Positions 1-64,000 of a stretch of 64,000 nt of DNA are shown here, in pieces. The notes beneath the pieces were generated by a model. It was not told the DNA's origin. It saw nothing but the letters and a program-made list of their open reading frames with translations, and did no database searches. Where the stretch lies: the NCBI RefSeq assembly GCF_007997135.1, contig NZ_VORU01000008.1, forward strand, positions 62,001 through 126,000, in the 5' to 3' direction. This DNA is from Aequorivita lipolytica. GTDB taxonomy: Bacteria > Bacteroidota > Bacteroidia > Flavobacteriales > Flavobacteriaceae. Within the stretch, counting starts at the first letter, position 1. Each line of letters begins with the position of its first letter. The position numbers and the translations under genes are program-made.

Positions 1-48
1 GGGCTAGGGGGACTAGCTCTAACTTCTTCTGATGAAGTAGAAAATTTT

Positions 49-139
49 ACCACGAATGCACGAATATTTTTTTATTTACTCGGCTTAGAATTTCGAAGAA
101 ATTCACAGACCAAAAACATAGTTATTCGTGTATCGTGGT
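49..139. repeat. Inverted-repeat hairpin element next to lptB
   Basis: The left arm ACCACGAATGCACGAATA (49-66) is matched in inverted orientation by TATTCGTGTATCGTGGT (123-139), with one substitution and one deletion. The loop is about 56 bp and has no gene. The arms are the same sequence that flanks the GxxExxY gene at 11143-11632. The element ends 8 bp from the lptB stop codon. I read it as a non-autonomous copy of that element; it could also act as a 3' mRNA structure. Confidence 0.6.
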
Positions 140-147
140 CAAAAAAT

Positions 148-888
148 CTAAAACTCTAATTTCTTCTTCCGAAGTTCAAAATTCTGCCCAAGATATACTT
201 TCCGAACCATTTCGTCTGCGGCAAGTTCTTCGGGAATACCGTGTTTTAGGATACTTCCTTCAAACATTAAGTAAGTTCTATCAGTAATTGCCAGCGTTTC
301 CTGTACGTTGTGATCGGTAATAAGGATACCGATATTTTTATTTTTAAGTTGCGCCACAATACGCTGAATATCTTCCACGGCCACGGGATCAACTCCCGCA
401 AAAGGCTCATCAAGAAGGATGAAGTGTGGATCGGTTGCCAAAGCACGTGCAATTTCGGTTCTACGTCTTTCGCCTCCGCTTAATAGATCGCCACGACTTT
501 TACGGATATGGCCTAAACCAAATTCTTCGATAAGCAATTCCATTTTATCTCGCTGTTCTTTTTTGGAAAGCTTTGTAAGCTGTAAAACACTTAGAATATT
601 ATCTTCAACGCTCAACTTCCTAAATACCGACGCTTCCTGTGCCAAATAGCCAATACCGTTCTGTGCGCGTTTGTACATAGGGTATTTGGTGATTTCGGTG
701 CCTTCCAGAAAGATTTTACCGCCATTGGGTTTTATCAACCCAACAATCATATAAAAGGAAGTAGTTTTTCCGGCACCATTTGGGCCAAGCAAACCTACGA
801 TTTCCCCTTGGTTTACTTCCAGAGTAATTCCCTTTACAACCTTTCGGCCTTTGTAGGATTTTATAAGATTTTCGGCTTTTAACTTCAT
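148..888 (-). CDS. lptB: LPS export ABC transporter ATP-binding protein LptB
   Basis: This is the cytoplasmic ATPase that powers extraction of lipopolysaccharide from the inner membrane through LptFG into the Lpt bridge. The 246-residue protein has a Walker A motif GPNGAGKT at residues 35-42, an ABC signature LSGGERRR near residue 136, a Walker [12 protein letters not shown] and an H-loop ITDHN. The pairing of LSGGERRR with FAGVDP is typical of LptB rather than of other ABC ATPases. Length is normal for the family. lptF/lptG are not adjacent. The start is an ATG at 888; the 3' end runs up to an inverted-repeat element. Confidence 0.95.
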
Positions 889-950
889 TTAGTAGAATTA
901 AAATTTACCACGAATGTACTTCGGTCTCTGTGGTAGTATGGGTTATGTTT

Positions 951-1160
951 ACCACGAATACACGAATGTATTTTGGAGTGTATTATTTACCACGAATACA
1001 CGAATATTTATTTTTTCTAATTTATACGCTGTTAGTCGCTAAGCTCCTTTTCTTTCTCAGGCGCTCGTCGCTCGTCGCTCTTTCCTCGTAGCTCTTCGCT
1101 TCTTTCCTCTTCGCTCTTTTTCAGTTAAACGAATATATCAATAATTCGTGAATTCGTGGT
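951..1160. repeat. Copies of the ACCACGAATACACGAAT repeat in the lptB upstream spacer
   Basis: The 321-bp spacer 889-1209 has no gene. It holds two direct copies of the arm (951-967 and 989-1006) and one inverted copy (1144-1160). A partial copy lies at 907-917, with GTGGTA following at 929-934. The pair 989-1006/1144-1160 encloses a 7-bp repeat array. The arms match those around the GxxExxY gene at 11143-11632, so these look like degenerate or nested non-autonomous copies. Confidence 0.55.
1063..1118. repeat. Degenerate 7-bp tandem array (GCTCNTC)
   Basis: Eight units of period 7 follow GCTCGTC with increasing drift toward the right. The array lies inside an inverted-repeat pair upstream of lptB. 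It is one of at least thirteen period-7 arrays in this window. Confidence 0.6.
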
Positions 1161-1209
1161 AATAAATGATTTCAGCGTTAGGGTTAATTAATATTATTTA
1201 TATTGAAAT

Positions 1210-1563
1210 CTAGACCTGCTGCGCCTCCAAGGCTTCCCAATATTCGAAAGCTCTTCGCAAATGTGGAATAACAATAGTTCCCCCAATAAGCAATGAAATA
1301 CTCATTCCTTCCACAACTTCTTCTTTTGTTAAACCCAGTTTGTGACATTCTTCTAAATGATAGCGTACGCAATCATCGCAACGAAGCACCAACGAATTTC
1401 CCAAACCCAAAAGTTCTTTTGTTTTCTTCGGAAGCACTCCTTCCATATAGGCGTTAGTATCTAAATTGAAAATGCGCTTGATAATCTTGTTATTATCCTC
1501 AAGCATTTGCCCGTTCATCTTTTCACGGTAGGCGTTAAATTCTTCGACTATATTATTTTTCAT
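1210..1563 (-). CDS. Carboxymuconolactone decarboxylase family protein (AhpD-like)
   Basis: A 117-residue helical protein of the CMD/AhpD fold. It has the paired cysteines of the peroxidase-type members (LRCDDCVRYHLEECHKLG, a CxxC followed by a His three positions later) near residues 58-75, which points to a thiol-disulfide or alkylhydroperoxidase role rather than true muconolactone decarboxylation. Length fits a single CMD domain. It lies 102 bp downstream of tatC on the same strand, separated by a 9-unit heptamer array. The substrate is unknown. Confidence 0.85.
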   Translation of the reverse strand: MKNNIVEEFNAYREKMNGQMLEDNNKIIKRIFNLDTNAYMEGVLPKKTKELLGLGNSLVLRCDDCVRYHLEECHKLGLTKEEVVEGMSISLLIGGTIVIPHLRRAFEYWEALEAQQV

Positions 1564-1600
1564 TTTAAAATATTGAATATAAATTTTTTATTATTCTTTT

Positions 1601-1663
1601 GAACATTGAACATTGAACATTGAACATTGAACATTGAACATTGAACATTGAACATCGAACATT
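1601..1663. repeat. 7-bp tandem array (GAACATT)9
   Basis: Nine consecutive units of GAACATT, with one change (GAACATC) in the eighth. It ends 2 bp before the tatC stop codon and lies 5' of the carboxymuconolactone decarboxylase-like gene. Confidence 0.95.
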
Positions 1664-1665
1664 TC

Positions 1666-2508
1666 CTACTGTCTTTGTTCTTTTTTCTTTCTTCTTTCCT
1701 CTCTCGCCTGATTTCTAATAACAACCTTTGAAATATAAATACTCACCTCATAAAGAATAAGTATGGGGATGGCAACAATAATCTGGCTTACAATGTCTGG
1801 GGGGGTGATTAACGCGGAAAGGATCAAGACTATTATTAATGCAAACTTTCGGTATTTTCGAAGAATTTCAGGAGTTATAAGTCCGATTTTGGTAAGTATG
1901 TACATAATAATTGGCAACTCAAAAACAATTCCGCAGGCCAGAACGGAAGTGCGCACCAAGGAAATATAACTATCCAAATCAAACTGGTTAATAACCTCCT
2001 CACTTACCTGATAATTTCCTAAAAAGTTGATTGATAGGGGAGCGATGAGATAATAGCCAAACAAAACGCCGACAAAGAAAAGCAGGGAAGCTATAATAAT
2101 AAAACCTCTACTTGATTTGCGTTCTTTATCTTTGAGTCCAGGACTAATGAATTTCCAAAATTCAAAAAGAATATAGGGAAAGGCGACAATAATTCCCGCA
2201 TAAATGGAGGTCCACATATGTGCTGAAAACTGTCCGGCCATTGTTCTACTTTGAATTTTAAAGGGCATTTCCTGAAAGCAGAAGGTGTCCATACCTAAAG
2301 ATCGCGAGATTTCGCAAAATATGCTATAAGTTGCAAATTCTGGTTTTGATGGGCCAAAAATAAGGACGTCAAAAATAAATCTTTTAAAAATAAAAGCCAG
2401 AACCGCTACAATCAATACGGCAAAAGTAGAACGCACTAAATGCCAGCGCAGCTCTTCTAAGTGGTCCAAAAAGGACATTTCTTTTTCTGGGGAACCTATT
2501 TTCTTCAT
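1666..2508 (-). CDS. tatC: Twin-arginine translocase subunit TatC
   Basis: The membrane receptor of the Tat pathway, which exports folded proteins bearing RR signal peptides. The 280-residue protein opens with the TatC hallmark FLDHLEELRW near residues 13-22, has six predicted membrane spans, and shows the conserved FEFWKFISPGL stretch and an FELP motif near residue 198. Its ATG overlaps the kdsD stop codon by one base (TAATG), so the two genes are translationally coupled. tatA/tatB are not in the window. The charged C-terminal tail (ARRRKKKEQRQ-like) is cytoplasmic. Confidence 0.97.
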   Translation of the reverse strand: MKKIGSPEKEMSFLDHLEELRWHLVRSTFAVLIVAVLAFIFKRFIFDVLIFGPSKPEFATYSIFCEISRSLGMDTFCFQEMPFKIQSRTMAGQFSAHMWTSIYAGIIVAFPYILFEFWKFISPGLKDKERKSSRGFIIIASLLFFVGVLFGYYLIAPLSINFLGNYQVSEEVINQFDLDSYISLVRTSVLACGIVFELPIIMYILTKIGLITPEILRKYRKFALIIVLILSALITPPDIVSQIIVAIPILILYEVSIYISKVVIRNQAREERRKKKEQRQ

Positions 2509-3473
2509 TATATAATTCCCTCTTTGGTAAGATTATGAATGTGTACCACGCCGCTATATCTGCCTTTGTCTTCAGCGAGAATTTGTGTTATTCCGTATTT
2601 GTCCATCATTTCCATTGCTTCAACAGCCATTGCGTTGTTTGCTATTTTTTTTGGATTGTGGGTCATAATGTCTTTTGCTGTCAATCCTACAAAGCTATCT
2701 GTTTTTGTTAACATACGCCTTAAATCGCCATCGGTAATTATGCCTATAATTTCATTATTTTCAACAACAGCAGTTACACCCAACATTTTTTCTGAAATTT
2801 CTACAATTACCTTTTTAACATCGGTATCTGGGCTTACCTGCGGTTTTTCATTTAGTGCTGTAAGATTGCTTACGCGCAGATAAAGCTTTTTCCCCAGAGA
2901 ACCTCCTGGATGGAATTTAGCAAAATCCTTACTCGAAAACCCGCGGAGGTCCAAAAGGCACATTGCCAAGGCATCGCCAATTACCAACTGTGCAGTTGTA
3001 CTGGTGGTTGGCGCAAGATTGTTAGGGCAGGCCTCTTTCTCTACATAGGCATTCAATACGTAATCTGCCTGTTGGCCCAAAAAGGATTCGCGATTGCCGG
3101 TTATAGCTATTAATTTATTATCAACCGCTTTAATTAGTGGAACAAGCACTTTTATTTCAGGGGTATTTCCACTTTTAGAAATACAGATAACGGTATCATT
3201 TTGTTGGATGGTTCCTAAATCTCCGTGGATGGCATCTGCTGCGTGCATAAAAATTGAGGGAGTGCCCGTAGAGTTCAAAGTGGCCACGATTTTTGTTGCA
3301 ATATTGGCGCTTTTGCCTATTCCGGTAACAATAACTCTCCCTTTGGAATGGTAAATATACTCAACTGCCCCAGCAAATTCCTCGTTCACCAGATTTGCCA
3401 GATTTGCAATGGCTTTACTTTCAGTTTCTATGGTGTTTTTCGCTACGGAAATGATTCTCTCTTGCTTGTTCAA
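2508..3473 (-). CDS. kdsD: D-arabinose 5-phosphate isomerase (KpsF/GutQ family)
   Basis: Converts ribulose 5-phosphate to arabinose 5-phosphate, the first committed step to Kdo for lipopolysaccharide. The 321-residue protein has an N-terminal SIS sugar-isomerase domain (about 35-175, with GIGKSANIATK and ISKSGNTPE motifs) and two C-terminal CBS domains (about 205-320, ending IHNL), the normal architecture. The start used is TTG at 3473; no in-frame ATG lies close by. It forms an operon with tatC and is divergent from recQ, with a 161-bp spacer between them. Confidence 0.93.
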   Translation of the reverse strand: MNKQERIISVAKNTIETESKAIANLANLVNEEFAGAVEYIYHSKGRVIVTGIGKSANIATKIVATLNSTGTPSIFMHAADAIHGDLGTIQQNDTVICISKSGNTPEIKVLVPLIKAVDNKLIAITGNRESFLGQQADYVLNAYVEKEACPNNLAPTTSTTAQLVIGDALAMCLLDLRGFSSKDFAKFHPGGSLGKKLYLRVSNLTALNEKPQVSPDTDVKKVIVEISEKMLGVTAVVENNEIIGIITDGDLRRMLTKTDSFVGLTAKDIMTHNPKKIANNAMAVEAMEMMDKYGITQILAEDKGRYSGVVHIHNLTKEGII

Positions 3474-3634
3474 AATTTTAATGCTTTTGAATGTTTGTAA
3501 CTGTTTCAGAAATTAGTATATTTAGAATAGAATTTAATTCAATTCAGAAATCTTAATATAGATACTTCTCTTTTAAGATGCAGTCAACATAATACGGTTG
3601 CAAAATTACAATTGTTAATCAGTAAAACAATGTA

Positions 3635-5869
3635 TTGTTGACTAAAACTGAATTGGCTTTTAAAAACCTTAGCAGTGTGGCACATTTTGATATTTACGCA
3701 GCCCTAAAAAAACATTTCGGATTTACCAAATTTAAAGGCTTACAGGAGGAAGTTGTAAAAAGCATTCTCAACGGTCACAATACCTTTGTGGTTATGCCCA
3801 CTGGTGGCGGAAAATCACTTTGTTATCAGCTTCCGGCTCTTATGCAGGAAGGTACGGCCATAGTGGTTTCCCCTCTTATTGCGTTAATGAAAAACCAAGT
3901 GGATTCCCTACGGGCTCTTTCTTCGGAAGAAGGAATTGCGCACGTTTTAAACTCTTCCCTGAATAAAACCGAAGTGAAGAATGTAAAGAATGATATTGCA
4001 AATGGAGTAACAAAGTTATTATACGTTGCGCCGGAATCACTCACTAAAGAAGAATATGTAGCTTTCCTGCAAACCCAGAAAATTTCATTTATGGCGATAG
4101 ATGAAGCTCACTGCATAAGCGAATGGGGCCATGATTTTAGGCCTGAATACCGAAATCTGAAAAGCATTATACAGCGCATTGGGAATGATATACCTATTAT
4201 AGGTCTTACCGCAACAGCAACCCCGAAGGTACAGGAGGATATTTTGAAAAATCTTAATATGCCGGATGCAAACACCTTTAAGGCGTCCTTTAACCGTCCA
4301 AATCTCTATTACGAAATAAGGCCCAAAACTAAAAACGTTGACGCAGACGTTATTCGTTTTGTAAAACAGAACGAAGGTAAAAGTGGAATTATTTATTGTT
4401 TGAGCAGAAAGAGAGTTGAACAGTTGGCACAGGCGCTACAAGTTAACGGAATCAAGGCAGTCCCGTATCACGCAGGGCTTGACGGCAAGACTCGCGTAAA
4501 GCACCAAGACATGTTTTTGATGGAAGATGCAGATGTTGTGGTGGCTACCATTGCCTTTGGAATGGGGATTGACAAACCAGACGTGCGTTTCGTTATACAT
4601 AATGACATTCCAAAAAGTATAGAAAGCTATTACCAAGAAACCGGACGTGCAGGTCGCGACGGTGGCGAAGGGCACTGCCTTGCTTTTTACAGTTATAAGG
4701 ACATAGAGAAACTAGAAAAATTTATGAGCGGCAAGCCCGTTGCCGAGCAGGAAATAGGGCACGCTCTTTTGCAAGAGGTAGTTGGCTTTGCGGAAACTTC
4801 TATTTCGCGAAGAAAATTCATCCTTCATTATTTTGGAGAAGAATTTGACAATGAAACCGGCGATGGGGGAATGATGGATGACAATATGCGCTATCCAAAA
4901 AAGAAGCACGAGGCGAAAGATGATGCCAAACAACTTTTAGATGTGGTTTCTAAAACCAACGAGCAGTACAAAAGTAAGGAAATAGTAAATGTTTTGGTGG
5001 GGAAAGTAAACGCCCTCATAAAATCGCACCGAACTGATGCCCAAGAATATTTTGGGTCCGGCGCTGCGCACGAACCCGCTTATTGGATGGCATTGCTTCG
5101 CCAATTATTGGTGGCTGGATATTTAAAGAAAGATATAGAAACTTACGGGGTTATACATTTAACAGTTTCGGGAAAACAATTCATAAAATCGCCAACTTCT
5201 TTTATGATGACAGAAGACCATTCCTTTAAAGATGCGAATGACGATGTAATTGTAGCTGCAAATAAAGGAGGCGATATTGCTGACGAGAATCTTTTCAGAC
5301 TCCTTAAATCAGAGCTCAAAAAAGTGGCGCATGATTTAGATTTACCCCCATTTGTAATTTTTCAAGAACCTTCGTTGGAAGATATGGCGCTAAAATATCC
5401 CGTTACTATGGATGAACTCTCCAATGTTCACGGTGTGGGAGAGGGAAAAGCAAAAAAATACGGGAAATCCTTTTTGAAATTGATTCAAGATTACGTTGAA
5501 GAAAATGATATAATTCGTCCAGAAGATTTCGTTGTGAAATCAACCGGAAGCAATAGTTCGCTTAAATTGTACATCATCCAAAACGTAGATCGCAAACTCG
5601 CGTTGCCTGATATTGCAAATGCGAAAGGTCTTGAAATGCCAGAATTTATTAAGGAAATGGAGGCAATTGTTTACAGTGGCACCAAGTTAAATATAAATTA
5701 TTGGGTTGATGAGGTATTGGATGAGGACCAGCAGGAAGAAATCCACGAATATTTTCTTGAGGCCAAAACCGATAATATTGAAGAAGCTCTCGATGAGTTT
5801 GACGGCGATTATGATGAAGAGGAACTGCGGCTTTACCGAATTAAGTTTATAAGCGAGGTGGGGAATTAG
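3635..5869 (+). CDS. recQ: ATP-dependent DNA helicase RecQ
   Basis: A 3'-5' helicase of recombination and replication-fork repair. The 744-residue protein has helicase motif I PTGGGKSLCYQLPAL near residue 56, a DEAH box AIDEAHCISEWGHDFR, motif III GLTATATP and motif VI QETGRAGRDG. These are followed by RQC, an HRDC-like segment (VTMDELSNVHGVGEGKAKKYG) and a C-terminal helix-turn-helix tail. The zinc-binding cysteines expected in RQC after the FGEE motif are absent: the stretch from there to the KKKHEAKDD segment has no Cys. I chose TTG at 3635; a second TTG one codon on is possible. Transcribed alone. Confidence 0.93.
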   Translation: MLTKTELAFKNLSSVAHFDIYAALKKHFGFTKFKGLQEEVVKSILNGHNTFVVMPTGGGKSLCYQLPALMQEGTAIVVSPLIALMKNQVDSLRALSSEEGIAHVLNSSLNKTEVKNVKNDIANGVTKLLYVAPESLTKEEYVAFLQTQKISFMAIDEAHCISEWGHDFRPEYRNLKSIIQRIGNDIPIIGLTATATPKVQEDILKNLNMPDANTFKASFNRPNLYYEIRPKTKNVDADVIRFVKQNEGKSGIIYCLSRKRVEQLAQALQVNGIKAVPYHAGLDGKTRVKHQDMFLMEDADVVVATIAFGMGIDKPDVRFVIHNDIPKSIESYYQETGRAGRDGGEGHCLAFYSYKDIEKLEKFMSGKPVAEQEIGHALLQEVVGFAETSISRRKFILHYFGEEFDNETGDGGMMDDNMRYPKKKHEAKDDAKQLLDVVSKTNEQYKSKEIVNVLVGKVNALIKSHRTDAQEYFGSGAAHEPAYWMALLRQLLVAGYLKKDIETYGVIHLTVSGKQFIKSPTSFMMTEDHSFKDANDDVIVAANKGGDIADENLFRLLKSELKKVAHDLDLPPFVIFQEPSLEDMALKYPVTMDELSNVHGVGEGKAKKYGKSFLKLIQDYVEENDIIRPEDFVVKSTGSNSSLKLYIIQNVDRKLALPDIANAKGLEMPEFIKEMEAIVYSGTKLNINYWVDEVLDEDQQEEIHEYFLEAKTDNIEEALDEFDGDYDEEELRLYRIKFISEVGN

Positions 5870-5874
5870 TGGTC

Positions 5875-5951
5875 GTCAGTACGCAGTGGGCAGTACGCAG
5901 TGGGCAGTACGCAGTAGCCAGGATTCAGTAGTCAGTGCGCAGTGGTCAGTG
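5875..5951. repeat. Degenerate 7-bp tandem array (NNCAGTR)11
   Basis: Eleven units of period 7 (GTCAGTA, CGCAGTG, GGCAGTA and variants) begin 5 bp after the recQ stop codon. The CAGT core is kept in ten of the eleven. It lies between convergent recQ and a lipoprotein gene. Confidence 0.85.
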
Positions 5952-6035
5952 TGGTGTTATAAATGCTTTAATGTTTTATTGCAATCTCGAAGATTAACAA
6001 ATTATTCTTTTTTGAATTTTTGTTTTTTGATATTT

Positions 6036-6063
6036 ATTTGGAATTTGGAGCTTGTTATTTGGA
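6036..6063. repeat. Short 7-bp array (ATTTGGA)
   Basis: Three ATTTGGA units with one diverged unit (GCTTGTT) between the second and the last, ending 7 bp before the stop codon of the lipoprotein gene at 6071. Confidence 0.5.
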
Positions 6064-6070
6064 ATCTCAC

Positions 6071-6529
6071 TTATAACTCCACCAAAATCTCATAAATTCC
6101 ATTTTCGGTATTCTGTGAATAGTTGGAACCTTCAATGGTCAATTTGTTCAAAATTACATAAGAGCAGCAATCTTCTTTTTTTTCTTCCGCATCAACTAAC
6201 AGCACAAAAATTTCTCTTTCTTCTACTTTCAAAACATAGTTTGCAATTTTCTTTTCCCAACCAAAAGGGCCTAAATTGATACTATTTATATCATTTTCAG
6301 AATTAAAAGTGAATTGCACTCTGCTATTATTGTTGTCTAAATCTAAAACTTCAATATCAGCTGGATCAAAAGTGCCATTGATAAATAAATTTTCGCCCGT
6401 GGCTTTATCCAAAAGTTCAAAGCTCAAGCTCAATGGTCCGCTATTGCAATCTACATCGCAATTATCTACGCTGCATGAAATAAATGCAGAGAATGCGATA
6501 ACTAAGAAAATGGAAGCTTTTGTTCTCAT
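6071..6529 (-). CDS. Predicted lipoprotein of unknown function
   Basis: A 152-residue protein with an N-terminal signal ending in a lipobox (AFISC, Cys near residue 19), so it is probably anchored to the outer or inner membrane. The mature part starts with a Cys-rich patch (CSVDNCDVDC) and looks mainly beta. I recognise no family; the composition resembles small Bacteroidota lipoproteins of about 150 residues. It is a single gene, converging on recQ and following a perfect 7-bp repeat array. The start is ATG at 6529. Confidence 0.75.
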   Translation of the reverse strand: MRTKASIFLVIAFSAFISCSVDNCDVDCNSGPLSLSFELLDKATGENLFINGTFDPADIEVLDLDNNNSRVQFTFNSENDINSINLGPFGWEKKIANYVLKVEEREIFVLLVDAEEKKEDCCSYVILNKLTIEGSNYSQNTENGIYEILVEL

Positions 6530-6544
6530 TTAAAATAATATCTG

Positions 6545-6621
6545 CTAACAACTAACAACTAACAACTAACAACTAACAACTAACAACTAACAACTAACAA
6601 CTAACAACTAACAACTAACAA
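6545..6621. repeat. 7-bp tandem array (CTAACAA)11
   Basis: Eleven perfect units, the cleanest heptamer array in the window, beginning 16 bp upstream of the lipoprotein start codon (6529). If the promoter lies further upstream, the array is transcribed as an unstructured leader. Confidence 0.97.
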
Positions 6622-6654
6622 TTGCGTAATCTCTTCTATCGCCCAATTTGCTTT

Positions 6655-6674
6655 AGACACATGGCCGTGTGTCT
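6655..6674. repeat. Hairpin with TGGCCG loop
   Basis: AGACACA (6655-6661) pairs with TGTGTCT (6668-6674) around a TGGCCG loop, directly after the stop codon of the nucleoid-associated protein gene. It resembles the AGTAGAGACG...CGTCTCTACT hairpin at 26499. No T-run follows, so termination is uncertain. Confidence 0.5.
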
Positions 6675-7733
6675 CTACGATTTCACTTCTTTATTGAAAT
6701 ACACCAAATAATAATACATCTGCTTTTCCTCGTCCCATCCCTTTTCAACAAATTTTTCGGCACTTTCAGGATTAATGAAATCCAGCTTTATCTGAATATT
6801 GGTATCTAAGTTGATTACGTTTTTAATCTTTTTGCGCGCAGCAGTTACCGCTGTGTTTGCAATAGGGAAAGTGGTTAAATCTTCAATACTGTATTTGGGT
6901 GCTTTTTCACTTTTATAATGACGAAATTCCGGCAATAAATCTGGATTGTCAATCACCTCATTCATAAAGGCAGTTTCTTCAAATTGGTCGTTTTTGGCGA
7001 AATGGTTCACCGCACGATTCATAAACATAACTTCCTGCTTCTTGTCTTCCGCAGGTAAAACCACATCTTTTGCGAAATCCTGACAGAATTTCAAGTACTT
7101 TTTTGTGTAGAAATTATCATCTGCAAATGCTTCCACGCCTAGGAAGCTTTCCAACCAGTAACGTGCATCGTAACGGTTGCTATCCACAGAAAGAATTTTA
7201 TAACCTTCTTCTTTTTGTGAATTGAAAATAATGCAGCCTTTGTCGAGTTTATTGAGGCTCACACCGTGCTGAAGCATTGCCTCCAGTTGGTTCCCATCTT
7301 CAGCAAACTGAAGAAAATCCTGTTTTAGTTCGCTCTTAAAAATTCCTATGGCGTCCATTTTTACGTTGTCTAATTGTACGCCTTCAAGATAGGCCACGTA
7401 AACCTCACCGCTTTTTATATGCGGATGTTCGGACTGATTGTAAAGATAGGTTGCCATTCTTCGACTCTCTTCGTGTATGTTTTCTGGATTATCGAAAATC
7501 TTTGTTGCGCTATTGAAGAGTTCGTGAAATTCCAAATCTGCCTCGTGCGAAAACTGAAAGTAGTTTTCTTCCTTTTCGCGGAACGGTTTCAGAAAAAACT
7601 CTTTTAGTAATGGCGTTATTTCATCGTCCATTTTATAAGGTTTTTCTGAAAGGAAAATTGCTTCACTTCTACTTTTATTACCCACTCTGTGAATGGAAAG
7701 GGATGCGATGTGGGTACTAAAAAGATTGATCAT
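6675..7733 (-). CDS. Nucleoid-associated protein (NdpA/YejK family)
   Basis: A 352-residue cytoplasmic protein of the 37-kDa nucleoid-associated family. Features matching the family are the N-terminal LSIHRVGNKS segment, the central AYLEGVQLDNVKMDAIGIFKS-like beta region and the conserved C-terminal I-L-DTNIQIKLDF segment. Members bind DNA and are often near phage-defence or housekeeping loci, but their cellular role is not settled. It follows a five-copy palindromic repeat array and is transcribed alone. The start is ATG at 7733. Confidence 0.8.
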   Translation of the reverse strand: MINLFSTHIASLSIHRVGNKSRSEAIFLSEKPYKMDDEITPLLKEFFLKPFREKEENYFQFSHEADLEFHELFNSATKIFDNPENIHEESRRMATYLYNQSEHPHIKSGEVYVAYLEGVQLDNVKMDAIGIFKSELKQDFLQFAEDGNQLEAMLQHGVSLNKLDKGCIIFNSQKEEGYKILSVDSNRYDARYWLESFLGVEAFADDNFYTKKYLKFCQDFAKDVVLPAEDKKQEVMFMNRAVNHFAKNDQFEETAFMNEVIDNPDLLPEFRHYKSEKAPKYSIEDLTTFPIANTAVTAARKKIKNVINLDTNIQIKLDFINPESAEKFVEKGWDEEKQMYYYLVYFNKEVKS

Positions 7734-7751
7734 TTTTTAATTAGTGAATTA

Positions 7752-7906
7752 GTGTCCCGATAGCTATCGGGATTGTTAAAATGTGTCCCGATAGCTATCG
7801 GGATTGTTAAAATGTGTCCCGATAGCTATCGGGATTGTTAAAATGTGTCCCGATAGCTATCGGGATTGTTAAAATGTGTCCCGATAGCTATCGGGATTGT
7901 TAAAAT
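7752..7906. repeat. 31-bp tandem array, each unit holding the palindrome CCCGATAGCTATCGGG
   Basis: Five perfect copies of a 31-bp unit start at 7752, 7783, 7814, 7845 and 7876. Each contains the 16-bp perfect palindrome plus an AT-rich linker ATTGTTAAAAT and a GTGT. The array begins 19 bp upstream of the start codon at 7733. It could make a run of five hairpins in the leader RNA or a set of binding sites for a dimeric protein. It has no spacers, so it is not a CRISPR. Confidence 0.97.
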
Positions 7907-7926
7907 GTGAATTTGTTTTTTAGTGT

Positions 7927-7968
7927 CTATCAACTATCAACTATCAACCATCAACTATCAACCATCAA
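7927..7968. repeat. 7-bp tandem array (CTATCAA)6
   Basis: Six units, two of them CCATCAA, end just before the stop codon at 7975 of the neighbouring gene. The spacer between the two genes therefore has both this array and the 31-bp palindromic one. Confidence 0.9.
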
Positions 7969-7974
7969 CTGAAA

Positions 7975-8490
7975 TCAATTCCAGTTTTCGTCAAAATCGA
8001 GGTTGTCGTAATCTTCGGGATCTAGGTCAAACTCTTCATCAAAATCATCTTCCCCTTCAATAGGTTCAGAAATGAATTCTTTTTCTGGAGCTTCTTCGGG
8101 TATTTCGCCGTGGGCGAACATCAAATTTGGATACATCTGACCATCTTCGCGTTGTGCAACATCGGCAAGTTCTACCATAAACGTCCACATATTTAGAAAA
8201 TCGTAAACATATAGCAAACGTGTTTTTTCTTTGTCTACCACGTCTTCTAAAAAGGTTTCGCCCATAATGCGAACGCCACCGGGTTCGTCACTTACGTCAA
8301 AAAGGGAAATTTCTTCTCCCTCTTCCCACAGGTCGTTACTGGTGTAAAAAGAAGCCATCTCCTGCCCGTCAAACCCGAAGGACTGGGTAATAGCATTGTG
8401 AAAATCTTCTAGCGTTGCCGAAGCTTCTATTTCGATGTCGCGGAAAACGTCTTCGTGGGTGTCGAGGATTATTCTGAAACGGTAAATCAT
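7975..8490 (-). CDS. pRiA4b ORF-3-like family protein
   Basis: A 171-residue protein of the family often labelled 'plasmid pRiA4b ORF-3-like' or 'IS1096 element passenger TnpR-like'. Diagnostic features are the start MIYRFRIILDTHEDVFRDIE, the TLEDFHNAITQSFGFD segment, the FYTSND motif and LLYVYDFLNMWTFMVEL. The last 45 residues are strongly acidic. Function is not known; despite the name nothing here suggests transposition. It lies downstream of ctaA on the same strand, 77 bp away. Confidence 0.8.
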   Translation of the reverse strand: MIYRFRIILDTHEDVFRDIEIEASATLEDFHNAITQSFGFDGQEMASFYTSNDLWEEGEEISLFDVSDEPGGVRIMGETFLEDVVDKEKTRLLYVYDFLNMWTFMVELADVAQREDGQMYPNLMFAHGEIPEEAPEKEFISEPIEGEDDFDEEFDLDPEDYDNLDFDENWN

Positions 8491-8567
8491 TTTTTCAATT
8501 TTTTTTGGGACGCAAAGTTATAAAAAAAGTAGGCAGTATCCAGTTACGGTTTGCAGTTTTGAATCCT

Positions 8568-9581
8568 TTATTTTGAAAATCGATGCAAAACAAACGTCAT
8601 TGCCGCAAGTAGGAAAAAAGCAGTTACTTGATGCAAAACCCCTAATACTACTGGTACTTGTAGGATTAGTGTGAAAACACCCAAAACAAACTGCACCAAA
8701 GTTAATAGCAATAACGTATTGATACCGTTTTTTTGCAACATCGTTAAAGGTAGTTTTCTGGCTTTATACCAAATAAAAAGAATTATTGCTACAACTGCAT
8801 ACGCCATATAACGATGAACGAATTGTACACCGCTTTTGCCTTCCACAAAGTTTTTCCACATAGGCAGCTGTTCCGTGGTAACGGTTTCGTGCATCCATAG
8901 ACCATCGTTCATTAGCGGCCAATGGTTATGAATCCAGCCCGCATCCAGACCCGCCACGAATGCTCCCCAGATAATTTGGATAAGTAATATCACCATTCCA
9001 AAGCGAACAATATTTCGCATGTGTTTACTGATTTCTTTTTTAACGGGATATATTAAATCCAAGGCTACCCAAAGGGTGTAAGCAAAGGTTATAAAAGCGG
9101 TCGTTAAATGCATTGCAAGTCTATAGTGGCTCACATCTGGCCGATCCACCAAGCCGCTTTTTACCATGTACCAACCAAGAAATCCTTGAAATGCACCCAG
9201 GCACATTAAAATTATAGCCTTCTTTATTGTGGGTTTCGTGAGTTGTTTTTTCAGAAGAAAATATAGAAAGGGAATAATAAAAACCACTCCCAAAAGTCTT
9301 CCCAATAAACGGTGGAACCACTCCCAGAAATAAATATCCTTAAAATCCTCTAAGCTGAAGTGATTGTTCAGTTTTTGGTACTCGGGGAATTGCTGGTAAT
9401 GTTCAAATTCAGCTATCCAATCCGCTTCATCTAGAGGCGGAATTGTACCTGAAATTAATTTGTAACTTGAAATAGAGAGTCCGGAATGGGTTAAGCGTGT
9501 AATACCGCCTACTACAACCATAATGAAGATTAAGAAACATCCCGCTAGGAGCCAGTAGATTACTTTTTTGTTGTCTTTCAC
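8568..9581 (-). CDS. ctaA: Heme A synthase (COX15/CtaA family)
   Basis: A membrane oxygenase that turns heme O into heme A for cytochrome oxidase. The 337-residue protein has about eight membrane helices and the conserved heme-ligand contexts: VGGITRLTHSGLS near residue 24, FWEWFHRLLGR near 85, RLAMHLTTAF, VQFVHRYMAY and a C-terminal VLGVLHQVTAFFLL. The start is GTG at 9581, and this GTG lies directly at the end of a 9-bp repeat array, so the leader up to the start codon is repeat DNA. Other cytochrome oxidase assembly genes are not adjacent. Confidence 0.93.
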   Translation of the reverse strand: MKDNKKVIYWLLAGCFLIFIMVVVGGITRLTHSGLSISSYKLISGTIPPLDEADWIAEFEHYQQFPEYQKLNNHFSLEDFKDIYFWEWFHRLLGRLLGVVFIIPFLYFLLKKQLTKPTIKKAIILMCLGAFQGFLGWYMVKSGLVDRPDVSHYRLAMHLTTAFITFAYTLWVALDLIYPVKKEISKHMRNIVRFGMVILLIQIIWGAFVAGLDAGWIHNHWPLMNDGLWMHETVTTEQLPMWKNFVEGKSGVQFVHRYMAYAVVAIILFIWYKARKLPLTMLQKNGINTLLLLTLVQFVLGVFTLILQVPVVLGVLHQVTAFFLLAAMTFVLHRFSK

Positions 9582-9582
9582 T

Positions 9583-9627
9583 GTTGATGCTATTGATACT
9601 GTTGATACTGTTGATACTATTTATAGT
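9583..9627 (-). repeat. 9-bp tandem array in the ctaA leader (AGYATCAAY)
   Basis: Five units of period 9, read in the ctaA direction as AGTATCAAC, AGTATCAAT, AGCATCAAC and a diverged one. The GTG start codon of ctaA follows at once. Same consensus and orientation as the arrays before dapD, def and mazG. Confidence 0.85.
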
Positions 9628-9674
9628 ATTGTCGTTTTCTAACTTGGCAACTGACACAGTTAATTACTATTTTT

Positions 9675-11099
9675 TTATTTTACCGCCTGCAGCCCGATGG
9701 ATTGTCCTTTTTTCAACATAAATTTTCTCGCAGCCTCGTATTCATTGGGAATTTCACCTTCAAGGATTGCTTCTTTTATGGCGTCTTTTATGATTCCGAT
9801 TTCGCGGGATGGTTTCAAGCTGAAAGTTTCCATAATTTCCTCACCCGTAACTGGCGGTTGAAAATTGCGAACCTGGTCGCGTTCTTCCACTTCCACAATT
9901 TTATTCCGTACCAATTGGAAATTGCTGTGGTATTTTTTAAACTTATTGGGATTCTTGGTAGTAATATCGGCTTCACAAAGCGTCATTAAATCTTCTACGT
10001 ATTCGCCTGCGTCAAAAATCAATCTTCGCACGGCGCTGTCAGTAACTTCGCTTGCCAAAACAATAGGGCGGGAGCTCATCAAAACCATTTTCTGGACGAA
10101 TTTCATTTTATCGTTCAGCGGCATCTTCAAGCGTTTGAAGAGTTTGTAAACCATTTTTGAGCCTACAAATTCGTGTGCGTGAAACGTCCAACCCAGTTTT
10201 TTATCGAACTTTTTTGTGGGTGCTTTCCCAATATCGTGAAGCAATGCGGCCCAGCGCAGCCAAAGATCTTCTGTTGCTTTTGAAATATTATCAACCACCT
10301 CCAGCGTATGCCAAAAATTATCTTTGTGGGTTTGACCTTCCTTTTCGTCTATGCCTTGCAGCGCAACCAATTCTGGTAAAATATACGGTAGCAATCCTGT
10401 TTTGTGAAGAAGTGAAAATCCTTTTGAGGGCACTTCTGAAAGTAAAATTTTATTCAGCTCATCCACAACCCGTTCTTTGGAAATGATTTTTATGCGTTCA
10501 ACATTTCGGGTAATTGCTTCCAACGAATCTTTTTCAATCACAAAATCTAATTGGGTTGCAAACCGAATGGCGCGGAGCATTCGTAAAGGATCGTCGCTAT
10601 AGGTTATATCTGGGTTTAAAGGCGTTCTGATTATTTTTTTATGAAGATCTTCAATTCCATTAAATGGATCTAGCAATTCTCCAAAATTTTCATCGCTCAA
10701 ACTAAGTGCTAAAGCATTTATAGTAAAATCCCTTCGGTTTTGGTCGTCTTCCAAAGTTCCGTTTTCAACAGCGGGATTTCTGCTTTCTTCAGAATAGGAT
10801 TCTTTTCGGGCGCCTACAAATTCAAGCTCAATGCCGCCGCTTTTTAGCATTGCGGTTCCGTAGGTTTTAAAGATTGTAACCTTGGGTTTTCCGGGTAGTA
10901 GTTTGGAAACTTCTTCAGCCAAATCAATTCCGCTACCCACCGCAACTATATCAATGTCTTTGGCTTCGCCGCGCTTTAATAAGAAATCGCGCACGTAACC
11001 GCCAATAACGTAGCTTTCCAAGTTTAGATTTTTGGAAGCTTTGGAAATGGTTCTAAATACTGGATTTTTTAAAGCGGATATATAGGTTTCTTTAACCAC
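9675..11099 (-). CDS. cca: CCA-adding tRNA nucleotidyltransferase with HD domain
   Basis: Adds or repairs the 3' CCA of tRNA. The 474-residue protein has a nucleotidyltransferase head with YVIGGYVRDFLL (near residue 30) and the catalytic carboxylates in DIDIV, the RRDFTINAL motif, the DPLRMLRAIRFA motif of class II enzymes, and a C-terminal HD phosphohydrolase domain (HTLEVVDNI, LLHDIGK). The head-plus-HD architecture is usual in Bacteroidota. The start is GTG at 11099. Lies leftward of the GxxExxY element. Confidence 0.92.
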   Translation of the reverse strand: MVKETYISALKNPVFRTISKASKNLNLESYVIGGYVRDFLLKRGEAKDIDIVAVGSGIDLAEEVSKLLPGKPKVTIFKTYGTAMLKSGGIELEFVGARKESYSEESRNPAVENGTLEDDQNRRDFTINALALSLSDENFGELLDPFNGIEDLHKKIIRTPLNPDITYSDDPLRMLRAIRFATQLDFVIEKDSLEAITRNVERIKIISKERVVDELNKILLSEVPSKGFSLLHKTGLLPYILPELVALQGIDEKEGQTHKDNFWHTLEVVDNISKATEDLWLRWAALLHDIGKAPTKKFDKKLGWTFHAHEFVGSKMVYKLFKRLKMPLNDKMKFVQKMVLMSSRPIVLASEVTDSAVRRLIFDAGEYVEDLMTLCEADITTKNPNKFKKYHSNFQLVRNKIVEVEERDQVRNFQPPVTGEEIMETFSLKPSREIGIIKDAIKEAILEGEIPNEYEAARKFMLKKGQSIGLQAVK

Positions 11100-11142
11100 A
11101 AATGAATTATGTTTTTTTAATATAAATATTCAAGGATTGTTG

Positions 11143-11632
11143 ACCACGAATACACGAATATTGTTTTATTTTGTATTTTTTTGGAATATTTTCTAAACTT
11201 TAAAATATATCAATTTTTATAATACTACTCTTTTATATTCTAGACCTTCACCTTTAAAATTTGCCAAAATGGCCAATTTATTTTTTGAGACTTTTAAATA
11301 ATTAATACACTGCCCTAAGTGCAGATCTGTAAGTATTTCAACAGTTTTTATTTCCAAAATAATCTTATCATAAACTACAAAATCAGCATAGAATTTATGT
11401 TTAAGAATAATATCTTTGTAGGGAACAGAGAATTCCTTTTCTCTTTCGAAGGAAATATTTCTTTGAATAAATTCATATTTCAAGGCATCTTTATAAACTA
11501 TTTCAGACAAACCACTGCCCAAGCAGTTGAACACCTCATAAAGGCAGCCAACTACGTCATAACTTTCCTGTCTATAAATTATATCAGTCATATTGCACGA
11601 AGAAAATATAAAAACATTCGTGTATTCGTGGT
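11143..11632. mobile_element. Putative 490-bp element: GxxExxY gene between 17-bp terminal inverted repeats
   Basis: ACCACGAATACACGAAT (11143-11159) and its exact reverse complement (11616-11632) enclose a single gene of the GxxExxY family. The outer ends sit 44 bp after the start codon of cca and 8 bp before the stop codon of tsaC, so the unit fills the spacer between two housekeeping genes. No target-site duplication is evident. Gene-free pairs of the same arms occur at 49-139, 989-1160 and 18340-18389. I infer a small mobile or formerly mobile unit. Confidence 0.5.
11217..11591 (-). CDS. GxxExxY family protein (PD-(D/E)XK nuclease-like)
   Basis: A 124-residue protein of the GxxExxY family, which is placed in the PD-(D/E)XK nuclease superfamily. 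The name-giving motif is seen as GLSEIVY (residues 27-33). A RecB-like active site is visible: D70 in YADFVVYDK, E80-I-K82 in ILEIKTVE, and a QxxxY motif (Q94, Y98). I chose ATG at 11591, which matches the usual MTDIIYRQE-like start; longer in-frame starts run into the right inverted repeat. No function has been shown for the family as far as I know. All active-site positions are intact, so the gene looks functional. Confidence 0.85.
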   Translation of the reverse strand: MTDIIYRQESYDVVGCLYEVFNCLGSGLSEIVYKDALKYEFIQRNISFEREKEFSVPYKDIILKHKFYADFVVYDKIILEIKTVEILTDLHLGQCINYLKVSKNKLAILANFKGEGLEYKRVVL

Positions 11633-11640
11633 GAACTCTT

Positions 11641-12201
11641 TTATTGACGAATGACTTTAACGCTTCCATCATTCTTCAACTTAATAATAGCCGATGGTTT
11701 TCCAGACTTTTTTTGGTGATGCAAATTTACAACATAGTCCACGCCTTCCAAAATTAAAGGGTCTATTTCGGCATAACTTTGTGGGGTTTTTTCTCCGGAA
11801 ATATTTGCGGAAGTTGAAACCAACGGTCTGCGGAATTTCTGTATTAGTTTTTTACAGAACTCATCCTTTGTTACCCGAATGGCCAACGAGTTGTCTTCAG
11901 CAATAATATTTTCCGCTACCCGTATTGGGTCGTCATAAATAATGGATGTAGGCTTTTTTGCATACTTCAAAATATCGTAAGCTACTTCCGGTACGTTTTC
12001 CACATACTCGTTCAGCATTCTAAAATCGTGAACCAAACATATCAACGATTTTTCATCGCTACGTTGCTTCAGTTTAAAAACTTTATCTACGGCATCAGGA
12101 TTGGTGGCATCGCAGCCTATTCCCCAAACAGTGTCCGTAGGGTAGAGGATGAGGCCTCCTTTTTTGAGAATATTTAGACAGTTTTCAACTTCAATTTTCA
12201 T
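11641..12201 (-). CDS. tsaC: L-threonylcarbamoyladenylate synthase (TsaC/Sua5 family)
   Basis: Makes threonylcarbamoyl-AMP for the t6A modification of tRNAs reading ANN codons. The 186-residue protein has the YrdC fold marks: GGLILYPTDTVWGIGCDA near residue 15, FKLKQRSDEKSL, the LAIRVTKD segment and STSANISG near residue 133. It is the short TsaC form, without the C-terminal Sua5 domain. The start is ATG at 12201. Its stop codon lies 8 bp from the inverted-repeat element carrying the GxxExxY gene. Confidence 0.92.
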   Translation of the reverse strand: MKIEVENCLNILKKGGLILYPTDTVWGIGCDATNPDAVDKVFKLKQRSDEKSLICLVHDFRMLNEYVENVPEVAYDILKYAKKPTSIIYDDPIRVAENIIAEDNSLAIRVTKDEFCKKLIQKFRRPLVSTSANISGEKTPQSYAEIDPLILEGVDYVVNLHHQKKSGKPSAIIKLKNDGSVKVIRQ

Positions 12202-12281
12202 AGCTTATTTTTTGTAAAAATAGATACTGCGAAGGTATTGAATTTGACTTTTGAAAGCGAATAGGTGTTGATTTATTTCTT

Positions 12282-12289
12282 TAGATTTG
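12282..12289 (+). promoter_or_regulatory. Possible -7 box (TAGATTTG) for the glycosyltransferase at 12306
   Basis: TAGATTTG fits the Bacteroidota -7 consensus TAnnTTTG and lies 16 bp before the start codon. No TTTG or TTG at the right distance for the -33 element is seen, so this is tentative. Confidence 0.35.
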
Positions 12290-12305
12290 GAGCTTTAATC
12301 TCCGA

Positions 12306-13127
12306 ATGAAAGCAAATATGCGCCTTAGAAACAACTTGCCGCTTTTATCTGTAATTGTGCGAACACTAGGCAGTGATATAGAATTATTGAGAAAGGCACT
12401 ATCGAGTGTTTTTAAAAATTCGTATTCTAATATTGAAGTGGTTATTGTTTTTCAAGGAATTGATAAAGCGCTTTTTGAAGCTGTTAAAAATGATATTAAT
12501 TTGCAGTGGCCGAATAAAGCTGTGCATTTTATTCAGAATAAAACAATAAATGACGAACGCTCCAAGAACCTAAATATGGGTCTCGAGGCTGCCAGGGGTG
12601 AATACTTCGCTTTTTTGGATGATGACGATTATGTGGCTCCCACACATTATGAAAACTTAATTTCAGCAATTAGTAGAGAAAAAACTTCAATGGCTTTTTG
12701 CCTTGCACAAGTTGTGGACGAAAACGATAAAATTAAAGCTGAACTTTTTGACGGCAGATTTATTGATAAGCTCTCTTTTTATAAAGACAATTTTATTACG
12801 ATCCACAGTTTTGTGGTTACGGGAAATGCAATAGAACGACTAAATTTGAAATTCGATGAACGGCTTCAGTTGGCTGAAGATTATCTTTTTTTACTTCCAC
12901 TTTATATGAATGAAGCCGTTAGTTTTGTACCCGAGCGAACTAGTTTCTATAGAATTGTTTCCGAAGAATCACAAAGTTTTACCTCTTATGAAAATAGCGG
13001 AAAAAGGGCACAGCAATACGAACTTCTAAAAAATTTGAAACGACGCTACAAACCATCTTTTTTTCAAAAATTGAATTTAAAAATCAGGAGATTGCGGGGG
13101 CTGGTTTATAAAGTTGAAGAAGAGTGA
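12306..13127 (+). CDS. Family 2 glycosyltransferase
   Basis: A 273-residue GT-A fold glycosyltransferase. The N-terminal LLSVIVRTLGSDIELLRKAL stretch, the LNMGLEAARGEYFAFLDDDD segment with the DDD metal site near residue 105, and the later LAEDYLF acidic motif support the call. Acceptor and donor are unknown. It is the first gene of the surface-glycan locus. The start ATG at 12306 could alternatively be the ATG four codons downstream. It converges on the next glycosyltransferase, which lies on the other strand. Confidence 0.85.
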   Translation: MKANMRLRNNLPLLSVIVRTLGSDIELLRKALSSVFKNSYSNIEVVIVFQGIDKALFEAVKNDINLQWPNKAVHFIQNKTINDERSKNLNMGLEAARGEYFAFLDDDDYVAPTHYENLISAISREKTSMAFCLAQVVDENDKIKAELFDGRFIDKLSFYKDNFITIHSFVVTGNAIERLNLKFDERLQLAEDYLFLLPLYMNEAVSFVPERTSFYRIVSEESQSFTSYENSGKRAQQYELLKNLKRRYKPSFFQKLNLKIRRLRGLVYKVEEE

Positions 13128-13189
13128 TTCTGTGCCGCCAATGCGCAAAAAATTTAAACACAAAAGACAGCATAATAAATTTATTGATG

Positions 13190-14143
13190 TTACAGAATAG
13201 TGTCCTTTTTTTCAAGTTGCTTTTGTTGATGCCTTAGGGAATGGGCCAAACTCTCACCTCTAAAAAGTAGAAATTTGAAAAGCGGACGGTACTTCGGTTT
13301 GAAAATAGCCTTAAAAAAGTAAGTGAGAAGCAAATAGCTTTTGATGATCCAAAACTTAGAAAATCCGAGATTTTTTCGAACCACATATAAATAGGAAAGC
13401 AAGTGTTCTTTCTTTTTCAAAATATTGAAACCGCCGCTTTGTCCTTCCAAATGAATGTAGCTGATTTGCGGTAAAAAAACTGTTTTGTAACCCAACAGTT
13501 TCAGACGATAGCAAATATCAAATTCTTCATAATAAAGAAAAATATTAGGGTCGAAGCCACCACATTCGCGATAAGCATTTGCATTGAAAAACATAAAACT
13601 GCCAATCACAAAATCAACTTGAGTTGGGGTTTTTAATTCAGCGTTAATTTTTGGGATTTTCGGATCGGTTTTATAAAGAAATTTCTTGCCAAACAATTTA
13701 TAGCGAACCCCTTCAAAGGGTCTCTGTGAAATAGATTTTTCGCCTTCGCCATTCAGTATTTGAATACCGCAAACACCAACATTTTTACTGCTTTCCATAA
13801 AAGAAACCATTTCGGAAAAGCAATCTTCAGTAAAAAGTACATCGCTGTTTATAAAAGCGAAATAGCGCCCCTTGGCTTGTTGCGCGCCCAAAACATTTCC
13901 GGCGCCAAACCCCAGATTTATCTGGCTTCTTAAAACTTGGCACTCTTCCTGATTTTGAAATGCATTTTGAAGTGAAACTCCTTCATTGTTTGCTGAAGCG
14001 TTATCAACAATAATAAATTCTACGTGAATGTTTGAAGGCGTAAATTTTTTAATGGAAGCCACACAATCCAACATTAATTGAAACGTATTATAATTTAGAA
14101 TTATGACGGAAACGAGCGGTTGTGCGGAAGTGGTTTTTTCCAA
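13190..14143 (-). CDS. Family 2 glycosyltransferase (rhamnosyltransferase-like)
   Basis: A 317-residue GT2 protein with VSVIILNYNTFQLMLDCV near residue 12, FIIVDNASANN, the donor-binding YFAFINSDVLF near residue 93 and the acceptor-side FLYYEEFDICYRLKLLGYK near 205. These match WbbL-like rhamnosyl- or related transferases, though the sugar cannot be told from sequence. A hydrophobic C-terminal segment (about 262-290) may sit on the membrane. The start is TTG at 14143. It is divergent from the gene at 14218, with a clear promoter for the latter in the 74-bp gap. Confidence 0.85.
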   Translation of the reverse strand: MEKTTSAQPLVSVIILNYNTFQLMLDCVASIKKFTPSNIHVEFIIVDNASANNEGVSLQNAFQNQEECQVLRSQINLGFGAGNVLGAQQAKGRYFAFINSDVLFTEDCFSEMVSFMESSKNVGVCGIQILNGEGEKSISQRPFEGVRYKLFGKKFLYKTDPKIPKINAELKTPTQVDFVIGSFMFFNANAYRECGGFDPNIFLYYEEFDICYRLKLLGYKTVFLPQISYIHLEGQSGGFNILKKKEHLLSYLYVVRKNLGFSKFWIIKSYLLLTYFFKAIFKPKYRPLFKFLLFRGESLAHSLRHQQKQLEKKDTIL

Positions 14144-14159
14144 AATTTAATCTATTTGG

Positions 14160-14192
14160 TTTGTCAAAGGCTTTAAAAATAGGCTATTTTTG
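14160..14192 (+). promoter_or_regulatory. Bacteroidota-type promoter
   Basis: TTTG (14160-14163), 21 bp, then TATTTTTG (14185-14192). This is a full match to the -33/-7 consensus of the Bacteroidota housekeeping sigma factor. It places the transcript start near 14198, about 20 nt before the ATG at 14218, and supports that start over the longer reading from 14122. Confidence 0.75.
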
Positions 14193-14217
14193 TGAATTAA
14201 GTAACCATCACAAAGGT

Positions 14218-15087
14218 ATGTCTAAAAAAATTCACGTTGGTTTTTTGTTATCGTACGATTACGAAAATCTCAAAAAAGCAATTCCGCCGGTTTATGAAGA
14301 TGCCGATGCAATTTTTATAGCAGAGGACAAGGAATACAGAACCTGGTCTGGCGAAAAATTTGAGGTTTCACCCTCCTTTTACGAATGGTTAAAGGAATTT
14401 GATACAGAGAAAAAAATACAGATTTACAAAGACGATTTTTATCTACCAGCGCTTTCAGCAATAGAAAACGACACCCGTGAGCGTACTTTGCTTTCTGAAA
14501 AAATGGGCGTTGGCAACTGGTTAGTGCAGGTGGATGCCGACGAATATTTTATAGATTTCAAAAGTTTTGTAAAGACGCTTCGGAAGTACGATAGTTTCTT
14601 AAAAAATCCCGCAAAGACGCCTGTGCAGATTGCTGGGTTTCTTATAAATATGTATAAATATACAGACGACGGCTTGCTATATGTTGATAATCCTACGAAG
14701 GTTTTATTAGCTACGAATTATCCAAAGTACACCTTTGCGCGCCAAAACCGAAAGCGCGTTATTTATACAGATAATCTTTTGATGCACGAATGTATCTCGC
14801 GTAGCGAAAAAGATTTGATGACAAAACTCACCAATTGGGGCCATTCCAAAGATTTTGATATTGAACAATACGTGGAAAAATGGCGCTCGGTTAACAAAGA
14901 TAATTATAAGGAAATGCAGGATTTTTTCTACTTACAGCCCGAAGGTTGGAAAACGTTGGATTATATCGGCTCGAAAAACATGGACGAAATAAAAAAGCAA
15001 TTGAATGCAAAGCCAGAGTTACATCCTTCACAATTTTTTCTTTTTAAGAAGAATATTGGGCAATATTTTAAACACCTTTTTAAATGA
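14218..15087 (+). CDS. Glycosyltransferase-like protein of the surface-glycan locus
   Basis: A 289-residue protein that I do not match to a named family with certainty. It has a GT-A-like acidic motif NWLVQVDADEYF near residue 100, a preceding beta-alpha region, and a HECISRS segment, so a glycosyltransferase role is likely. Residues upstream of the chosen ATG read through the promoter at 14160-14192, which fixes this start. It overlaps the next gene by 4 bp (ATGA), so both are in one operon. Cytoplasmic, no signal peptide. Confidence 0.65.
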   Translation: MSKKIHVGFLLSYDYENLKKAIPPVYEDADAIFIAEDKEYRTWSGEKFEVSPSFYEWLKEFDTEKKIQIYKDDFYLPALSAIENDTRERTLLSEKMGVGNWLVQVDADEYFIDFKSFVKTLRKYDSFLKNPAKTPVQIAGFLINMYKYTDDGLLYVDNPTKVLLATNYPKYTFARQNRKRVIYTDNLLMHECISRSEKDLMTKLTNWGHSKDFDIEQYVEKWRSVNKDNYKEMQDFFYLQPEGWKTLDYIGSKNMDEIKKQLNAKPELHPSQFFLFKKNIGQYFKHLFK

Positions 15088-15869
15088 AGACTTCGTTATT
15101 AATTTCAACTTACAACTGGCCTGAGGCATTGGAACTGGTGCTTTTGAGTGCTCAAAACCAAACCGAAAAACCGGATGAAATTTTAATTGCAGATGATGGC
15201 TCTTCCGAAGAGACAAAAAGCTTGATTGAAAATTTTCAGAAGAAATTGATTGTTCCAATCCACCATTTTTGGCACGAAGACAAAGGTTTCCGAAAGTCGA
15301 TTATTTTGAATAAGGCTATCGCTGCTGCAAAGGGAGATTACATTATTCAACTGGATGGCGATTGCATTATGCACAAAGATTTTGTGCGTGATCACAAAAC
15401 TTTGGCGCAACCCAATGTTTATCTTTTTGGAAGTCGCGTGAATATCCAAGAGGAATTTCTTCCGAAGTTATTCGATTCACAAAAAATAAAATTTAGCTTT
15501 TTTGACAAAGGCATTAAAAAACGCACCCGAAATCTACGCGTTCCCGCATTGAGCAATCTTTATAAAACCACCGATGAAATTTCAGGAAAAATGCGTGGTT
15601 GCAATGTTTCCTTTTGGAAAAAAGATGTGGTTGCGGTTAACGGTTACAACGAAGAATTTGAAGGCTGGGGCAGGGAAGATTCTGAATTGATTATACGGAT
15701 GATGCACAACGGCGTTTTGGGCAGAAGGCTTCGTTATCGTGGGATTGTTTATCACATTTGGCATAAAGTAAAAGACCAAAGCCGTTTTGAAATCAACGAT
15801 ACGTTGCAGGTAAAGGCGCTAGCTGAAAAAATCAAATGGTGCGAGAAGGGGATTGATAAATACTTATAA
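15084..15869 (+). CDS. Family 2 glycosyltransferase (with galactosyltransferase-type C-terminus)
   Basis: A 261-residue GT2 enzyme: TSLLISTYNWPEALELVL at the N-terminus, EILIADDGSSEET near residue 32, IIQLDGDCIMHKDFV near 88 and the C-terminal GWGREDSELIIRMMHNG near 193 that binds acceptor and metal in chondroitin-synthase-like transferases. It is a single-domain relative of the two-domain protein at 18482: the same blocks occur in the same order. The start overlaps the upstream stop codon by 4 bp. Confidence 0.87.
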   Translation: MKTSLLISTYNWPEALELVLLSAQNQTEKPDEILIADDGSSEETKSLIENFQKKLIVPIHHFWHEDKGFRKSIILNKAIAAAKGDYIIQLDGDCIMHKDFVRDHKTLAQPNVYLFGSRVNIQEEFLPKLFDSQKIKFSFFDKGIKKRTRNLRVPALSNLYKTTDEISGKMRGCNVSFWKKDVVAVNGYNEEFEGWGREDSELIIRMMHNGVLGRRLRYRGIVYHIWHKVKDQSRFEINDTLQVKALAEKIKWCEKGIDKYL

Positions 15870-15871
15870 TT

Positions 15872-16633
15872 TCAATCAATCTTCCTGTACAGCAGCCAAA
15901 GATTCACATATCTTTTAAAAACCGAAAAGGCACTTACATAAGCCAAGACAAAACCTTCCTTCCCGTCTAAAATTCCCAGTCGGAAAATGAATTGGTTCCA
16001 AAAGCGATAAAACGGACGGAAAAGGAAATGATAATAATTGGGTTTCTTTCCTTTTTTATAAAGCATTTCTGCCTGTAGTGCGCTGTATTGGTGCATTTTG
16101 GCAGTGTAATCGTCAAAGGATTTATAGGTGTGGTGCGGTAAAGTGTTTTTTAAATTTTCCGTTTCGCCATTTGTTTCCAAGGTTTCGTGAACCAGATTTG
16201 CGTTGTAGCTGCAATGATTTTTATTGAAAAAACGCACGATATAATCATTTTGCAATCCACTGTATTTTATACGTTTTCCCATAAAATAGAAATCGCGTTT
16301 CACGAAATAAGCAATTGAAGAAGGGTCTTTAAACGTTTCCAAAATTTCACTTGCAAGTGATGGCGTTATTTCTTCATCGAGATCAAAAAAAGTAACCCAA
16401 TCGTTTTTCGCTTTTGAAATGGCAAAATTTTTCTGAGCCGAAAAATTGTCAAAAACTCGTTGGTAAACCGTAACCTTTTCGTGTTTTAAAGCCAAAGCGA
16501 CGGTTTCATCACTGCTAAAAGAATCCACAATCACAATTTCATCGGCAAACCAAAGACTATTAATATACCCTTCAATATTGTGCGCTTCGTTGAGCGTTAT
16601 GGCGAGAGCGGTGATTTTTACAGTGTTTTCCAA
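15872..16633 (-). CDS. Family 2 glycosyltransferase (WaaE/KdtX-like)
   Basis: A 253-residue protein of the LPS core glucosyltransferase type (WaaE/KdtX). Evidence: ITALAITLNEAHNIEGYI at the N-terminus, IVIVDSFSSDETVALA, AKNDWVTFFDLDEEIT near residue 92, and the family's YHFLFRPFYRFWNQFIFR segment near residue 200 followed by a hydrophobic stretch. It is a paralogue of the gene at 17594, which shares that segment. The start is TTG at 16633. It converges tail-to-tail on the gene at 15084, with 2 bp between stops. Confidence 0.87.
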   Translation of the reverse strand: MENTVKITALAITLNEAHNIEGYINSLWFADEIVIVDSFSSDETVALALKHEKVTVYQRVFDNFSAQKNFAISKAKNDWVTFFDLDEEITPSLASEILETFKDPSSIAYFVKRDFYFMGKRIKYSGLQNDYIVRFFNKNHCSYNANLVHETLETNGETENLKNTLPHHTYKSFDDYTAKMHQYSALQAEMLYKKGKKPNYYHFLFRPFYRFWNQFIFRLGILDGKEGFVLAYVSAFSVFKRYVNLWLLYRKID

Positions 16634-16665
16634 AAACAGATTGTAGTTTGCGTAAAAGTAGTAAA

Positions 16666-16700
16666 TTTAGACTTGAGATTTTAGATATTAGAAATGAGAC
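16666..16700. repeat. Degenerate 7-bp array (TTTAGAY)
   Basis: Five diverged period-7 units (TTTAGAC, TTGAGAT, TTTAGAT, ATTAGAA, ATGAGAC) in the divergent spacer between two surface-glycan genes. I see no clear promoter box for either gene in this spacer. Confidence 0.45.
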
Positions 16701-16748
16701 TTTTAATGTATAAAATAATAGACTCATATTTTTAGATGTAACTGTTTC

Positions 16749-17453
16749 GTGGCAAAGCTTCCAGTTTTAATGTACCATCACATTCACCCCCGCGAAAGCG
16801 CGGGTCTTACCATTTCCGTGGAAAAACTTGAAAAGCAATTTAAACATTTGGCTGAAAATGGTTACAAAACTTATCACGTGAAGGAGTTGTTACAAATAAA
16901 ACAATTGGCTAAGGGTAAAAATATAGTCATTACGTTTGATGATGGCTACGTGAGCCAAATGGAATTGGCGCTTCCTTTGCTAAAAAAATACAAGCTGAAA
17001 GCCACTTTTTTCGTGCCTTTGGATTTTCTCGGAAAAACAGACAGTTGGAATACAGCTTCGTTGGAAATAATGACTTCGGAACAGTTGAAATCACTCGATC
17101 CAAATATTATAGAGTTCGGTTTTCATTCCTTTTACCACAAAAAATACACTGAGCTTTCCAATGCAGAAATAGAAGCTGACACTCACCGCTGTATTGAATT
17201 TGTCACAGAAAATGATTTGAATTTTTCACCGGTTTTGGCGTATCCTTACGGGAAATTTCCAAAGGAAAAAGCGCGTAATGCTATCTTCAAAAAAATACTT
17301 TTGGATAACGGAATTACAATCGGGTTGCGCATTGGCAATCGCATAAATAATTTCCCCTTTAAAAAACCTTTTGAAATAGAACGAATTGACGTAAAAGGTG
17401 AATTTTCAATGTTGAAATTTCGGCAGAAGATTCGGTTTGGGAAACTTTTTTAA
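16749..17453 (+). CDS. Polysaccharide deacetylase family protein (NodB domain)
   Basis: A 234-residue protein with a NodB homology fold. MYHHIHP near residue 8, the metal and catalytic motif VITFDDGY (D near residue 60), KATFFVPLDFL, and the EFGFHSFYHKKYTEL segment with the metal-binding HxxxH-like histidines match carbohydrate esterase family 4. No signal peptide is visible, so it probably acts in the cytoplasm on a lipid-linked or LPS-core sugar. The start is GTG at 16749; an upstream ATG is in a frame that stops at once. Confidence 0.87.
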   Translation: MAKLPVLMYHHIHPRESAGLTISVEKLEKQFKHLAENGYKTYHVKELLQIKQLAKGKNIVITFDDGYVSQMELALPLLKKYKLKATFFVPLDFLGKTDSWNTASLEIMTSEQLKSLDPNIIEFGFHSFYHKKYTELSNAEIEADTHRCIEFVTENDLNFSPVLAYPYGKFPKEKARNAIFKKILLDNGITIGLRIGNRINNFPFKKPFEIERIDVKGEFSMLKFRQKIRFGKLF

Positions 17454-17551
17454 AGCTAGAAGCTAGAAGCTAGAAGCTAGAAGCTAGAAGCTGAAGGTTG
17501 GAAGTTGGAAGCTGGAAGCTGGAAGCTAGAAGCTAGAAGCTAGAAGCTGGA
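17454..17551. repeat. 7-bp tandem array (AGCTAGA)14
   Basis: Fourteen units of period 7 begin at the base after the stop codon of the deacetylase gene. Five AGCTAGA units are followed by drifted ones (AGCTGGA, AGTTGGA) and then AGCTAGA again. A further short CCTGAAA pair lies at 17573-17587. The array separates two convergent genes. Confidence 0.92.
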
Positions 17552-17593
17552 AGTTGTTTAGTAAACTCGTAACCTGAAACCTGAAACAATTTT

Positions 17594-18331
17594 TCACCGC
17601 ATCCCTTTCTTTAGCAACATCAATTTCACATAGCGTTCAAAAACCCCGTATGCATTTACGGCGGCTACTGTTAGTCCGGGAACGCCATCGCGGAACCCGC
17701 CTTTTAAGATGAAGGATCGGAAAAACCGGTATGCTGGTTTAAAAAATAGGTGGAACCAAGTAGCTTTCTTGCCTTTTTCAAATTGTTGCTGCGCCTGAAA
17801 CCAAGCGTACGATTCTTTTTTTGAAATATAGCTGTCCAAACCTTTATAGGTGAAATGGAGCATTTTGTTTTTAAGTTTTCCGATGCTTCCTTCGCAATGC
17901 AATTTTTCGTGTACCTTGCCGGAAAAACTGGCACCTTCACGTTTTACCAGCCTAAGTACATCGTCGCTATGATGGTAAAGAAAACGGTTCATATAAAAAT
18001 GTGGGAAATTTATTTTGTAGCCGCAGTGTTTTGGGTTTTGAATGATTTTTTTTATTTCCGCTTCCAAAGTGTGCGTAACGCGCTCGTCGGCATCAACAAA
18101 TAAAACCCAATCACCCGTGGCTTCCTTTAATGCGAAGTTTTTTTGGTTTGAAAAATTATCGAATTTTCGCTGCAGAAATTTGGTAGCGTATTTTTGGGCA
18201 ATTTCGGGTGTTTTATCTTTGCTGAAAGAATCAACCACGATTATTTCATCAGCGAAAGAAACCGAAAACAGCGCATCTTCAAGATATGCTTCTTCGTTGA
18301 ATGTGGGTATGATTACGGTTAGTTTCGGCAT
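17594..18331 (-). CDS. Family 2 glycosyltransferase (WaaE/KdtX-like)
   Basis: A 245-residue LPS-core-type GT2: LTVIIPTFNEEAYLEDAL, EIIVVDSFSKDKTPEIA, ATGDWVLFVDADERVT near residue 73 and the WFHLFFKPAYRFFRSFILK segment near residue 195. It is the closest relative in the window of the gene at 15872 and shares the same order of motifs, so the two probably add similar sugars to different positions. The start is ATG at 18331, followed within 10 bp by a large inverted-repeat hairpin. Confidence 0.87.
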   Translation of the reverse strand: MPKLTVIIPTFNEEAYLEDALFSVSFADEIIVVDSFSKDKTPEIAQKYATKFLQRKFDNFSNQKNFALKEATGDWVLFVDADERVTHTLEAEIKKIIQNPKHCGYKINFPHFYMNRFLYHHSDDVLRLVKREGASFSGKVHEKLHCEGSIGKLKNKMLHFTYKGLDSYISKKESYAWFQAQQQFEKGKKATWFHLFFKPAYRFFRSFILKGGFRDGVPGLTVAAVNAYGVFERYVKLMLLKKGMR

Positions 18332-18339
18332 AATTTTTC

Positions 18340-18389
18340 ACCACGAATACACGAATATCATTATACATAATTATTCGTGTATCCGTGGT
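18340..18389. repeat. 50-bp perfect-type hairpin of the ACCACGAATACACGAATA repeat
   Basis: ACCACGAATACACGAATA (18340-18357) pairs with TATTCGTGTATCCGTGGT (18372-18389) with one mismatch and a 14-nt loop. It has no cargo. It is the most compact form of the element whose arms flank the GxxExxY gene at 11143-11632. Confidence 0.7.
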
Positions 18390-18444
18390 TTTTTAATTCT
18401 TCACAAAGATTACTTTTCATTTCGAAATTACAACTTTTTGTTTC

Positions 18445-18476
18445 TTGAGCCAACTTGATAAATAACTTTATCTTTG
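18445..18476 (+). promoter_or_regulatory. Bacteroidota-type promoter
   Basis: TTG (18445-18447), 21 bp, then TATCTTTG (18469-18476), a full match to TAnnTTTG. The start codon at 18482 is only 5 bp after the box, so the transcript would begin at or very near the ATG. This rules against the longer reading from 18455, which runs through the box. Confidence 0.65.
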
Positions 18477-18481
18477 CAAAG

Positions 18482-20140
18482 ATGAAACTACTGGACACTT
18501 CCATAATTATAAGCACTTACAATTCCATCCAATGGCTTGAAAAAGTGCTGTATGGCTATAACAATCAAACCTATAGACAATTTGAAGTGGTAATTGCCGA
18601 TGACGGTTCCAATGACGAAACAAGGGATTTGCTTAAACGGATGGAAATGGAAGTTTTTTATCCCATCGTCCATGTTTGGCAAGAGGACAAAGGTTTTCAG
18701 AAATCGCAGATTCTCAATAAAGCCATACTTCAGTGTAGTTCTGAATATATTATAATGAGCGACGGCGACTGCATTCCGCGGAAGGATTTTGTGGAACAGC
18801 ACATTAAGAACCGCGAAGAGGGTTATTTTCTTTCTGGCGGTTATTTTATGTTGCCGATGGATATTTCAGAGGAAATTACCAAAGAAGATATTTATACCGA
18901 AAAGTGTTTTGATGTTTCGTGGCTTAAGAAAAACGGACTTACATCTTCATTTAAAAACAACAAACTATATTCCGGACCATTAAAGGCCAATCTTCTAAAT
19001 GCTTTTACGCCCACCAATGCAAGCTGGAACGGCCACAATGCCTCTGGGTGGAAAAAGGATATTGTTGCTATCAATGGTTTTGATGAACGTATGCAATACG
19101 GAGGGCAGGACCGCGAGCTTGGGGAGCGTTTGACCAATCTTGGCATAAAGAGCAAACAGATACGTTATAATGCGGTAGTGCTGCATTTGGACCATCCCCG
19201 CGGTTACAAAAATGAAGAATCCATCAAAAAAAATCTTGGAATTCGTAAACTTACCCGCGATCAAAAAAAGAAGTGGACACCTTACGGCATTGTGAAAGAT
19301 GCCAACGCCGCTCCTTATGTTTCGGTTATAGTGAGCACGTATAATCAACCCGAATGGCTCCAAAAAGCGATTTGGGGTTTTGAGCAACAACTGGAAAAGA
19401 ATTTTGAAATTATCATTGCTGATGATGGTTCTACGGAAGAGACCTCGGAATTAATCCGTTACTTTAAAGAAAACTCTTCTTTGAAGATCACCCACGTTTG
19501 GCAGGAAGATCACGGTTTTCAGAAAACAAAAATTTTGAACAAGGCCATACAGGTTTCAAAAGGAGAATATTTAATTTTTACTGATGGCGATTGTATTCCT
19601 CGGAACGATTTGGTATCGACCCATTTGGGACTTAGCCGTCCGGGATGCTTTCTTTCAGCGGGCTATTTTAAATTGTCTATGAAAATTTCAAAACAAATTA
19701 CCAAAAACGATATTGAAACCCAGCGCTGTTTTAATGCGAAATGGCTTTTAAAACACGGATTGAAAAAAACTTTTAAAATCAATAAACTTACTTCATACGG
19801 ATTGAAGGAGGATATTTTAAATACGTTCACCCCAACCAGCGCCACTTGGGATGGCAACAATGCTTCGGGCTGGCGCAAAGATGTACTTGCCGTAAATGGT
19901 TTTGACGAGCGCATGCAGTACGGTGGCGAAGACCGCGAAATGGGCGAACGATTGATGAACTACGGGGTTAAACCCCAGCAAATAAGATACAGTACCGTAA
20001 CCCTACATTTGGACCACGAGCGAGGCTATGTTAAAAAAGAAATGTTTGTAAAAAATAAGGCCATTAGGCGGGAAACCAAGAAGGAGAATAGAGTTTGGAC
20101 CGACTATGGTATTACTTCAAAAGTAGAAAGCACCAATTGA
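18482..20140 (+). CDS. Glycosyltransferase with two tandem GT2 domains
   Basis: A 552-residue protein made of two similar GT-A modules (about 1-270 and 275-540). Each has the same blocks in order: VVIADDGSNDET / IIIADDGSTEET, HVWQEDKGFQKSQILNKAI / HVWQEDHGFQKTKILNKAI, DGDCIPRKDF / DGDCIPRNDL, NASGWKKDIVAINGFDE / NASGWRKDVLAVNGFDE and MQYGGQDRELGERL / MQYGGEDREMGERL. The catalytic acidic motifs are intact in both, so both may be active. This points to an internal duplication of a gene like that at 15084. It may add two sugars or polymerise. Confidence 0.9.
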   Translation: MKLLDTSIIISTYNSIQWLEKVLYGYNNQTYRQFEVVIADDGSNDETRDLLKRMEMEVFYPIVHVWQEDKGFQKSQILNKAILQCSSEYIIMSDGDCIPRKDFVEQHIKNREEGYFLSGGYFMLPMDISEEITKEDIYTEKCFDVSWLKKNGLTSSFKNNKLYSGPLKANLLNAFTPTNASWNGHNASGWKKDIVAINGFDERMQYGGQDRELGERLTNLGIKSKQIRYNAVVLHLDHPRGYKNEESIKKNLGIRKLTRDQKKKWTPYGIVKDANAAPYVSVIVSTYNQPEWLQKAIWGFEQQLEKNFEIIIADDGSTEETSELIRYFKENSSLKITHVWQEDHGFQKTKILNKAIQVSKGEYLIFTDGDCIPRNDLVSTHLGLSRPGCFLSAGYFKLSMKISKQITKNDIETQRCFNAKWLLKHGLKKTFKINKLTSYGLKEDILNTFTPTSATWDGNNASGWRKDVLAVNGFDERMQYGGEDREMGERLMNYGVKPQQIRYSTVTLHLDHERGYVKKEMFVKNKAIRRETKKENRVWTDYGITSKVESTN

Positions 20141-20175
20141 TTATTTCTATTAGAAAATTGAAGTCGTTTCTAAAA

Positions 20176-21249
20176 TTAATTGGTAACGCTTATTAAATGG
20201 TGCTTGAGAAAAGGTTTCAGTTTTACAAAAATCATTTCGGGCGTTAATTCGCTATAAAGGGAATGGGGATCTTGCTCAATCCTTCTTCTTTCTTCTAAAG
20301 TGAAACTGCTGAAAAGATTTGGTTTTTCCTCCAATAAGTGAATGGAATCGTGGTGGTCTCCATCCTCAAAACTGCACCAATGCTCTTTGTTCACATAGGG
20401 CGAATAGATTGTAAATGTTGGTTTATTTAGCGCCTTGGTGATGTGTACGCTACCGCCTTCGTTAGAAACCAAGAGATCGCATTGGTTCATTAATTTTATA
20501 AAACCGCGAATGGAATCTTCATAAATATCGAGGTTTATTTGGTCTTTGTTTTGGCACATTTCATAAACCTTCAGCGCTTCTTCCTTTTGATGGGGCGCAT
20601 AATTGAAGAGAATGGTGCCGTAATAGTTTGAAGTGATGTAGTTAATTATCTCGACCATATATTCATAGGGCATAGACTTTTGCGGCGTGCTTCCTAAAAT
20701 GCCCAGCATAATTACTGGTTTTTTAAGGGAGTCAATTCGCGTATAATTTTTTTCTTCTTCGGTTAGGAATATTTTAGGAGCATACTCTGGCTCTTGTAGT
20801 TCAAAGACTGATGCAATCATATTAATTCTATCTTCAATAGCCTTCCCGCAGTTTTTGGACCGATGGTCCAAAAAACTAATGGGGTGGGTATAAAAGGGAA
20901 GTTTTAATTCTTTGTGGGCTCTTTTCAGCCCAATTCTGTATTCAGCACCAGAAAATAAACAGATCATTCTACTTTGAAATTTGGAATACGGATCAAAAAT
21001 GATGTCGTATTTCTCCTTTCTTATTTTCGCGATGGTGCGTAGAAGATTTGTAAATTTTTTAAGCTCTTTTTCCTTAACCGAAATAACTCGGTCAATGTTC
21101 GGATTCCGTTCCAAAACGCCCGTGGTGTAGTTGTACACAAAATATGTGACTTCGCTTTGCGGAAAGATTTTTTTTATATTGTTGGCAATTACAGAGCTGA
21201 TCAGCACATCGCCAATTCTTTTGTTTTGTATTACGAGTATTTTCTTCAT
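20176..21249 (-). CDS. Glycosyltransferase family 9 protein (heptosyltransferase-like)
   Basis: A 357-residue protein of the GT9 (LPS heptosyltransferase) family, GT-B fold. The N-terminal ILVIQNKRIGDVLISSVIANNI, the YRIGLKRA segment near residue 110, PVIMLGILGSTPQKSMPYEYM near 180 and the C-terminal LLVSNEGGSVHITKALNKPTF near 262 (nucleotide-sugar binding) support this. Members transfer heptose to Kdo or to the inner core, which ties the locus to lipopolysaccharide core synthesis. Divergent from the kinase gene at 21298. Confidence 0.9.
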   Translation of the reverse strand: MKKILVIQNKRIGDVLISSVIANNIKKIFPQSEVTYFVYNYTTGVLERNPNIDRVISVKEKELKKFTNLLRTIAKIRKEKYDIIFDPYSKFQSRMICLFSGAEYRIGLKRAHKELKLPFYTHPISFLDHRSKNCGKAIEDRINMIASVFELQEPEYAPKIFLTEEEKNYTRIDSLKKPVIMLGILGSTPQKSMPYEYMVEIINYITSNYYGTILFNYAPHQKEEALKVYEMCQNKDQINLDIYEDSIRGFIKLMNQCDLLVSNEGGSVHITKALNKPTFTIYSPYVNKEHWCSFEDGDHHDSIHLLEEKPNLFSSFTLEERRRIEQDPHSLYSELTPEMIFVKLKPFLKHHLISVTN

Positions 21250-21297
21250 ATAGATTACCTTCGCAAAATACTTTTTTTGAATGTATCTTTTTTATAA

Positions 21298-22044
21298 ATG
21301 CGCGAGAATTTTGTAATTCATCCCAACTATTCCCACTTGGCTGCAAAGCTACAGGATGTGCTTTACAATTTTTCCAAAAAAGGGGATTATGTAACCAAAG
21401 GCGAACGCAATGTAATTAAAATGGTTCAGCTTGAGGGAATTGCCTTTAATATTAAAAAATTCAAAACGCCCAACGTATTTCAGTCACTGGTTTACCAATA
21501 TCTTCGGAAAAGTAAGGCGAAGCGGTCTTTTGAATACGCTTCAAAACTGATCGATTTCGGAATAAAAACACCTTTTCCCGTTGGGTATTTGGAAGTATTT
21601 TCAGGAGGCCTGAAAGAGAGTTTCTATGTAAGCGAGCACGTAAATTACGACTTTGATTTCCGCGAATTGATACATAATCCAAGTTTTAAAAAGCGAAACG
21701 AAATCTTGCGGCAGTTTACACACTTTACCTTTAAGCTTCACGAAAACGGGATAAATTTTCTAGATCATTCTCCAGGCAACACCCTGATTGTGGAAAGCGA
21801 AAAAGATACATATGTTTTCTACTTGATTGACCTAAACCGAATGCGTTTTGAATCGATGGATTTCAACGCGCGGATGCACAATTTTCGAAGATTATGGCTT
21901 TCAAAAACGATGATGAAAGTGATGGCGAAAGAATATGCCAAACTTTATAAAAAATCTGTTGATGGAACTTATGCCCTGATGTTGCACTACAGCAGGGGTT
22001 TTCAGAAGAAAGTTAATAGTAAGAAGTTGCGGCGGCGGAAATGA
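21298..22044 (+). CDS. Kdo/lipopolysaccharide kinase family protein (WaaP-like)
   Basis: A 248-residue member of the WaaP/Kdo kinase group, which phosphorylates sugars of the LPS inner core. The protein-kinase-like fold is visible: VQLEGIAFNIKKFKTP supplies the lysine of the ATP site, GINFLDHSPGNTLIV (near residue 152) is the catalytic loop with HSPGN, and YLIDLNRMRF holds the metal-binding aspartate of the DFG position. The start is ATG at 21298. It closes the surface-glycan locus and supports its assignment to core LPS. Confidence 0.87.
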   Translation: MRENFVIHPNYSHLAAKLQDVLYNFSKKGDYVTKGERNVIKMVQLEGIAFNIKKFKTPNVFQSLVYQYLRKSKAKRSFEYASKLIDFGIKTPFPVGYLEVFSGGLKESFYVSEHVNYDFDFRELIHNPSFKKRNEILRQFTHFTFKLHENGINFLDHSPGNTLIVESEKDTYVFYLIDLNRMRFESMDFNARMHNFRRLWLSKTMMKVMAKEYAKLYKKSVDGTYALMLHYSRGFQKKVNSKKLRRRK

Positions 22045-22129
22045 CAGTAAATTTAAAAATTTGGGGACTTTCTAAAGATGCTCGAACCTTTGGGCTGTCA
22101 AGGACTTGGACTATGGATTATATGCGTTT

Positions 22130-22431
22130 TTATTCAACGTTCTTGTCAGCGTAAAGAATTATTTCGTTCAGTTCATTTCGTTTATTTTCTTTTTCCTTTT
22201 CAATGTCATAATCATCTTGAAGTCCGAGCCAGAATTTGGCAGAATTCCCAAAATATTTGCTCAATCGCAAAGCCGTATCTGGGTAATTCGGCGATTTCCT
22301 TTTATTATTTCCGAAATTCTTGTCTGCGCTATTTTCAGATCTTTTGAAAGTCGGTAGGCAGTAATTTGGAAGGGCTCAAGAAATTCATAATTCAAAATTT
22401 CTCCAGGGTGTACATTCGCTAACTTTTCCAT
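22130..22431 (-). pseudogene. higA-type antitoxin pseudogene (one-base frameshift)
   Basis: Read on the minus strand, ATG at 22431 opens MEKLANVHPGEILNYEFLEP, followed by AYRLSKDLKIAQTRISEIIKG and NRRIT, the helix-turn-helix of HigA addiction antitoxins. The frame then meets TGA after about 57 codons. Restoring one G after the ACC codon continues as ADTALRLSKYFGNSAKFWLG, LQDDYDIEKEKE, with a stop at 22130, the normal HigA C-terminus. The gene is thus a recent single-base pseudogene or a read error. It is the main content of the 545-bp gap between the kinase gene and dapD. Confidence 0.8.
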
Positions 22432-22441
22432 TTTTTCATTT

Positions 22442-22546
22442 TTAATGATAATCGATTATTTCCACTTCACTTGCGTTTCCTTTAGTTGGATGTTCGTAGG
22501 CTTTTTTTTCAATGTTGCCTAACCCATTATATCCCAACAAATAAAT
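22442..22546 (-). pseudogene. C-terminal remnant, possibly of higB toxin
   Basis: Immediately upstream of the higA pseudogene an open frame of 34 codons ends in GNASEVEIIDYH, which resembles the C-terminus of HigB/RelE-type toxins from memory (typically ...VEIIDYH). Nothing of the preceding toxin core is seen; an in-frame TGA lies at 22547. Gene order toxin-then-antitoxin, 10 bp apart, is right for higBA. I think the 5' part was deleted next to dapD. Confidence 0.5.
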
Positions 22547-22589
22547 TCATTTATCAATATATCACTGGATTATAAGTAGCTTTTTGGTA

Positions 22590-23405
22590 TTAAACAGCCA
22601 CCCCATACTCCCGCAAAGCATCATTCAGAGAAGTTTTTAAATTAGTACTTTCCTTGCGTTTTCCAATAATCAGCGCGCACGGAACCTGATATTCACCGGC
22701 GGGAAATTTCTTGGTATAGCTTCCAGGTATTACCACACAGCGTTCTGGCACCAAACCTTTTGTTTCAATGGGTGTTTCACCCGTAACATCAATAATCTTT
22801 GTGGAAGCGGTGAGTACCACATTAGCGCCCAACACGGCTTCTTTACCAACGCGAACACCTTCCACGACAATACAGCGTGAACCAATAAAAGCACCATCTT
22901 CAATAATTACCGGAGCGGCTTGCAATGGTTCCAAAACGCCGCCAATGCCTACGCCACCGCTTAAGTGTACGTTTTTGCCAATCTGTGCGCAACTGCCCAC
23001 CGTTGCCCAAGTATCTACCATTGTACCTTCATCTACATAAGCGCCTATATTTACGTAACTAGGCATAAGGATTACACCTTTTGAAATATACGCGCCATGA
23101 CGTGCAACGGCATTTGGAACTACGCGGATTCCCTTAGCTTCGTAACCCGATTTTAGCGGAATTTTATCATGATATTCAAAAATTCCAGCTTCGAGTGTCT
23201 TCATTTTTTGAATGGGGAAGTATAGCACGATTGCTTTTTTTACCCATTCGTTTACTTGCCAGCCATTAGCCGTGGGTTCTGCACAGCGCAGTTTGCCTTC
23301 GTCGCAGAAGTTTACCACTTCGCGTATGGCGACGATGGTTTCAGTTTCGGATAGTAGGGAACGGTCTTCCCAAGCTTTTTCTATGATTTTTTGAAGTTTG
23401 TTCAT
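22590..23405 (-). CDS. dapD: 2,3,4,5-tetrahydropyridine-2,6-dicarboxylate N-succinyltransferase
   Basis: The succinyl-CoA dependent step of diaminopimelate and lysine synthesis, hence of peptidoglycan. The 271-residue protein shows the left-handed beta-helix hexapeptide pattern (PSYVNIGAYVDEGTMVD, GVGIGGVLEP, IIEDGAFIGSRCIVVEGV) over residues 105-215 and the family N-terminal helical domain. Length matches the family. Start ATG at 23405. The leader carries a 9-bp repeat array and a heptamer array, with a possible -7 box 130 bp upstream. Confidence 0.95.
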   Translation of the reverse strand: MNKLQKIIEKAWEDRSLLSETETIVAIREVVNFCDEGKLRCAEPTANGWQVNEWVKKAIVLYFPIQKMKTLEAGIFEYHDKIPLKSGYEAKGIRVVPNAVARHGAYISKGVILMPSYVNIGAYVDEGTMVDTWATVGSCAQIGKNVHLSGGVGIGGVLEPLQAAPVIIEDGAFIGSRCIVVEGVRVGKEAVLGANVVLTASTKIIDVTGETPIETKGLVPERCVVIPGSYTKKFPAGEYQVPCALIIGKRKESTNLKTSLNDALREYGVAV

Positions 23406-23426
23406 ATTTAAGATTTTATAATTCTT

Positions 23427-23480
23427 ATTGATGCTGTTGATGCTGTTGATGCTGTTGATGCTGTTGATGCTATTGGTACT
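23427..23480 (-). repeat. 9-bp tandem array in the dapD leader (AGCATCAAC)6
   Basis: Six period-9 units, four of them perfect when read in the dapD direction as AGCATCAAC, lie 22 bp upstream of the dapD start codon. The consensus and orientation match the arrays before ctaA, def and mazG. Confidence 0.9.
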
Positions 23481-23503
23481 GTGATGCTTTTGATTTTTAT
23501 ACT

Positions 23504-23531
23504 GTCATCCGTCATCCTTCTTCCGTCATCC
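23504..23531. repeat. 7-bp tandem array (GTCATCC)4
   Basis: Four units, the third diverged (TTCTTCC), in the divergent dapD-ruvX spacer, next to the 9-bp array. Confidence 0.65.
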
Positions 23532-23533
23532 AA

Positions 23534-23541
23534 CAAATATA
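23534..23541 (-). promoter_or_regulatory. Possible -7 box for dapD
   Basis: On the minus strand TATATTTG matches TAnnTTTG. If used, the dapD transcript would begin near 23527 and the heptamer and nonamer arrays would be in its 5' untranslated leader. The best -33 TTG is 24 bp away, slightly long. Confidence 0.4.
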
Positions 23542-23568
23542 AAACCTCCGTTTCAAATAACTGTCCAA

Positions 23569-23602
23569 TTGTAGCATACTATTTACGAAACCCTTATTTT
23601 TG
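23569..23602 (+). promoter_or_regulatory. Promoter of ruvX
   Basis: TTG (23569-23571), 23 bp, then TATTTTTG (23595-23602), a full match to the -7 consensus. The ruvX ATG is 8 bp downstream, so the transcript would be nearly leaderless, as for the gene at 18482. Confidence 0.6.
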
Positions 23603-23610
23603 CAGTCGGT

Positions 23611-24021
23611 ATGGGAAGAATTTTAGCATTAGATTACGGCAGTAAGCGCACAGGCATCGCCATTACGGACGAGTTGCAACTTATTGCTTCTGGCTTGACG
23701 ACTGTTGCCACTTCTGAACTGATGGATTTTCTGAAAAATTATATTGCGTCGGAAAAGGTTGAACTGATTCTAGTGGGCGAACCAAAACAAAAAGACGGAA
23801 CCCATTCCAACATTGAGGCAGAAATTCAGAAGTTTTTAAAGAAATTTTCAAAAGTATTTTCCGACTTAGAGGTGAAGCGTGGTGATGAACGTTATACAAG
23901 TAAAATGGCTTTTCAATCAATGATTGACAGCGGATTAAAAAAGAAACAACGTCAAAATAAAGCGTTAGTTGATGAGATTAGTGCAACTATTATTTTGCAG
24001 GAATACCTTTATAATAAATAG
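23611..24021 (+). CDS. ruvX: Holliday junction resolvase RuvX (YqgF)
   Basis: A 136-residue RNase H-fold nuclease, in many bacteria needed for pre-16S rRNA 5' end maturation as well as proposed for Holliday junctions. The family motifs are ILALDYGSKRTGIAITDE at the N-terminus (catalytic D), LILVGEPKQKDGT near residue 50, DERYTSKMA and the C-terminal DEISATIILQEYL. Length is typical. The stop codon is followed directly by a 17-unit heptamer array. The next gene, def, starts 371 bp downstream. Confidence 0.94.
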   Translation: MGRILALDYGSKRTGIAITDELQLIASGLTTVATSELMDFLKNYIASEKVELILVGEPKQKDGTHSNIEAEIQKFLKKFSKVFSDLEVKRGDERYTSKMAFQSMIDSGLKKKQRQNKALVDEISATIILQEYLYNK

Positions 24022-24140
24022 AGTCAAGAGTCAAGAGCCAAGAGTCAAGAGTCAAGAGCCAAGAGTCAAGAGTCAAGAGCCAAGAGCCAAGAGTCAAGAG
24101 CCAAGAGTCAAGAGTCAAGAGTCAAGAGCCAAGAGCCAAG
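24022..24140. repeat. 7-bp tandem array (AGTCAAG/AGCCAAG)17
   Basis: Seventeen units start on the base after the ruvX stop codon. Two variants differing at one base (AGTCAAG, AGCCAAG) alternate irregularly, which implies repeated unit duplication after a point change. The 371-bp space 24022-24392 holds only this and the 9-bp array. Confidence 0.97.
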
Positions 24141-24240
24141 AGAAAAGAAAAACGAATTTTTCAGTAGGCTCGTGATTTATCGCGTGCAATGGAAAATAAA
24201 AAATAATAAGTAAGGATACTTTTTATCCTTTAAAGTAACA

Positions 24241-24366
24241 ATAGAATCCATAGTATCCACAGAATCAACAGAATCAACAGAATCAACAGAATCAACAGAA
24301 TCAACAGAATCAACAGAATCAACAGAATCAACAGAATCAACAGAATCAACAGCATCGATAGAAAAT
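24241..24366 (+). repeat. 9-bp tandem array in the def leader (AGAATCAAC)14
   Basis: Fourteen period-9 units, of which ten (24259-24348) are perfect, read in the def direction as AGAATCAAC. They end about 26 bp before the def ATG. Outer units have drifted. It is the longest of four arrays of consensus AGNATCAAY in the window. Confidence 0.95.
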
Positions 24367-24392
24367 ATAGAATAACAATAGAAAATTAATAA

Positions 24393-24983
24393 ATGATTTT
24401 TCCCATAATAGCATACGGCGACCCGGTTTTAAGAAAAGAGACCGAAGAATTAACCAAAGATCATCCAAAACTGGATGAGGTACTTGCAAATATGTTCGAA
24501 ACCATGTACGAAGCTCGTGGCATCGGCCTTGCGGCGCCTCAGGTAAATTTGCCCATCCGTCTTTTTATAGTAGATGCAACCCCTTTTGAAGACGATGAAG
24601 ATCTTTCAGAAGAAGAGCAAAAATTTGTTTCTACTTTCAAGAAGGTGTTCATAAACGCGCGGATTCTTGAAGAGTCTGGCAATGAATGGGCGTTTAACGA
24701 AGGTTGCTTGAGTATCCCAGATGTGCGTGAAGATGTATTCCGTCAGCCAAATATTGTGATTGAATACGAAGACGAAAACTTCAAAAAACAAAAAGAGAGT
24801 TTCAGTGGCATAGTAGCTCGCATCATTCAGCATGAGTACGATCACATTGAAGGCATTCTCTTCACAGACAAGCTTTCACCCTTAAAGAAACGCCTGATAA
24901 AAAGCAAATTGACGAACATTTCAAAAGGCAAAGTAGATACTGATTACCGTATGAAATTCCCCAATGCAAAAAAGAAACGTTAA
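24393..24983 (+). CDS. def: Peptide deformylase
   Basis: Removes the N-formyl group from nascent proteins. The 196-residue metalloenzyme has all three motifs: GIGLAAPQVN near residue 48, EGCLSIP near 108 and QHEYDHIEG near 148, so the metal ligands Cys and two His and the catalytic Glu are present. The insert with an acidic stretch between motif 1 and 2 (FEDDEDLSEEEQKF) is common in Bacteroidota. Start ATG at 24393. Probably co-transcribed with ruvX or from an unseen promoter before the 9-bp array. Confidence 0.96.
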   Translation: MIFPIIAYGDPVLRKETEELTKDHPKLDEVLANMFETMYEARGIGLAAPQVNLPIRLFIVDATPFEDDEDLSEEEQKFVSTFKKVFINARILEESGNEWAFNEGCLSIPDVREDVFRQPNIVIEYEDENFKKQKESFSGIVARIIQHEYDHIEGILFTDKLSPLKKRLIKSKLTNISKGKVDTDYRMKFPNAKKKR

Positions 24984-24987
24984 ACAC

Positions 24988-25018
24988 TTGTTTATATTAA
25001 CCAAACCAAAGATATTTG
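24988..25018 (+). promoter_or_regulatory. Probable promoter of the DUF5606 gene
   Basis: TTG (24988-24990), 20 bp, then GATATTTG (25011-25018), one mismatch from TAnnTTTG. It lies just after def and 30 bp before the ATG at 25048. Confidence 0.45.
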
Positions 25019-25047
25019 CAAACGTTAAAACATTTTAAAAGTATTTT

Positions 25048-25593
25048 ATGAGCTTAGAAAAAGTGCTTTCCATTTCCGGCAAACCTGGACTTTACAAACT
25101 AAAAACACAAACCCGTGGGGGCTTTCTTGCAGAGTCGCTTTTAGACGGGAAAACAATAAACGTAAGTGGACGCCACAATGTGAGCCTACTTTCTGAAATC
25201 GCTATTTATACCTTGACGGAAGAAGTTCCGCTTCGTAAAGTATTCGAAAAGATTTCTGAAAAGGAAGGTGGTAAAGAAACCATGAGCCATAAAGCTTCCA
25301 AGGAAGAATTGGAAGAATTCTTCTTCGGCATAATGCCAGATTATGATGAAGATCGCGTTTACGCAAGTGATATCAAAAAAGTGGTACAGTGGTACAATAT
25401 GCTAATTAAAGAGGGAATCACAGATTTTTCTGAAACGAAGGAAGAAAATGGTGATGACGAATTAGAAGCCAAAGCTGCAAAGAGCGGTAAAGTAGTTTCT
25501 CCAAAATCTGCTGCTCCCAAAACTGCAAATCCTAAAGCCTCCTCAACTAAAAAAGGCGGCTCTACAAAAAACGCTGCTTCACGCAAAACCTAA
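25048..25593 (+). CDS. DUF5606 domain protein with Lys/Ala/Ser-rich tail
   Basis: A 181-residue protein typical of Bacteroidota. The N-terminal domain (1-135: KVLSISGKPGLYKL, FLAESLLDGKTINVSGRHN, HKASKEELEEFF) matches DUF5606. The last 30 residues are basic and low in complexity (PKSAAPKTANPKAS-like, then KKGGSTKNAASRKT), like a histone H1 or HU tail, which hints at nucleic-acid binding. Function is unknown. It lies between def and mazG on the same strand and ends in a strong terminator. Confidence 0.85.
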   Translation: MSLEKVLSISGKPGLYKLKTQTRGGFLAESLLDGKTINVSGRHNVSLLSEIAIYTLTEEVPLRKVFEKISEKEGGKETMSHKASKEELEEFFFGIMPDYDEDRVYASDIKKVVQWYNMLIKEGITDFSETKEENGDDELEAKAAKSGKVVSPKSAAPKTANPKASSTKKGGSTKNAASRKT

Positions 25594-25624
25594 GATTGGG
25601 TTTTTGAGTTATAAAATTATTTTG

Positions 25625-25663
25625 AAAAAATCCCTTAATCCGCTCCGGGTTTTGGGATTTTTT
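25625..25663 (+). terminator. Rho-independent terminator after the DUF5606 gene
   Basis: AAAAAATCCC (25625-25634) pairs perfectly with GGGATTTTTT (25654-25663) over a 19-nt loop, 32 bp after the stop codon. The U-rich half of the stem serves as the U-tract. Confidence 0.75.
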
Positions 25664-25696
25664 GTTGAAATTAACCTTGCTAATAGTAGAATACAA

Positions 25697-25714
25697 AGCA
25701 TCAATAGAATCAAT
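25697..25714 (+). repeat. Two-unit 9-bp repeat before mazG (AGCATCAAT, AGAATCAAT)
   Basis: Two adjacent units ending 6 bp before the mazG start codon. They fit the AGNATCAAY consensus of the larger arrays before ctaA, dapD and def, in the same orientation. Weak alone, but notable with the others. Confidence 0.5.
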
Positions 25715-25720
25715 TAAAAT

Positions 25721-26503
25721 ATGAATTCCCGAAAAGAACAACTAAAAGCTTTTGACAGGTTATTGACCATTATGGACGAACTACGCGAGCAATGCCCGTG
25801 GGACAAAAAGCAAACGATGGAAACGCTGCGCCATTTAACCATTGAGGAAACCTATGAATTGGGTGACGCTATTCTTGATAGGGATTTAGATGAGGTTAAA
25901 AAAGAGTTGGGAGATGTTTTACTCCACATCGTCTTTTATGCTAAAATAGGTAGCGAAACCAACGATTTTGACATAGCAGATGTTTGCAACAATATTTGTG
26001 AAAAGTTGATTTCACGTCATCCACATATTTACGGCGACGTAAAAGTGGCAGACGAAGAAGAAGTGAAGCGCAACTGGGAAAACTTAAAATTAAAAGAAGG
26101 TAAAAGCAGCGTTTTGGAAGGTGTTCCAAAATCATTACCGGCCGTGGTTAAAGCAAGCCGTATTCAAGAAAAAGTTGCAGGAGTAGGGTTTGACTGGGAA
26201 GAACCCCAACAAGTGTTTGAAAAGCTTCAGGAAGAGTTGGGCGAGCTTCAACACGAAATAAATGAAAACAACCAAGAAAAAATAGAAGCCGAATTTGGGG
26301 ACGTTCTGTTCTCAATGATAAATTACGCCCGATTCCTAAAAGTAAACCCGGAAAATGCATTGGAACGCACCAATAAGAAATTCATAAAACGCTTTCAATA
26401 TCTTGAAAGCAAAGCCAAGGAAATGAACAAATCTTTGAAAGATATGACACTGGCAGAGATGGACGTTTTTTGGAACGAAGCTAAAAAAATCAACAACCAG
26501 TAG
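25721..26503 (+). CDS. mazG: Nucleoside triphosphate pyrophosphohydrolase MazG
   Basis: Hydrolyses (d)NTPs to NMP and PPi as a housecleaning enzyme. The 260-residue protein has two MazG repeats: the N-terminal one with LREQCPWDKKQTMETLRHL and the metal motif EETYELGDAI (near residue 45), and the C-terminal one with GFDWEEPQQVFEKLQEELGEL and EAEFGDVLFSMINYAR near residue 190. Length is that of the two-domain bacterial form. Start ATG at 25721. It converges on the DUF349 gene over a shared hairpin terminator. Confidence 0.94.
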   Translation: MNSRKEQLKAFDRLLTIMDELREQCPWDKKQTMETLRHLTIEETYELGDAILDRDLDEVKKELGDVLLHIVFYAKIGSETNDFDIADVCNNICEKLISRHPHIYGDVKVADEEEVKRNWENLKLKEGKSSVLEGVPKSLPAVVKASRIQEKVAGVGFDWEEPQQVFEKLQEELGELQHEINENNQEKIEAEFGDVLFSMINYARFLKVNPENALERTNKKFIKRFQYLESKAKEMNKSLKDMTLAEMDVFWNEAKKINNQ

Positions 26504-26528
26504 AGACGTACGGCCGTGCGTCTCTACT
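26499..26528. terminator. Hairpin between convergent mazG and DUF349 genes
   Basis: AGTAGAGACG (26499-26508) pairs perfectly with CGTCTCTACT (26519-26528). The loop TACGGCCGTG is itself nearly palindromic. The stem begins in the last codons of mazG. It has no T-run, so it may stop transcripts by pairing alone or be a member of a dispersed hairpin family (compare 6655-6674). Confidence 0.55.
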
Positions 26529-26536
26529 GCCCATTA

Positions 26537-28756
26537 TTATTCCCGAGCTTCTTTAATTTTCGTCAGCTTGGCTTTCCAAACGTCAAGTTGTTCTTTATGG
26601 CGTGCAATGTTGTTATGCACTTCTTTTACCAAGGGATTGTTTTCGTCAACATGATGAAAAAAGCCTAAATTATTTTCCAGCTGACGGATTTCGTCTTTGG
26701 TTTCATCTATCTTTTTGGAAATAAAGAAATGCTCATTTTGCAACTTACGATCGTCTTCGCGGTTTACAAGTGCATTTAATTTATTATCGAATTTAATAAG
26801 TTCAGTTTCTTTTTTCCCCAAATCTAATTTACCGAAAAGTCCGTCCAAGGTTTTATTGAACTTCTGCTCAATGCTGCGCTTGTTGTATGGTACGCGACCT
26901 ATTTCTTTCCATGCGGTAATTTGCTCCTTTATAGATTTTACGTCGGCTTTGTGGTCACCGGTCAACTCAAGAGAGGCAAGTTTTTCAAGCATTGCCTGCT
27001 TGGCTTCAAAGTGTACTACTTCTTCTTTATTAGCTTCATTTTTCTGGGCGTGAAGCCTATCAAAATAATGGTTGCAAGCCTTTTTAAATTGTTTCCAAAT
27101 TTTGTCGCTATCCTTTCGTGGTACATGCCCAATATTTTTCCAATCGTTTTGGACTTTTTTCATCAATTGGGTTGTAGCATCAAAATCTTCGCTGTCCTTA
27201 TTTTCCTCAGCAATTTTTATAAGCTCACGTTTCTTTTCAAGATTCGTGTACTGCTCTTTTTTCTGGTTCTTATAAAAACTATTTTTTTGATGGTTGAAGT
27301 TGCCCGTCGCATCTTTAAACGCTTTCCAAATTTCTTTGTTATTGGCTCTTGGAACTCTTCCAGTATTGAAAAAAGCATCACGAAGTTCCTGCGTTTTTTT
27401 GATAGCATTTTGCCAGCCTTGGTGACTTGGTTTAGCCTCTTCGGCGGCCTTTTTTATATCTTCAACAATTTGCTTTTTCTTTTCCAGATTATCATCAAAG
27501 TCTTTTTCCATCTCGGCCATTTGCCCTTGGCGCTTATCGTGGATTACCTTTGTAGCATCGCTGAACTTATCCCAAACCTCATCACGATATTCCTTTGCAA
27601 CGGGACCAACGTCTTCTTTCCACATTTTATGAAGCATCTGTAATTCGCGGAAAGCTTTGTTAATGTCTTCTTCCTGACCCAACTCTTCGGCACGGGTAAT
27701 GAGTTTTAGCTTGGCGTCAAGATTGTGTTTAAAATCTAAATCGCGGAACTCACGGTTTAAGTGAAGAAAATCGTAAAAATTCTCAACGTGGTGATGGTAC
27801 GTATTCCAAACGGTATTGTATTTATCTCTAGGAATTGCACCGGCCAAATGCCATTTTTCCTGAATCTCCTTGAAATGCTTGTAAGTAGTATTTATATTTT
27901 CCTCTGCGCCCAAAAGGCCTTTCAGTTCCTCAATAAGTTCCCAGCGCTTGTCTAGGTTAGATTGTAGGTCTTTCTTAAGACTTTTATAATGATTGTTGCG
28001 CTTTTCCTTATAATCGAAATAAAGGGAGTTGAATTCTTTCTTCAGCGCAGTAGTATAGTGAAAGTCAATTATATTCCCGCCCTCGGCAAGAAACTCCTCT
28101 TTTTTGTGCTCTAATTCTTCGTTAAATTTACTATTGAATTCTGAACGGATTTCCTCAACATCGTGCTTTAACTCTTGTATTTTTTTTGTTTTCAGAAGGT
28201 TATCAAGGGCCGCAACCAATTCTTTTTCTGAAAGAGCGCTGTAATCTTTTTGTGCTTTCTCTTCGGAATCTTCCTCTTCTTCCTCGTCTTCAGAAGAAGC
28301 AACTTCTTCCTCGTCCTTTTCGTCTCCCGAACTCTCGTCTTTCGAACTCTCGTCCTTCGAAGTATTAAGTTTAAGAGGTGATAGATCGCTATCTGTAGCT
28401 TCTATCTTTTCATTGGAAGTAGCCTCAATAGATTCCTTCTCCTTAATAGCTTCCGTTTCGTCTAGCATTGCGTCTTCCACAACGGTTCCTTCCTCTGGAT
28501 TTCCTTCGTCCTCCGTAGCTTCGCGTTCATGGCGTATAGGTTCAGGGCTAGATAGGTCTTCGGCTTTTAATGTGTCTTCCGAGTTTTCTTCCGAAACATT
28601 TTTTACTTCATCAATTTTTTCGGATTCAGCGTCGTTCTGATGGCTATCGTTTTCGATTTCATTCGAAGTTTCAGAAGCAGCGCTTGTTTCTTCAGCAGTT
28701 TCGTTTGTTGGAATTTCTTTTTCGTTTTCTTCCTGAGGCAATTTTTCGTCAGACAT
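26537..28756 (-). CDS. DUF349 repeat protein
   Basis: A 739-residue protein. The first 180 residues are an acidic, Glu/Ser/Asp-rich low-complexity region with no fold. From about 190 onward come helical repeats of the DUF349 type, each with a W-x-x-(I/V)-G-x-V-P-(R/K) core: KWHLAGAIPRDKYNTVW, AFFNTGRVPRANNKEIWKAF, DWKNIGHVPRKDSDKIWKQF and AWKEIGRVPYNKRSIEQKF. The C-terminus is coiled-coil. Role unknown; highly charged, probably cytoplasmic. I used the ATG at 28756 rather than a TTG three codons earlier. Confidence 0.9.
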   Translation of the reverse strand: MSDEKLPQEENEKEIPTNETAEETSAASETSNEIENDSHQNDAESEKIDEVKNVSEENSEDTLKAEDLSSPEPIRHEREATEDEGNPEEGTVVEDAMLDETEAIKEKESIEATSNEKIEATDSDLSPLKLNTSKDESSKDESSGDEKDEEEVASSEDEEEEEDSEEKAQKDYSALSEKELVAALDNLLKTKKIQELKHDVEEIRSEFNSKFNEELEHKKEEFLAEGGNIIDFHYTTALKKEFNSLYFDYKEKRNNHYKSLKKDLQSNLDKRWELIEELKGLLGAEENINTTYKHFKEIQEKWHLAGAIPRDKYNTVWNTYHHHVENFYDFLHLNREFRDLDFKHNLDAKLKLITRAEELGQEEDINKAFRELQMLHKMWKEDVGPVAKEYRDEVWDKFSDATKVIHDKRQGQMAEMEKDFDDNLEKKKQIVEDIKKAAEEAKPSHQGWQNAIKKTQELRDAFFNTGRVPRANNKEIWKAFKDATGNFNHQKNSFYKNQKKEQYTNLEKKRELIKIAEENKDSEDFDATTQLMKKVQNDWKNIGHVPRKDSDKIWKQFKKACNHYFDRLHAQKNEANKEEVVHFEAKQAMLEKLASLELTGDHKADVKSIKEQITAWKEIGRVPYNKRSIEQKFNKTLDGLFGKLDLGKKETELIKFDNKLNALVNREDDRKLQNEHFFISKKIDETKDEIRQLENNLGFFHHVDENNPLVKEVHNNIARHKEQLDVWKAKLTKIKEARE

Positions 28757-28858
28757 TTGTTTCAATGTTTAGGTTCGTTTTTCTTGGAGGGTCAATATAC
28801 TAACAACTGCGCAATTGTCAAAGCACACAGCGGTTTTTTGAATTTTTTTATATCAATT

Positions 28859-29590
28859 TTATGAATTCCAGATTTCCCAAGCTTTCTCTGCCTGCAGCTC
28901 TAGCATCTTCAGTCCGTTAGCGGTTTGGGTGCCTTTCAGCTTTCCGCGTTTTAAGAATTCCGTTTCTGATGGATTGTAGATTAAATCGAAAAGCAAATGA
29001 TGCTTTGTAAGATAATGGTAGGGAATTGGTGGGCAGGCTTCAATATTTGGAAAGGTGCCCAAGGGTGTGCAGTTTACAATGAGAAGATGGTTATTAATTA
29101 TAGCTTGGTTCAATTCAGAATAAACGAAGCTGTTGGAATTACTTTTTCTGCTTACGAAATTGAAATTGAAACCCAAGTTACCCAAGGCATACGCAACAGC
29201 TTTTGATGCGCCACCCGTGCCTAAAATGAGCGCTGTTTTTTGTTGAAGCGGTAAAAAAATTTCAAGTGATTTTTGAAATCCGTAGTGATCGGTATTATAG
29301 CCTGTAAGTTTTCTTTCTTCGGAAATTTTAATGGTATTTACAGCGCCAATTTTTATAGCTTCGTTGTCCAGGTTGTCCAAGAGGGGAATAATTTCTTCTT
29401 TGTAGGGAATTGTTACGTTCAATCCTTTCAAATTTGATGTTTCAGAAATTACCTTTGGAAAATTTTCAAGAAAAGGGATGTCGAAATTTTCGTAGGAATG
29501 TGGTAAGTTTTCTCTTTCAAATTTTTCAGTAAAGTACTTTTTTGAAAAAGAATAATCAATGTTTTTTCCTATTAGTCCAAATTTAGACAT
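28859..29590 (-). CDS. aroE: Shikimate dehydrogenase
   Basis: Reduces 3-dehydroshikimate with NADPH in the aromatic amino-acid pathway. The 243-residue protein starts at ATG 29590 with FGLIGKNIDYSFSKKYF (substrate-binding S-x-S), then LKGLNVTIPYKEEI (catalytic Lys), a dinucleotide motif ILGTGGASKAVAYALG near residue 122 and the NCTPLGTFPN motif. The short length is usual for Bacteroidota AroE. Overlaps the upstream DUF368 gene by 8 bp, so the two are coupled. Confidence 0.93.
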   Translation of the reverse strand: MSKFGLIGKNIDYSFSKKYFTEKFERENLPHSYENFDIPFLENFPKVISETSNLKGLNVTIPYKEEIIPLLDNLDNEAIKIGAVNTIKISEERKLTGYNTDHYGFQKSLEIFLPLQQKTALILGTGGASKAVAYALGNLGFNFNFVSRKSNSNSFVYSELNQAIINNHLLIVNCTPLGTFPNIEACPPIPYHYLTKHHLLFDLIYNPSETEFLKRGKLKGTQTANGLKMLELQAEKAWEIWNS

Positions 29591-30605
29591 GTTGTTTCTT
29601 TTTAAGATTGTCATACCAATCCAGGCTAAGTACAAGCAACGCCCCGATAATAATAAAAGCCACGGCAAGAATAGTTTCAGTATTAATTTCTGACGGAAAA
29701 TATCTGGTATAACCGGTTATTATTTCTCTGCCTTTGGCGTCAAGTTGTATTTTTCCAAAGCTATCCCAAATATATTTTTCCTCTTTCCACGGCCAAACCA
29801 CACCCAAAGAACCTGCAATAAAACCGATGATAACGGCATAAGCAGCTTTTTTGAAACGTTTTAAAACGTATGCCAAAAGATGTGAAAGTGAAACCAAGCC
29901 TACCACAGAACCTAAAGAGAATACCGCCAAGACCTCCAAAAGTTCAATATGCTGTGCATTATAAACCCAGCTGAAATCCCACCGAAAAATTGCCGCAAAG
30001 GTATCAAACAGCGCATTCACTGAATCTACCAAAAGCAGCACATAATTACCTAGAAGCATAAGAATAAACGACCCAGAAAGCCCAGGCAAAGTCATTCCCG
30101 AAACACTTATTATTCCACAGAGAAACACGAAGATCAGGTTGCTGTTTTCTTTGGCGGGTTCTAAAAAACTGATAGCCACGCCCGCCACCACTCCGCAGAG
30201 TAAATACGCCACGTACTTTCTGTTCCAATCGCCAAAATCCTTCGCAATAAAATAAATGGAGCCGATAATCATTCCGAAGAAAGCGCTCCAAACATAAAGC
30301 TCATAATGGGCAATCAGATAATCTAAAATCTTGGAAACGCTAAAGTAGCTTATAATCATTCCCAAAATTAAAAGGCTTAAAAACTGCCCGTTGGTATATC
30401 GATAAAAACTTCTAAAACGTCCACCAATAAGAAGTTTAAACGCTTTTCTATTTATTTTTTGGAGCGAATAAATAAATTCTTCATAAAAACCTGCTACAAA
30501 AGCCACAACACCTCCCGAAATCCCGGGCACTTTATTAGCCGCGCCCATACCAAGTCCCTTTAAGACTAGCCATGTTTTATCGTTGAAGGAGCGGTTTTCG
30601 TACAC
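29583..30605 (-). CDS. DUF368 membrane protein (first of two paralogues)
   Basis: A 340-residue polytopic membrane protein with the DUF368 signature (KGLGMGAANKVPGISGGVVAFVAGFYEEFI near the start and GMTLPGLSGSFILMLLGNY in the middle), about nine spans. The paired glycine-proline loops resemble half-repeats of undecaprenyl-phosphate flippases of this family, but I would not assign that role here on sequence alone. I chose GTG at 30605; the longer frame upstream runs through a 7-bp repeat array. Overlaps aroE. Confidence 0.85.
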   Translation of the reverse strand: MYENRSFNDKTWLVLKGLGMGAANKVPGISGGVVAFVAGFYEEFIYSLQKINRKAFKLLIGGRFRSFYRYTNGQFLSLLILGMIISYFSVSKILDYLIAHYELYVWSAFFGMIIGSIYFIAKDFGDWNRKYVAYLLCGVVAGVAISFLEPAKENSNLIFVFLCGIISVSGMTLPGLSGSFILMLLGNYVLLLVDSVNALFDTFAAIFRWDFSWVYNAQHIELLEVLAVFSLGSVVGLVSLSHLLAYVLKRFKKAAYAVIIGFIAGSLGVVWPWKEEKYIWDSFGKIQLDAKGREIITGYTRYFPSEINTETILAVAFIIIGALLVLSLDWYDNLKKKQHV

Positions 30606-30610
30606 TTTTA

Positions 30611-30659
30611 GTATTGAGTATTGAGTATTGAGTAATGAGTATTGAGTATTGAGTGTTCG
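30611..30659. repeat. 7-bp tandem array (GTATTGA)7
   Basis: Seven units, the fourth (GTAATGA) and last (GTGTTCG) diverged, lie in the 58-bp gap between the two DUF368 genes. They directly precede the GTG start of the downstream one. Confidence 0.9.
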
Positions 30660-30663
30660 GTGA

Positions 30664-31662
30664 TTAGTACTCGGACTGCTTACCGTCACTACTTACTGCT
30701 ACTTTCTTTACGGCAATGCGTTCCAACAGGAAAATCGTTAGAAAGCCTATGGTGGCGAAAATTACAGCGTATAATATTTGTGGGTTACCATCATAATTTT
30801 GGGGCAGAATACTTCTTTCAATAAATGGAATCTGTTCGCCGGCGTGGTTCATTCTATATTGCAAAACCTCTTTCCATGGCCATATTTTGTTCAATGCGCC
30901 AATCATAAAGCCAGTAAGTACAGCGAGTATAAGATTTTTATGGTGCTTAAACATCCAATTTAATGCTCTTGAAAATACCTTTAACCCAATAATTGCCCCA
31001 ACGGCAAATATTAAAAGCTTGGCAAGTGCGCCCAAGAAAAGTGCGCTGTTAAAAGTTGTGGCTCCTTCGCCTAGCTGGGTCACAATGCCAATAACGGTTG
31101 TGTATGCGCCTAAAAGCAAAAGAATGAATGCTCCCGAAATTCCCGGAAGAATCATTGCAATTATAGCTATAAAACCAGCTAAAAATAGAAACCAAGTACT
31201 ATCTGGAGAGCCTACAGGGTCTGCAATTGTTATTAAATAGGAGAATATTGAAGCTATGAGCAAGGCCACCATTACCGCTAGCCTCCAATTGTTTATTTGT
31301 TTACCAACATAAACAATACTGGCGATTACCAACCCAAAGAAAAACGACCAAACCATAATTGGGTAAACATCCAAAAGCCAAGTAATTAGTTTCGCGAGTG
31401 AAATGATACTGATGAAAATTCCTGAAAAGAGCGCGAGCAGAAAACCCAGATTGTAATGTTTCCAAGCTTTCAAAAAACCTTCCTTTTTCCAAACTTTGAA
31501 GAAGCCAAAGTCAACATTGTATATGGTTTCTATTAGCTCTTCATAAATTCCGGAAATAAAGGCGATCGTTCCGCCAGAAACACCGGGAACTACATCTGCA
31601 GCGCCCATTGCGAGCCCTTTTGCGATAACAGTTAAGTATTGAAGAAAGTTTCTTTGAGGCAT
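30664..31662 (-). CDS. DUF368 membrane protein (second paralogue)
   Basis: A 332-residue paralogue of the preceding gene. KGLAMGAADVVPGVSGGTIAFISGIYEEL near residue 15 and AMILPGISGAFILLLLGAY near residue 170 are the same two glycine-rich loops. About nine membrane spans. Two adjacent copies with clear but not close similarity suggest an old duplication and possible separate roles or a heterodimer. Start ATG at 31662, 35 bp after the TPR gene's stop. Confidence 0.85.
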   Translation of the reverse strand: MPQRNFLQYLTVIAKGLAMGAADVVPGVSGGTIAFISGIYEELIETIYNVDFGFFKVWKKEGFLKAWKHYNLGFLLALFSGIFISIISLAKLITWLLDVYPIMVWSFFFGLVIASIVYVGKQINNWRLAVMVALLIASIFSYLITIADPVGSPDSTWFLFLAGFIAIIAMILPGISGAFILLLLGAYTTVIGIVTQLGEGATTFNSALFLGALAKLLIFAVGAIIGLKVFSRALNWMFKHHKNLILAVLTGFMIGALNKIWPWKEVLQYRMNHAGEQIPFIERSILPQNYDGNPQILYAVIFATIGFLTIFLLERIAVKKVAVSSDGKQSEY

Positions 31663-31697
31663 AGGTCTATTTTGCTATAACCCCAAAAATACAGAAA

Positions 31698-33098
31698 TTA
31701 AAGCGAAGGATTTTTGTGTTGTTTGATTATTTCAACCACTGTTTCCATTTCATAGACTTGTGGAAATAACTCCTCAATTATCATCACATATTCAGCTTCA
31801 GATTTTAGTGCATTCTTAAGATGAAACGCTCCCTTGTCACTCTCTCCGAGGGTAAAATAAAGTCCGGAAAGACGGTATTCTAATTCGGCGTGCTCGGGAT
31901 AAAACTCTAAAGCTTGATTGAAATTGTTTACGGCGGCTTCAAACTCGCCAAGATTGATTAAAATATCGCCGCGAGTTAACCATGATTCTATTTCATAATT
32001 GCCAAGTTCCAAAGCTTTTCTGAAGCCTACTTCTGCTTCCTCAAAAAGATTGAGCCTATTGTTTATTTTGGCATATCGCTTCCAGTAATGTACATTCTCA
32101 CCGTCAATATTAATGGCTTTCTCAATGTAATAAAGTGCTTTTTGGAATTGTTTGCTTTTAATATAAAAATCGGTGATGGCTATCCACCCTTTATCTAGTA
32201 GTGAATCTTCCTCTACACATTTAGTGTAAAATTGAATTGCCATCTCGGCATTGCCCAATTTTTCGTAGCACTTTCCAATTCGCAATAAAGCATAGGAGGT
32301 TGGATCGTCCAAACCTAAAGTGATGGAGTAGCTCTCAATTGCTTCCGCAGGTCTTTTCAATTTTTCAAGCACTCTTCCTTTTTCAAGATATGCTCCTATA
32401 AAGCGATCGTCACTAATTATAGCAAAATCATAGGCTGCAAGTGCTTTTTTGTAGTCCTTAAGCTCGTAATACTGCTTGCCCACTTGGTGCCAAGCCACTT
32501 CACAATATGGGTTTTTATTAAGAAAATCATTCAAATAATCAATAGCCGCTTCGTATTCTTCAAGATACTCAAAGCAGTAAATGATGTTGTAAAGTGCAGA
32601 ATAGTCCTCTTCATCTTCCTCCAAACACTTCATAAAATAATATTTGGCATTAACGTAATCTTCCATAAAAAGATACTCCATTCCCAATAAAGACAGCACA
32701 TCCGCCTCGTCATCGGTTATTTCCAAAGCTTGTTCCAACAATGAGATTGCTTCTTTATGCTTATCGCGGCGGGAGAAGATATTTGCTTTTTGAATGTAGA
32801 TTTCCTCGTTGCTCTGCTCTAATTGATGCAGTTCGTCCAAAAGCTCATCCGCAATGTCCAATTTATTTTCAAAAATAAACATTTCAATTTGGAAAAGTTT
32901 CAGATTGGTGGATGATGGATGTTGCTCCAATCCCAATTTGGTCGCCTTTTTGGCTAGAGCAATTTTTCCATTTTCGAGGTAGTGGTGCACTATCTCTTCA
33001 AATTCCTCTGAGTCGAAAAATAGAATGCTGTTAGTTTTCAGCATAGATTCGAATCTTTCCAGCGAGAAGTTATTATGCTCGTTTGAACTTAATTGCAT
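31698..33098 (-). CDS. Tetratricopeptide repeat protein
   Basis: A 466-residue soluble protein built almost entirely of TPR units of 34 residues from about residue 60 on (for example YLFMEDYVNAKYYFMKCLEED and AIDYLNDFLNKNPYCEVAWHQ). No signal peptide or membrane span, so it is a cytoplasmic scaffold or adaptor; partner unknown. I chose the ATG at 33098 over a GTG two codons upstream. Sits between the DUF368 pair and the aminotransferase in the leftward run. Confidence 0.88.
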   Translation of the reverse strand: MQLSSNEHNNFSLERFESMLKTNSILFFDSEEFEEIVHHYLENGKIALAKKATKLGLEQHPSSTNLKLFQIEMFIFENKLDIADELLDELHQLEQSNEEIYIQKANIFSRRDKHKEAISLLEQALEITDDEADVLSLLGMEYLFMEDYVNAKYYFMKCLEEDEEDYSALYNIIYCFEYLEEYEAAIDYLNDFLNKNPYCEVAWHQVGKQYYELKDYKKALAAYDFAIISDDRFIGAYLEKGRVLEKLKRPAEAIESYSITLGLDDPTSYALLRIGKCYEKLGNAEMAIQFYTKCVEEDSLLDKGWIAITDFYIKSKQFQKALYYIEKAINIDGENVHYWKRYAKINNRLNLFEEAEVGFRKALELGNYEIESWLTRGDILINLGEFEAAVNNFNQALEFYPEHAELEYRLSGLYFTLGESDKGAFHLKNALKSEAEYVMIIEELFPQVYEMETVVEIIKQHKNPSL

Positions 33099-33238
33099 AC
33101 GCACGGTTTAACGGTTTCTTCTATTTTAAAGATAATAATGTAATGATAAGTTCAATAGTTATGCCGCCTTTATTGTTAACGGACTTATCAACAGAAAGAT
33201 AATCTATAATTTCCTATTATTAAAGGGTTTGCAACGAA

Positions 33239-34423
33239 TTAACGCTTTGTGAAACTAATTAATACTTCCTGCAACGTATTGCAACCTTCTGCAATTTCGT
33301 CATTGCTAATAGTTAATGGTGGCGTGATGCGGATTGCACGTCCTTCAAAAAGCAACCAAAAAAGAATCAAGCCGCGCTCTTTGCAGGCGAGGATTACTTC
33401 GGAAGCAATTTCGGGAGTTTCCATCATTGCAGCAAGCATCAAGCCTCTTCCGCGAACTTCCTTTATTAATGGATGTTTCAAAAGTTTTCTAAAAAGTTTT
33501 TCCTTCTGAAGTGTTTGTTGAATAATGTCAGTTTCTATCAATTCCTGAAGCGTTGCCAAAGCGGCAGACGCAATTACGGGATTTCCGCCAAAAGTGGTAA
33601 TATGCCCTAATTTTGGATTGTCCTGAAGCAATGCCATAACGTCGTGTGAAGCTGTGAATGCGCCAATTGGCAAACCGCCGCCCATACCTTTTCCCATCAC
33701 TAAAATATCTGGAACAATGTGGAAATGTTCAAAAGCGAAGAGTTTTCCAGTGCGTCCGAAGCCTGGTTGAATTTCATCCAATATCAAAAGTGCTCCGGTT
33801 TCGTCGCAGCGCTTTCGTACTTTTTTTAAATAATCATTTTCTGGCTGAATAAAGCCTGCGCCACCTTGAATGGTTTCTAAAATAATGGCTGCAGTTTCTG
33901 AAGTTATTTTTTGAAGATCTGCTTCGTTGTTGAATTTAATCGGGAAGCAATCTGGCACCAAAGGCTTGAAAGCATTTTTTCTATCTTCATATCCCATCAC
34001 ACTCATGGAGCCCATCGTGTTCCCGTGATAAGCGTTGTTTGCGTATAAAAGCTGGGTTCTTCCGGTTGAGCGGCGGGCGAGCTTTAATGAGCCTTCAATG
34101 GCTTCGGTACCGCTGTTAACTAAATATGTAGTGTTTAAATTCTTTGGTAAATTTTCAGCAAGCAATTTTGCAAGTTCAACTGCCGGTTCTTGAATATATT
34201 CGCCATAAACCATTACGTGCAAATATTTATCCACCTGATTTTTTATTGCTGAAACAACGCGTGGATGGCAATGGCCAAGCGTACAGGCCGAAACTCCAGC
34301 TACAAAATCGAGATGCTTTTTTCCTGAAGTGTCATAAATATAACTCCCTTTGGCGTGCGAAATTTCCAATGCCAAAGGATGGGGCGTTGTTTGAGCCTGA
34401 TATTTGTAGAAATCGTTTTTCAT
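33239..34423 (-). CDS. Class III pyridoxal-phosphate aminotransferase
   Basis: A 394-residue fold-type I aminotransferase of the ornithine/acetylornithine/4-aminobutyrate group. DFVAGVSACTLGHCHPRVV near residue 35, YLVNSGTEAIEGSLKLARR, the LILDEIQPGFGRTG block (Asp and Gln to PLP) and the PLP lysine in DILVMGKGMGGGLPIGAF near residue 240 are present. Substrate cannot be fixed; the gene lies beside unrelated genes. I used ATG at 34423; the longer frame upstream is not conserved-looking (it is a basic stretch before the promoter region). Confidence 0.87.
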   Translation of the reverse strand: MKNDFYKYQAQTTPHPLALEISHAKGSYIYDTSGKKHLDFVAGVSACTLGHCHPRVVSAIKNQVDKYLHVMVYGEYIQEPAVELAKLLAENLPKNLNTTYLVNSGTEAIEGSLKLARRSTGRTQLLYANNAYHGNTMGSMSVMGYEDRKNAFKPLVPDCFPIKFNNEADLQKITSETAAIILETIQGGAGFIQPENDYLKKVRKRCDETGALLILDEIQPGFGRTGKLFAFEHFHIVPDILVMGKGMGGGLPIGAFTASHDVMALLQDNPKLGHITTFGGNPVIASAALATLQELIETDIIQQTLQKEKLFRKLLKHPLIKEVRGRGLMLAAMMETPEIASEVILACKERGLILFWLLFEGRAIRITPPLTISNDEIAEGCNTLQEVLISFTKR

Positions 34424-34511
34424 TTTATTATTCCTTGGCGACTTCGCGCCTTTGCGTGTAAATTTTTCTCTCGCAAAGCCGCAAAGCTGCAAAGTTTTTA
34501 GGGTTCTATTT

Positions 34512-36236
34512 TTAGCCCCCTTCCGGGGTTGGGGGGCTTTCAGTTTCGGGTTTTGGGTCGTCCGGACGGTTTTGCAAATCTTTCGGACTTAGTTTTGATT
34601 CTTCGGGAAGTTGAATTTCATCTTCGGGAAGATCTTCAAAAAATTCGCCTTCGTCTTTCGGCAAAGGAATTCCAGTTATTTTCGGCAGTATGGGCGCCGG
34701 TTTTCCTTTAAATAAGTCTTCCACAGAATATAGGCGTTCTTCACCCCGCCATTGAAAACCAGGAAGTATCCTAGCATTCTCGGGAAGCATGGAAGGCGGA
34801 TACACTTTTCCGTCGGCCTTTTTTATAAATCGAATTCCGGTAATTTGTTGCTCTTCTAAATACATTTGAATGGAACTGGAAACGGTATTGTTTATACCTA
34901 CCAAGTCATCATTATCGTTTCGGGAATAATAAATTACCTGTGCATTTTTGTCGATATTAACAGTGTCCAGTTCATTATTGGTGAAGAGCCCAATAAGCCG
35001 TTCACCTTTTACTTGATTGAAACCCATACTATCTTTTTGCACCAAAAATGCATTGTTGAAAACTTTAAGGGTATCAAGTTTATCCGTAATCGTGTCTGAA
35101 AGGATATGTATAGTGTCGCCAATCATTTGGTTTTCGCCACTCCAAAGCACGGGATTTCGGAGTAATTTCGTGATTCCTCGCTTTTCGTTAACGTAAATCG
35201 AGTCACACTTTCCGCTAGTGGGATCGTCGCCCTCTTTTCCAGGTTTAAAAAGCCTTGCGCGATAAAATCCTTTTAAAATTCTGTCTTCTGGTTTTCCTGT
35301 TACTCGCAGCGTATCGGCATGTACATAAATAGAATCACCATCGCGAACGGTAATAGCAACTGCGCGTTTCGTAATAAAAACCGAATCTTTTTCACGAAAA
35401 ACTTCAGCATAATGCCCACGAATCACACTTTTATTTATAGTGTCCAAAACCCTAATATTATTGGTGGCAGAAGCAAAACTTTTATTTCTGTCAAAATAGA
35501 TGCTGTCGCCATAAAGCGTTCGGTTTTCGTAGTCTATTTTTGAATTTTTCACGAAATAACCAGTATCACCCCGCGTGTCGTAATAACCGCGTTCGCAGTA
35601 TACCGTGCTGGTTTCGCTCACAATCGTGGAAGGTCCATAGAGATACGCAGCTCCCGTTTCCGAATAAAAATCGAGCTGGTTACTGTGTACGGTATATTTT
35701 GGGTTAACGATTTTTACATTCTGAAGAAATTGATATTTTTTAGTTTCGGCGAAATATCTTCCAGAGCGACTTGTCAAAACACTGGCTGTGTCCTGAACCG
35801 TCCCGCCAGTTCTGTAATAGGCCTGCTGCTTTATTCGGTCAAAATATAATGTATCTGTTTTGAGTGTAGTCTTGGGTTCTGTTAAAACCACATCGCCACT
35901 GGCAAAAGCAAATTGTGTATTTCCGTTGTATTCAGCGTATTTACTGTTCATAGAAACAGTATCGCCTTGCGATATTCGCACATCGCCGTACGCCTTTACA
36001 AAGTTACTTTTTAGATAAACGAATGCTTGGTCGCACCACATTTCAACACCTTCGTGAATAATGTAAACCTGTCCGGTTTCGTCTTTGGTATAAATAGCAG
36101 CATCTGGAAATTCAGGCCGTAATTCGAGATAGCCCGACTGTATATCGACCTTTTGTTTTTCTTGTGCGGTAAGTGTAGTTCCATATCCGAAGAGAAGAAA
36201 AAGAAGAAAAAAACTATATATCGAATTTATTTTCAA
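34512..36236 (-). CDS. OstA-like organic solvent tolerance N-terminal domain protein
   Basis: A 574-residue exported protein with a signal peptide (hydrophobic near 7-24, then AQEKQ). The main body has LptA/OstA-type repeats of short beta strands (GYLELRPEFPDAAIYTKD, GDVRISQGDTVSMNSKYAEY, ASGDVVLTEPKTTLKTDTL) like the periplasmic jellyroll of LptA/LptD, so it may be part of LPS transport or outer-membrane assembly. The last 40 residues are Pro/Glu-rich and disordered. Start TTG at 36236. The final codons lie in a G/C palindrome (34514-34538). Confidence 0.82.
   Translation of the reverse strand: MKINSIYSFFLLFLLFGYGTTLTAQEKQKVDIQSGYLELRPEFPDAAIYTKDETGQVYIIHEGVEMWCDQAFVYLKSNFVKAYGDVRISQGDTVSMNSKYAEYNGNTQFAFASGDVVLTEPKTTLKTDTLYFDRIKQQAYYRTGGTVQDTASVLTSRSGRYFAETKKYQFLQNVKIVNPKYTVHSNQLDFYSETGAAYLYGPSTIVSETSTVYCERGYYDTRGDTGYFVKNSKIDYENRTLYGDSIYFDRNKSFASATNNIRVLDTINKSVIRGHYAEVFREKDSVFITKRAVAITVRDGDSIYVHADTLRVTGKPEDRILKGFYRARLFKPGKEGDDPTSGKCDSIYVNEKRGITKLLRNPVLWSGENQMIGDTIHILSDTITDKLDTLKVFNNAFLVQKDSMGFNQVKGERLIGLFTNNELDTVNIDKNAQVIYYSRNDNDDLVGINNTVSSSIQMYLEEQQITGIRFIKKADGKVYPPSMLPENARILPGFQWRGEERLYSVEDLFKGKPAPILPKITGIPLPKDEGEFFEDLPEDEIQLPEESKLSPKDLQNRPDDPKPETESPPTPEGG
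34514..34538. repeat. GC-rich palindrome forming the 3' end of the ostA-like gene
   Basis: AGCCCCC (34514-34520) pairs with GGGGGCT (34532-34538) over an 11-nt loop. It encodes the PPTPEGG tail and overlaps the stop codon. In base composition it is unlike its AT-rich surroundings and resembles a dispersed repeat that was absorbed into the gene end. Confidence 0.5.
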
Positions 36237-36270
36237 ATGATATTTTATTGATTATTTCGATTTCAAAATT

Positions 36271-36298
36271 CTAATCCTTAATCCCTAATCCCTAATTG
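36271..36298. repeat. 7-bp array (CTAATCC)4 overlapping the purA stop
   Basis: Four period-7 units (CTAATCC, TTAATCC, CTAATCC, CTAATTG), the last one containing the purA stop codon. Confidence 0.6.
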
Positions 36299-37566
36299 CG
36301 GTGAATAGTCTGTTTTCTGTCTGGACCTACGGAAACAATTTTAATAGGCACTTCCAGTTCCTTTTCCAAGAAATCAATATAATCGTTCAATGCTTGTGGC
36401 AATTGTGAAGCTTCGTTCATTTTGGTCAAATCTGCTTGCCAACCTTTCATTTCGGTGTAAATTGGAGTTACATTTTCGGCTTCAATATTATAAGGGAAAT
36501 GGTGAATGGTTTTTCCTTTATAATTGTAAGCGGTGCAAACTTTCAGCGTATCGAAACCACTTAAAACGTCACCTTTCATCATAATTAATTGCGTAACGCC
36601 ATTCACTTGAACTGCATAACGTAAAGCTACCAAATCTAACCAGCCACAACGTCTTGGACGTCCTGTGGTTGCTCCAAATTCATTACCTACGCGGCCCATA
36701 GTTTCGCCATCTTCATCAAAAAGTTCGGTAGGGAAGGGGCCACTGCCCACGCGGGTGGTGTATGCTTTAAAAATTCCGAAGACTTCTTTAATTTTTCCGG
36801 GTGCTATTCCTAAACCTGTGCAAGCTCCGGCGGCAGTAGTGTTTGAAGACGTTACGAAAGGATAGGTTCCAAAATCTATATCCAGCAATGAACCCTGTGC
36901 TCCTTCGGCAAGAACTGTTTTGCCGTCTTGCTGTGCTTGGTGCAAATATTCCTCACTATCAATAAAAGTAAGTGATTTCAATACTTCAACAGCTTTGAAG
37001 AATTCAGCTTCAAGGTCTGCCAAATCGTACTGTACATCCACATTGTAAAAGTCAATCATCGCTTCGTGCTTATCTGCCAAAGCGCGGTATTTATCCTGCC
37101 AGTTTTCCATTTCCAGATCGCCTACGCGTATTCCGTTGCGGCCTGTTTTGTCCATATATGTTGGTCCAATCCCTTTAAGTGTTGACCCTATTTTTGCTTT
37201 TCCTTTTGAAGCTTCGGAAGCTGCGTCTAGCAAGCGATGCGTTGGCAAAATAAGGTGCGCTTTACGCGAAATAAGTAGACTCTTTTTAAGGTCTAGATTG
37301 AACTTGGCAAGATTGTCCAGTTCTCTTTTAAAAATCACTGGATCAATTACAACCCCGTTGCCAACCAAGTTGATAGTACCATCGTGAAAAATTCCACTAG
37401 GGATGGTGTGCAGCACGTGTTTATGGCCATCAAATTCTAAGGTGTGCCCAGCATTTGGCCCGCCTTGAAAACGCGCAATTATATCATAGTTTTTTGTTAG
37501 GACATCAACAATTTTTCCTTTGCCTTCGTCGCCCCATTGTAGTCCAAGTAGTAAGTCTACTGCCAT
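36292..37566 (-). CDS. purA: Adenylosuccinate synthase
   Basis: Joins IMP and aspartate with GTP, the first step to AMP. The 424-residue enzyme starts VDLLLGLQWGDEGKGKIVD (P-loop and catalytic Asp), has the FQGGPNAGHTL segment, IGPTYMDKTGRNGIRVGD near residue 130, LLDIDFGTYPFVTSSNTTAAGACTG-type switch and GATTGRPRRCGW near residue 295. Full length. Start ATG at 37566. Downstream of fur and spoT on the same strand, 6 bp after fur, so part of the same operon. Confidence 0.97.
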   Translation of the reverse strand: MAVDLLLGLQWGDEGKGKIVDVLTKNYDIIARFQGGPNAGHTLEFDGHKHVLHTIPSGIFHDGTINLVGNGVVIDPVIFKRELDNLAKFNLDLKKSLLISRKAHLILPTHRLLDAASEASKGKAKIGSTLKGIGPTYMDKTGRNGIRVGDLEMENWQDKYRALADKHEAMIDFYNVDVQYDLADLEAEFFKAVEVLKSLTFIDSEEYLHQAQQDGKTVLAEGAQGSLLDIDFGTYPFVTSSNTTAAGACTGLGIAPGKIKEVFGIFKAYTTRVGSGPFPTELFDEDGETMGRVGNEFGATTGRPRRCGWLDLVALRYAVQVNGVTQLIMMKGDVLSGFDTLKVCTAYNYKGKTIHHFPYNIEAENVTPIYTEMKGWQADLTKMNEASQLPQALNDYIDFLEKELEVPIKIVSVGPDRKQTIHRN

Positions 37567-37572
37567 AATTTT

Positions 37573-38046
37573 CTATTGATTGTTCCCGTCATCGGTTGTG
37601 GCGGGTGTTTTTCTATTTCCGTAAAAATAGAGTGAATGGTTGGTTATTTCAATATTAAAAACCTCTTCAATGGTTTTTTTGATGTTGTGAATTCGCGGAT
37701 CGCAAAACTCAATCACTTCGCCATCTGCAAGGATTACGTGATCGTGGTTACGATCAAAATATGATTTTTCATAATGTGCTTGGTTTTGCCCAAACTGATG
37801 TTTGCGAACCAAACCACATTCCAAAAGCAATTCAATAGTATTGTAAAGCGTAGCACGGCTTACGCGGTAATTTTTATTCTTCATATTTATGTACAAGGAC
37901 TCAATGTCAAAATGGTCATCGTGATCATAAATTTCCTGAAGAATTGCGTAGCGTTCAGGCGTTTTGCGGTGTCCTTTTTGTTCAAGAAAACCCGTAAAAA
38001 CGTTCTTTACAATTGCCTGATTGGTTATATCTGTTTTTGAACTCAT
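37573..38046 (-). CDS. Fur family transcriptional regulator
   Basis: A 157-residue winged-helix regulator of the Fur group, likely to sense iron or peroxide. The DNA-binding part (about 15-85) includes [24 protein letters not shown] and [18 protein letters not shown]. The metal part contains [20 protein letters not shown]; the first CxxC pair of classical Fur is replaced by residues without cysteine, while one Cys and the His remain. I used ATG at 38046, the second in frame. It lies between spoT and purA. Confidence 0.87.
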
Positions 38047-38073
38047 AATTAAGTGGGCAAAGTTACTCAAATT

Positions 38074-40278
38074 TTACACTCTAGTAACTTTATCAATTCC
38101 GTTTATTTTTTTGATGTTGTCCACAAGGTTGGTTAAAATGGTTTTGTTTTTTACAACCACAATGATTTTACCTGTAAAAACCCCATCATTACTATCAAAG
38201 TGAACGCTCTTCATATCTATATGAAGATTGTTTGAGATTACTTTTGTTACCTCGTTTACCAAACCGATAGTGTCAATACCAGAAATTGTCAACACAGCTT
38301 TAAATTCGCGTTGAGTACTGTCAATCCACTTGGCGGGCATAATGCGGTAACTGTAATTGCTTTGAAGCTGCAGCGCGTTCGGACAGTTGGTTTTATGAAC
38401 TTTGATGCCTTCATTTACTGTTACAAAACCGAAAACATCATCACCCGGAATGGGGTTGCAACAGTTTGCCATTTTATAATCCAGTTTGTCTTCGTTTTTG
38501 CCAAAAACAAGCTGGTCAAACTTTTCGGTTATTTCTTCTTTATTTACATCTTCCGGTTTGTCTGGCTTTCTGATTCTGTTTTTGAAGAAACTGATAAAAG
38601 CATTGCTTCGCGAAGCAGCAAAATCTTTCAGTTTTGGATTGTCTATAATTCCTGCACCCACGCGATAGTACAAATCAAGGCTGGTTTTCACTTTAAAGAA
38701 AACTACTAATTGATTGAGCGTATTCTCGTCTAGGTTCAATTTTAAAGACTTCAATTTTCTAGCTAAAACTACTTTTCCTTCTTCGGCAAGTTGTTTCTTT
38801 TCGTCTTTTAAGGAAGATTTAATTTTTGACCTTGCACGTCCGGTTGTAGCGTAGTTTAACCAGTTGGCAGTGGGTTTGGCATTTTCAGAAGTTATTATTT
38901 CCACTTGGTCGCCACTTTTCAGTTCGTGGCTTAAAGGAACCAACTTCCCATTAACTTTCGTGCCGCGAGTGTGCATACCTATTTCAGTATGGATATGAAA
39001 AGAGAAATCTAACGCAGTTGCGCCTTTGGGAAGCGAGTACAAATCGCCTTTTGGAGTGAATACAAAAATTTCTTTGGCATAAAGATTCAGCTTGAATTCT
39101 TCCACAAAATCTACCGCACTAATCTCTGAATTTTCCAGCGTGTCCTGCAGTTTGTCTAGCCAGTTTTCAAGTCCGCCGTCGTCCTTTTCTTTGTTTTTGT
39201 ATTTGTAATGTGCTGCGAAACCCTTTTCAGCAATCTCATTCATGCGCTCGCTGCGAATCTGTACTTCTACCCAACGGCCTTTTGGCCCCATAACCGTAAT
39301 GTGTAAAGCTTCATAACCAGTTGATTTGGGTGAAGAAATCCAATCGCGCAAACGGATAGGGTTTGGGCGAAAATGATCTGTAACAATAGAATAAATTTTC
39401 CAGGCGAAGAATTTTTCGTTTTCTGGTTTGCTCTTATAAATAATCCGTACTGCGAACTTGTCATAAACCTCATCGAAGCTTACGTTCTGCGCCAGCATTT
39501 TTCTTCTTATGGAAAAGATGGATTTTGGGCGGCCTTTTATTTCGTAATTCAAATCTTCGGCATCCAAGGAATCTTTTATCACTTTCGTAAAAGCATCAAT
39601 ATAGGCGTCCTGTTCTTCTTTGCTTTCTTTTATATGGCTTAAAATATCTGCGTAAACTTCTGGTTCGGTAAACTTTAAACCTAGATCTTCCAAATCACTT
39701 TTTATATTATAAAGTCCTATGCGGTGGGCGAGGGGTGCATAGATGTAAAGTGTTTCCGAAGCAATTTTCCGCTGCTTGTCTGGCGGCATGCTGTCCATTG
39801 TTTGCATATTGTGCAAACGATCAGCGATTTTTATGATAATTACGCGAATGTCTTCATTCAGCGTGAGTAACATTTTTCGGAAATTTTCGGCTTGCATGGA
39901 AACATCTTCAGACATGGAGATGTGTGCGATCTTTGTTAAGCCGTCCACGATGCGCGCTACGGCGGTACCGAACAACCGTTCAATATCTTCTAAACTGTAT
40001 TCTGTATCCTCAACCACATCGTGCAGAAGGGCGGCGGCTATGCTCGTGGCATCCAATCCGATTTCGGCGGCAACAATTTTTGCGACCGCGATTGGGTGAA
40101 AAATATAGGCTTCGCCACTTTTGCGGCGTTGCTCTTTATGGGCATCTACGGCAAGGTCAAAGGCACTGCGAATCAGTTTTTTATCGTCCCTGGTAAGGGT
40201 GCGGTAACTAATCTTCAGCAACTGTTTGTACTGCTTTGCGAGCTCTTTCTTTTCTTCTTCTATAGCGGCTTCTGTCAT
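38074..40278 (-). CDS. spoT: Bifunctional (p)ppGpp synthetase/hydrolase (RelA/SpoT family)
   Basis: Makes and degrades the stringent-response alarmone. The 734-residue protein has an HD hydrolase domain (YIFHPIAVAKIVAAEIGL, AAALLHDVVEDTEY, near 60-100), a synthetase domain (RPKSIFSIRRKML near 253, STGYEALHITVMGPKG near 318), a TGS domain (VFTPKGDLYSLPKGATALDF near 402), the NCCNPIPGDDVFGFVT segment, and a C-terminal ACT domain (about 655-734). The HD motif is intact, so it is bifunctional. It heads the fur-purA run. Confidence 0.95.
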   Translation of the reverse strand: MTEAAIEEEKKELAKQYKQLLKISYRTLTRDDKKLIRSAFDLAVDAHKEQRRKSGEAYIFHPIAVAKIVAAEIGLDATSIAAALLHDVVEDTEYSLEDIERLFGTAVARIVDGLTKIAHISMSEDVSMQAENFRKMLLTLNEDIRVIIIKIADRLHNMQTMDSMPPDKQRKIASETLYIYAPLAHRIGLYNIKSDLEDLGLKFTEPEVYADILSHIKESKEEQDAYIDAFTKVIKDSLDAEDLNYEIKGRPKSIFSIRRKMLAQNVSFDEVYDKFAVRIIYKSKPENEKFFAWKIYSIVTDHFRPNPIRLRDWISSPKSTGYEALHITVMGPKGRWVEVQIRSERMNEIAEKGFAAHYKYKNKEKDDGGLENWLDKLQDTLENSEISAVDFVEEFKLNLYAKEIFVFTPKGDLYSLPKGATALDFSFHIHTEIGMHTRGTKVNGKLVPLSHELKSGDQVEIITSENAKPTANWLNYATTGRARSKIKSSLKDEKKQLAEEGKVVLARKLKSLKLNLDENTLNQLVVFFKVKTSLDLYYRVGAGIIDNPKLKDFAASRSNAFISFFKNRIRKPDKPEDVNKEEITEKFDQLVFGKNEDKLDYKMANCCNPIPGDDVFGFVTVNEGIKVHKTNCPNALQLQSNYSYRIMPAKWIDSTQREFKAVLTISGIDTIGLVNEVTKVISNNLHIDMKSVHFDSNDGVFTGKIIVVVKNKTILTNLVDNIKKINGIDKVTRV

Positions 40279-40409
40279 AACCTAAAAGTACAGATAAGTA
40301 ATTTAATTGGCAAGAAAATTAATGCAGCGGACGGTATGCAGTTTAAGGTAAAAAGAAAAACGGAAGCGAAAATTGCAGCAAGTTGAAATTAAAGTTGAGA
40401 GGTTTTTTT

Positions 40410-40766
40410 TTAGCTCAGCTCTTCGTTGTCCAAAGCAGTATTCTTCGCTAAAAGTTTATTGGAAACTTTATAGGTCGCGGAATAAGAAAGTCCGGGTTGA
40501 CGCGATTTAAAAGTCAAAAATGCTTTTTTATACCATTTTGGGTCCGTGGCTTTCTTTTTAAAATCTTCGTGGGCGGCAACCTCGGAAACTTCTCCGTTTT
40601 GCCATGTTTCAATTTTATAAACTCCAATCCCGAAATGTTCAACGCGTTGAAGAACGATTTCGAAATCCTGCTCAGAAAAATATTGAATGGTCTCTTTGTC
40701 GGATCCATCATTCAAGTTTTTCAAATCAGTAAATATATTTTTTTCTAAGAATTCTGTTTGTTCCAT
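40410..40766 (-). CDS. Conserved hypothetical protein
   Basis: A 118-residue soluble protein that I do not recognise. It has an aromatic-rich C-terminal half (TDPKWYKKAFLTFKSRQPGLSY) and no signal peptide or membrane span. Codon use resembles the neighbours and the frame is clean from ATG at 40766. It follows an orphan antitoxin gene and precedes spoT on the same strand. A non-coding ORF is possible but the length and start position favour a gene. Confidence 0.6.
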   Translation of the reverse strand: MEQTEFLEKNIFTDLKNLNDGSDKETIQYFSEQDFEIVLQRVEHFGIGVYKIETWQNGEVSEVAAHEDFKKKATDPKWYKKAFLTFKSRQPGLSYSATYKVSNKLLAKNTALDNEELS

Positions 40767-40815
40767 AGTTGTGGGTAACGGGATTAGTATTCATGGGATA
40801 CTTTGGTATCCTTTA

Positions 40816-41187
40816 TTATTTTTTTGAAAGCTGATAGTTATTGACAAGAACCGATGCGGAAATCTGAAGTATTCGTTCCAGTTCCCTAATCATATCTACA
40901 GTCAATCTCTTCTTTCTATTTAGGATTTCTGACACTCGACTTTTTCCACCTACTATTCCGACCAAGTTCTTTTGGCGCATATTTAGTTCCTCCATTCTTA
41001 TTTTTATTGCCTCGATCGGGTCAGGTGCTTCAATTGGATAATGTTCGTTTTCGTAATTTTCAATCAGCAATGATAGGATTTCTGCCTCACCGCCATCTTT
41101 TGTATCAACCGGAGCATCAAAAATTATTTCAAGACGTTCAAGTGTATTTCGGTAATCCTTTTCAGATTTAATCGGTTTTAATTCCAT
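40816..41187 (-). CDS. Orphan HigA-type antitoxin (HTH)
   Basis: A 123-residue protein with an N-terminal segment ELKPIKSEKDYRNTLERLE and a C-terminal helix-turn-helix (MRQKNLVGIVGGKSRVSEILNRKKRLT near residues 75-100) typical of HigA/COG5499 antitoxins paired with a HigB toxin. The toxin normally lies directly upstream, but the 174 bp upstream hold no toxin. Start ATG at 41187. It may now be an autonomous regulator or a free antitoxin. Confidence 0.82.
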   Translation of the reverse strand: MELKPIKSEKDYRNTLERLEIIFDAPVDTKDGGEAEILSLLIENYENEHYPIEAPDPIEAIKIRMEELNMRQKNLVGIVGGKSRVSEILNRKKRLTVDMIRELERILQISASVLVNNYQLSKK

Positions 41188-41277
41188 AACAGTTCATTTA
41201 AATCAACTTTATTGGGATTATCCCGTCAGCACGGTTGGCCACGCCCAAGTTTTCGCATTATTATTATGCGTAGTTTC

Positions 41278-41293
41278 CAAATATACAAATTTA
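41278..41293 (-). promoter_or_regulatory. Two overlapping -7 boxes upstream of the orphan antitoxin
   Basis: On the minus strand TATATTTG (41278-41285) and TAAATTTG (41286-41293) each match TAnnTTTG. Either would give a leader of about 85-100 nt before ATG 41187, the space a toxin gene would have begun in. I do not find a convincing -33 element. Confidence 0.4.
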
Positions 41294-41361
41294 TCTTTTC
41301 AGGGTAGTGCGCTCTGCGACGTTGGTGTTGAAATCTGGCGGCTCCTGTAATTAATTGTTTT

Positions 41362-42315
41362 TTAAATTTCTTTAAATACTAAATAGCCAGTATAAATTAA
41401 ATAAAAGCTAAATAACAGTAAGGCTTCCCATCGGTCCAGTTTTTTTCTTTTTCCTATAAACATGGAAATTATTAGAAATATAGTTCCTCCAATTAGTATT
41501 GCGAAGTCTTGGTTAAAGTTCTGATTGTATGCTATCGGATTTATAAATGAACTAACTGAAACAATCAGCAGTATATTAAATATGTTTGAGCCTATAACAT
41601 TACCTATGGCAATATCACTATTTCTTTTAACGGCGGCGACTATTGAAGTTACTAATTCGGGCAATGAAGTGCCGGCGGCAATTATGGTTAGACCAATTAT
41701 TTTTTGACTGGTTCCCAATTCGGTGGCTACTGCTATGGCGTTGTCAACCACCAAAGTTCCACCTACTACAAGACCTGCAAAACCAATTAAAATTAAGCCC
41801 CAAATTTTTGTATTAGATTTGTTTACCTGCACAACAACATCGGTATTATCCATTTTTAACTGTCTAAACATATAATACAAAAAGCCTGCAAAAAGTACCA
41901 GTAAAATAAGCCCGTCTAGTCTTGATATTTCAGAATCTCCATCCATGAAGAAATTATTTGCTAGCACCATTAAAGCGATAGTAATTATAAGCGAGACGGG
42001 AATTTCTTTCCAAGCTGTGGAAGACTGAACGGTTATTGGGTAAATTAAACCTGCTAATCCCAATATTATAAATAAGTTGAAGTTGTTACTGCCTATTACG
42101 TTTGCCAAAACAATATCTGAAAGACCGTCTGCTGAAGCGATGGAGTTTACAACCAACTCAGGGGCAGAAGTTCCAAAGGCAACAATAGTTAAGCCTATTA
42201 CTAAATCTGGAATATTATACTTTTTCGCTAATGAGGTAGCGCCATCCACTAGCCAATTAGCGCCAAATATTAAGCCTGCAAATCCAAGAACTATTAAAAG
42301 CAGTGATACAATCAT
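41362..42315 (-). CDS. Calcium/sodium antiporter (YrbG family)
   Basis: A 317-residue K+-independent or -dependent Ca2+/Na+ exchanger with ten or eleven membrane spans. The two inverted alpha repeats are visible: LTIVAFGTSAPELVVNSIAS near residue 42 and LTIIAAGTSLPELVTSIVAA near 205, each with the acidic ion ligand of the GTSxPE motif. Typical length. Start ATG at 42315. It is separated from the small MscS-DUF2490 operon by a 161-bp spacer. Confidence 0.93.
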   Translation of the reverse strand: MIVSLLLIVLGFAGLIFGANWLVDGATSLAKKYNIPDLVIGLTIVAFGTSAPELVVNSIASADGLSDIVLANVIGSNNFNLFIILGLAGLIYPITVQSSTAWKEIPVSLIITIALMVLANNFFMDGDSEISRLDGLILLVLFAGFLYYMFRQLKMDNTDVVVQVNKSNTKIWGLILIGFAGLVVGGTLVVDNAIAVATELGTSQKIIGLTIIAAGTSLPELVTSIVAAVKRNSDIAIGNVIGSNIFNILLIVSVSSFINPIAYNQNFNQDFAILIGGTIFLIISMFIGKRKKLDRWEALLLFSFYLIYTGYLVFKEI

Positions 42316-42476
42316 ACTATTTTTCTTTTGAAAGCCCCGAAGATATGTATTAATCTAATTGCGGTAACATAAGGAAATAAATAATTAAATACTTCTCAGC
42401 TACCCATTCAAGTAAGCAAGCAAGGCTTTAAATTGCTGCGTTTTGATTCTCTGAAAAGATTTTTCTTCTGAGAAGG

Positions 42477-43169
42477 TTATATTTCTAAAAACCAATTTAT
42501 ACTCGTCCAAAAACTATGGCGGGTAGTATTGTCCAGAAATGAATTAACCCTATAGCCCATACCCACCTCTATTTTATCATTATTTTTCAAATTATATCCT
42601 AATAGTGGAACAAGTCGTATTTCAAGGTCATAGTCTGAATCCTGCCAACTGTTAAGATATTCGTTATTAAATTTAAAATAGAATTCCTGTGGGTCCACTG
42701 ATTCTCCATTTAATGGGATTTCTGAAGCAATGCGATATCTTAATCTAAATTCTGGTTTTTCTTCTTTGGAAAACGTTTGATCTGTTGAGAAACGGTGTAC
42801 CAACCTAAGAGCACTCAATCTTTGCACTACAGTATATTGCTGAATAAATCTATGAAATAACTTTTCTTCTCGAAGCCTAATAAGATAACCACCAGCAACA
42901 CGAGAATTCAAACCAACTTTTTTGGCGGTAATCATTGAAATGTCAGTGAGAATGTAGTTATACTGGCTTTCAGTACTGCCGTTGAATTCTCCTGATTGTA
43001 AAAGTTGGCGTGACTCTATTTTTGAGATGAGCGACCAGTCATTTTCTAATTTATAATTTAAATTTATGGATGGCAACAGCCCAAACTGATAGGTGCTTTG
43101 GGCCGATGCACTATTTAAAAATTGAATGAACACAATAAAAGTGGCTATATGAAATTTATTAATATTCAA
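42477..43169 (-). CDS. DUF2490 domain protein (outer-membrane beta-barrel like)
   Basis: A 230-residue exported protein with a signal peptide cut near ASAQS (residue 23). The mature part is a run of beta strands ending in a terminal aromatic (INWFLEI), in keeping with a small outer-membrane barrel of the DUF2490 type. Function unknown. The start TTG at 43169 overlaps the end of the gene upstream by 11 bp, so the three genes 44233-42477 form one operon. A second DUF2490 protein is at 45995. Confidence 0.7.
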   Translation of the reverse strand: MNINKFHIATFIVFIQFLNSASAQSTYQFGLLPSINLNYKLENDWSLISKIESRQLLQSGEFNGSTESQYNYILTDISMITAKKVGLNSRVAGGYLIRLREEKLFHRFIQQYTVVQRLSALRLVHRFSTDQTFSKEEKPEFRLRYRIASEIPLNGESVDPQEFYFKFNNEYLNSWQDSDYDLEIRLVPLLGYNLKNNDKIEVGMGYRVNSFLDNTTRHSFWTSINWFLEI

Positions 43170-43743
43170 GATGATAGCTGGGTTTAAATATTATTTGGGA
43201 TGCCAAAACGAAGTGTCCTTTATCTGTGAAAAGGTATTCAAATAATTCAGTGCTTTTTTCGGAACGGCACTTGACTATTATTTCATATTTAACGGTCAAA
43301 TCTTCAGTTGGTTTTCCAGATAATAATTTTAAAAACAACGGTATTTGATTTCCTGTATATTGTATTTGGATTTTGTTAATTCTGTGCTTAATACAATCTT
43401 TTTGCAGTCTTGTGCCTATTGAATTTTTAAGTGGTGTTGTTAATTCATCCCATTTTATTTCAATTTCAACATCTTCAATATTTCCGAGTGCATCAAATTC
43501 AACGCTGTGTTTTTTTCTGTTTCTTTTAAATTTGGCTTCGATACTTTTCCTTTCCAGCCCTTCTTCCAAATACCATTTTACTTTATTCTTCAATTTTAAA
43601 GAATCTATAAAATTTAAAGCATTCATCGGAACATCACTTTGTGCTAAACGACTTTCCTTTTCAAACTTTTGTTGAGCGAATAAACTATTGGAAAAATTTC
43701 CAAGAATGAAAATTGCAACAACTGCTAAAATGGACTTAATCAT
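43159..43743 (-). CDS. Exported hypothetical protein
   Basis: A 194-residue protein with a signal peptide (hydrophobic near 4-22, cut near FAQQ) and no other recognisable domain. It has a long charged helix (about 52-80, SLKLKNKVKWYLEEGLERKS) and a beta-rich C-terminal half with the TVKYEIIVKCRSEKSTELFEYL segment. It overlaps the small MscS gene by 8 bp and the DUF2490 gene by 11 bp, so it belongs to a three-gene unit in the envelope. Confidence 0.75.
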   Translation of the reverse strand: MIKSILAVVAIFILGNFSNSLFAQQKFEKESRLAQSDVPMNALNFIDSLKLKNKVKWYLEEGLERKSIEAKFKRNRKKHSVEFDALGNIEDVEIEIKWDELTTPLKNSIGTRLQKDCIKHRINKIQIQYTGNQIPLFLKLLSGKPTEDLTVKYEIIVKCRSEKSTELFEYLFTDKGHFVLASQIIFKPSYHLEY

Positions 43744-44233
43744 TTATTTTCTTTTTTATCATTTTTTGAATAAAAACGTTGCTGGGTATTGTTATTTGCT
43801 CTCCTTCCTTCGTTTTAAGGATAATGAAAAAAATACCAATATCGCTCACCCTTCCTTCGGTTTCGTAGTCCTTATCAATTATGGTAATTGTATCATCCAA
43901 TTTTACAGGATGATTGAAAAATATTATGATACTGGAAGTTATATTGGAAAGGATTGACCATTGGGCAAACAAGGCTATCCCTAAAACAGTTAATAACGAC
44001 CCTATAAAAACACCTAATTCTGATTGGTCAACTCCCCAAATTATTAAGATTATTATTAAACAAACTAAAATGTTGATCAGGTTGATGACTTTCTTTATGA
44101 TTTTGCCTCTTACCTTTTTCAACAAATTGTTTGATACAGTTTTATTTACCAATTTGGACGTAATAAAAAGCGTTAAAGCAAATGCCGCTAAGACTACAAC
44201 CGTTTCAATAATTTTTAACTGGACACTATCCAT
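43736..44233 (-). CDS. Short mechanosensitive channel-like protein (MscS domain)
   Basis: A 165-residue membrane protein with three predicted spans (about 7-25, 50-68, 75-93) followed by the start of the MscS beta domain: SLLTVLGIALFAQWSILSN and ITSSIIIFFNHPVKLDDTI are the third helix and its exit, then GRVSDIGIFFIILKTKEGEQ and IPSNVFIQ. The usual C-terminal alpha-beta domain of MscS is absent, so it is a minimal form. Probably a channel or regulator of ion flow, first gene of the operon with 43159 and 42477. Confidence 0.8.
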   Translation of the reverse strand: MDSVQLKIIETVVVLAAFALTLFITSKLVNKTVSNNLLKKVRGKIIKKVINLINILVCLIIILIIWGVDQSELGVFIGSLLTVLGIALFAQWSILSNITSSIIIFFNHPVKLDDTITIIDKDYETEGRVSDIGIFFIILKTKEGEQITIPSNVFIQKMIKKKIND

Positions 44234-44396
44234 TATTATAGTTTTATGATAGATATTCTCAAACTTTGCTGGAGATTCAGCGATTAAAAAATGAAATTTT
44301 TTTCTGAACCGTTCATAGCATTCTTTTGGGATTCATTTTTATTTTTAAAATCGAAATCCCAAAACTCCGTCTTAGAATCGATACCAGAATTTACTG

Positions 44397-44666
44397 TCAC
44401 TTATATTTGTTCAAAATAGAATCAAGGTTTGATGACGTTTTTTCCACTATTGAGTCTAGTTTTTTAATCTTTAGGTCTTCCAGATTAATTATTGAATCGA
44501 GTTTTATAACCTTATCCATTTCAGTGTTAATTACTGAATCTAGCTGGTTCGCTTTGTTAGTAAGATTGTTTAACTGGCTTTCTACAGCGCTGATGCCATT
44601 TTCACAAGAGGTTAAGAATGCCACTAACACAATAACTAAAACGATGAGCAATTTATATTTTTGCAT
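44397..44666 (-). CDS. Small coiled-coil lipoprotein
   Basis: An 89-residue lipoprotein: hydrophobic signal with a lipobox at AFLTSC (Cys near residue 21), then heptad-rich helix (VESQLNNLTNKANQLDSVIN, then repeated LDSI motifs in KLDSIINLEDL, KLDSIVEKT, NLDSILNKY). The repeated LDSIxx spacing is a coiled coil. Only 2 bp separate its start region from the nhaA stop (its ATG at 44666 directly follows), so it is the tail of the nhaA operon. Function unknown. Confidence 0.75.
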   Translation of the reverse strand: MQKYKLLIVLVIVLVAFLTSCENGISAVESQLNNLTNKANQLDSVINTEMDKVIKLDSIINLEDLKIKKLDSIVEKTSSNLDSILNKYK

Positions 44667-44668
44667 AG

Positions 44669-45985
44669 CTATATTTTTTGGGTGTTTGTATTTTTTTTCG
44701 ATGTTCGGGCTAGTATTAAATAACCTATAACACCAGAAATTAATGAGCCAATAAGAATGCCTATTTTGGCTGAGTCTAAATATTCCGGCCTGTTTGCAAA
44801 GGCAAGACTGGCTATAAAAATGGCCATAGTGAAGCCTACTCCAGCTATAAAGGAAACTCCTACAATATGCTTCATATTAATTTCCTTGGGCATAGTGATT
44901 AACTTTAGTTTTTTCGCCAAAAAGACCAAGCTCGTAATGCCAATACTGTTTCCAGCAACCAAACAGATGATGATGGTTATAATGAGAGATTGGTCTAGCG
45001 GGATATCTGTATTAAGTACCACTCCGGCATTTGCCAATGCAAAAAGCGGAATTATAAAATAGGCTACCCAATCGTGAAGACGGTGCTCTAAATGCTGCAG
45101 TGGCGATTGGTATTTTGTCGTCCAATCTTCAAGATTGTCTATTGCCTCAATTTGTACTTCAGAAAGCACGGGTTTCGTTTTTTCTGGGTTGATTTTTATC
45201 TTTTCTGAAATATAGTTTAACGAACCAATAAAAGTTTCTGTATTTATTTTCTGCCGCAAGGGCACCGAAAACGCCAAAAGGAGTCCCGCAATTGTAGGAT
45301 GTATTCCGCTTTTCAAGAATAAGAACCATACTACAGCGCCTACTAGCACCAATAAAAATTTTGAGTAAATACCTTTATACGATAAAAAATAAAGCACCGC
45401 CAATAGTACCAAAGCAAAAAGTAGCATCATTATTTGTATGTTTCCGCTGTAAAAAATGGCGATGATTAGCACCGCACCCATATCGTCTATAATGGCGAAT
45501 GCGGTAAGAAAAATTTTGAGCGCCATAGGCACCTTATCTCCCAGTAATTTTAGTATTGCTAAAGCAAAGGCAATATCAGTAGCCATTGGTACGCCCCAGC
45601 CACGTGCAGTGTCAGGGTTTTGGTTTATGAGTATAAAGAAAAGCACAGGAAGCACCATTCCGCCCAAGGCGCCCACCAAAGGAAAAACCATTTTCTTTGT
45701 AGAATTGAGTTCGCCTACCAAAAACTCACGCTTTATTTCCAGACCAATTACAAAAAAGAAGATGGCCATCAATAAATCATTTATCCAAAGCAATAGCGGT
45801 TTGTAAAGTTCAAAACCCGTAAAGCTGAAACCTACCTTTGAGTTCCATAGCGAAACGTAGCTATCGGAAAATGGCGAGTTTGCCCAGATAAGCGCAATAA
45901 CCGTGGCTAGCATCAGCAAAATACCGCTGAAACTTTCAATTTTGGTGAATTTTTGAAAAGGACTTAAAATTTTACTGGTTGGCAT
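44669..45985 (-). CDS. nhaA: Na+/H+ antiporter NhaA
   Basis: Exports Na+ in exchange for protons for pH and salt homeostasis. The 438-residue membrane protein has about 12 spans, with the family's FFFVIGLEIKREFLVGEL near residue 79, GWGVPMATDIAFALAIL near 130 (the conserved Asp pair lies in TDIAFA and in the AIIDDMGAV motif near 165), and GVGFTMAIFIASLAF near 390. Full-length. Start ATG at 45985. It follows a DUF2490 gene by 9 bp and precedes a small lipoprotein. Confidence 0.94.
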   Translation of the reverse strand: MPTSKILSPFQKFTKIESFSGILLMLATVIALIWANSPFSDSYVSLWNSKVGFSFTGFELYKPLLLWINDLLMAIFFFVIGLEIKREFLVGELNSTKKMVFPLVGALGGMVLPVLFFILINQNPDTARGWGVPMATDIAFALAILKLLGDKVPMALKIFLTAFAIIDDMGAVLIIAIFYSGNIQIMMLLFALVLLAVLYFLSYKGIYSKFLLVLVGAVVWFLFLKSGIHPTIAGLLLAFSVPLRQKINTETFIGSLNYISEKIKINPEKTKPVLSEVQIEAIDNLEDWTTKYQSPLQHLEHRLHDWVAYFIIPLFALANAGVVLNTDIPLDQSLIITIIICLVAGNSIGITSLVFLAKKLKLITMPKEINMKHIVGVSFIAGVGFTMAIFIASLAFANRPEYLDSAKIGILIGSLISGVIGYLILARTSKKNTNTQKI

Positions 45986-45994
45986 AGGGGTGTT

Positions 45995-46654
45995 TTAGAA
46001 ATTGAAAAAAGTAATAAGGTTCAACTGATCCCTATTTTTACCTCCGGCTAGAAACTGGTTCATATAGCCAATTTCAAACTTTAATGATTTGTTCAGTTTA
46101 TAACCCAAGCCCGAGTATAGTCTGTTTCTGTCAAAAACATTGTTCTCTGTATTTAGGAAAATTTCGTTGTAGGCCGAAAAATATATTGTTTTGTCAATTA
46201 TTTCAGCATTGTTTAAAGGCACGTTTAGACCTAAAAAATAACGAAAGCGGAGTTTAAAATCAGCTTCCACAAAACGTTGCTCAAAGCGATATCTGTGCTG
46301 AACACCAACGCGGTTTATTTGTTGTCTGGTAATAAATTGTTGGTAAATTCTATGCTCGTTTACCGAGTTTTTATCGTCTGTTGTACCAATGTAGTTTTCG
46401 CTTAAAATATAGCCGTAACCTAGCAGTAAATTGTTGTTGTTTTCGGTAAGATTATAGCCTAGGCCTGTGCGAAGCAATAGTTGTTCAAGATCGCCAATGG
46501 CGTTATAGTTTCTGTATTGAACTTCGTGATGCAAGTTCCATTTATTGTCAATTTTTTTATTTCCGAAATAAATAATCCAGTTTCCGAAGTTACTGTCTTG
46601 GCCAATCGCCAAAAACGGCAAAAGCAAAGCCAATAATAAAAAGTGTTTCTTCAT
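45995..46654 (-). CDS. DUF2490 domain protein
   Basis: A 219-residue exported protein with a signal peptide (LLLALLLPFLAIGQDS, cut near residue 18) and a beta-rich body ending in a C-terminal Phe (LNLITFFNF), typical of an outer-membrane barrel. The motif HHEVQYRNYNAIGDLEQLLLRTGLGY matches DUF2490. I used ATG at 46654; the frame upstream reads through a terminator hairpin. It precedes nhaA on the same strand, which links this family to ion transport here, as with the MscS operon at 42477. Confidence 0.82.
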   Translation of the reverse strand: MKKHFLLLALLLPFLAIGQDSNFGNWIIYFGNKKIDNKWNLHHEVQYRNYNAIGDLEQLLLRTGLGYNLTENNNNLLLGYGYILSENYIGTTDDKNSVNEHRIYQQFITRQQINRVGVQHRYRFEQRFVEADFKLRFRYFLGLNVPLNNAEIIDKTIYFSAYNEIFLNTENNVFDRNRLYSGLGYKLNKSLKFEIGYMNQFLAGGKNRDQLNLITFFNF

Positions 46655-46693
46655 TTTATTTTTTTGTAAAGTTTTTTGATACTTAAATTTGGG

Positions 46694-46768
46694 ACAAAAA
46701 AAAAGAGTGGCCAATAATGCTAAAAAAACAAACTAATCTAAATCAATGCATTTTTTTTGACCACTCTT
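46694..46768 (-). terminator. Terminator of the carbonic anhydrase gene
   Basis: On the minus strand AAGAGTGG (from 46768-46761) pairs with CCACTCTT (46710-46703), followed by a run of nine T (46703-46695 region). The loop is about 50 nt, longer than usual, but the T-run directly after the stem is convincing. The stop codon is at 46778. Confidence 0.6.
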
Positions 46769-46777
46769 TATAATGTG

Positions 46778-47548
46778 TTATTCAAAAAAGGTTACTTTTC
46801 CAGTAGACAGGTCATAAGTTGCCCCAACAATTTTAATTTCGCCCTTTTCTTGCATTTCTGCCAATACCGGGCTTTGTGCAAGTGTTTTTTCAATATTTAG
46901 AAGTACGTTTTTATTAGAAACCGCTTCTACAAAATCGTCATTTTTTGAATTTCTGATCGCTTTGTCTTGTGGTTCTTCCACAGCTTTTACTGCAGGTTTT
47001 ATATTTTCAAGCATAGCTGTTAAGTTTCCAAGTTCAGCGTTATCAATGGCGCCTTTCACCGCGCCACAGTATTTGTGACCCAGAATGACTACAAGTTTGG
47101 CTCCAGCTACCTTGGTTGCAAATTCCATGCTTCCCAGTAAATCTTCGTTTACAAAATTTCCTGCTACACGGCCTACAAATACGTCGCCAATGCCTTGGTC
47201 AAATAAATCTTCAACGGGTACGCGGCTGTCTACACAGCTTAATACAATTGCTTTCGGGTATTGAGCCAATGCGGTTTTTCGTATTTGCTCCCCGTGATTA
47301 CGATTTGTAGTTTTTTGGTTAACGAAGCGTTCGTTACCAGCCTTAAAATCATCAATAACCATTTGTGGCGTAAGGTTTTCTTGGTCTTCCTTTGTCATAA
47401 CATCCGTAACGGCTTGTGGCTCTTCAATTGTTTGTTGTACGATTGCTGTATCTTCTGCTCTTTTAGACTCTTCCTTACAAGAAAATAGTAACGAGGTGCT
47501 GATTAAAAGTGTTACAGCGAGTGGAAATGTAGTTTTCATTGTTTTCAT
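46778..47548 (-). CDS. Lipoprotein beta-carbonic anhydrase
   Basis: A 256-residue protein, ATG at 47548. The first 23 residues are a lipoprotein signal with a lipobox LLFSC, so the enzyme lies in the periplasm or at the outer membrane. The zinc site of beta-carbonic anhydrase is intact: SCVDSR near residue 117 (Cys, Asp, Arg) and GHKYCGAV near 170 (His and Cys). Converts CO2 and bicarbonate outside the cytoplasm. It lies upstream of DUF2490 and nhaA on the same strand and divergent from a TetR gene. Confidence 0.92.
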   Translation of the reverse strand: MKTMKTTFPLAVTLLISTSLLFSCKEESKRAEDTAIVQQTIEEPQAVTDVMTKEDQENLTPQMVIDDFKAGNERFVNQKTTNRNHGEQIRKTALAQYPKAIVLSCVDSRVPVEDLFDQGIGDVFVGRVAGNFVNEDLLGSMEFATKVAGAKLVVILGHKYCGAVKGAIDNAELGNLTAMLENIKPAVKAVEEPQDKAIRNSKNDDFVEAVSNKNVLLNIEKTLAQSPVLAEMQEKGEIKIVGATYDLSTGKVTFFE

Positions 47549-47587
47549 TTTATGGGTTTTAGTGTTTGTTTTATATTTAATATGGGT

Positions 47588-47595
47588 CAAATATA
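47588..47595 (-). promoter_or_regulatory. -7 box upstream of the carbonic anhydrase gene
   Basis: TATATTTG on the minus strand matches TAnnTTTG and would give a leader of about 33 nt. No TTG lies at the right distance for a -33 box, so only this half is visible. Confidence 0.45.
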
Positions 47596-47659
47596 AAAAT
47601 ACTTTTTTAAATAATAGTATAACTATCATAATAAATAGTAAAAATATTATGTTTCGATG

Positions 47660-47690
47660 TTTGGCTATCATTTTAAATTGGTTAGCTTTG
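47660..47690 (+). promoter_or_regulatory. Promoter of the tetR gene
   Basis: TTTG (47660-47663), 19 bp, TAGCTTTG (47683-47690): a full match with ideal spacing, 20 bp before the ATG at 47711. It lies between the divergent carbonic anhydrase and tetR genes, so a TetR dimer binding here could control both. Confidence 0.7.
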
Positions 47691-47710
47691 TTTTTTGAAA
47701 CAGCAGGTAT

Positions 47711-48385
47711 ATGGCAATTGAAATTAAAATTTCTCTTAATGAAGGGATTTATTTGAGAGATCCACAAGATTCCGCATTGGGACGAAACATAATAAAGCAC
47801 AGTATTTTGCTTATTGAAGATATTGGTTTTGAATCTTTTAACTTTAAGAAGTTAGCTCAAGAAATGAAGTCTACCGAAGCTTCCATCTATCGTTATTTTG
47901 AAAATAAGCACTTACTACTTATCTATTTAGTTTCGTGGTATTGGGAGTGGGTTGCCTATCTTATTAAGATAAATACATTGAATATAGACGACCCAAAGAG
48001 AAAGCTTGAAATAATAATCAATTCCTTTGTTTCTGCCTCGGCAGACAACCCTACCACTGATTATGTGGACGAAAGCAAGCTCCACAGTGTTATTATATCC
48101 GAAGGGCTCAAAGTTTACCATACAAAAGAAGTTGACGAGGAGAACGGCAAGGGTTTTTTTAAAAATTATAAGGAATTAATAACAATGGTTGCGGGAGTGA
48201 TCACAGAAATTAATCCTTCATTTGAATATCCGTATGCTTTGGCCAGCAACTTATTTGAAATGTCTAACGACCACATTTATTTCGCCAAACATTTACCGAG
48301 GCTCACAGATATAAAAGTGGGAGAGAACAAGTATTCCGAAGTAGAAAAAATGTTGAATTATTTCGCAACAAATTTATTGCGCTAA
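47711..48385 (+). CDS. TetR/AcrR family transcriptional regulator
   Basis: A 224-residue one-component regulator. The N-terminal helix-turn-helix is FESFNFKKLAQEMKSTEASIYRYFENKHLLLIYL near residues 40-74, the classic TetR form (IYRYFxxK). The C-terminal ligand domain is diverse, as always. Divergent from the lipoprotein carbonic anhydrase gene, which it may control. The stop TAA overlaps the end of the displaced recG tail on the other strand (48382). Confidence 0.9.
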   Translation: MAIEIKISLNEGIYLRDPQDSALGRNIIKHSILLIEDIGFESFNFKKLAQEMKSTEASIYRYFENKHLLLIYLVSWYWEWVAYLIKINTLNIDDPKRKLEIIINSFVSASADNPTTDYVDESKLHSVIISEGLKVYHTKEVDEENGKGFFKNYKELITMVAGVITEINPSFEYPYALASNLFEMSNDHIYFAKHLPRLTDIKVGENKYSEVEKMLNYFATNLLR

Positions 48386-48457
48386 GAAATGTAATTCCAA
48401 ATATTTCGATATTTTACAAGTTGTGCGTACGTATTTTTTATAGGAATGTTTTCTTCG
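48382..48457 (-). pseudogene. Displaced copy of the recG 3' end
   Basis: On the minus strand this reads EENIPIKNTYAQ, then LVKYRNIWNYIS and a TAG stop, identical in 24 residues to the end of RecG (gene at 51596). Across 72 aligned bases I count ten differences, all at third codon positions and all synonymous. Similarity ends sharply before the first of these codons. The rest of recG is not here. It is a recG tail, about 3.2 kb from the real gene, and next to the tetR stop. Confidence 0.85.
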
Positions 48458-48598
48458 TAATGCATAAAGATGGTTGAGAATATCAGAATTTGCAGATAGC
48501 GAAGAAGTTTTAAAGAATACGGTAACAGGATTTGAGATTGCTAAAAAAGAAGATTTCCAGTCTTTAGTTCTTTTAATTAGCTGTAGCTATAATTATAA

Positions 48599-48636
48599 AA
48601 AAGTCTTCTTCTACAGTTATACAGAAGAAGACTTTT
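48599..48636 (-). terminator. Terminator of the M28 peptidase gene
   Basis: A perfect 14-bp stem, AAAAGTCTTCTTCT (48599-48612) against AGAAGAAGACTTTT (48623-48636), over a 10-nt loop, with a T-rich stretch following in the minus direction. It lies 23 bp downstream of the peptidase stop codon. Confidence 0.8.
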
Positions 48637-48659
48637 GGCTTTTATCTTCGAATTACGAA

Positions 48660-50252
48660 TCAATCCGCAATAATAAAACCAAGGGATTTTGTGGCATTTT
48701 CAGATTTCAGCTTAAGTATATAAGAGCCCTTAGCTAAATGCTGTAGATTGATTTCGGAATCGCTAGTCCCTGCTGAAAATTTTAGAACATCTTGATACAC
48801 GCGTTTTCCAGTTAAGTCATAAACTTCGACATGTGAGGTAAACCCAGATTTAGCGTTCTCAACCCGTAACGACAAGAGTCCATTTGAAGGATTGGGAAAT
48901 ATAAATATTTTTGCCACAAACTGCGGATCGTATTCGCCAACACTCAGCCAAATAGATAAATCAGCTTCGTCAGAACCTGCACTAATGGGTACGGCTAGTT
49001 CGGCGGCTGTAGCCAAAATTGTTTTAACAACATCCCTCATAAATTCAAAATTGAGTGTATTACTGGTATCGCCAGAAGTATGATAATTAAGGTTTCTAAA
49101 ATCGGCAGTATCTGTAAGCATCAACGCCTGTAAACCTGCATCCCAAAAAGCAGCATGATCACTTCTACGAAGATCTGGGGTCACTTCACCATTACCAGGT
49201 ACAGAGACAGTAAGAACCCTTAATTCCGAAACATACGTTTCAGAAGCACTTACAAAAGCTGCTAATAAAGGATCTGATGTGGTGTTGCCACATCCAAACA
49301 GAAAATTACCTCGAAACTCATCATCTTCAACCGCTTGGGCAACATCTGGAAATAGCGTGCCGAAACCTACAGGCAAACTTTGCGAATTTATTTCATCAGA
49401 ATAAAAACCAATCATCTCCATATTTAAAGTTCCCTGTAAATCTTCAAAAGGTTTAATGCCATCGGAAATGTACTTATCGCTACCGCTGGCCGAAAAACTT
49501 TCTTCAGCATCAAAACCAATAAAACGAATGGAATGTTCAAAGGAATATTGCGACAATATGCGCAATGCTTCAAGTGTTCCTACTACTGCCGAGCCGTTGT
49601 CGTCTGCCGCTGGACTGCCAGAAACCCCATCAAAATGTCCGTCGATGACATAGGTAGTGGCTTCATCTTTAGCACCAGGTTGGCGACCCAGGATATTCTG
49701 CATCGTCGTACCTCCCGTACCAGAAACTACAAAATCTTGGCGTTCGGTTTGAAGATTTGCATCCGTAAAAGCATCTTCAATAAATGTGCGTACTTCTTCC
49801 AGATGGACAGGAGCCGTTAAATAATGCCGCTCACCTTCAATAAATTGTAAGTCGCTCAATAACCTTGCTTCATCTACTTGACTGACCATTTCGGCAATAT
49901 CAACTGCTTGGTTATCTGAGGCAAATAGTTTGATATCTACATCTCTAATTCCTACAGTTAGGTCTGAATAATCCCAAGTTAGAGAAAGTGTTGGATCAGG
50001 ATTTATACCTGTACCGATATCTCCAGTAATGTTAGCTTGTGGTATTGTTTCAAAATAGATCCCATCATCTAAGGAAATTTTTAGCCACACTTCACATATA
50101 TCACTTTCAGCATCGCTTAAAGAATAATTAACGGTAAGGGTTTTTGCAGTTTCATCTTCCGTTAAATCGGTAATTTCAATTTGTGGTGGGGTGTTTTGAC
50201 CAAGGCACACTAAAGAGAAAAGACATAAAATAAATGTTAGATTTTTTTTCAT
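48660..50252 (-). CDS. Secreted M28 family metallopeptidase with T9SS sorting domain
   Basis: A 530-residue precursor. Signal peptide (FILCLFSLVCLGQ) from ATG 50252, then a short beta domain, then the M28 Zn-peptidase domain: YVIDGHFDGVSGSPAADDNG (metal His and Asp) and RFIGFDAEESFSASGSDKY (Glu-Glu), followed by SDHAAFWDAGLQALML and NLNYHTSGDT. The last 75 residues (IFPNPSNGLLSLRVEN, VYDLTGKRVYQDV, KGSYILKLKS) are a type A C-terminal domain of the type IX secretion system. Probably an outer-membrane-associated or released aminopeptidase. Lies in the recG tail repeat region. Confidence 0.9.
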   Translation of the reverse strand: MKKNLTFILCLFSLVCLGQNTPPQIEITDLTEDETAKTLTVNYSLSDAESDICEVWLKISLDDGIYFETIPQANITGDIGTGINPDPTLSLTWDYSDLTVGIRDVDIKLFASDNQAVDIAEMVSQVDEARLLSDLQFIEGERHYLTAPVHLEEVRTFIEDAFTDANLQTERQDFVVSGTGGTTMQNILGRQPGAKDEATTYVIDGHFDGVSGSPAADDNGSAVVGTLEALRILSQYSFEHSIRFIGFDAEESFSASGSDKYISDGIKPFEDLQGTLNMEMIGFYSDEINSQSLPVGFGTLFPDVAQAVEDDEFRGNFLFGCGNTTSDPLLAAFVSASETYVSELRVLTVSVPGNGEVTPDLRRSDHAAFWDAGLQALMLTDTADFRNLNYHTSGDTSNTLNFEFMRDVVKTILATAAELAVPISAGSDEADLSIWLSVGEYDPQFVAKIFIFPNPSNGLLSLRVENAKSGFTSHVEVYDLTGKRVYQDVLKFSAGTSDSEINLQHLAKGSYILKLKSENATKSLGFIIAD

Positions 50253-50529
50253 TTTGTTAAATCGAAGCCTTTTTATGCGAGTATCACATCTATTATTGTT
50301 GTTAAATTCGAATGGTCCAACGTGAATTGTAAAATAGTTTTCGGCTGTTTTTACTCCGGAATGGATAAAGTTGAATTGTCCCATAATGATAATTTTAAAG
50401 TGGTTAATATTCTTTTAATAATTAGTAATTGGGAGTTAAGATGTTTAAATGTAATTGGAAAATCTAATATTGAGTTGTATAAAACCGCCATTTAGTATCT
50501 GGAAATCAATTATATAGTGGGGGAGAATT

Positions 50530-51369
50530 TTATAGTGGTGGGTTGAGAAAAGCTTTTGAAGCCATAAGCTCTTGAAGAAATTTGAACTTTTCAATATGAA
50601 ATTTAGAAGGACAGGCGCCACAATATTTTTTAAAATCCTTGGAGAAATGGGAAAAATCGTAATAATTAAATAGTGCAATTAAGGCCTTACAATCGATTGG
50701 AGTTTCGTTCTTTATTTCTGCAAACATATAATTAAAACGCACGATGCGCTTGTATACTGTGGGAGTGATGCCGACCATTTTTTTAAACTGTTTTTGAAAG
50801 TAGCGCTCGTTAATTCCTAAATAACTTATAAGTTCTGTAATTGAACAACAACCGTAAGTTTCATTTATTCTTTGTATTGCAGAATCAATTACATTTAATT
50901 GCGGATTTACCGTTAATAAATGATTAATTAAAAGATTTTCAATAAGCTTAATCTTTAATTTATCGCCTTGTTGAGAATCAAATTGCTTGGTAAATTTCTG
51001 AATATTATTATTAAAGAGTGAAGTAGTTGCAATTGCCTTATCTGTAATTGATGGCATATCCAATCCAAAAAAATGCCATAACCCTGTTGGTTTAAACGTT
51101 ACAGCATAGAGATCTACCTTGGACGAGTCAGAATTCATATAGTAGTGTTGGGTTTGCTGGCCTACGGTGTAAAATCTCGGTAGTTCTTGTTCTCCTTTTT
51201 TTTGAACTACATAAAAAGAACCACAAAAGTGAAACCCCATATGTCCAAAACCACTGGGTAAATTATACTCACTTATTATATTGTCATAATCGGTCTTCTT
51301 GCATTTTATGGTATAATAAAATGCAATGTAGGGTTGTAGAATCTTGGATGGAACATGCGTTTGAAACAT
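50530..51369 (-). CDS. AraC family transcriptional regulator
   Basis: A 279-residue regulator: the C-terminal 100 residues hold two helix-turn-helix units (ITELISYLGINERYFQKQFKK near 180 and FNYYDFSHFSKDFKKYCGACP near 235), with the AraC pattern. The N-terminal half (GFGHMGFHFCGSFY, VDLYAVTFKPTGLWHFFG) is a DUF6597-like cupin-type sensor. It lies between recG and the M28 peptidase on the same strand, 277 bp from the peptidase, which it may control. Confidence 0.88.
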   Translation of the reverse strand: MFQTHVPSKILQPYIAFYYTIKCKKTDYDNIISEYNLPSGFGHMGFHFCGSFYVVQKKGEQELPRFYTVGQQTQHYYMNSDSSKVDLYAVTFKPTGLWHFFGLDMPSITDKAIATTSLFNNNIQKFTKQFDSQQGDKLKIKLIENLLINHLLTVNPQLNVIDSAIQRINETYGCCSITELISYLGINERYFQKQFKKMVGITPTVYKRIVRFNYMFAEIKNETPIDCKALIALFNYYDFSHFSKDFKKYCGACPSKFHIEKFKFLQELMASKAFLNPPL

Positions 51370-51595
51370 TTCATTTAGCTTAAGATTGGCTGTTTTGATC
51401 CATATATATTTAGTTTACAACAAATTACAACAAATTACAATAAATATATGAACTAGGTTAGGGGTAAATCCCCCTAATTTAAGAGAGTTTTATCTTACAT
51501 TAGTATATGTTCTTTCCATCAGTGGAATGTCTTAATTGCAGATCTCTCCTTCGTAACTTTTATCTCAGTGAAAAGAAAGCAATTTTAGTGATAAT

Positions 51596-53701
51596 TTATG
51601 AAATATAATTCCAGATATTACGGTACTTCACAAGCTGTGCGTAGGTATTTTTTATAGGAATATTTTCTTCGGAAGAAAGGTTGGGGTCAGCTTTCAATAC
51701 TTGCATTGCATAGCTACGCGCGATTTTCAATATTTCCGAATCCTTTATTATATCAGCAATACGAAGATTTAGTACACCACTTTGTTGGGTGCCCATCATA
51801 TCGCCGGGGCCGCGTAGTTTTAAATCTACTTCGGCAATTTCAAAGCCGTCGCTGGTGCGCACCATGGTTTCCAAACGGGTTTTTGCATCTGCAGATAGTT
51901 TATGGCTAGTCATTAAAATGCAGTAACTCTGTTCGGCACCACGACCCACACGACCACGCAATTGGTGTAATTGTGAAAGTCCGAAACGTTCCGCGCTTTC
52001 AATAATCATTACACTGGCATTTGGAACATTTACACCAACTTCAATAACCGTGGTGGCGACCATAATTTGCGTTTCGCCTTTTATAAAGCGGTTCATTTCA
52101 TATTCTTTATCGGCAGGTTTCATCTGTCCGTGAACTATGGAAACTTGATAATTTGGCTGTGGAAATTCGCGTACGATACTCTCGTATCCGTCCATCAAAT
52201 CTTTGTAATCCATGGTTTCACTTTCCTGTATTAAAGGGTACACAATATACACCTGTCTGCCCTTTGAAATTTCGTCTTTCATAAAGCGAAAAACCTTCAG
52301 TCTATTTGCGTCAAAACGGTGCACAGTTTTGATGTCTTTTCTGCCTGGCGGAAGCTCGTCAATTACACTAATATCTAGGTCGCCATAAACGCTCATGGCA
52401 AGGGTGCGGGGGATGGGGGTGGCGGTCATTACAAGTACGTGTGGCGGGTACTCATTTTTATGCCATAATTTACTGCGTTGTTCTACCCCAAAACGGTGCT
52501 GCTCATCTACAATTGCAAGCCCCAAATTTTTAAATTTTACCTTATCTTCGAGCAGCGCATGAGTGCCAATTAGGATGTCTAATTCGCCATTTTCCAGTTT
52601 TTCATGGATTTCTCGTCTCTTTGAAGTTTTGGTTGAGCCCGTTAACAATTCAATACTGGTATTCAGTTTTTTACATAATTCAACTAAACCTGTATAATGC
52701 TGTACTGACAAAATTTCAGTAGGTGCCATTAAACAAGCTTGAAAACCGTTGTCAATAGCTATTAACATTGACATTAACGCTACTATTGTTTTCCCAGAAC
52801 CAACATCGCCTTGTAAAAGTCGGTTCATCTGCGCGTTGCTTCCCAAATCGTTTCGTATTTCTTTGATCACCCGCTTCTGTGCTTCGGTCAATTCAAAGGG
52901 TAAATGTTCCGAAAAAAAGGTGTTGAAATTGTGTCCAATTTTATCAAAAGTATAGCCTTTAATTTTAGATTTATGGATGAGGTTTTTCCGAATTAATTGA
53001 AGTTGAATGTAGAACAATTCCTCAAACTTTAATCGGTATGTTGCGCGCGCTAAATGCGCCTGGCTTTTTGGAAAATGTATGTTAAAAAGTGCTTCCTTTT
53101 TTGAGGCTAATTTAAGCTGCTCCAAAAGTGGTTTTGAGAGGGTCTCGGCGAAGGCATTTTTGCTCTCCAAAAACAGCTGTTGCATCAGTCCATTTATCAC
53201 CCTATTTGTTATGCCACTGTTCCCCAACTTTTCGGTGGAAGGATAGACAGGTTGCATAGCAGAGCGAATGCTTTTTTCGTGCGCGTCCAGCAATTCCATT
53301 TCGGGGTGTGGCATTGAAAAACTACCATTGAAATAATTCGTTTTTCCGAAGATTACGTAAGGAACGTTCAGTTTTAAATTTTCCCGAATCCATTTTTGAC
53401 CGCGAAACCAAACCAATTCTATCGAGCCAGTTTCATCAATAAACGTAGCGACGAGTCTTTTGCCTCGTTTTTGTTCTACGGTTTTAATGTGGGTCATTTT
53501 ACCAATAATTTGGACTTCCGCATTGGTTTGCTGTAATTGTGCAATTTTATAATACTGAGTTCGGTCTAAATATCTGTTCGGAAAAAGATTTAATAAATCT
53601 TGAAATGTATGAATGCCCAACTCTTTTTTCAGCAAATCTGCCCGGTTTGGACCAACGCCTTTAAGGTAGTCTATTGGAGTTTGTAGAAAAGTGGCATTCA
53701 T
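51596..53701 (-). CDS. recG: ATP-dependent DNA helicase RecG
   Basis: Rescues stalled replication forks and branch-migrates Holliday junctions. The 701-residue protein has an N-terminal wedge/OB domain (IGKMTHIKTVEQKRGKRLVA), then helicase motifs: GDVGSGKTIVALMSML (near 298), AIVDEQHRFGVEQRSKL (DEQH box), MTATPIPRTLAMSVYGDLD, VATTVIEVGVNVPNASVMII and QLRGRVGRGAEQSYC. Length and order normal. Start ATG at 53701. Its last 24 residues are repeated at 48382-48457. Confidence 0.96.
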   Translation of the reverse strand: MNATFLQTPIDYLKGVGPNRADLLKKELGIHTFQDLLNLFPNRYLDRTQYYKIAQLQQTNAEVQIIGKMTHIKTVEQKRGKRLVATFIDETGSIELVWFRGQKWIRENLKLNVPYVIFGKTNYFNGSFSMPHPEMELLDAHEKSIRSAMQPVYPSTEKLGNSGITNRVINGLMQQLFLESKNAFAETLSKPLLEQLKLASKKEALFNIHFPKSQAHLARATYRLKFEELFYIQLQLIRKNLIHKSKIKGYTFDKIGHNFNTFFSEHLPFELTEAQKRVIKEIRNDLGSNAQMNRLLQGDVGSGKTIVALMSMLIAIDNGFQACLMAPTEILSVQHYTGLVELCKKLNTSIELLTGSTKTSKRREIHEKLENGELDILIGTHALLEDKVKFKNLGLAIVDEQHRFGVEQRSKLWHKNEYPPHVLVMTATPIPRTLAMSVYGDLDISVIDELPPGRKDIKTVHRFDANRLKVFRFMKDEISKGRQVYIVYPLIQESETMDYKDLMDGYESIVREFPQPNYQVSIVHGQMKPADKEYEMNRFIKGETQIMVATTVIEVGVNVPNASVMIIESAERFGLSQLHQLRGRVGRGAEQSYCILMTSHKLSADAKTRLETMVRTSDGFEIAEVDLKLRGPGDMMGTQQSGVLNLRIADIIKDSEILKIARSYAMQVLKADPNLSSEENIPIKNTYAQLVKYRNIWNYIS
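51600..51671. repeat. 3' end of recG, matched by the copy at 48386-48457
   Basis: Direct repeat of 72 bp, 62 or 63 positions identical by hand alignment, in the same orientation as the copy at 48386-48457. The two copies frame 3.14 kb that includes the M28 peptidase and the AraC gene. Such repeats at a gene's 3' end are left by integrating elements or by recombination between alleles. Confidence 0.8.
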
Positions 53702-53717
53702 AAAACGAAAATACTTA

Positions 53718-53737
53718 ATTCCTGCGAAGGCAGGAAT
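53718..53737. repeat. Short palindrome ATTCCTGC-GAAG-GCAGGAAT
   Basis: A perfect 8-bp stem with a GAAG loop, between divergent recG and the M1 peptidase gene. This hairpin is familiar as a dispersed repeat in many genomes; only one copy is seen here. Confidence 0.55.
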
Positions 53738-53791
53738 CTCATTGGTTGAAAATTTGTAATTTGCTATCTCATAAAAATTCCTCGTCTTAAA

Positions 53792-55846
53792 ATGAATAAA
53801 TTTCTTATTGCACTTTTTTTTTCAAGTTTCACGCTATTTGCGCAGCAGAGCGATGTTGTGGATTTTTTGAAAGTGGGGGCTTCAATTGGGACGGATGCCA
53901 GTAAAAAAACAATACTGGGTCGTTTTTCTACCACTTTTGAAATCTTAAAGGAAACTGATTCAATTTTTATGGATGCCGTGAATATTGAAATTGATTCGAA
54001 TAATACTATTGATTTTAAGATATCTTCCGTTAAAACAAAAGTTTGGTTTGTTGGCAACTTTGAAAAAGGGAGAATTTACAAAGCGGATTTTTGGTATAAA
54101 ATGGAACCCAAGCAAACTTTATATTTTTTTGATGACCAAATTTGGACTCAAGGACAAGGGAAATACACTTCACACTGGTTGCCAAGCATAGATGATGTAA
54201 ACGATAAAATTGAGTTTGATTTGATGTTTACTGCACCGAATGATAAAACCGTTATTGGAAATGGCAAATTAAAATTCTTCGACAAATTATACGATTCGAA
54301 TACTTGGCTTTATGATATGAAACAACCCATGTCCAGCTATCTCGTGGCCTTCGCAATCGGTGATTTCAATAAAAAAGAATTGGTTTCAAATTCTGGAATT
54401 CCGTTGGAATTGTATTATAAACCTTCAGATTCACTAAAAGTAGAGCCCACGTATCGCTACAGCAAACAGATTTTTGATTTTTTGGAAACTGAAATCGGCG
54501 TCCCGTATCCGTGGCAAAACTACAAACAAGTTCCCGTTCGCGATTTTCTGTATGCCGGAATGGAAAACACAACTGCCACATTTTTTTCAGAAGCGTTTGT
54601 GGTGGATTCCACAGGATTTAACGATAGAAATTACGTAAACGTAAACGCCCACGAGCTCGCGCATCAATGGTTTGGGAACTTGGTAACCGAAAAAGCAAAC
54701 GAGGACCATTGGTTGCAGGAAGGCTTTGCAACCTATTATGCTTTACTTGCCGAAAAACATATTTTTGGCGATGATTATTATTACTGGCAATTGTACCAAA
54801 CGGCAGAACAATTGAAAGCAATGAGCGATGAGGGAAAAGGCGAATCGCTTTTAAATCCAAAAGCAAGCTCGCTAACTTTTTATCAAAAAGGAGCGTGGGC
54901 ACTGCATATTTTGCGCAACCGGATAGGGGATGAGCAATTTAAAACAGCAATTAAAAACTATTTGGAAAAGTATAGTTTCAAAAATGTTTCTACGGAAGAT
55001 TTTTTGAATGAAGTGAAAAATGTTTCCGAAGTTGACATTACAGATTTTGAAAAAGACTGGCTTCAACAGACAGCTTTCAAAGCAGAAGAAGCCTATCATT
55101 CTCTATTGAAATCTAATTTTATAATGAAGTATTTTGAAGTTTCCGCGCTTAGGGCAAAACCTTTGGAGGATAAAAAAAGTCAGTTAAATACCGCGCTTAC
55201 GTTTCCGAATGATTTTATTGGTCAGGAAGCGGTCTATCAATTGGTTAACGAACCTATTTCTGAAACACTTCCACTGTATAAAAAAGCTTTTGAAAGCAAC
55301 AACCTTTATGTTAGGCAAGCTGTGGCGCTTTCATTGCAAACCATTCCGAAGGATCTGCAAACGGAATACGAAAGTCTGCTAAACGATGCTTCATACGTAA
55401 CTTTAGAAACCGCGCTCTATAAATTATGGATTCAGTTTCCTGAAAAACGAATTGATTATCTTAACCAAACAAAAGACATTGAAGGGTTTCAAAACAAAAA
55501 TATTAGGCAATTGTGGTTGACTTTAGCGTTGATCACTGAAAACTATCAAAATAGCGAAAAGGAAAATTATTTAAATGAATTGAAAAATTATACGTCAGAA
55601 GATTTCAGCTTCGAAATCCGCGAAAAGGCTTTTGAATATGTAAACGAACTTCAACTATGGGATTTGAAAACGCTCAAAAATTTGGCGGAAGCTTGTGTTC
55701 ACCCAACGTGGCGTTTTTCAAAACCTTCAAAAGAATTATTAAATAATTTACTTCAAGAAAAGCGATATTACGAACAAATAAAGATTTTGGGCAGGCAGGT
55801 TTCAGAAAAAGCTGCCAATTATTTAAATTCAATTGTAAAAGAATGA
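53792..55846 (+). CDS. M1 family aminopeptidase
   Basis: A 684-residue exported zinc aminopeptidase. Signal peptide of about 19 residues (LIALFFSSFTLFAQQ). The exopeptidase motif AGMEN lies near residue 252 and the zinc site H287-E-x-x-H291 in AHELAHQWFGN with E310 in WLQEGFATYY. The C-terminal helical domain (residues 450-684) is the usual alpha-helical part. Probably periplasmic, degrading peptides. Its stop codon overlaps the start of the patatin gene (ATGA), so they form an operon. Confidence 0.93.
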   Translation: MNKFLIALFFSSFTLFAQQSDVVDFLKVGASIGTDASKKTILGRFSTTFEILKETDSIFMDAVNIEIDSNNTIDFKISSVKTKVWFVGNFEKGRIYKADFWYKMEPKQTLYFFDDQIWTQGQGKYTSHWLPSIDDVNDKIEFDLMFTAPNDKTVIGNGKLKFFDKLYDSNTWLYDMKQPMSSYLVAFAIGDFNKKELVSNSGIPLELYYKPSDSLKVEPTYRYSKQIFDFLETEIGVPYPWQNYKQVPVRDFLYAGMENTTATFFSEAFVVDSTGFNDRNYVNVNAHELAHQWFGNLVTEKANEDHWLQEGFATYYALLAEKHIFGDDYYYWQLYQTAEQLKAMSDEGKGESLLNPKASSLTFYQKGAWALHILRNRIGDEQFKTAIKNYLEKYSFKNVSTEDFLNEVKNVSEVDITDFEKDWLQQTAFKAEEAYHSLLKSNFIMKYFEVSALRAKPLEDKKSQLNTALTFPNDFIGQEAVYQLVNEPISETLPLYKKAFESNNLYVRQAVALSLQTIPKDLQTEYESLLNDASYVTLETALYKLWIQFPEKRIDYLNQTKDIEGFQNKNIRQLWLTLALITENYQNSEKENYLNELKNYTSEDFSFEIREKAFEYVNELQLWDLKTLKNLAEACVHPTWRFSKPSKELLNNLLQEKRYYEQIKILGRQVSEKAANYLNSIVKE

Positions 55847-56757
55847 GAGCGTTAGTAATTTCGGGCGGAGGTAGTAAGGGCGCATTCGCAGGTGGCGTTG
55901 CGCAGTATTTAATTGAGGAATTGCGCCGTGATTACGATCTTTTTGTGGGCACGTCTACGGGCAGTTTGCTTATCTCGCACTTGGCGCTCAATAAGGTTGA
56001 AAAAATAAAGGAAGTTTATACTTCTGTGAACCAAAAAAGTATTTTCAGCAGTTGTCCGTTCGTGATAAAGGAAGATAAGTTTGGGGGCAAACAGATTGCG
56101 ATTGACCATTACACGGTCTTACGGAATTTTATAAAAGGAAAAAAGACCTTCGGCGAAAGCTTGAATTTGCGCAAATTGATAGAAAAGTCGGTGACCGAAG
56201 TAGAGTTTAATAATTTAAAAGCTTCTGAAAAAGAAGTGGTTGTAACTGTTTCAAACCTGTCCTTGAACCAAGTGGAATACAAATCTGTGAATGATTTTGA
56301 ATATCAGGATTTTTTGGATTGGATATGGATTTCTTCAAACTATACTCCTTTTATGAGTCTTGTAAAAAAGGATGGCTGCGAATATGCCGATGGTGGTTTT
56401 GGAAGCATGGTTCCTATAGAAGAGGCCATAAACCGAGGCGCAACAAGCATTGACGTAATTGTTTTGGAAACCGAGATAACGTATTACAATCGGCTTCCTT
56501 CAAAAAATGTTTTTTCATTGCTTACCAATATGCACAATTATATGGCCGACCGTATTGAAAAGCAAAATATAAGAATCGGGAAATTTGTTGCAACCAACAA
56601 AGATGTTATTATCAATCTGTATTACACGCCTACGGTCCTAACGACCAACTCATTGATTTTTGAGAAGGAAATGATGGCGAAATGGTGGGAGCTCGGTTTC
56701 AATTACGCGGATCAAAAGAACAATGAGCTTAACGAAATTCGCACAAACGATGATTGA
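55843..56757 (+). CDS. Patatin-like phospholipase
   Basis: A 304-residue hydrolase of the patatin group. The oxyanion hole GGGSKG lies at residues 8-13, the nucleophile in GTSTGS (S38), and the catalytic Asp in the YADGGFGSM motif near residue 183, the Ser-Asp dyad. No signal peptide. Acts on membrane lipids or acyl chains. It starts on the ATGA overlap with the M1 aminopeptidase gene. Confidence 0.92.
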   Translation: MRALVISGGGSKGAFAGGVAQYLIEELRRDYDLFVGTSTGSLLISHLALNKVEKIKEVYTSVNQKSIFSSCPFVIKEDKFGGKQIAIDHYTVLRNFIKGKKTFGESLNLRKLIEKSVTEVEFNNLKASEKEVVVTVSNLSLNQVEYKSVNDFEYQDFLDWIWISSNYTPFMSLVKKDGCEYADGGFGSMVPIEEAINRGATSIDVIVLETEITYYNRLPSKNVFSLLTNMHNYMADRIEKQNIRIGKFVATNKDVIINLYYTPTVLTTNSLIFEKEMMAKWWELGFNYADQKNNELNEIRTNDD

Positions 56758-56947
56758 TTTTCTTACTTTTCAATGGGGTAATTCCCCCAAAATCTCAGTG
56801 TTTTCCCTGTATTTTCAGTGGAAATAATTGTAGTGTGCTAATAATCAAGTGTTATGGTTTATCTTCACTTTAAGTTTATAAAGTAGATGCTTTCAAATTC
56901 TTCTATTTGTAACTACATTTATCCCACAACCATAAAACCAACACATT

Positions 56948-57637
56948 ATGAATTCACAAATTACCAACCATTTATTACTATTCTTCTGTATCAGTTTGGT
57001 GCTTTATAGCTGCCAAGAATCATCTACAAATAGTGAGCTTCCATACGAGGGGCCGCCAAAGGACCGCATAATTACAGTAGAAAGAGCGCAGGAAATGTAT
57101 GATTCATATTCTGAAAGACGCGTTCCAATTATCCAAAAATATGAGGATAGCGTTGTTTCTGACTCGCAAAAATTTACACCAACCCGTTATGCTGAATATG
57201 ATTTGGAGACTATAAAACAATACATAGCTTATATTGAGCACGAGGCAAATCAGGCCAATGTGGATATAAATACTTTGCGTTTTTATCTTTCCAATTATCC
57301 AAACGGCGAAAAATTTCCAAATGGTGATGTCGTAAAATACCCACGAAGAAACAGCTTTTTTGTAGTGCCAACTATGGAATATGAGGGAAAAAACGTTGGG
57401 TTTTCAATTGAAGAAGTGGATGGAAAATATACAGCAGTGCCCATAAATAAGAATGAAACGAAAATCGAAAAGGATAACCAAAACCAAAAACAGGATGAAC
57501 CTGAAGGCACTGTCAATGAGGCTGGATTTTTTACATCAAACACTGCTACAGTGCAAGGTGGTGGCACAAGTTTGATTTTGAATGAGAGCCATATTATGCC
57601 TCCTCCAGGTAAAGATGATTTTGGAAACGATAATTAG
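56948..57637 (+). CDS. Lipoprotein of unknown function
   Basis: A 229-residue lipoprotein: signal with lipobox LVLYSC (Cys near residue 22). The mature domain begins with a low-complexity QESSTNS segment and then a helix-rich region (ITVERAQEMYDSYSERRVP, RYAEYDLETIKQYIAYIEHEA). The C-terminal part is polar and Pro/Gln/Asn-rich. No family recognised. It lies 190 bp after the patatin gene and 14 bp before the membrane-protein, kinase and response-regulator genes, so it may feed a signal to them. Confidence 0.7.
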   Translation: MNSQITNHLLLFFCISLVLYSCQESSTNSELPYEGPPKDRIITVERAQEMYDSYSERRVPIIQKYEDSVVSDSQKFTPTRYAEYDLETIKQYIAYIEHEANQANVDINTLRFYLSNYPNGEKFPNGDVVKYPRRNSFFVVPTMEYEGKNVGFSIEEVDGKYTAVPINKNETKIEKDNQNQKQDEPEGTVNEAGFFTSNTATVQGGGTSLILNESHIMPPPGKDDFGNDN

Positions 57638-57651
57638 ATTACTCTTTAACT

Positions 57652-58302
57652 TTGATTACGATATTAGAAATTTTACAAAATGTCCACATACCGCTTTATG
57701 CTATTGTATTCTTGTTGTCCATTATTAAATTACCGTTATACAAGAATACATCTCTAAAGGTCTTGCCAGTAATACTGCTATTTACTTTGTTAACAGAGTC
57801 ATTGGGGATGTATGTAAAGAATGCTTATGGCATTCCCAATGCTATTGTTTATAATATATACTACGTTTTCTATTTTTCGCTTTTCTTTTATGTTTTTATG
57901 AAAGCAATTAAGGAAGCAAAATTCAAAAAGTATATAAAAATTGGTATAGCTGTTTACTGGTTGTTTTATTTAAGTGATTGGATATTTACAGATTTTATGA
58001 ATAGTGGTTTTATAACATCTTATATAATTGGTGCCGCAATACTTATTTTTTGTATCGTTCTTTATTACATTAGTATTTTGCAATCGTCTTTGGTACTTGT
58101 AGTTAAAAACGATCTTCTTTTTTGGGTGAGCGTTGGGTTGTTCTTGTTTTACATAGGATATCTTCCTATAAAAATTATCAGAACTTGGTTCTATAAACAG
58201 GACAGTTTTTTTGAAATTTTGCTGGTTATACAATTTTCGCTCGTAATAATTATGTATTTGTTCTTTATGACAGGTTTTTTATGGATGAAAAAGAAATCAT
58301 AA
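57652..58302 (+). CDS. Multispan membrane protein upstream of a sensor kinase
   Basis: A 216-residue protein with about seven hydrophobic spans and few charged loops. No known domain. The start is TTG at 57652; no ATG is in frame near the first span. It overlaps the kinase gene by 22 bp, an unusually tight coupling. Since the kinase itself has only one short span and no extracellular sensor, this protein is the best candidate for its sensory partner. Confidence 0.7.
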   Translation: MITILEILQNVHIPLYAIVFLLSIIKLPLYKNTSLKVLPVILLFTLLTESLGMYVKNAYGIPNAIVYNIYYVFYFSLFFYVFMKAIKEAKFKKYIKIGIAVYWLFYLSDWIFTDFMNSGFITSYIIGAAILIFCIVLYYISILQSSLVLVVKNDLLFWVSVGLFLFYIGYLPIKIIRTWFYKQDSFFEILLVIQFSLVIIMYLFFMTGFLWMKKKS

Positions 58303-59033
58303 TAATTGCGGCAATAGCCATTCCAATATCTCTTGTAGTAATCGTTATTGTATTATTCAGCGTTTTTACACGCAGGAAAAATCGCTTGCTGGAAGAGCAG
58401 GAAAAAGCAAAAAAGGATTTCGATCGTGAATTGGCAGAATCACAAATAGAGATTCGCGAAGAAACTTTACGAAATATAAGCTGGGAACTACACGACAATA
58501 TTGGACAGTTGATGACCTTGGCAAAAATACAGGCCCAAATGGCTCAGGAAAAGCCAGAAATGATGAAAGAGGTTTCTGAAACTATTGGTACAGGTCTAAA
58601 TGAGCTTAGAGCACTTTCGAAATTAATAAATCCGGAAGCCTTAAAAAGTTTAAGTCTTAAAGAAGCTGTAGGTTTAGAGATAGAAAGATTCAATAGATTA
58701 AAATTTATTGCGGCCGAATTAACAGTGAAAGGAACGGTTACGCCTATTGAAAGTAATATCCAAATTATCCTTTTTAGAATTTTGCAGGAGTTTTTTTCAA
58801 ATACCATCAAGCATTCCAAAGCGTCCACATTAAAGGTATTATTGGATTATTCTGATAATGTGTTGACCATTTTAGCGGAAGACAACGGAGTGGGTTTTGA
58901 AAAAACCGATAATTTTATGGGTATTGGCTTAAAGAACATGAAAACAAGGGCCCAGCTTATCAACTCTACCTTGAAAATCAAGTCGGTAAAAAGTAAAGGT
59001 ACAGCGCTACATCTTAAATATAAATTCACATAG
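58281..59033 (+). CDS. Sensor histidine kinase (NarL/DesK type)
   Basis: A 250-residue kinase with one membrane span (about 6-28), a coiled-coil linker, and a HisKA_3 domain with the phosphorylated H71 in ISWELHDNIGQLMTLAKIQ. The HATPase_c domain has the N-box FFSNTIKHSKAS near residue 173, EDNGVGF and GIGLKNMKTRAQ. It lacks an extracytoplasmic sensor domain. It pairs with the response regulator 36 bp downstream and with the membrane gene upstream, which it overlaps. Confidence 0.92.
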   Translation: MDEKEIIIIAAIAIPISLVVIVIVLFSVFTRRKNRLLEEQEKAKKDFDRELAESQIEIREETLRNISWELHDNIGQLMTLAKIQAQMAQEKPEMMKEVSETIGTGLNELRALSKLINPEALKSLSLKEAVGLEIERFNRLKFIAAELTVKGTVTPIESNIQIILFRILQEFFSNTIKHSKASTLKVLLDYSDNVLTILAEDNGVGFEKTDNFMGIGLKNMKTRAQLINSTLKIKSVKSKGTALHLKYKFT

Positions 59034-59069
59034 ACACAAAAATAGTTTCTAAAATAAAAGTATTGCACA

Positions 59070-59702
59070 ATGAGTTATTCCGTAGTAGTGGTAGATGATC
59101 ATTTTTTGCTTTCCCAAGCCATAGGTGGGCTAGTTCAAGATTTTGAAAATTTCAGGGTTTTATACTTATGTAAGAATGGCCGTGAGTTACTGGATAATTT
59201 CGAAAATCCTCAAAAAATTCCCGATTTGGTTCTCATGGACATAAAAATGCCCATTTTGAACGGAATAGAAACCACCGAAATTCTGAAGAAACAGTTCCCT
59301 AATGTAAAAGTACTCGCCCTTTCAATTGAAGAAGATGAATATACTATTTTGAAAATGCTCCGTGCTGGGGCGTGCGGTTACCTAATGAAAGATACTAAAA
59401 AAGACATACTTGAGGAGGCTCTTTTACAGGTTATGGAAAACGGGCGCTATTACACAAACACCGTCTCACAAATTCTTGTAGATTCCTTGGAAAAGGAAAT
59501 AGATACTGAACTAAAAGAGAAGGAAATTGAATTCATCAAACTTGCCTGCACAGATATGAATTATAAGGAAATAGCTGATAAAATGTGCTGTAGCTACAAA
59601 ACCGTAGAAGGTTACAGGGATTCAGTGCACAAAAAACTGAAGATAAAAAATAGGATTGGCCTTGTGCTTTTTGCAATCCACCACAATCTATTTACACCTT
59701 AG
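59070..59702 (+). CDS. NarL/LuxR-type response regulator
   Basis: A 210-residue regulator: receiver domain with D9/D10, the phosphorylated D57 in VLMDIKMPILNG, a Ser/Thr in LALSIEED and K in LMKDTKKD. The C-terminal LuxR helix-turn-helix is LKEKEIEFIKLACTDMNYKE, IADKMCCSYKTVEGYRDSVHKKL near residues 150-195. Partner of the kinase at 58281. Target genes are unknown; the upstream lipoprotein and membrane gene are candidates. Confidence 0.94.
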   Translation: MSYSVVVVDDHFLLSQAIGGLVQDFENFRVLYLCKNGRELLDNFENPQKIPDLVLMDIKMPILNGIETTEILKKQFPNVKVLALSIEEDEYTILKMLRAGACGYLMKDTKKDILEEALLQVMENGRYYTNTVSQILVDSLEKEIDTELKEKEIEFIKLACTDMNYKEIADKMCCSYKTVEGYRDSVHKKLKIKNRIGLVLFAIHHNLFTP

Positions 59703-59715
59703 TGTGATTTCTTAA

Positions 59716-60240
59716 TTAGAAAAGCTCACTAACTTCTTTCTTTACATACGCCATAGCTTTTTGAGAGGGAGTAATCTCCTCCATAAAATTCTGCAAAAGC
59801 CACTCACGCATTCTGTCTACATTTCCGTCTTTTTCGTGCATGGCGCCTTGCCGGATAACATGAATTGTCGCGTTTTTAGCGGCATTTATCAAGTTCCAAC
59901 ATTCCGGAGTTAAGTAAATCTGTTGCGTTAAATTATGTTCGTATTCCTGCTCAATATTCTTAATTAGGAGATTTTCATAATCATCTTTTGAATCTGAAAA
60001 AGGCTTTACCCTTACCAATAATTTATTGGGGTCTATACGCTCCAAAAACAAAGTAACACGTTCATAAGCCTGTAGACGAAGTGGTAGAACCTGTTTTTGG
60101 GCTTCTTTTTGAATTAAATATCTTCTTCGACCTTCTTCATTGGCGGTATGGCCTTTAAAGAAATAATAAGCAATCACACCCACAACAATCGCAGGTAAAA
60201 GATAGGCTACATAACTAATAATTTGGGATGCTTCTTCCAT
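59716..60240 (-). CDS. Membrane-anchored conserved hypothetical protein
   Basis: A 174-residue protein with a single N-terminal span (about 7-27) and a basic loop right after it (GRRRYL), then a helical cytoplasmic domain (PLRLQAYERVTLFLERIDPN, LNLTQQIYLTPECWNLI-like). It resembles the DUF7935-type family from memory; I am not certain. Start ATG at 60240, directly after an 8-unit heptamer array. Converges on the response regulator gene. Confidence 0.7.
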   Translation of the reverse strand: MEEASQIISYVAYLLPAIVVGVIAYYFFKGHTANEEGRRRYLIQKEAQKQVLPLRLQAYERVTLFLERIDPNKLLVRVKPFSDSKDDYENLLIKNIEQEYEHNLTQQIYLTPECWNLINAAKNATIHVIRQGAMHEKDGNVDRMREWLLQNFMEEITPSQKAMAYVKKEVSELF

Positions 60241-60242
60241 AT

Positions 60243-60298
60243 ATTCAGTATTCAGTATTCAGTATTCAGTGTTCAGTGTTCAGTATTCAGTATTCAGT
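60243..60298. repeat. 7-bp tandem array (ATTCAGT)8
   Basis: Eight units of ATTCAGT/GTTCAGT begin 2 bp upstream of the ATG at 60240, leaving no room for a separate ribosome-binding site outside the repeat. Confidence 0.95.
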
Positions 60299-60368
60299 AT
60301 TCTGGTACGTAGCATTAGGAATGCAGGGCTATTGTATTTCAAAAAATCGATAGCTTATGGATAGCAAC

Positions 60369-61985
60369 TCAATAGCGGACTTTATTTTCCTTTTTCATAG
60401 CTTTTACCTCCTTCTTAGCCTGCTTTTCGTGAAAATTTCCACCGAGGTGTTCGCAATGTGACAATTCTTTCATGCTTTTAAAAGGCACCGCGCATTTGTG
60501 GTACATAAATGACTGCGATAGGGTTTTGATCAAATTCTTGTCTCCAACTGTCAGATCAACATCGTCCATTGTAAACTGGCAGGGATGTTCATAGCCACAA
60601 GCGTGCGTCATTTCTAACAATTCTTTACAGAAGTTTTTAAAATAGAAATGTGCCCGAACAGATTTATCTTCTATATTAATTCCGCGTTGCAGCCATTTAT
60701 TCTGCGTTGCAACACCGCTGGGACATTTGTTTGTATGACATAGTTGGGCCTGAATGCAACCGATACTCATCATTGCCTCACGAGCAACGTTTACCAAATC
60801 GGCACCCATAGAGAAAGCCATTGAGGCCCTTGCTGGAAACCCCAACTTTCCACTTCCAATAAAAACAATTTGTTCGCACATATCGTTCCTTTTGAAGATT
60901 TTATAGACTTCAGCAAAACCGAAAAGCCAAGGTAACGAAACGTGATCTGCAAAGCTTGGGGGCGAGGCTCCAGTTCCCCCTTCACCACCATCAATGGTTA
61001 TAAAATCTGGACCTTTTCCGGTTTCTTTCATAATTTTAGCCAGCTGTTCCCATTCGCCTAAACGCCCTACTGCCGATTTAATTCCTACGGGAAGTCCCGT
61101 AGCTTCTGCGATGCTTTCCACAAATTCAACCATTCCTTTTACCCCTTCAAAAGCGGAATGATTTGGTGGTGACAGTACATCTTTGCCCAAAGGTACATGC
61201 CTTATTGCAGCAATTTCTTCTGTGATTTTGGATCCGGGCAAAACTCCACCTTTTCCAGGTTTTGCACCCTGAGAGAGTTTTAATTCTATAGCGCGTACTT
61301 GCGGATTTTCATTAACTAGTTTTATTATTTTATCCATAGAGAAATTTCCATTCTCATCGCGAACGCCGAAATATCCAGTTCCAAAGTGAAAAACTACATC
61401 AGCACCCGTTTTGTGATAAGGAGAAAGACCACCTTCACCTGTATTGTGATAGCAATATGCTAAGCCGCAACCTTTATTTAAAGACTCTATAGCACGCGCA
61501 GACAGTGAGCCAAAACTCATTGCAGAAACATTAATAACAGAAGCAGGGCGATACGGCCGGCGACGTTTATGGAAGCCTCCCATAAGTTTGGCACAAGGCA
61601 GAAAATAAGGATTTTTATAGTTGGGATTGTCTTTTTCTACCCTAAAAGGAAGCATTGCGTTGTTTATGAAAATGTAATTCGGTTCATATATATCGCGATC
61701 GGTTCCAAAGCCTTCATAGTTGTTTTCGTTTTTGGCGGAAGCATAAATCCAGCCACGCTCAATTCTATTAAAAGGAAGCTCCTCCCGATTGTTGGCCACA
61801 ATATATTGCCGAAGTTCTGGCCCTATACTTTCCAGCATATACCGAATGTGTCCAATTACAGGGAAGTTGTGGCTAACAGTGTGATGCTTGTTGAAAAAGA
61901 TATCCCGAATGGCAACGAGCGCTAAAAAGAAAAGAATCCAGACCCACCATGGAATATCGGCAAGAAATGATAGAAATGCATCCAT
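60369..61985 (-). CDS. FMN-binding glutamate synthase-like protein
   Basis: A 538-residue protein of the glutamate synthase large-subunit-like group with an N-terminal membrane helix (about 9-28). The barrel has PYRPASVINVSAMSFGSLS near residue 142, the LSQGAKPGKGGVLPG segment, PDFITIDGGEGGTGASP near 320 and a Cys-containing CIQAQLCHTNKCPSGVATQ cluster near 412. It lacks the amidotransferase and the C-terminal GXGXG domains of true GltB. It may oxidise or reduce an amino acid or be a membrane FMN enzyme of unknown substrate. Transcribed alone. Confidence 0.88.
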   Translation of the reverse strand: MDAFLSFLADIPWWVWILFFLALVAIRDIFFNKHHTVSHNFPVIGHIRYMLESIGPELRQYIVANNREELPFNRIERGWIYASAKNENNYEGFGTDRDIYEPNYIFINNAMLPFRVEKDNPNYKNPYFLPCAKLMGGFHKRRRPYRPASVINVSAMSFGSLSARAIESLNKGCGLAYCYHNTGEGGLSPYHKTGADVVFHFGTGYFGVRDENGNFSMDKIIKLVNENPQVRAIELKLSQGAKPGKGGVLPGSKITEEIAAIRHVPLGKDVLSPPNHSAFEGVKGMVEFVESIAEATGLPVGIKSAVGRLGEWEQLAKIMKETGKGPDFITIDGGEGGTGASPPSFADHVSLPWLFGFAEVYKIFKRNDMCEQIVFIGSGKLGFPARASMAFSMGADLVNVAREAMMSIGCIQAQLCHTNKCPSGVATQNKWLQRGINIEDKSVRAHFYFKNFCKELLEMTHACGYEHPCQFTMDDVDLTVGDKNLIKTLSQSFMYHKCAVPFKSMKELSHCEHLGGNFHEKQAKKEVKAMKKENKVRY

Positions 61986-62147
61986 TGAAAGTTTTTTTAT
62001 AAAGGTATTTAAAATTAAATGGTTTAAAAAAATAGTTTCATTCTCAAAATTAGTCTTTCAAGCTTAATATTGTTTATAATTTCTATGAATTCACTTAAAA
62101 AAAAAGTTTGATAATAACTATTTTCACAACTTGAAGAAAATGAAGTT

Positions 62148-64000
62148 TTGGAAAAATATTTAGAACAACTTAACGAGGCCCAACTTGCGCCAGTACTGCA
62201 AAAAGACGGTGCAATGATTGTAATTGCGGGTGCCGGCTCAGGCAAAACCCGAGTGCTTACATTTCGTATTGCATACCTAATGTCGCAGGGCGTGGATCCA
62301 TTTAATATTTTGGCATTGACTTTTACCAACAAAGCAGCGCGCGAGATGAAAAAACGTATTTCGCAAATTGTTGGGGCAAGCGAAGCTAAGAATCTTTGGA
62401 TGGGAACTTTCCACAGTATTTTTGCGAAAATACTTCGGTTTGAGGCCGATAAATTGGGCTATCCTTCAAACTTCACTATTTATGACACGCAGGATTCACA
62501 AAGTGTAATTAGGGCCGTTATAAAAGAAATGCATTTAGACAAAGATATCTATAAATACAAGCAAGTCTATTCGCGCATTTCTTCCTATAAAAACAGCTTG
62601 ATTACCGTAAAGGCATACTTCAGCAATCCTGAATTGATGGAAGCGGATGCAATGGCAAAAATGCCGCGTCTGGGAGATATTTATAAAGCATACGTAGACA
62701 AATGCTTTAAAGCTGGAGCAATGGATTTTGATGATCTTTTGTTGAAAACAAACGAACTGCTTACCCGTTTTCCAGAGGTGCTTGCAAAATATCAAAACCG
62801 TTTCCGCTACATTTTGGTGGATGAGTACCAAGATACAAACCACAGCCAGTATCTTATTGTACGTGCGCTTTCAGATAAATTTCAGAATATTTGTGTAGTA
62901 GGCGATGATGCTCAGAGTATTTACGCTTTCCGTGGAGCGAACATCAACAATATTTTAAATTTTCAAAAAGATTATGATGATGTAAAGGTATTTCGTTTGG
63001 AGCAGAATTATCGATCCACAAAAAATATTGTAAATGCCGCAAACAGCATCATCGAAAAAAACAAAACAAGACTTGAAAAAGTAGTTTGGACCGCAAATGA
63101 TGAGGGTGCTAAAATTCTTGTAAATAGAACAATGACCGATGGCGACGAAGGCCGTTTTGTAGCGAGTTCTATTTTTGAAAATAAAATGAACCATCAGTTA
63201 CAAGAAGGTGATTTTGCAGTTTTGTACCGAACAAACGCACAGAGCCGTGCGATTGAGGATGCACTCAGGAAAAAAGATATACCGTATAGAATTTACGGCG
63301 GACTCAGCTTTTATCAACGCAAGGAGATTAAAGATGTACTGTCCTATTTGCGACTGGTCTTAAACCCAAAGGATGAAGAAGCGCTGAAACGCGTTATCAA
63401 TTATCCTGCGCGGGGCATAGGTGGAACGACGATTGAAAAATTAATAGTCGCCGCAAATCATTACAATCGTTCCATTTTTGAGGTGATGAAAAACATCGAT
63501 AAAATTGATTTAAAGATAAACTCCGGAACCAAAACCAAGCTGCAGGATTTTGTGACGATGGTTGAAAGTTTTCAGATTTTGAATAAAGGTTATGACGCTT
63601 TCACCATAACAGAGCACGTTTCAAAAAAAACTGGCTTACTTCAGGAATTAAAGAAAGATGGAACGCCCGAAGGCATTGCCCGTATTGAAAACATTGAGGA
63701 ATTACTCAACGGGATGCGCGATTTTGTGGAAGAGCAAAAAGAGATCGTAGATGCTACAGGTTCGCTTTCAGAATTTATGGAAGATGTCGCGCTCGCAACA
63801 GATCTGGACAACGATAAAGGTGATGATGATCGCGTGGCACTAATGACGGTGCATTTGGCAAAGGGCCTTGAGTTTCCCTACGTTTATGTGGTGGGTATGG
63901 AAGAAGACTTATTTCCTAGCGGGATGAGTATGAATACGCGAAGCGAATTGGAAGAAGAGCGGCGTTTATTTTATGTAGCTATTACGCGTGCCGAAAAGCA
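62148..64000 (+). CDS. UvrD/PcrA-type DNA helicase (3' end beyond the window)
   Basis: Superfamily 1 helicase, partial (617 codons of about 770-790). Motif I GAGSGKT at residues 28-34, then TFHSIFAKILR, DFDDLLLKTNELL, the Walker B ILVDEYQDTN, motif III VVGDDAQSIYAFRGAN, motif IV QNYRST, motif V LMTVHLAKGLEFPYVYVVG and motif VI EEERRLFYVAITRAEK at the window end. I chose TTG at 62148, giving MEKYLEQLNEAQ, the family's usual start. No gene precedes it for 162 bp. Confidence 0.92.
   Translation, partial: MEKYLEQLNEAQLAPVLQKDGAMIVIAGAGSGKTRVLTFRIAYLMSQGVDPFNILALTFTNKAAREMKKRISQIVGASEAKNLWMGTFHSIFAKILRFEADKLGYPSNFTIYDTQDSQSVIRAVIKEMHLDKDIYKYKQVYSRISSYKNSLITVKAYFSNPELMEADAMAKMPRLGDIYKAYVDKCFKAGAMDFDDLLLKTNELLTRFPEVLAKYQNRFRYILVDEYQDTNHSQYLIVRALSDKFQNICVVGDDAQSIYAFRGANINNILNFQKDYDDVKVFRLEQNYRSTKNIVNAANSIIEKNKTRLEKVVWTANDEGAKILVNRTMTDGDEGRFVASSIFENKMNHQLQEGDFAVLYRTNAQSRAIEDALRKKDIPYRIYGGLSFYQRKEIKDVLSYLRLVLNPKDEEALKRVINYPARGIGGTTIEKLIVAANHYNRSIFEVMKNIDKIDLKINSGTKTKLQDFVTMVESFQILNKGYDAFTITEHVSKKTGLLQELKKDGTPEGIARIENIEELLNGMRDFVEEQKEIVDATGSLSEFMEDVALATDLDNDKGDDDRVALMTVHLAKGLEFPYVYVVGMEEDLFPSGMSMNTRSELEEERRLFYVAITRAEK

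Follow-up and report, generated by a model that had tools for sequence, protein, structure and literature searches.

Inverted heptamer arrays around a GxxExxY nuclease gene of Aequorivita lipolytica and their gene-free hairpins: a candidate REP/RAYT-like repeat-and-enzyme system

The window analysed here, a stretch of 64,000 nt of the Aequorivita lipolytica genome, contains at positions 11143–11632 a single small gene enclosed by inverted repeats. The cca-side arm, ACCACGAATACACGAAT (11143–11159, plus strand), consists of two CACGAAT units directed toward the gene, and the tsaC-side arm (11616–11632, minus strand) is its exact 17-bp reverse complement, as originally described; an imperfect repeat reaches about 34 bp. 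The gene (11217–11591, minus strand, 375 bp) encodes a GxxExxY (PDDEXK_3) nuclease of 124 aa with D70, E80-x-K82 and a QxxxY motif at residues 94–98. It is codirectional with both neighbours, an upstream tsaC-like gene (11641–12201, minus strand) and a downstream cca-like gene (9675–11099, minus strand), which serve as markers of a fixed site; both names are presumptive, being taken from the original prediction rather than from a family search. The arms lie 24 and 57 bp from the coding region, with the tsaC-side arm ending 24 bp upstream of the ATG. The longest open reading frame (11217–11672) runs across this arm, and the family match starts at its residue 36; the start codon is likely the ATG at 11591, giving the 124-aa product.

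The family assignment made in the original prediction was borne out by profile searches, in which the protein scored well above the curated cut-offs of TIGR04256 (E 8.1e-36, 122.9 bits, cut-off 35) and PF13366 (E 3.9e-32, 111.5 bits, cut-off 22). D70, E80, K82, and Q94 are invariant in all 81 aligned sequences (the window protein and 80 others); since these others were fetched by peptide patterns, the main one of which includes E-x-K, the invariance of E80 and K82 arises partly by construction. All five active-site residues (D, E, K, Q, and Y) are invariant in 14 proteins retrieved with a profile. The best PDB match of the predicted structure (pLDDT 95.7) was 4ic1 (E 1.2e-4, TM 0.60 by query and 0.39 by target, rmsd 13.7), which we take to be SSO0001, a Cas4 nuclease. 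The predicted fold is a Cas4-like PD-(D/E)XK fold, and the likeness to Cas4/RecB-type nucleases lies in this fold, while the size differs (124 versus 202 aa). Profile and structure matches were to PDDEXK families only, with no known transposase (DDE, HUH, or serine/tyrosine recombinase) among them. A PDB sequence search found no meaningful relative, PADLOC did not match the gene as a defence gene, and PHROGs gave weak matches only (E 0.014 or worse). No known RNA family reached its gathering score across six loci, a weak FsrA match inside the window element having an E-value of 0.73.

Copies of the arm are scattered over the window and the genome. Allowing three mismatches, ACCACGAATACACGAAT matches eight times in the window, against 0.13 expected, and none of 100 shuffles reached eight; allowing two mismatches, it matches 69 times in the whole genome (3.31 Mb, 47 contigs) and a reversed-pattern control not once, so the copies did not arise by chance. 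Three gene-free pairs had been reported in the window from the outset. Those at 989–1160 and 18340–18389, the latter a compact hairpin of the form arm-N16-arm, were found as described; that at 49–139 is real, with a one-base deletion in its right arm, and a pattern search shows its first arm only. A single plus-strand arm (951–967) adjoins the pair at 989–1160. Left of the window (L284, G000:C45:61300-62100, G000 being this genome), CACGAAT arms in tandem, separated by a repeated body of about 180 bp, extend into the pair at 49–139. The same genome holds a second GxxExxY gene, also between inverted repeats, of a different sequence, ACCACAGAGGCACAGAGGACACAGAG.

To see the generality of the frame, GxxExxY matches in 59 genomes, 80 named database loci, and two viral contigs were sampled, with the duplicate loci L121 and L122 removed ahead of the counts; the database loci are the best 80 of 502 confirmed ones, so that the breadth is a lower bound and the sampling leans toward the part of the tree around the window protein. 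The sample is rich in GxxExxY genes, with at least one match in 35 of the 59 genomes (own included) and in 25 of 27 congeners, and up to eight profile matches per genome, some of them fragments of broken genes. Flanks were long enough in 135 of the 149 full-length gene copies: an inverted repeat scoring at least 24 flanked 118 of these, compared with 3 of 135 windows placed 500 bp farther out, and at a score of at least 28 the figures were 99 and 0. In mismatched-flank controls, a score of at least 30 was reached by 57 of 91 gene copies of relatives versus 37 of 450 cross-pairs, and a score of at least 32 by 54 of 82 database loci versus 36 of 807. Arms scoring at least 30 occur in Bacteroidota, Planctomycetota, Acidobacteriota, Nitrospirota, Neomarinimicrobiota, Lentisphaeria, and Hydrogenedentota, as well as in a Caldithrix and a Limnochordia MAG, and a locus in a Methanophagales archaeon MAG has a weaker arm score of 26 (all MAG assignments as given). 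The inverted-repeat frame around GxxExxY genes is a general pattern.

Two contigs classed as viral (L203 and L204) carry GxxExxY genes with flanking inverted repeats scoring 42 and 31, and arms of the CACGAATT type are also present at some database loci, e.g., L146, L151, and L172.

Within each arm, a 7-nt unit plus a few bases of spacer is directly repeated, and the second arm is inverted relative to the first. In the 129 of 149 copies scoring at least 24, the density of the unit C[AG]CN[AG]AN per kb was 43.5 on the gene-pointing strand of the arms, 9.3 on the opposite strand, and 6.5 elsewhere in the flanks. In 104 of the 149 copies, the best repeat has its units pointing toward the gene, in 14 they point the opposite way, and in 31 it contains no regular unit. 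Arm sequence follows the protein: arm 5-mer similarity correlated with protein identity (Mantel r 0.33, pairs below 60% identity, 129 elements), a value not reached in 1000 permutations, and the ending of the unit (AG, AT, or AA; 121 of 149 rows labelled, 28 unlabelled) requires 8 changes along the protein tree, where shuffled labels required 43.1 on average and none of 200 shuffles was as low. This count is descriptive, since the tree is built on few columns and has many open forks, and near-copies ease clustering. In the window's genus, 27 AG and 2 AT endings fall on side A of the tree, and 15 AT and no AG on side B. Nine genomes of the genus hold both sides, and eight of them carry both arm types; since both types follow the tree side within single genomes, the match is not a genome effect. 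Candidate specificity residues were set aside, being confounded with clade. Taken as comparisons of sequence, these data support the view that gene and arms belong together, and the co-variation supports an action of the GxxExxY protein on the arms, although it could also arise without recognition, from gene and arms being inherited together at fixed loci.

Across the 59 genomes, the window's arm type accompanies 15 genes, 14 in the window's genus (own included) and one in a second genus; every one lies between tsaC-like and cca-like genes and has a repeat of this type as its best flanking one. The link between gene and arms drawn in the original prediction thus survives, as every gene at this position has these arms and other arm sequences flank GxxExxY genes elsewhere, in several phyla. 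Among 21 tsaC neighbourhoods examined, one was interrupted by a contig end; in the 20 readable genomes (own and 19 congeners), the gene is present in 11, in three of them broken, and there is none in nine. Two of the gene-less sites retain traces of the arms: that of G004 has a CACAAAG palindrome among CACGAAT remnants, and that of G009 has arm remnants. The dN/dS ratio was 0.02–0.11 in 10 of 15 sampled pairs, the others having no usable ratio (four) or a ratio of zero (one); in five of the ten, dS was saturated (above 1), so these five ratios are rough. The sampled pairs thus show strong purifying selection.

What varies in place is the hairpins, not the window's gene copy. Over 12 kb of G018, eight further congeneric genomes, own included, were compared with it. 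At site 1, there are hairpins in G018, G022, and G012 and a diverged one in G000, and the site is empty in five genomes; at site 2, the hairpin of G018 and G022 is cleanly absent from G003, G005, G024, G012, G000, and G011, G020 being not comparable. Only an ambiguous T-run was seen as a possible target duplication at a hairpin site. The spacer at site 3 holds a CACAGAG doublet in G018 and G022, a CGCAGAG doublet in G005 and G012, a TTGAGTA palindrome in G003, G024, G000, and G011, and an S23 gene element of about 400 bp in G020 (TIGR02436, E 1.9e-25). Empty sites and gene-free copies, looked for among relatives following the original prediction, were both found.

The number of CCACGAATNCACGAAT sites per genome ranges from 0 to 51 in the window's genus and is 23 in G034, which belongs to another genus, and 0 or 1 elsewhere among the 59 genomes. 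Genomes with the gene of this arm type, intact or broken, have a median of 20.5 sites versus 4 in those without it (14 versus 14 genomes of the genus, Mann–Whitney p 0.003, related species not being independent). Many of these sites are compact hairpins, and six single CACGAAT hairpins have loops of 8–14 nt. The spacer base between units is the same on both arms in 12 of the 14 listed inward pairs less than 60 bp apart, counted by hand (binomial p 0.0013 at an assumed rate of 0.43); therefore, hairpins tend to stay self-complementary. They also persist without the gene, since the congener G001 has 37 CACGAAT sites, along with 26 CACARAG sites, and no GxxExxY match. Sites of another sequence, CCACARAGNCACARAG, are dispersed in 23 of the 59 genomes.

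A stationary, selected gene combined with varying repeats points to the REPIN/RAYT pattern rather than to that of insertion sequences (IS) and MITEs. In REP/RAYT systems, the repeat type is tied to the enzyme type and the gene remains at one place for a long time. According to one report, the RAYT enzyme gene is framed by the repeat, and REPs are dispersed as singlets and inverted doublets (PMC3733652). The GxxExxY system resembles this in the framing of the enzyme gene and in the dispersal of the repeats as singlets and inverted doublets, the window's arm having 69 genomic matches, with hairpins among them (intergenic status checked for part); in addition, the gene of this arm type is fixed between cca and tsaC while its hairpins vary, other arm types having moved. 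The differences are the enzyme, which is PD-(D/E)XK and not HUH/Y1, the arms, which are direct heptamer arrays and not a tagged stem-loop, and the several gene copies of the family per genome. The heptamer-framed nuclease and its scattered arrays look like an undescribed repeat-and-enzyme system, REP/RAYT-like in behaviour. The explanation we prefer, with about an even chance of being correct, is that the window's copy serves as the stationary enzyme gene in a system of repeats and nuclease that acts like REPIN/RAYT with an unrelated PD-(D/E)XK enzyme.

In such a system, the 124-aa Cas4-like nuclease would recognise the heptamer units (here CACGAAT) of each arm, its substrate being hairpins of two inverted arms with the gene or nothing between them. 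It could cut at or near the arms while these are single-stranded or extruded, and host repair would then help the short hairpins freed in this way to re-enter the genome at A/T-rich gene borders. By this cut-and-reinsertion, hairpins lacking the gene would spread, while the gene-bearing copy would mostly stay, kept by selection, and occasionally relocate with its arms. Binding, cutting, excision, and joining, as well as the share of host work, are steps that we infer. We know of no PD-(D/E)XK enzyme that alone joins DNA strands; therefore, integration would have to be lent by another factor. One observation goes against the model, which does not explain it: among the gene-free close pairs of CACARAG type listed, 19 of 22 are outward and 3 inward (hand count), the reverse of the gene-framing order.

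Other arm types have relocated as a unit of gene and arms. A 513-bp insert in G018 (L041, 1414–1926) has the structure doublet-gene-doublet, and the same spacer is found without it in 13 of 19 genomes fetched; the spacer has another sequence in G021 and a gene-free doublet in G025, and four pieces were unreadable with both anchors, two of which (G024 and G023) carry the element by other comparisons. The search for target duplications gave no clear one, the join of this clean insertion having at most about three extra A's, in an A-run. All 35 pairs of genes in unrelated places with protein identity of at least 80% (relatives' loci; L065 and L066, with two genes each, left out) share exactly one stretch of at least 250 bp, which measures 406–531 bp and comprises the gene and its arms. 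Genes with CACAGAG arms occupy at least four unrelated neighbourhoods, and an internally deleted gene copy adjoins an intact one in G005. A pair of Fibrobacter loci (L163 and L169, GCCACACGGATT arms, 97% over 405 bp) was dropped as evidence of movement, since the alignment continues collinearly, with gaps, into neighbouring stretches, and the two may be the same place. At L037 (950–2050), an intact gene and a copy of it with an internal deletion are surrounded by arm doublets of alternating minus and plus orientation.

These relocations, together with the up to eight profile matches per genome (some of them pieces of broken genes), favour the view of the original prediction that gene and arms form an autonomous micro-transposon, with the gene-free hairpins as its deletion derivatives. 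We consider this rather unlikely, since all 15 genes of the window's arm type sit at one locus, many genes have long been retained at few loci, the sampled pairs are under purifying selection, and the 8–14-nt loops of the six single hairpins are unlike random deletions. Other arm types have moved with their genes; for the window's copy, confined to the cca-tsaC site in the 59 genomes while the hairpins vary, the claim of an autonomous element with non-autonomous derivatives is not supported as stated, and this copy does not resemble an autonomous transposon that is still active. With IS and MITEs, the system shares terminal inverted repeats, gene-free short relatives, and discrete insertions; it differs in having no known transposase, no clear target duplication, and a gene that is stationary in this clade. 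A free-standing homing endonuclease would also be a small nuclease gene at a site absent from relatives, but the 13 empty L041 alleles contain no arm units, although recognition might proceed via another sequence.

The stationary nuclease gene preferred here could also be a bystander, as cargo or a later resident, of arms and hairpins spread by another agent, such as a RAYT/Y1 transposase, a reverse transcriptase, or replication slippage. The many sites of the gene-less G001 would agree with this, as would the frame of the same kind often found around S23 genes and the one spacer (site 3) that holds CACAGAG, CGCAGAG, or TTGAGTA palindromes or an S23 element, depending on the species. However, the arms follow the GxxExxY protein within single genomes, and the sole Y1_Tnp match of the own genome is framed by an unrelated palindrome, GTCCCGTTAGGGAC, for which reason a RAYT was rejected as the mobiliser there; we regard an external agent as unlikely. 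The Y1_Tnp gene between GTCCCGTTAGGGAC palindromes (L062, G000:C27:121245) constitutes a separate RAYT-like system in this genome.

It is very unlikely that the arms are regulatory, acting as operator and terminator or as an RNA-processing stem like that of an RNase III-excised intervening sequence, and that the nuclease has another task, e.g., in defence or repair. The short distances of 24 and 57 bp between arms and coding region, the purifying selection in the sampled pairs, and the Cas4-like fold would be compatible with such a role, and the terminal stem closes in the predicted RNA of the element (z -2.5; 2 of 100 shuffles equally good), but dozens of gene-free copies lie far from the gene and PADLOC found no match. 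A type III toxin-antitoxin, in which repeat RNA is paired with an endoribonuclease, was rejected because the repeats lie at both ends of the gene and far from it.

In the searched literature, mostly without subscription journals and preprints and represented by partial texts, the GxxExxY family is named and no description of its function was seen; no mention of PDDEXK_3 was found there. The only match of a repeat-string search was, in the excerpt available, part of a Bacteroides fragilis PCR primer, and a related-concept search, covering excerpts and few subscription journals or preprints, returned nothing describing a heptamer-framed nuclease system. If the arms are what the protein reads, the family would gain a function to test and a natural series of pairs of nuclease and target (AG, AT, and AA units), and the stationary nuclease with its hairpins would be a second, enzymatically unrelated solution to the job of REPIN/RAYT.

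The S23 element at site 3 extends the comparison to another protein. S23 genes (TIGR02436) are present in 44 of the 59 genomes, with 21 matches in the own genome, and 19 of 29 usable loci (30 taken) have flanking inverted repeats scoring at least 32, versus 19 of 556 cross-pairs. To our knowledge, S23 proteins are not known as nucleases; as their genes are often framed in the same way, an agent distinct from the nuclease may produce the frame. A tblastn search of the window with 26 S23 proteins gave nothing better than E 0.013. Only one pair fitted the filter for element-limited homology, and the S23 element thus stays a candidate for mobility.

As far as we know, the 23S rRNA intervening sequences have been unexplained since 1990. 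The one of Coxiella is reported to encode S23p; its terminal stem measures 28 bp, and heptamers (GACAGAT) are repeated in tandem ahead of the open reading frame (PMC4990558). Like it, the window element consists of terminal inverted repeats forming a stem around a single small open reading frame; it differs in lying outside 23S rRNA, between tsaC-like and cca-like genes, and in encoding GxxExxY, whereas intervening sequences lie in rRNA, encode the four-helix bundle S23, and are excised by RNase III. The S23 frames and the Coxiella sequence thus suggest a similar architecture around two unrelated proteins. One could tentatively hypothesise, with well under even confidence, that a single undescribed class of elements is driven by two unrelated kinds of gene, GxxExxY and S23; in this class, one small gene or none would lie between inverted heptamer arrays, whose sequence the protein would read. 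Members that landed in rRNA would then make up the 23S rRNA intervening sequences, and specificity and the start of movement in the GxxExxY branch would both be due to a minimal Cas4-like nuclease alone. The architecture shared with S23 makes the nature and movement of the rRNA intervening sequences directly testable.

By eye, many S23 frames (L235–L264; genome-wide in G000) resemble arrays of 7–8-nt units, such as GTTGATG, GTCAGCT, and TTAGACG. In the CGCAGAG doublets of the site 3 spacer (L265, 10183–10250; also L285–L292), nearly all units read CGCAGAG.
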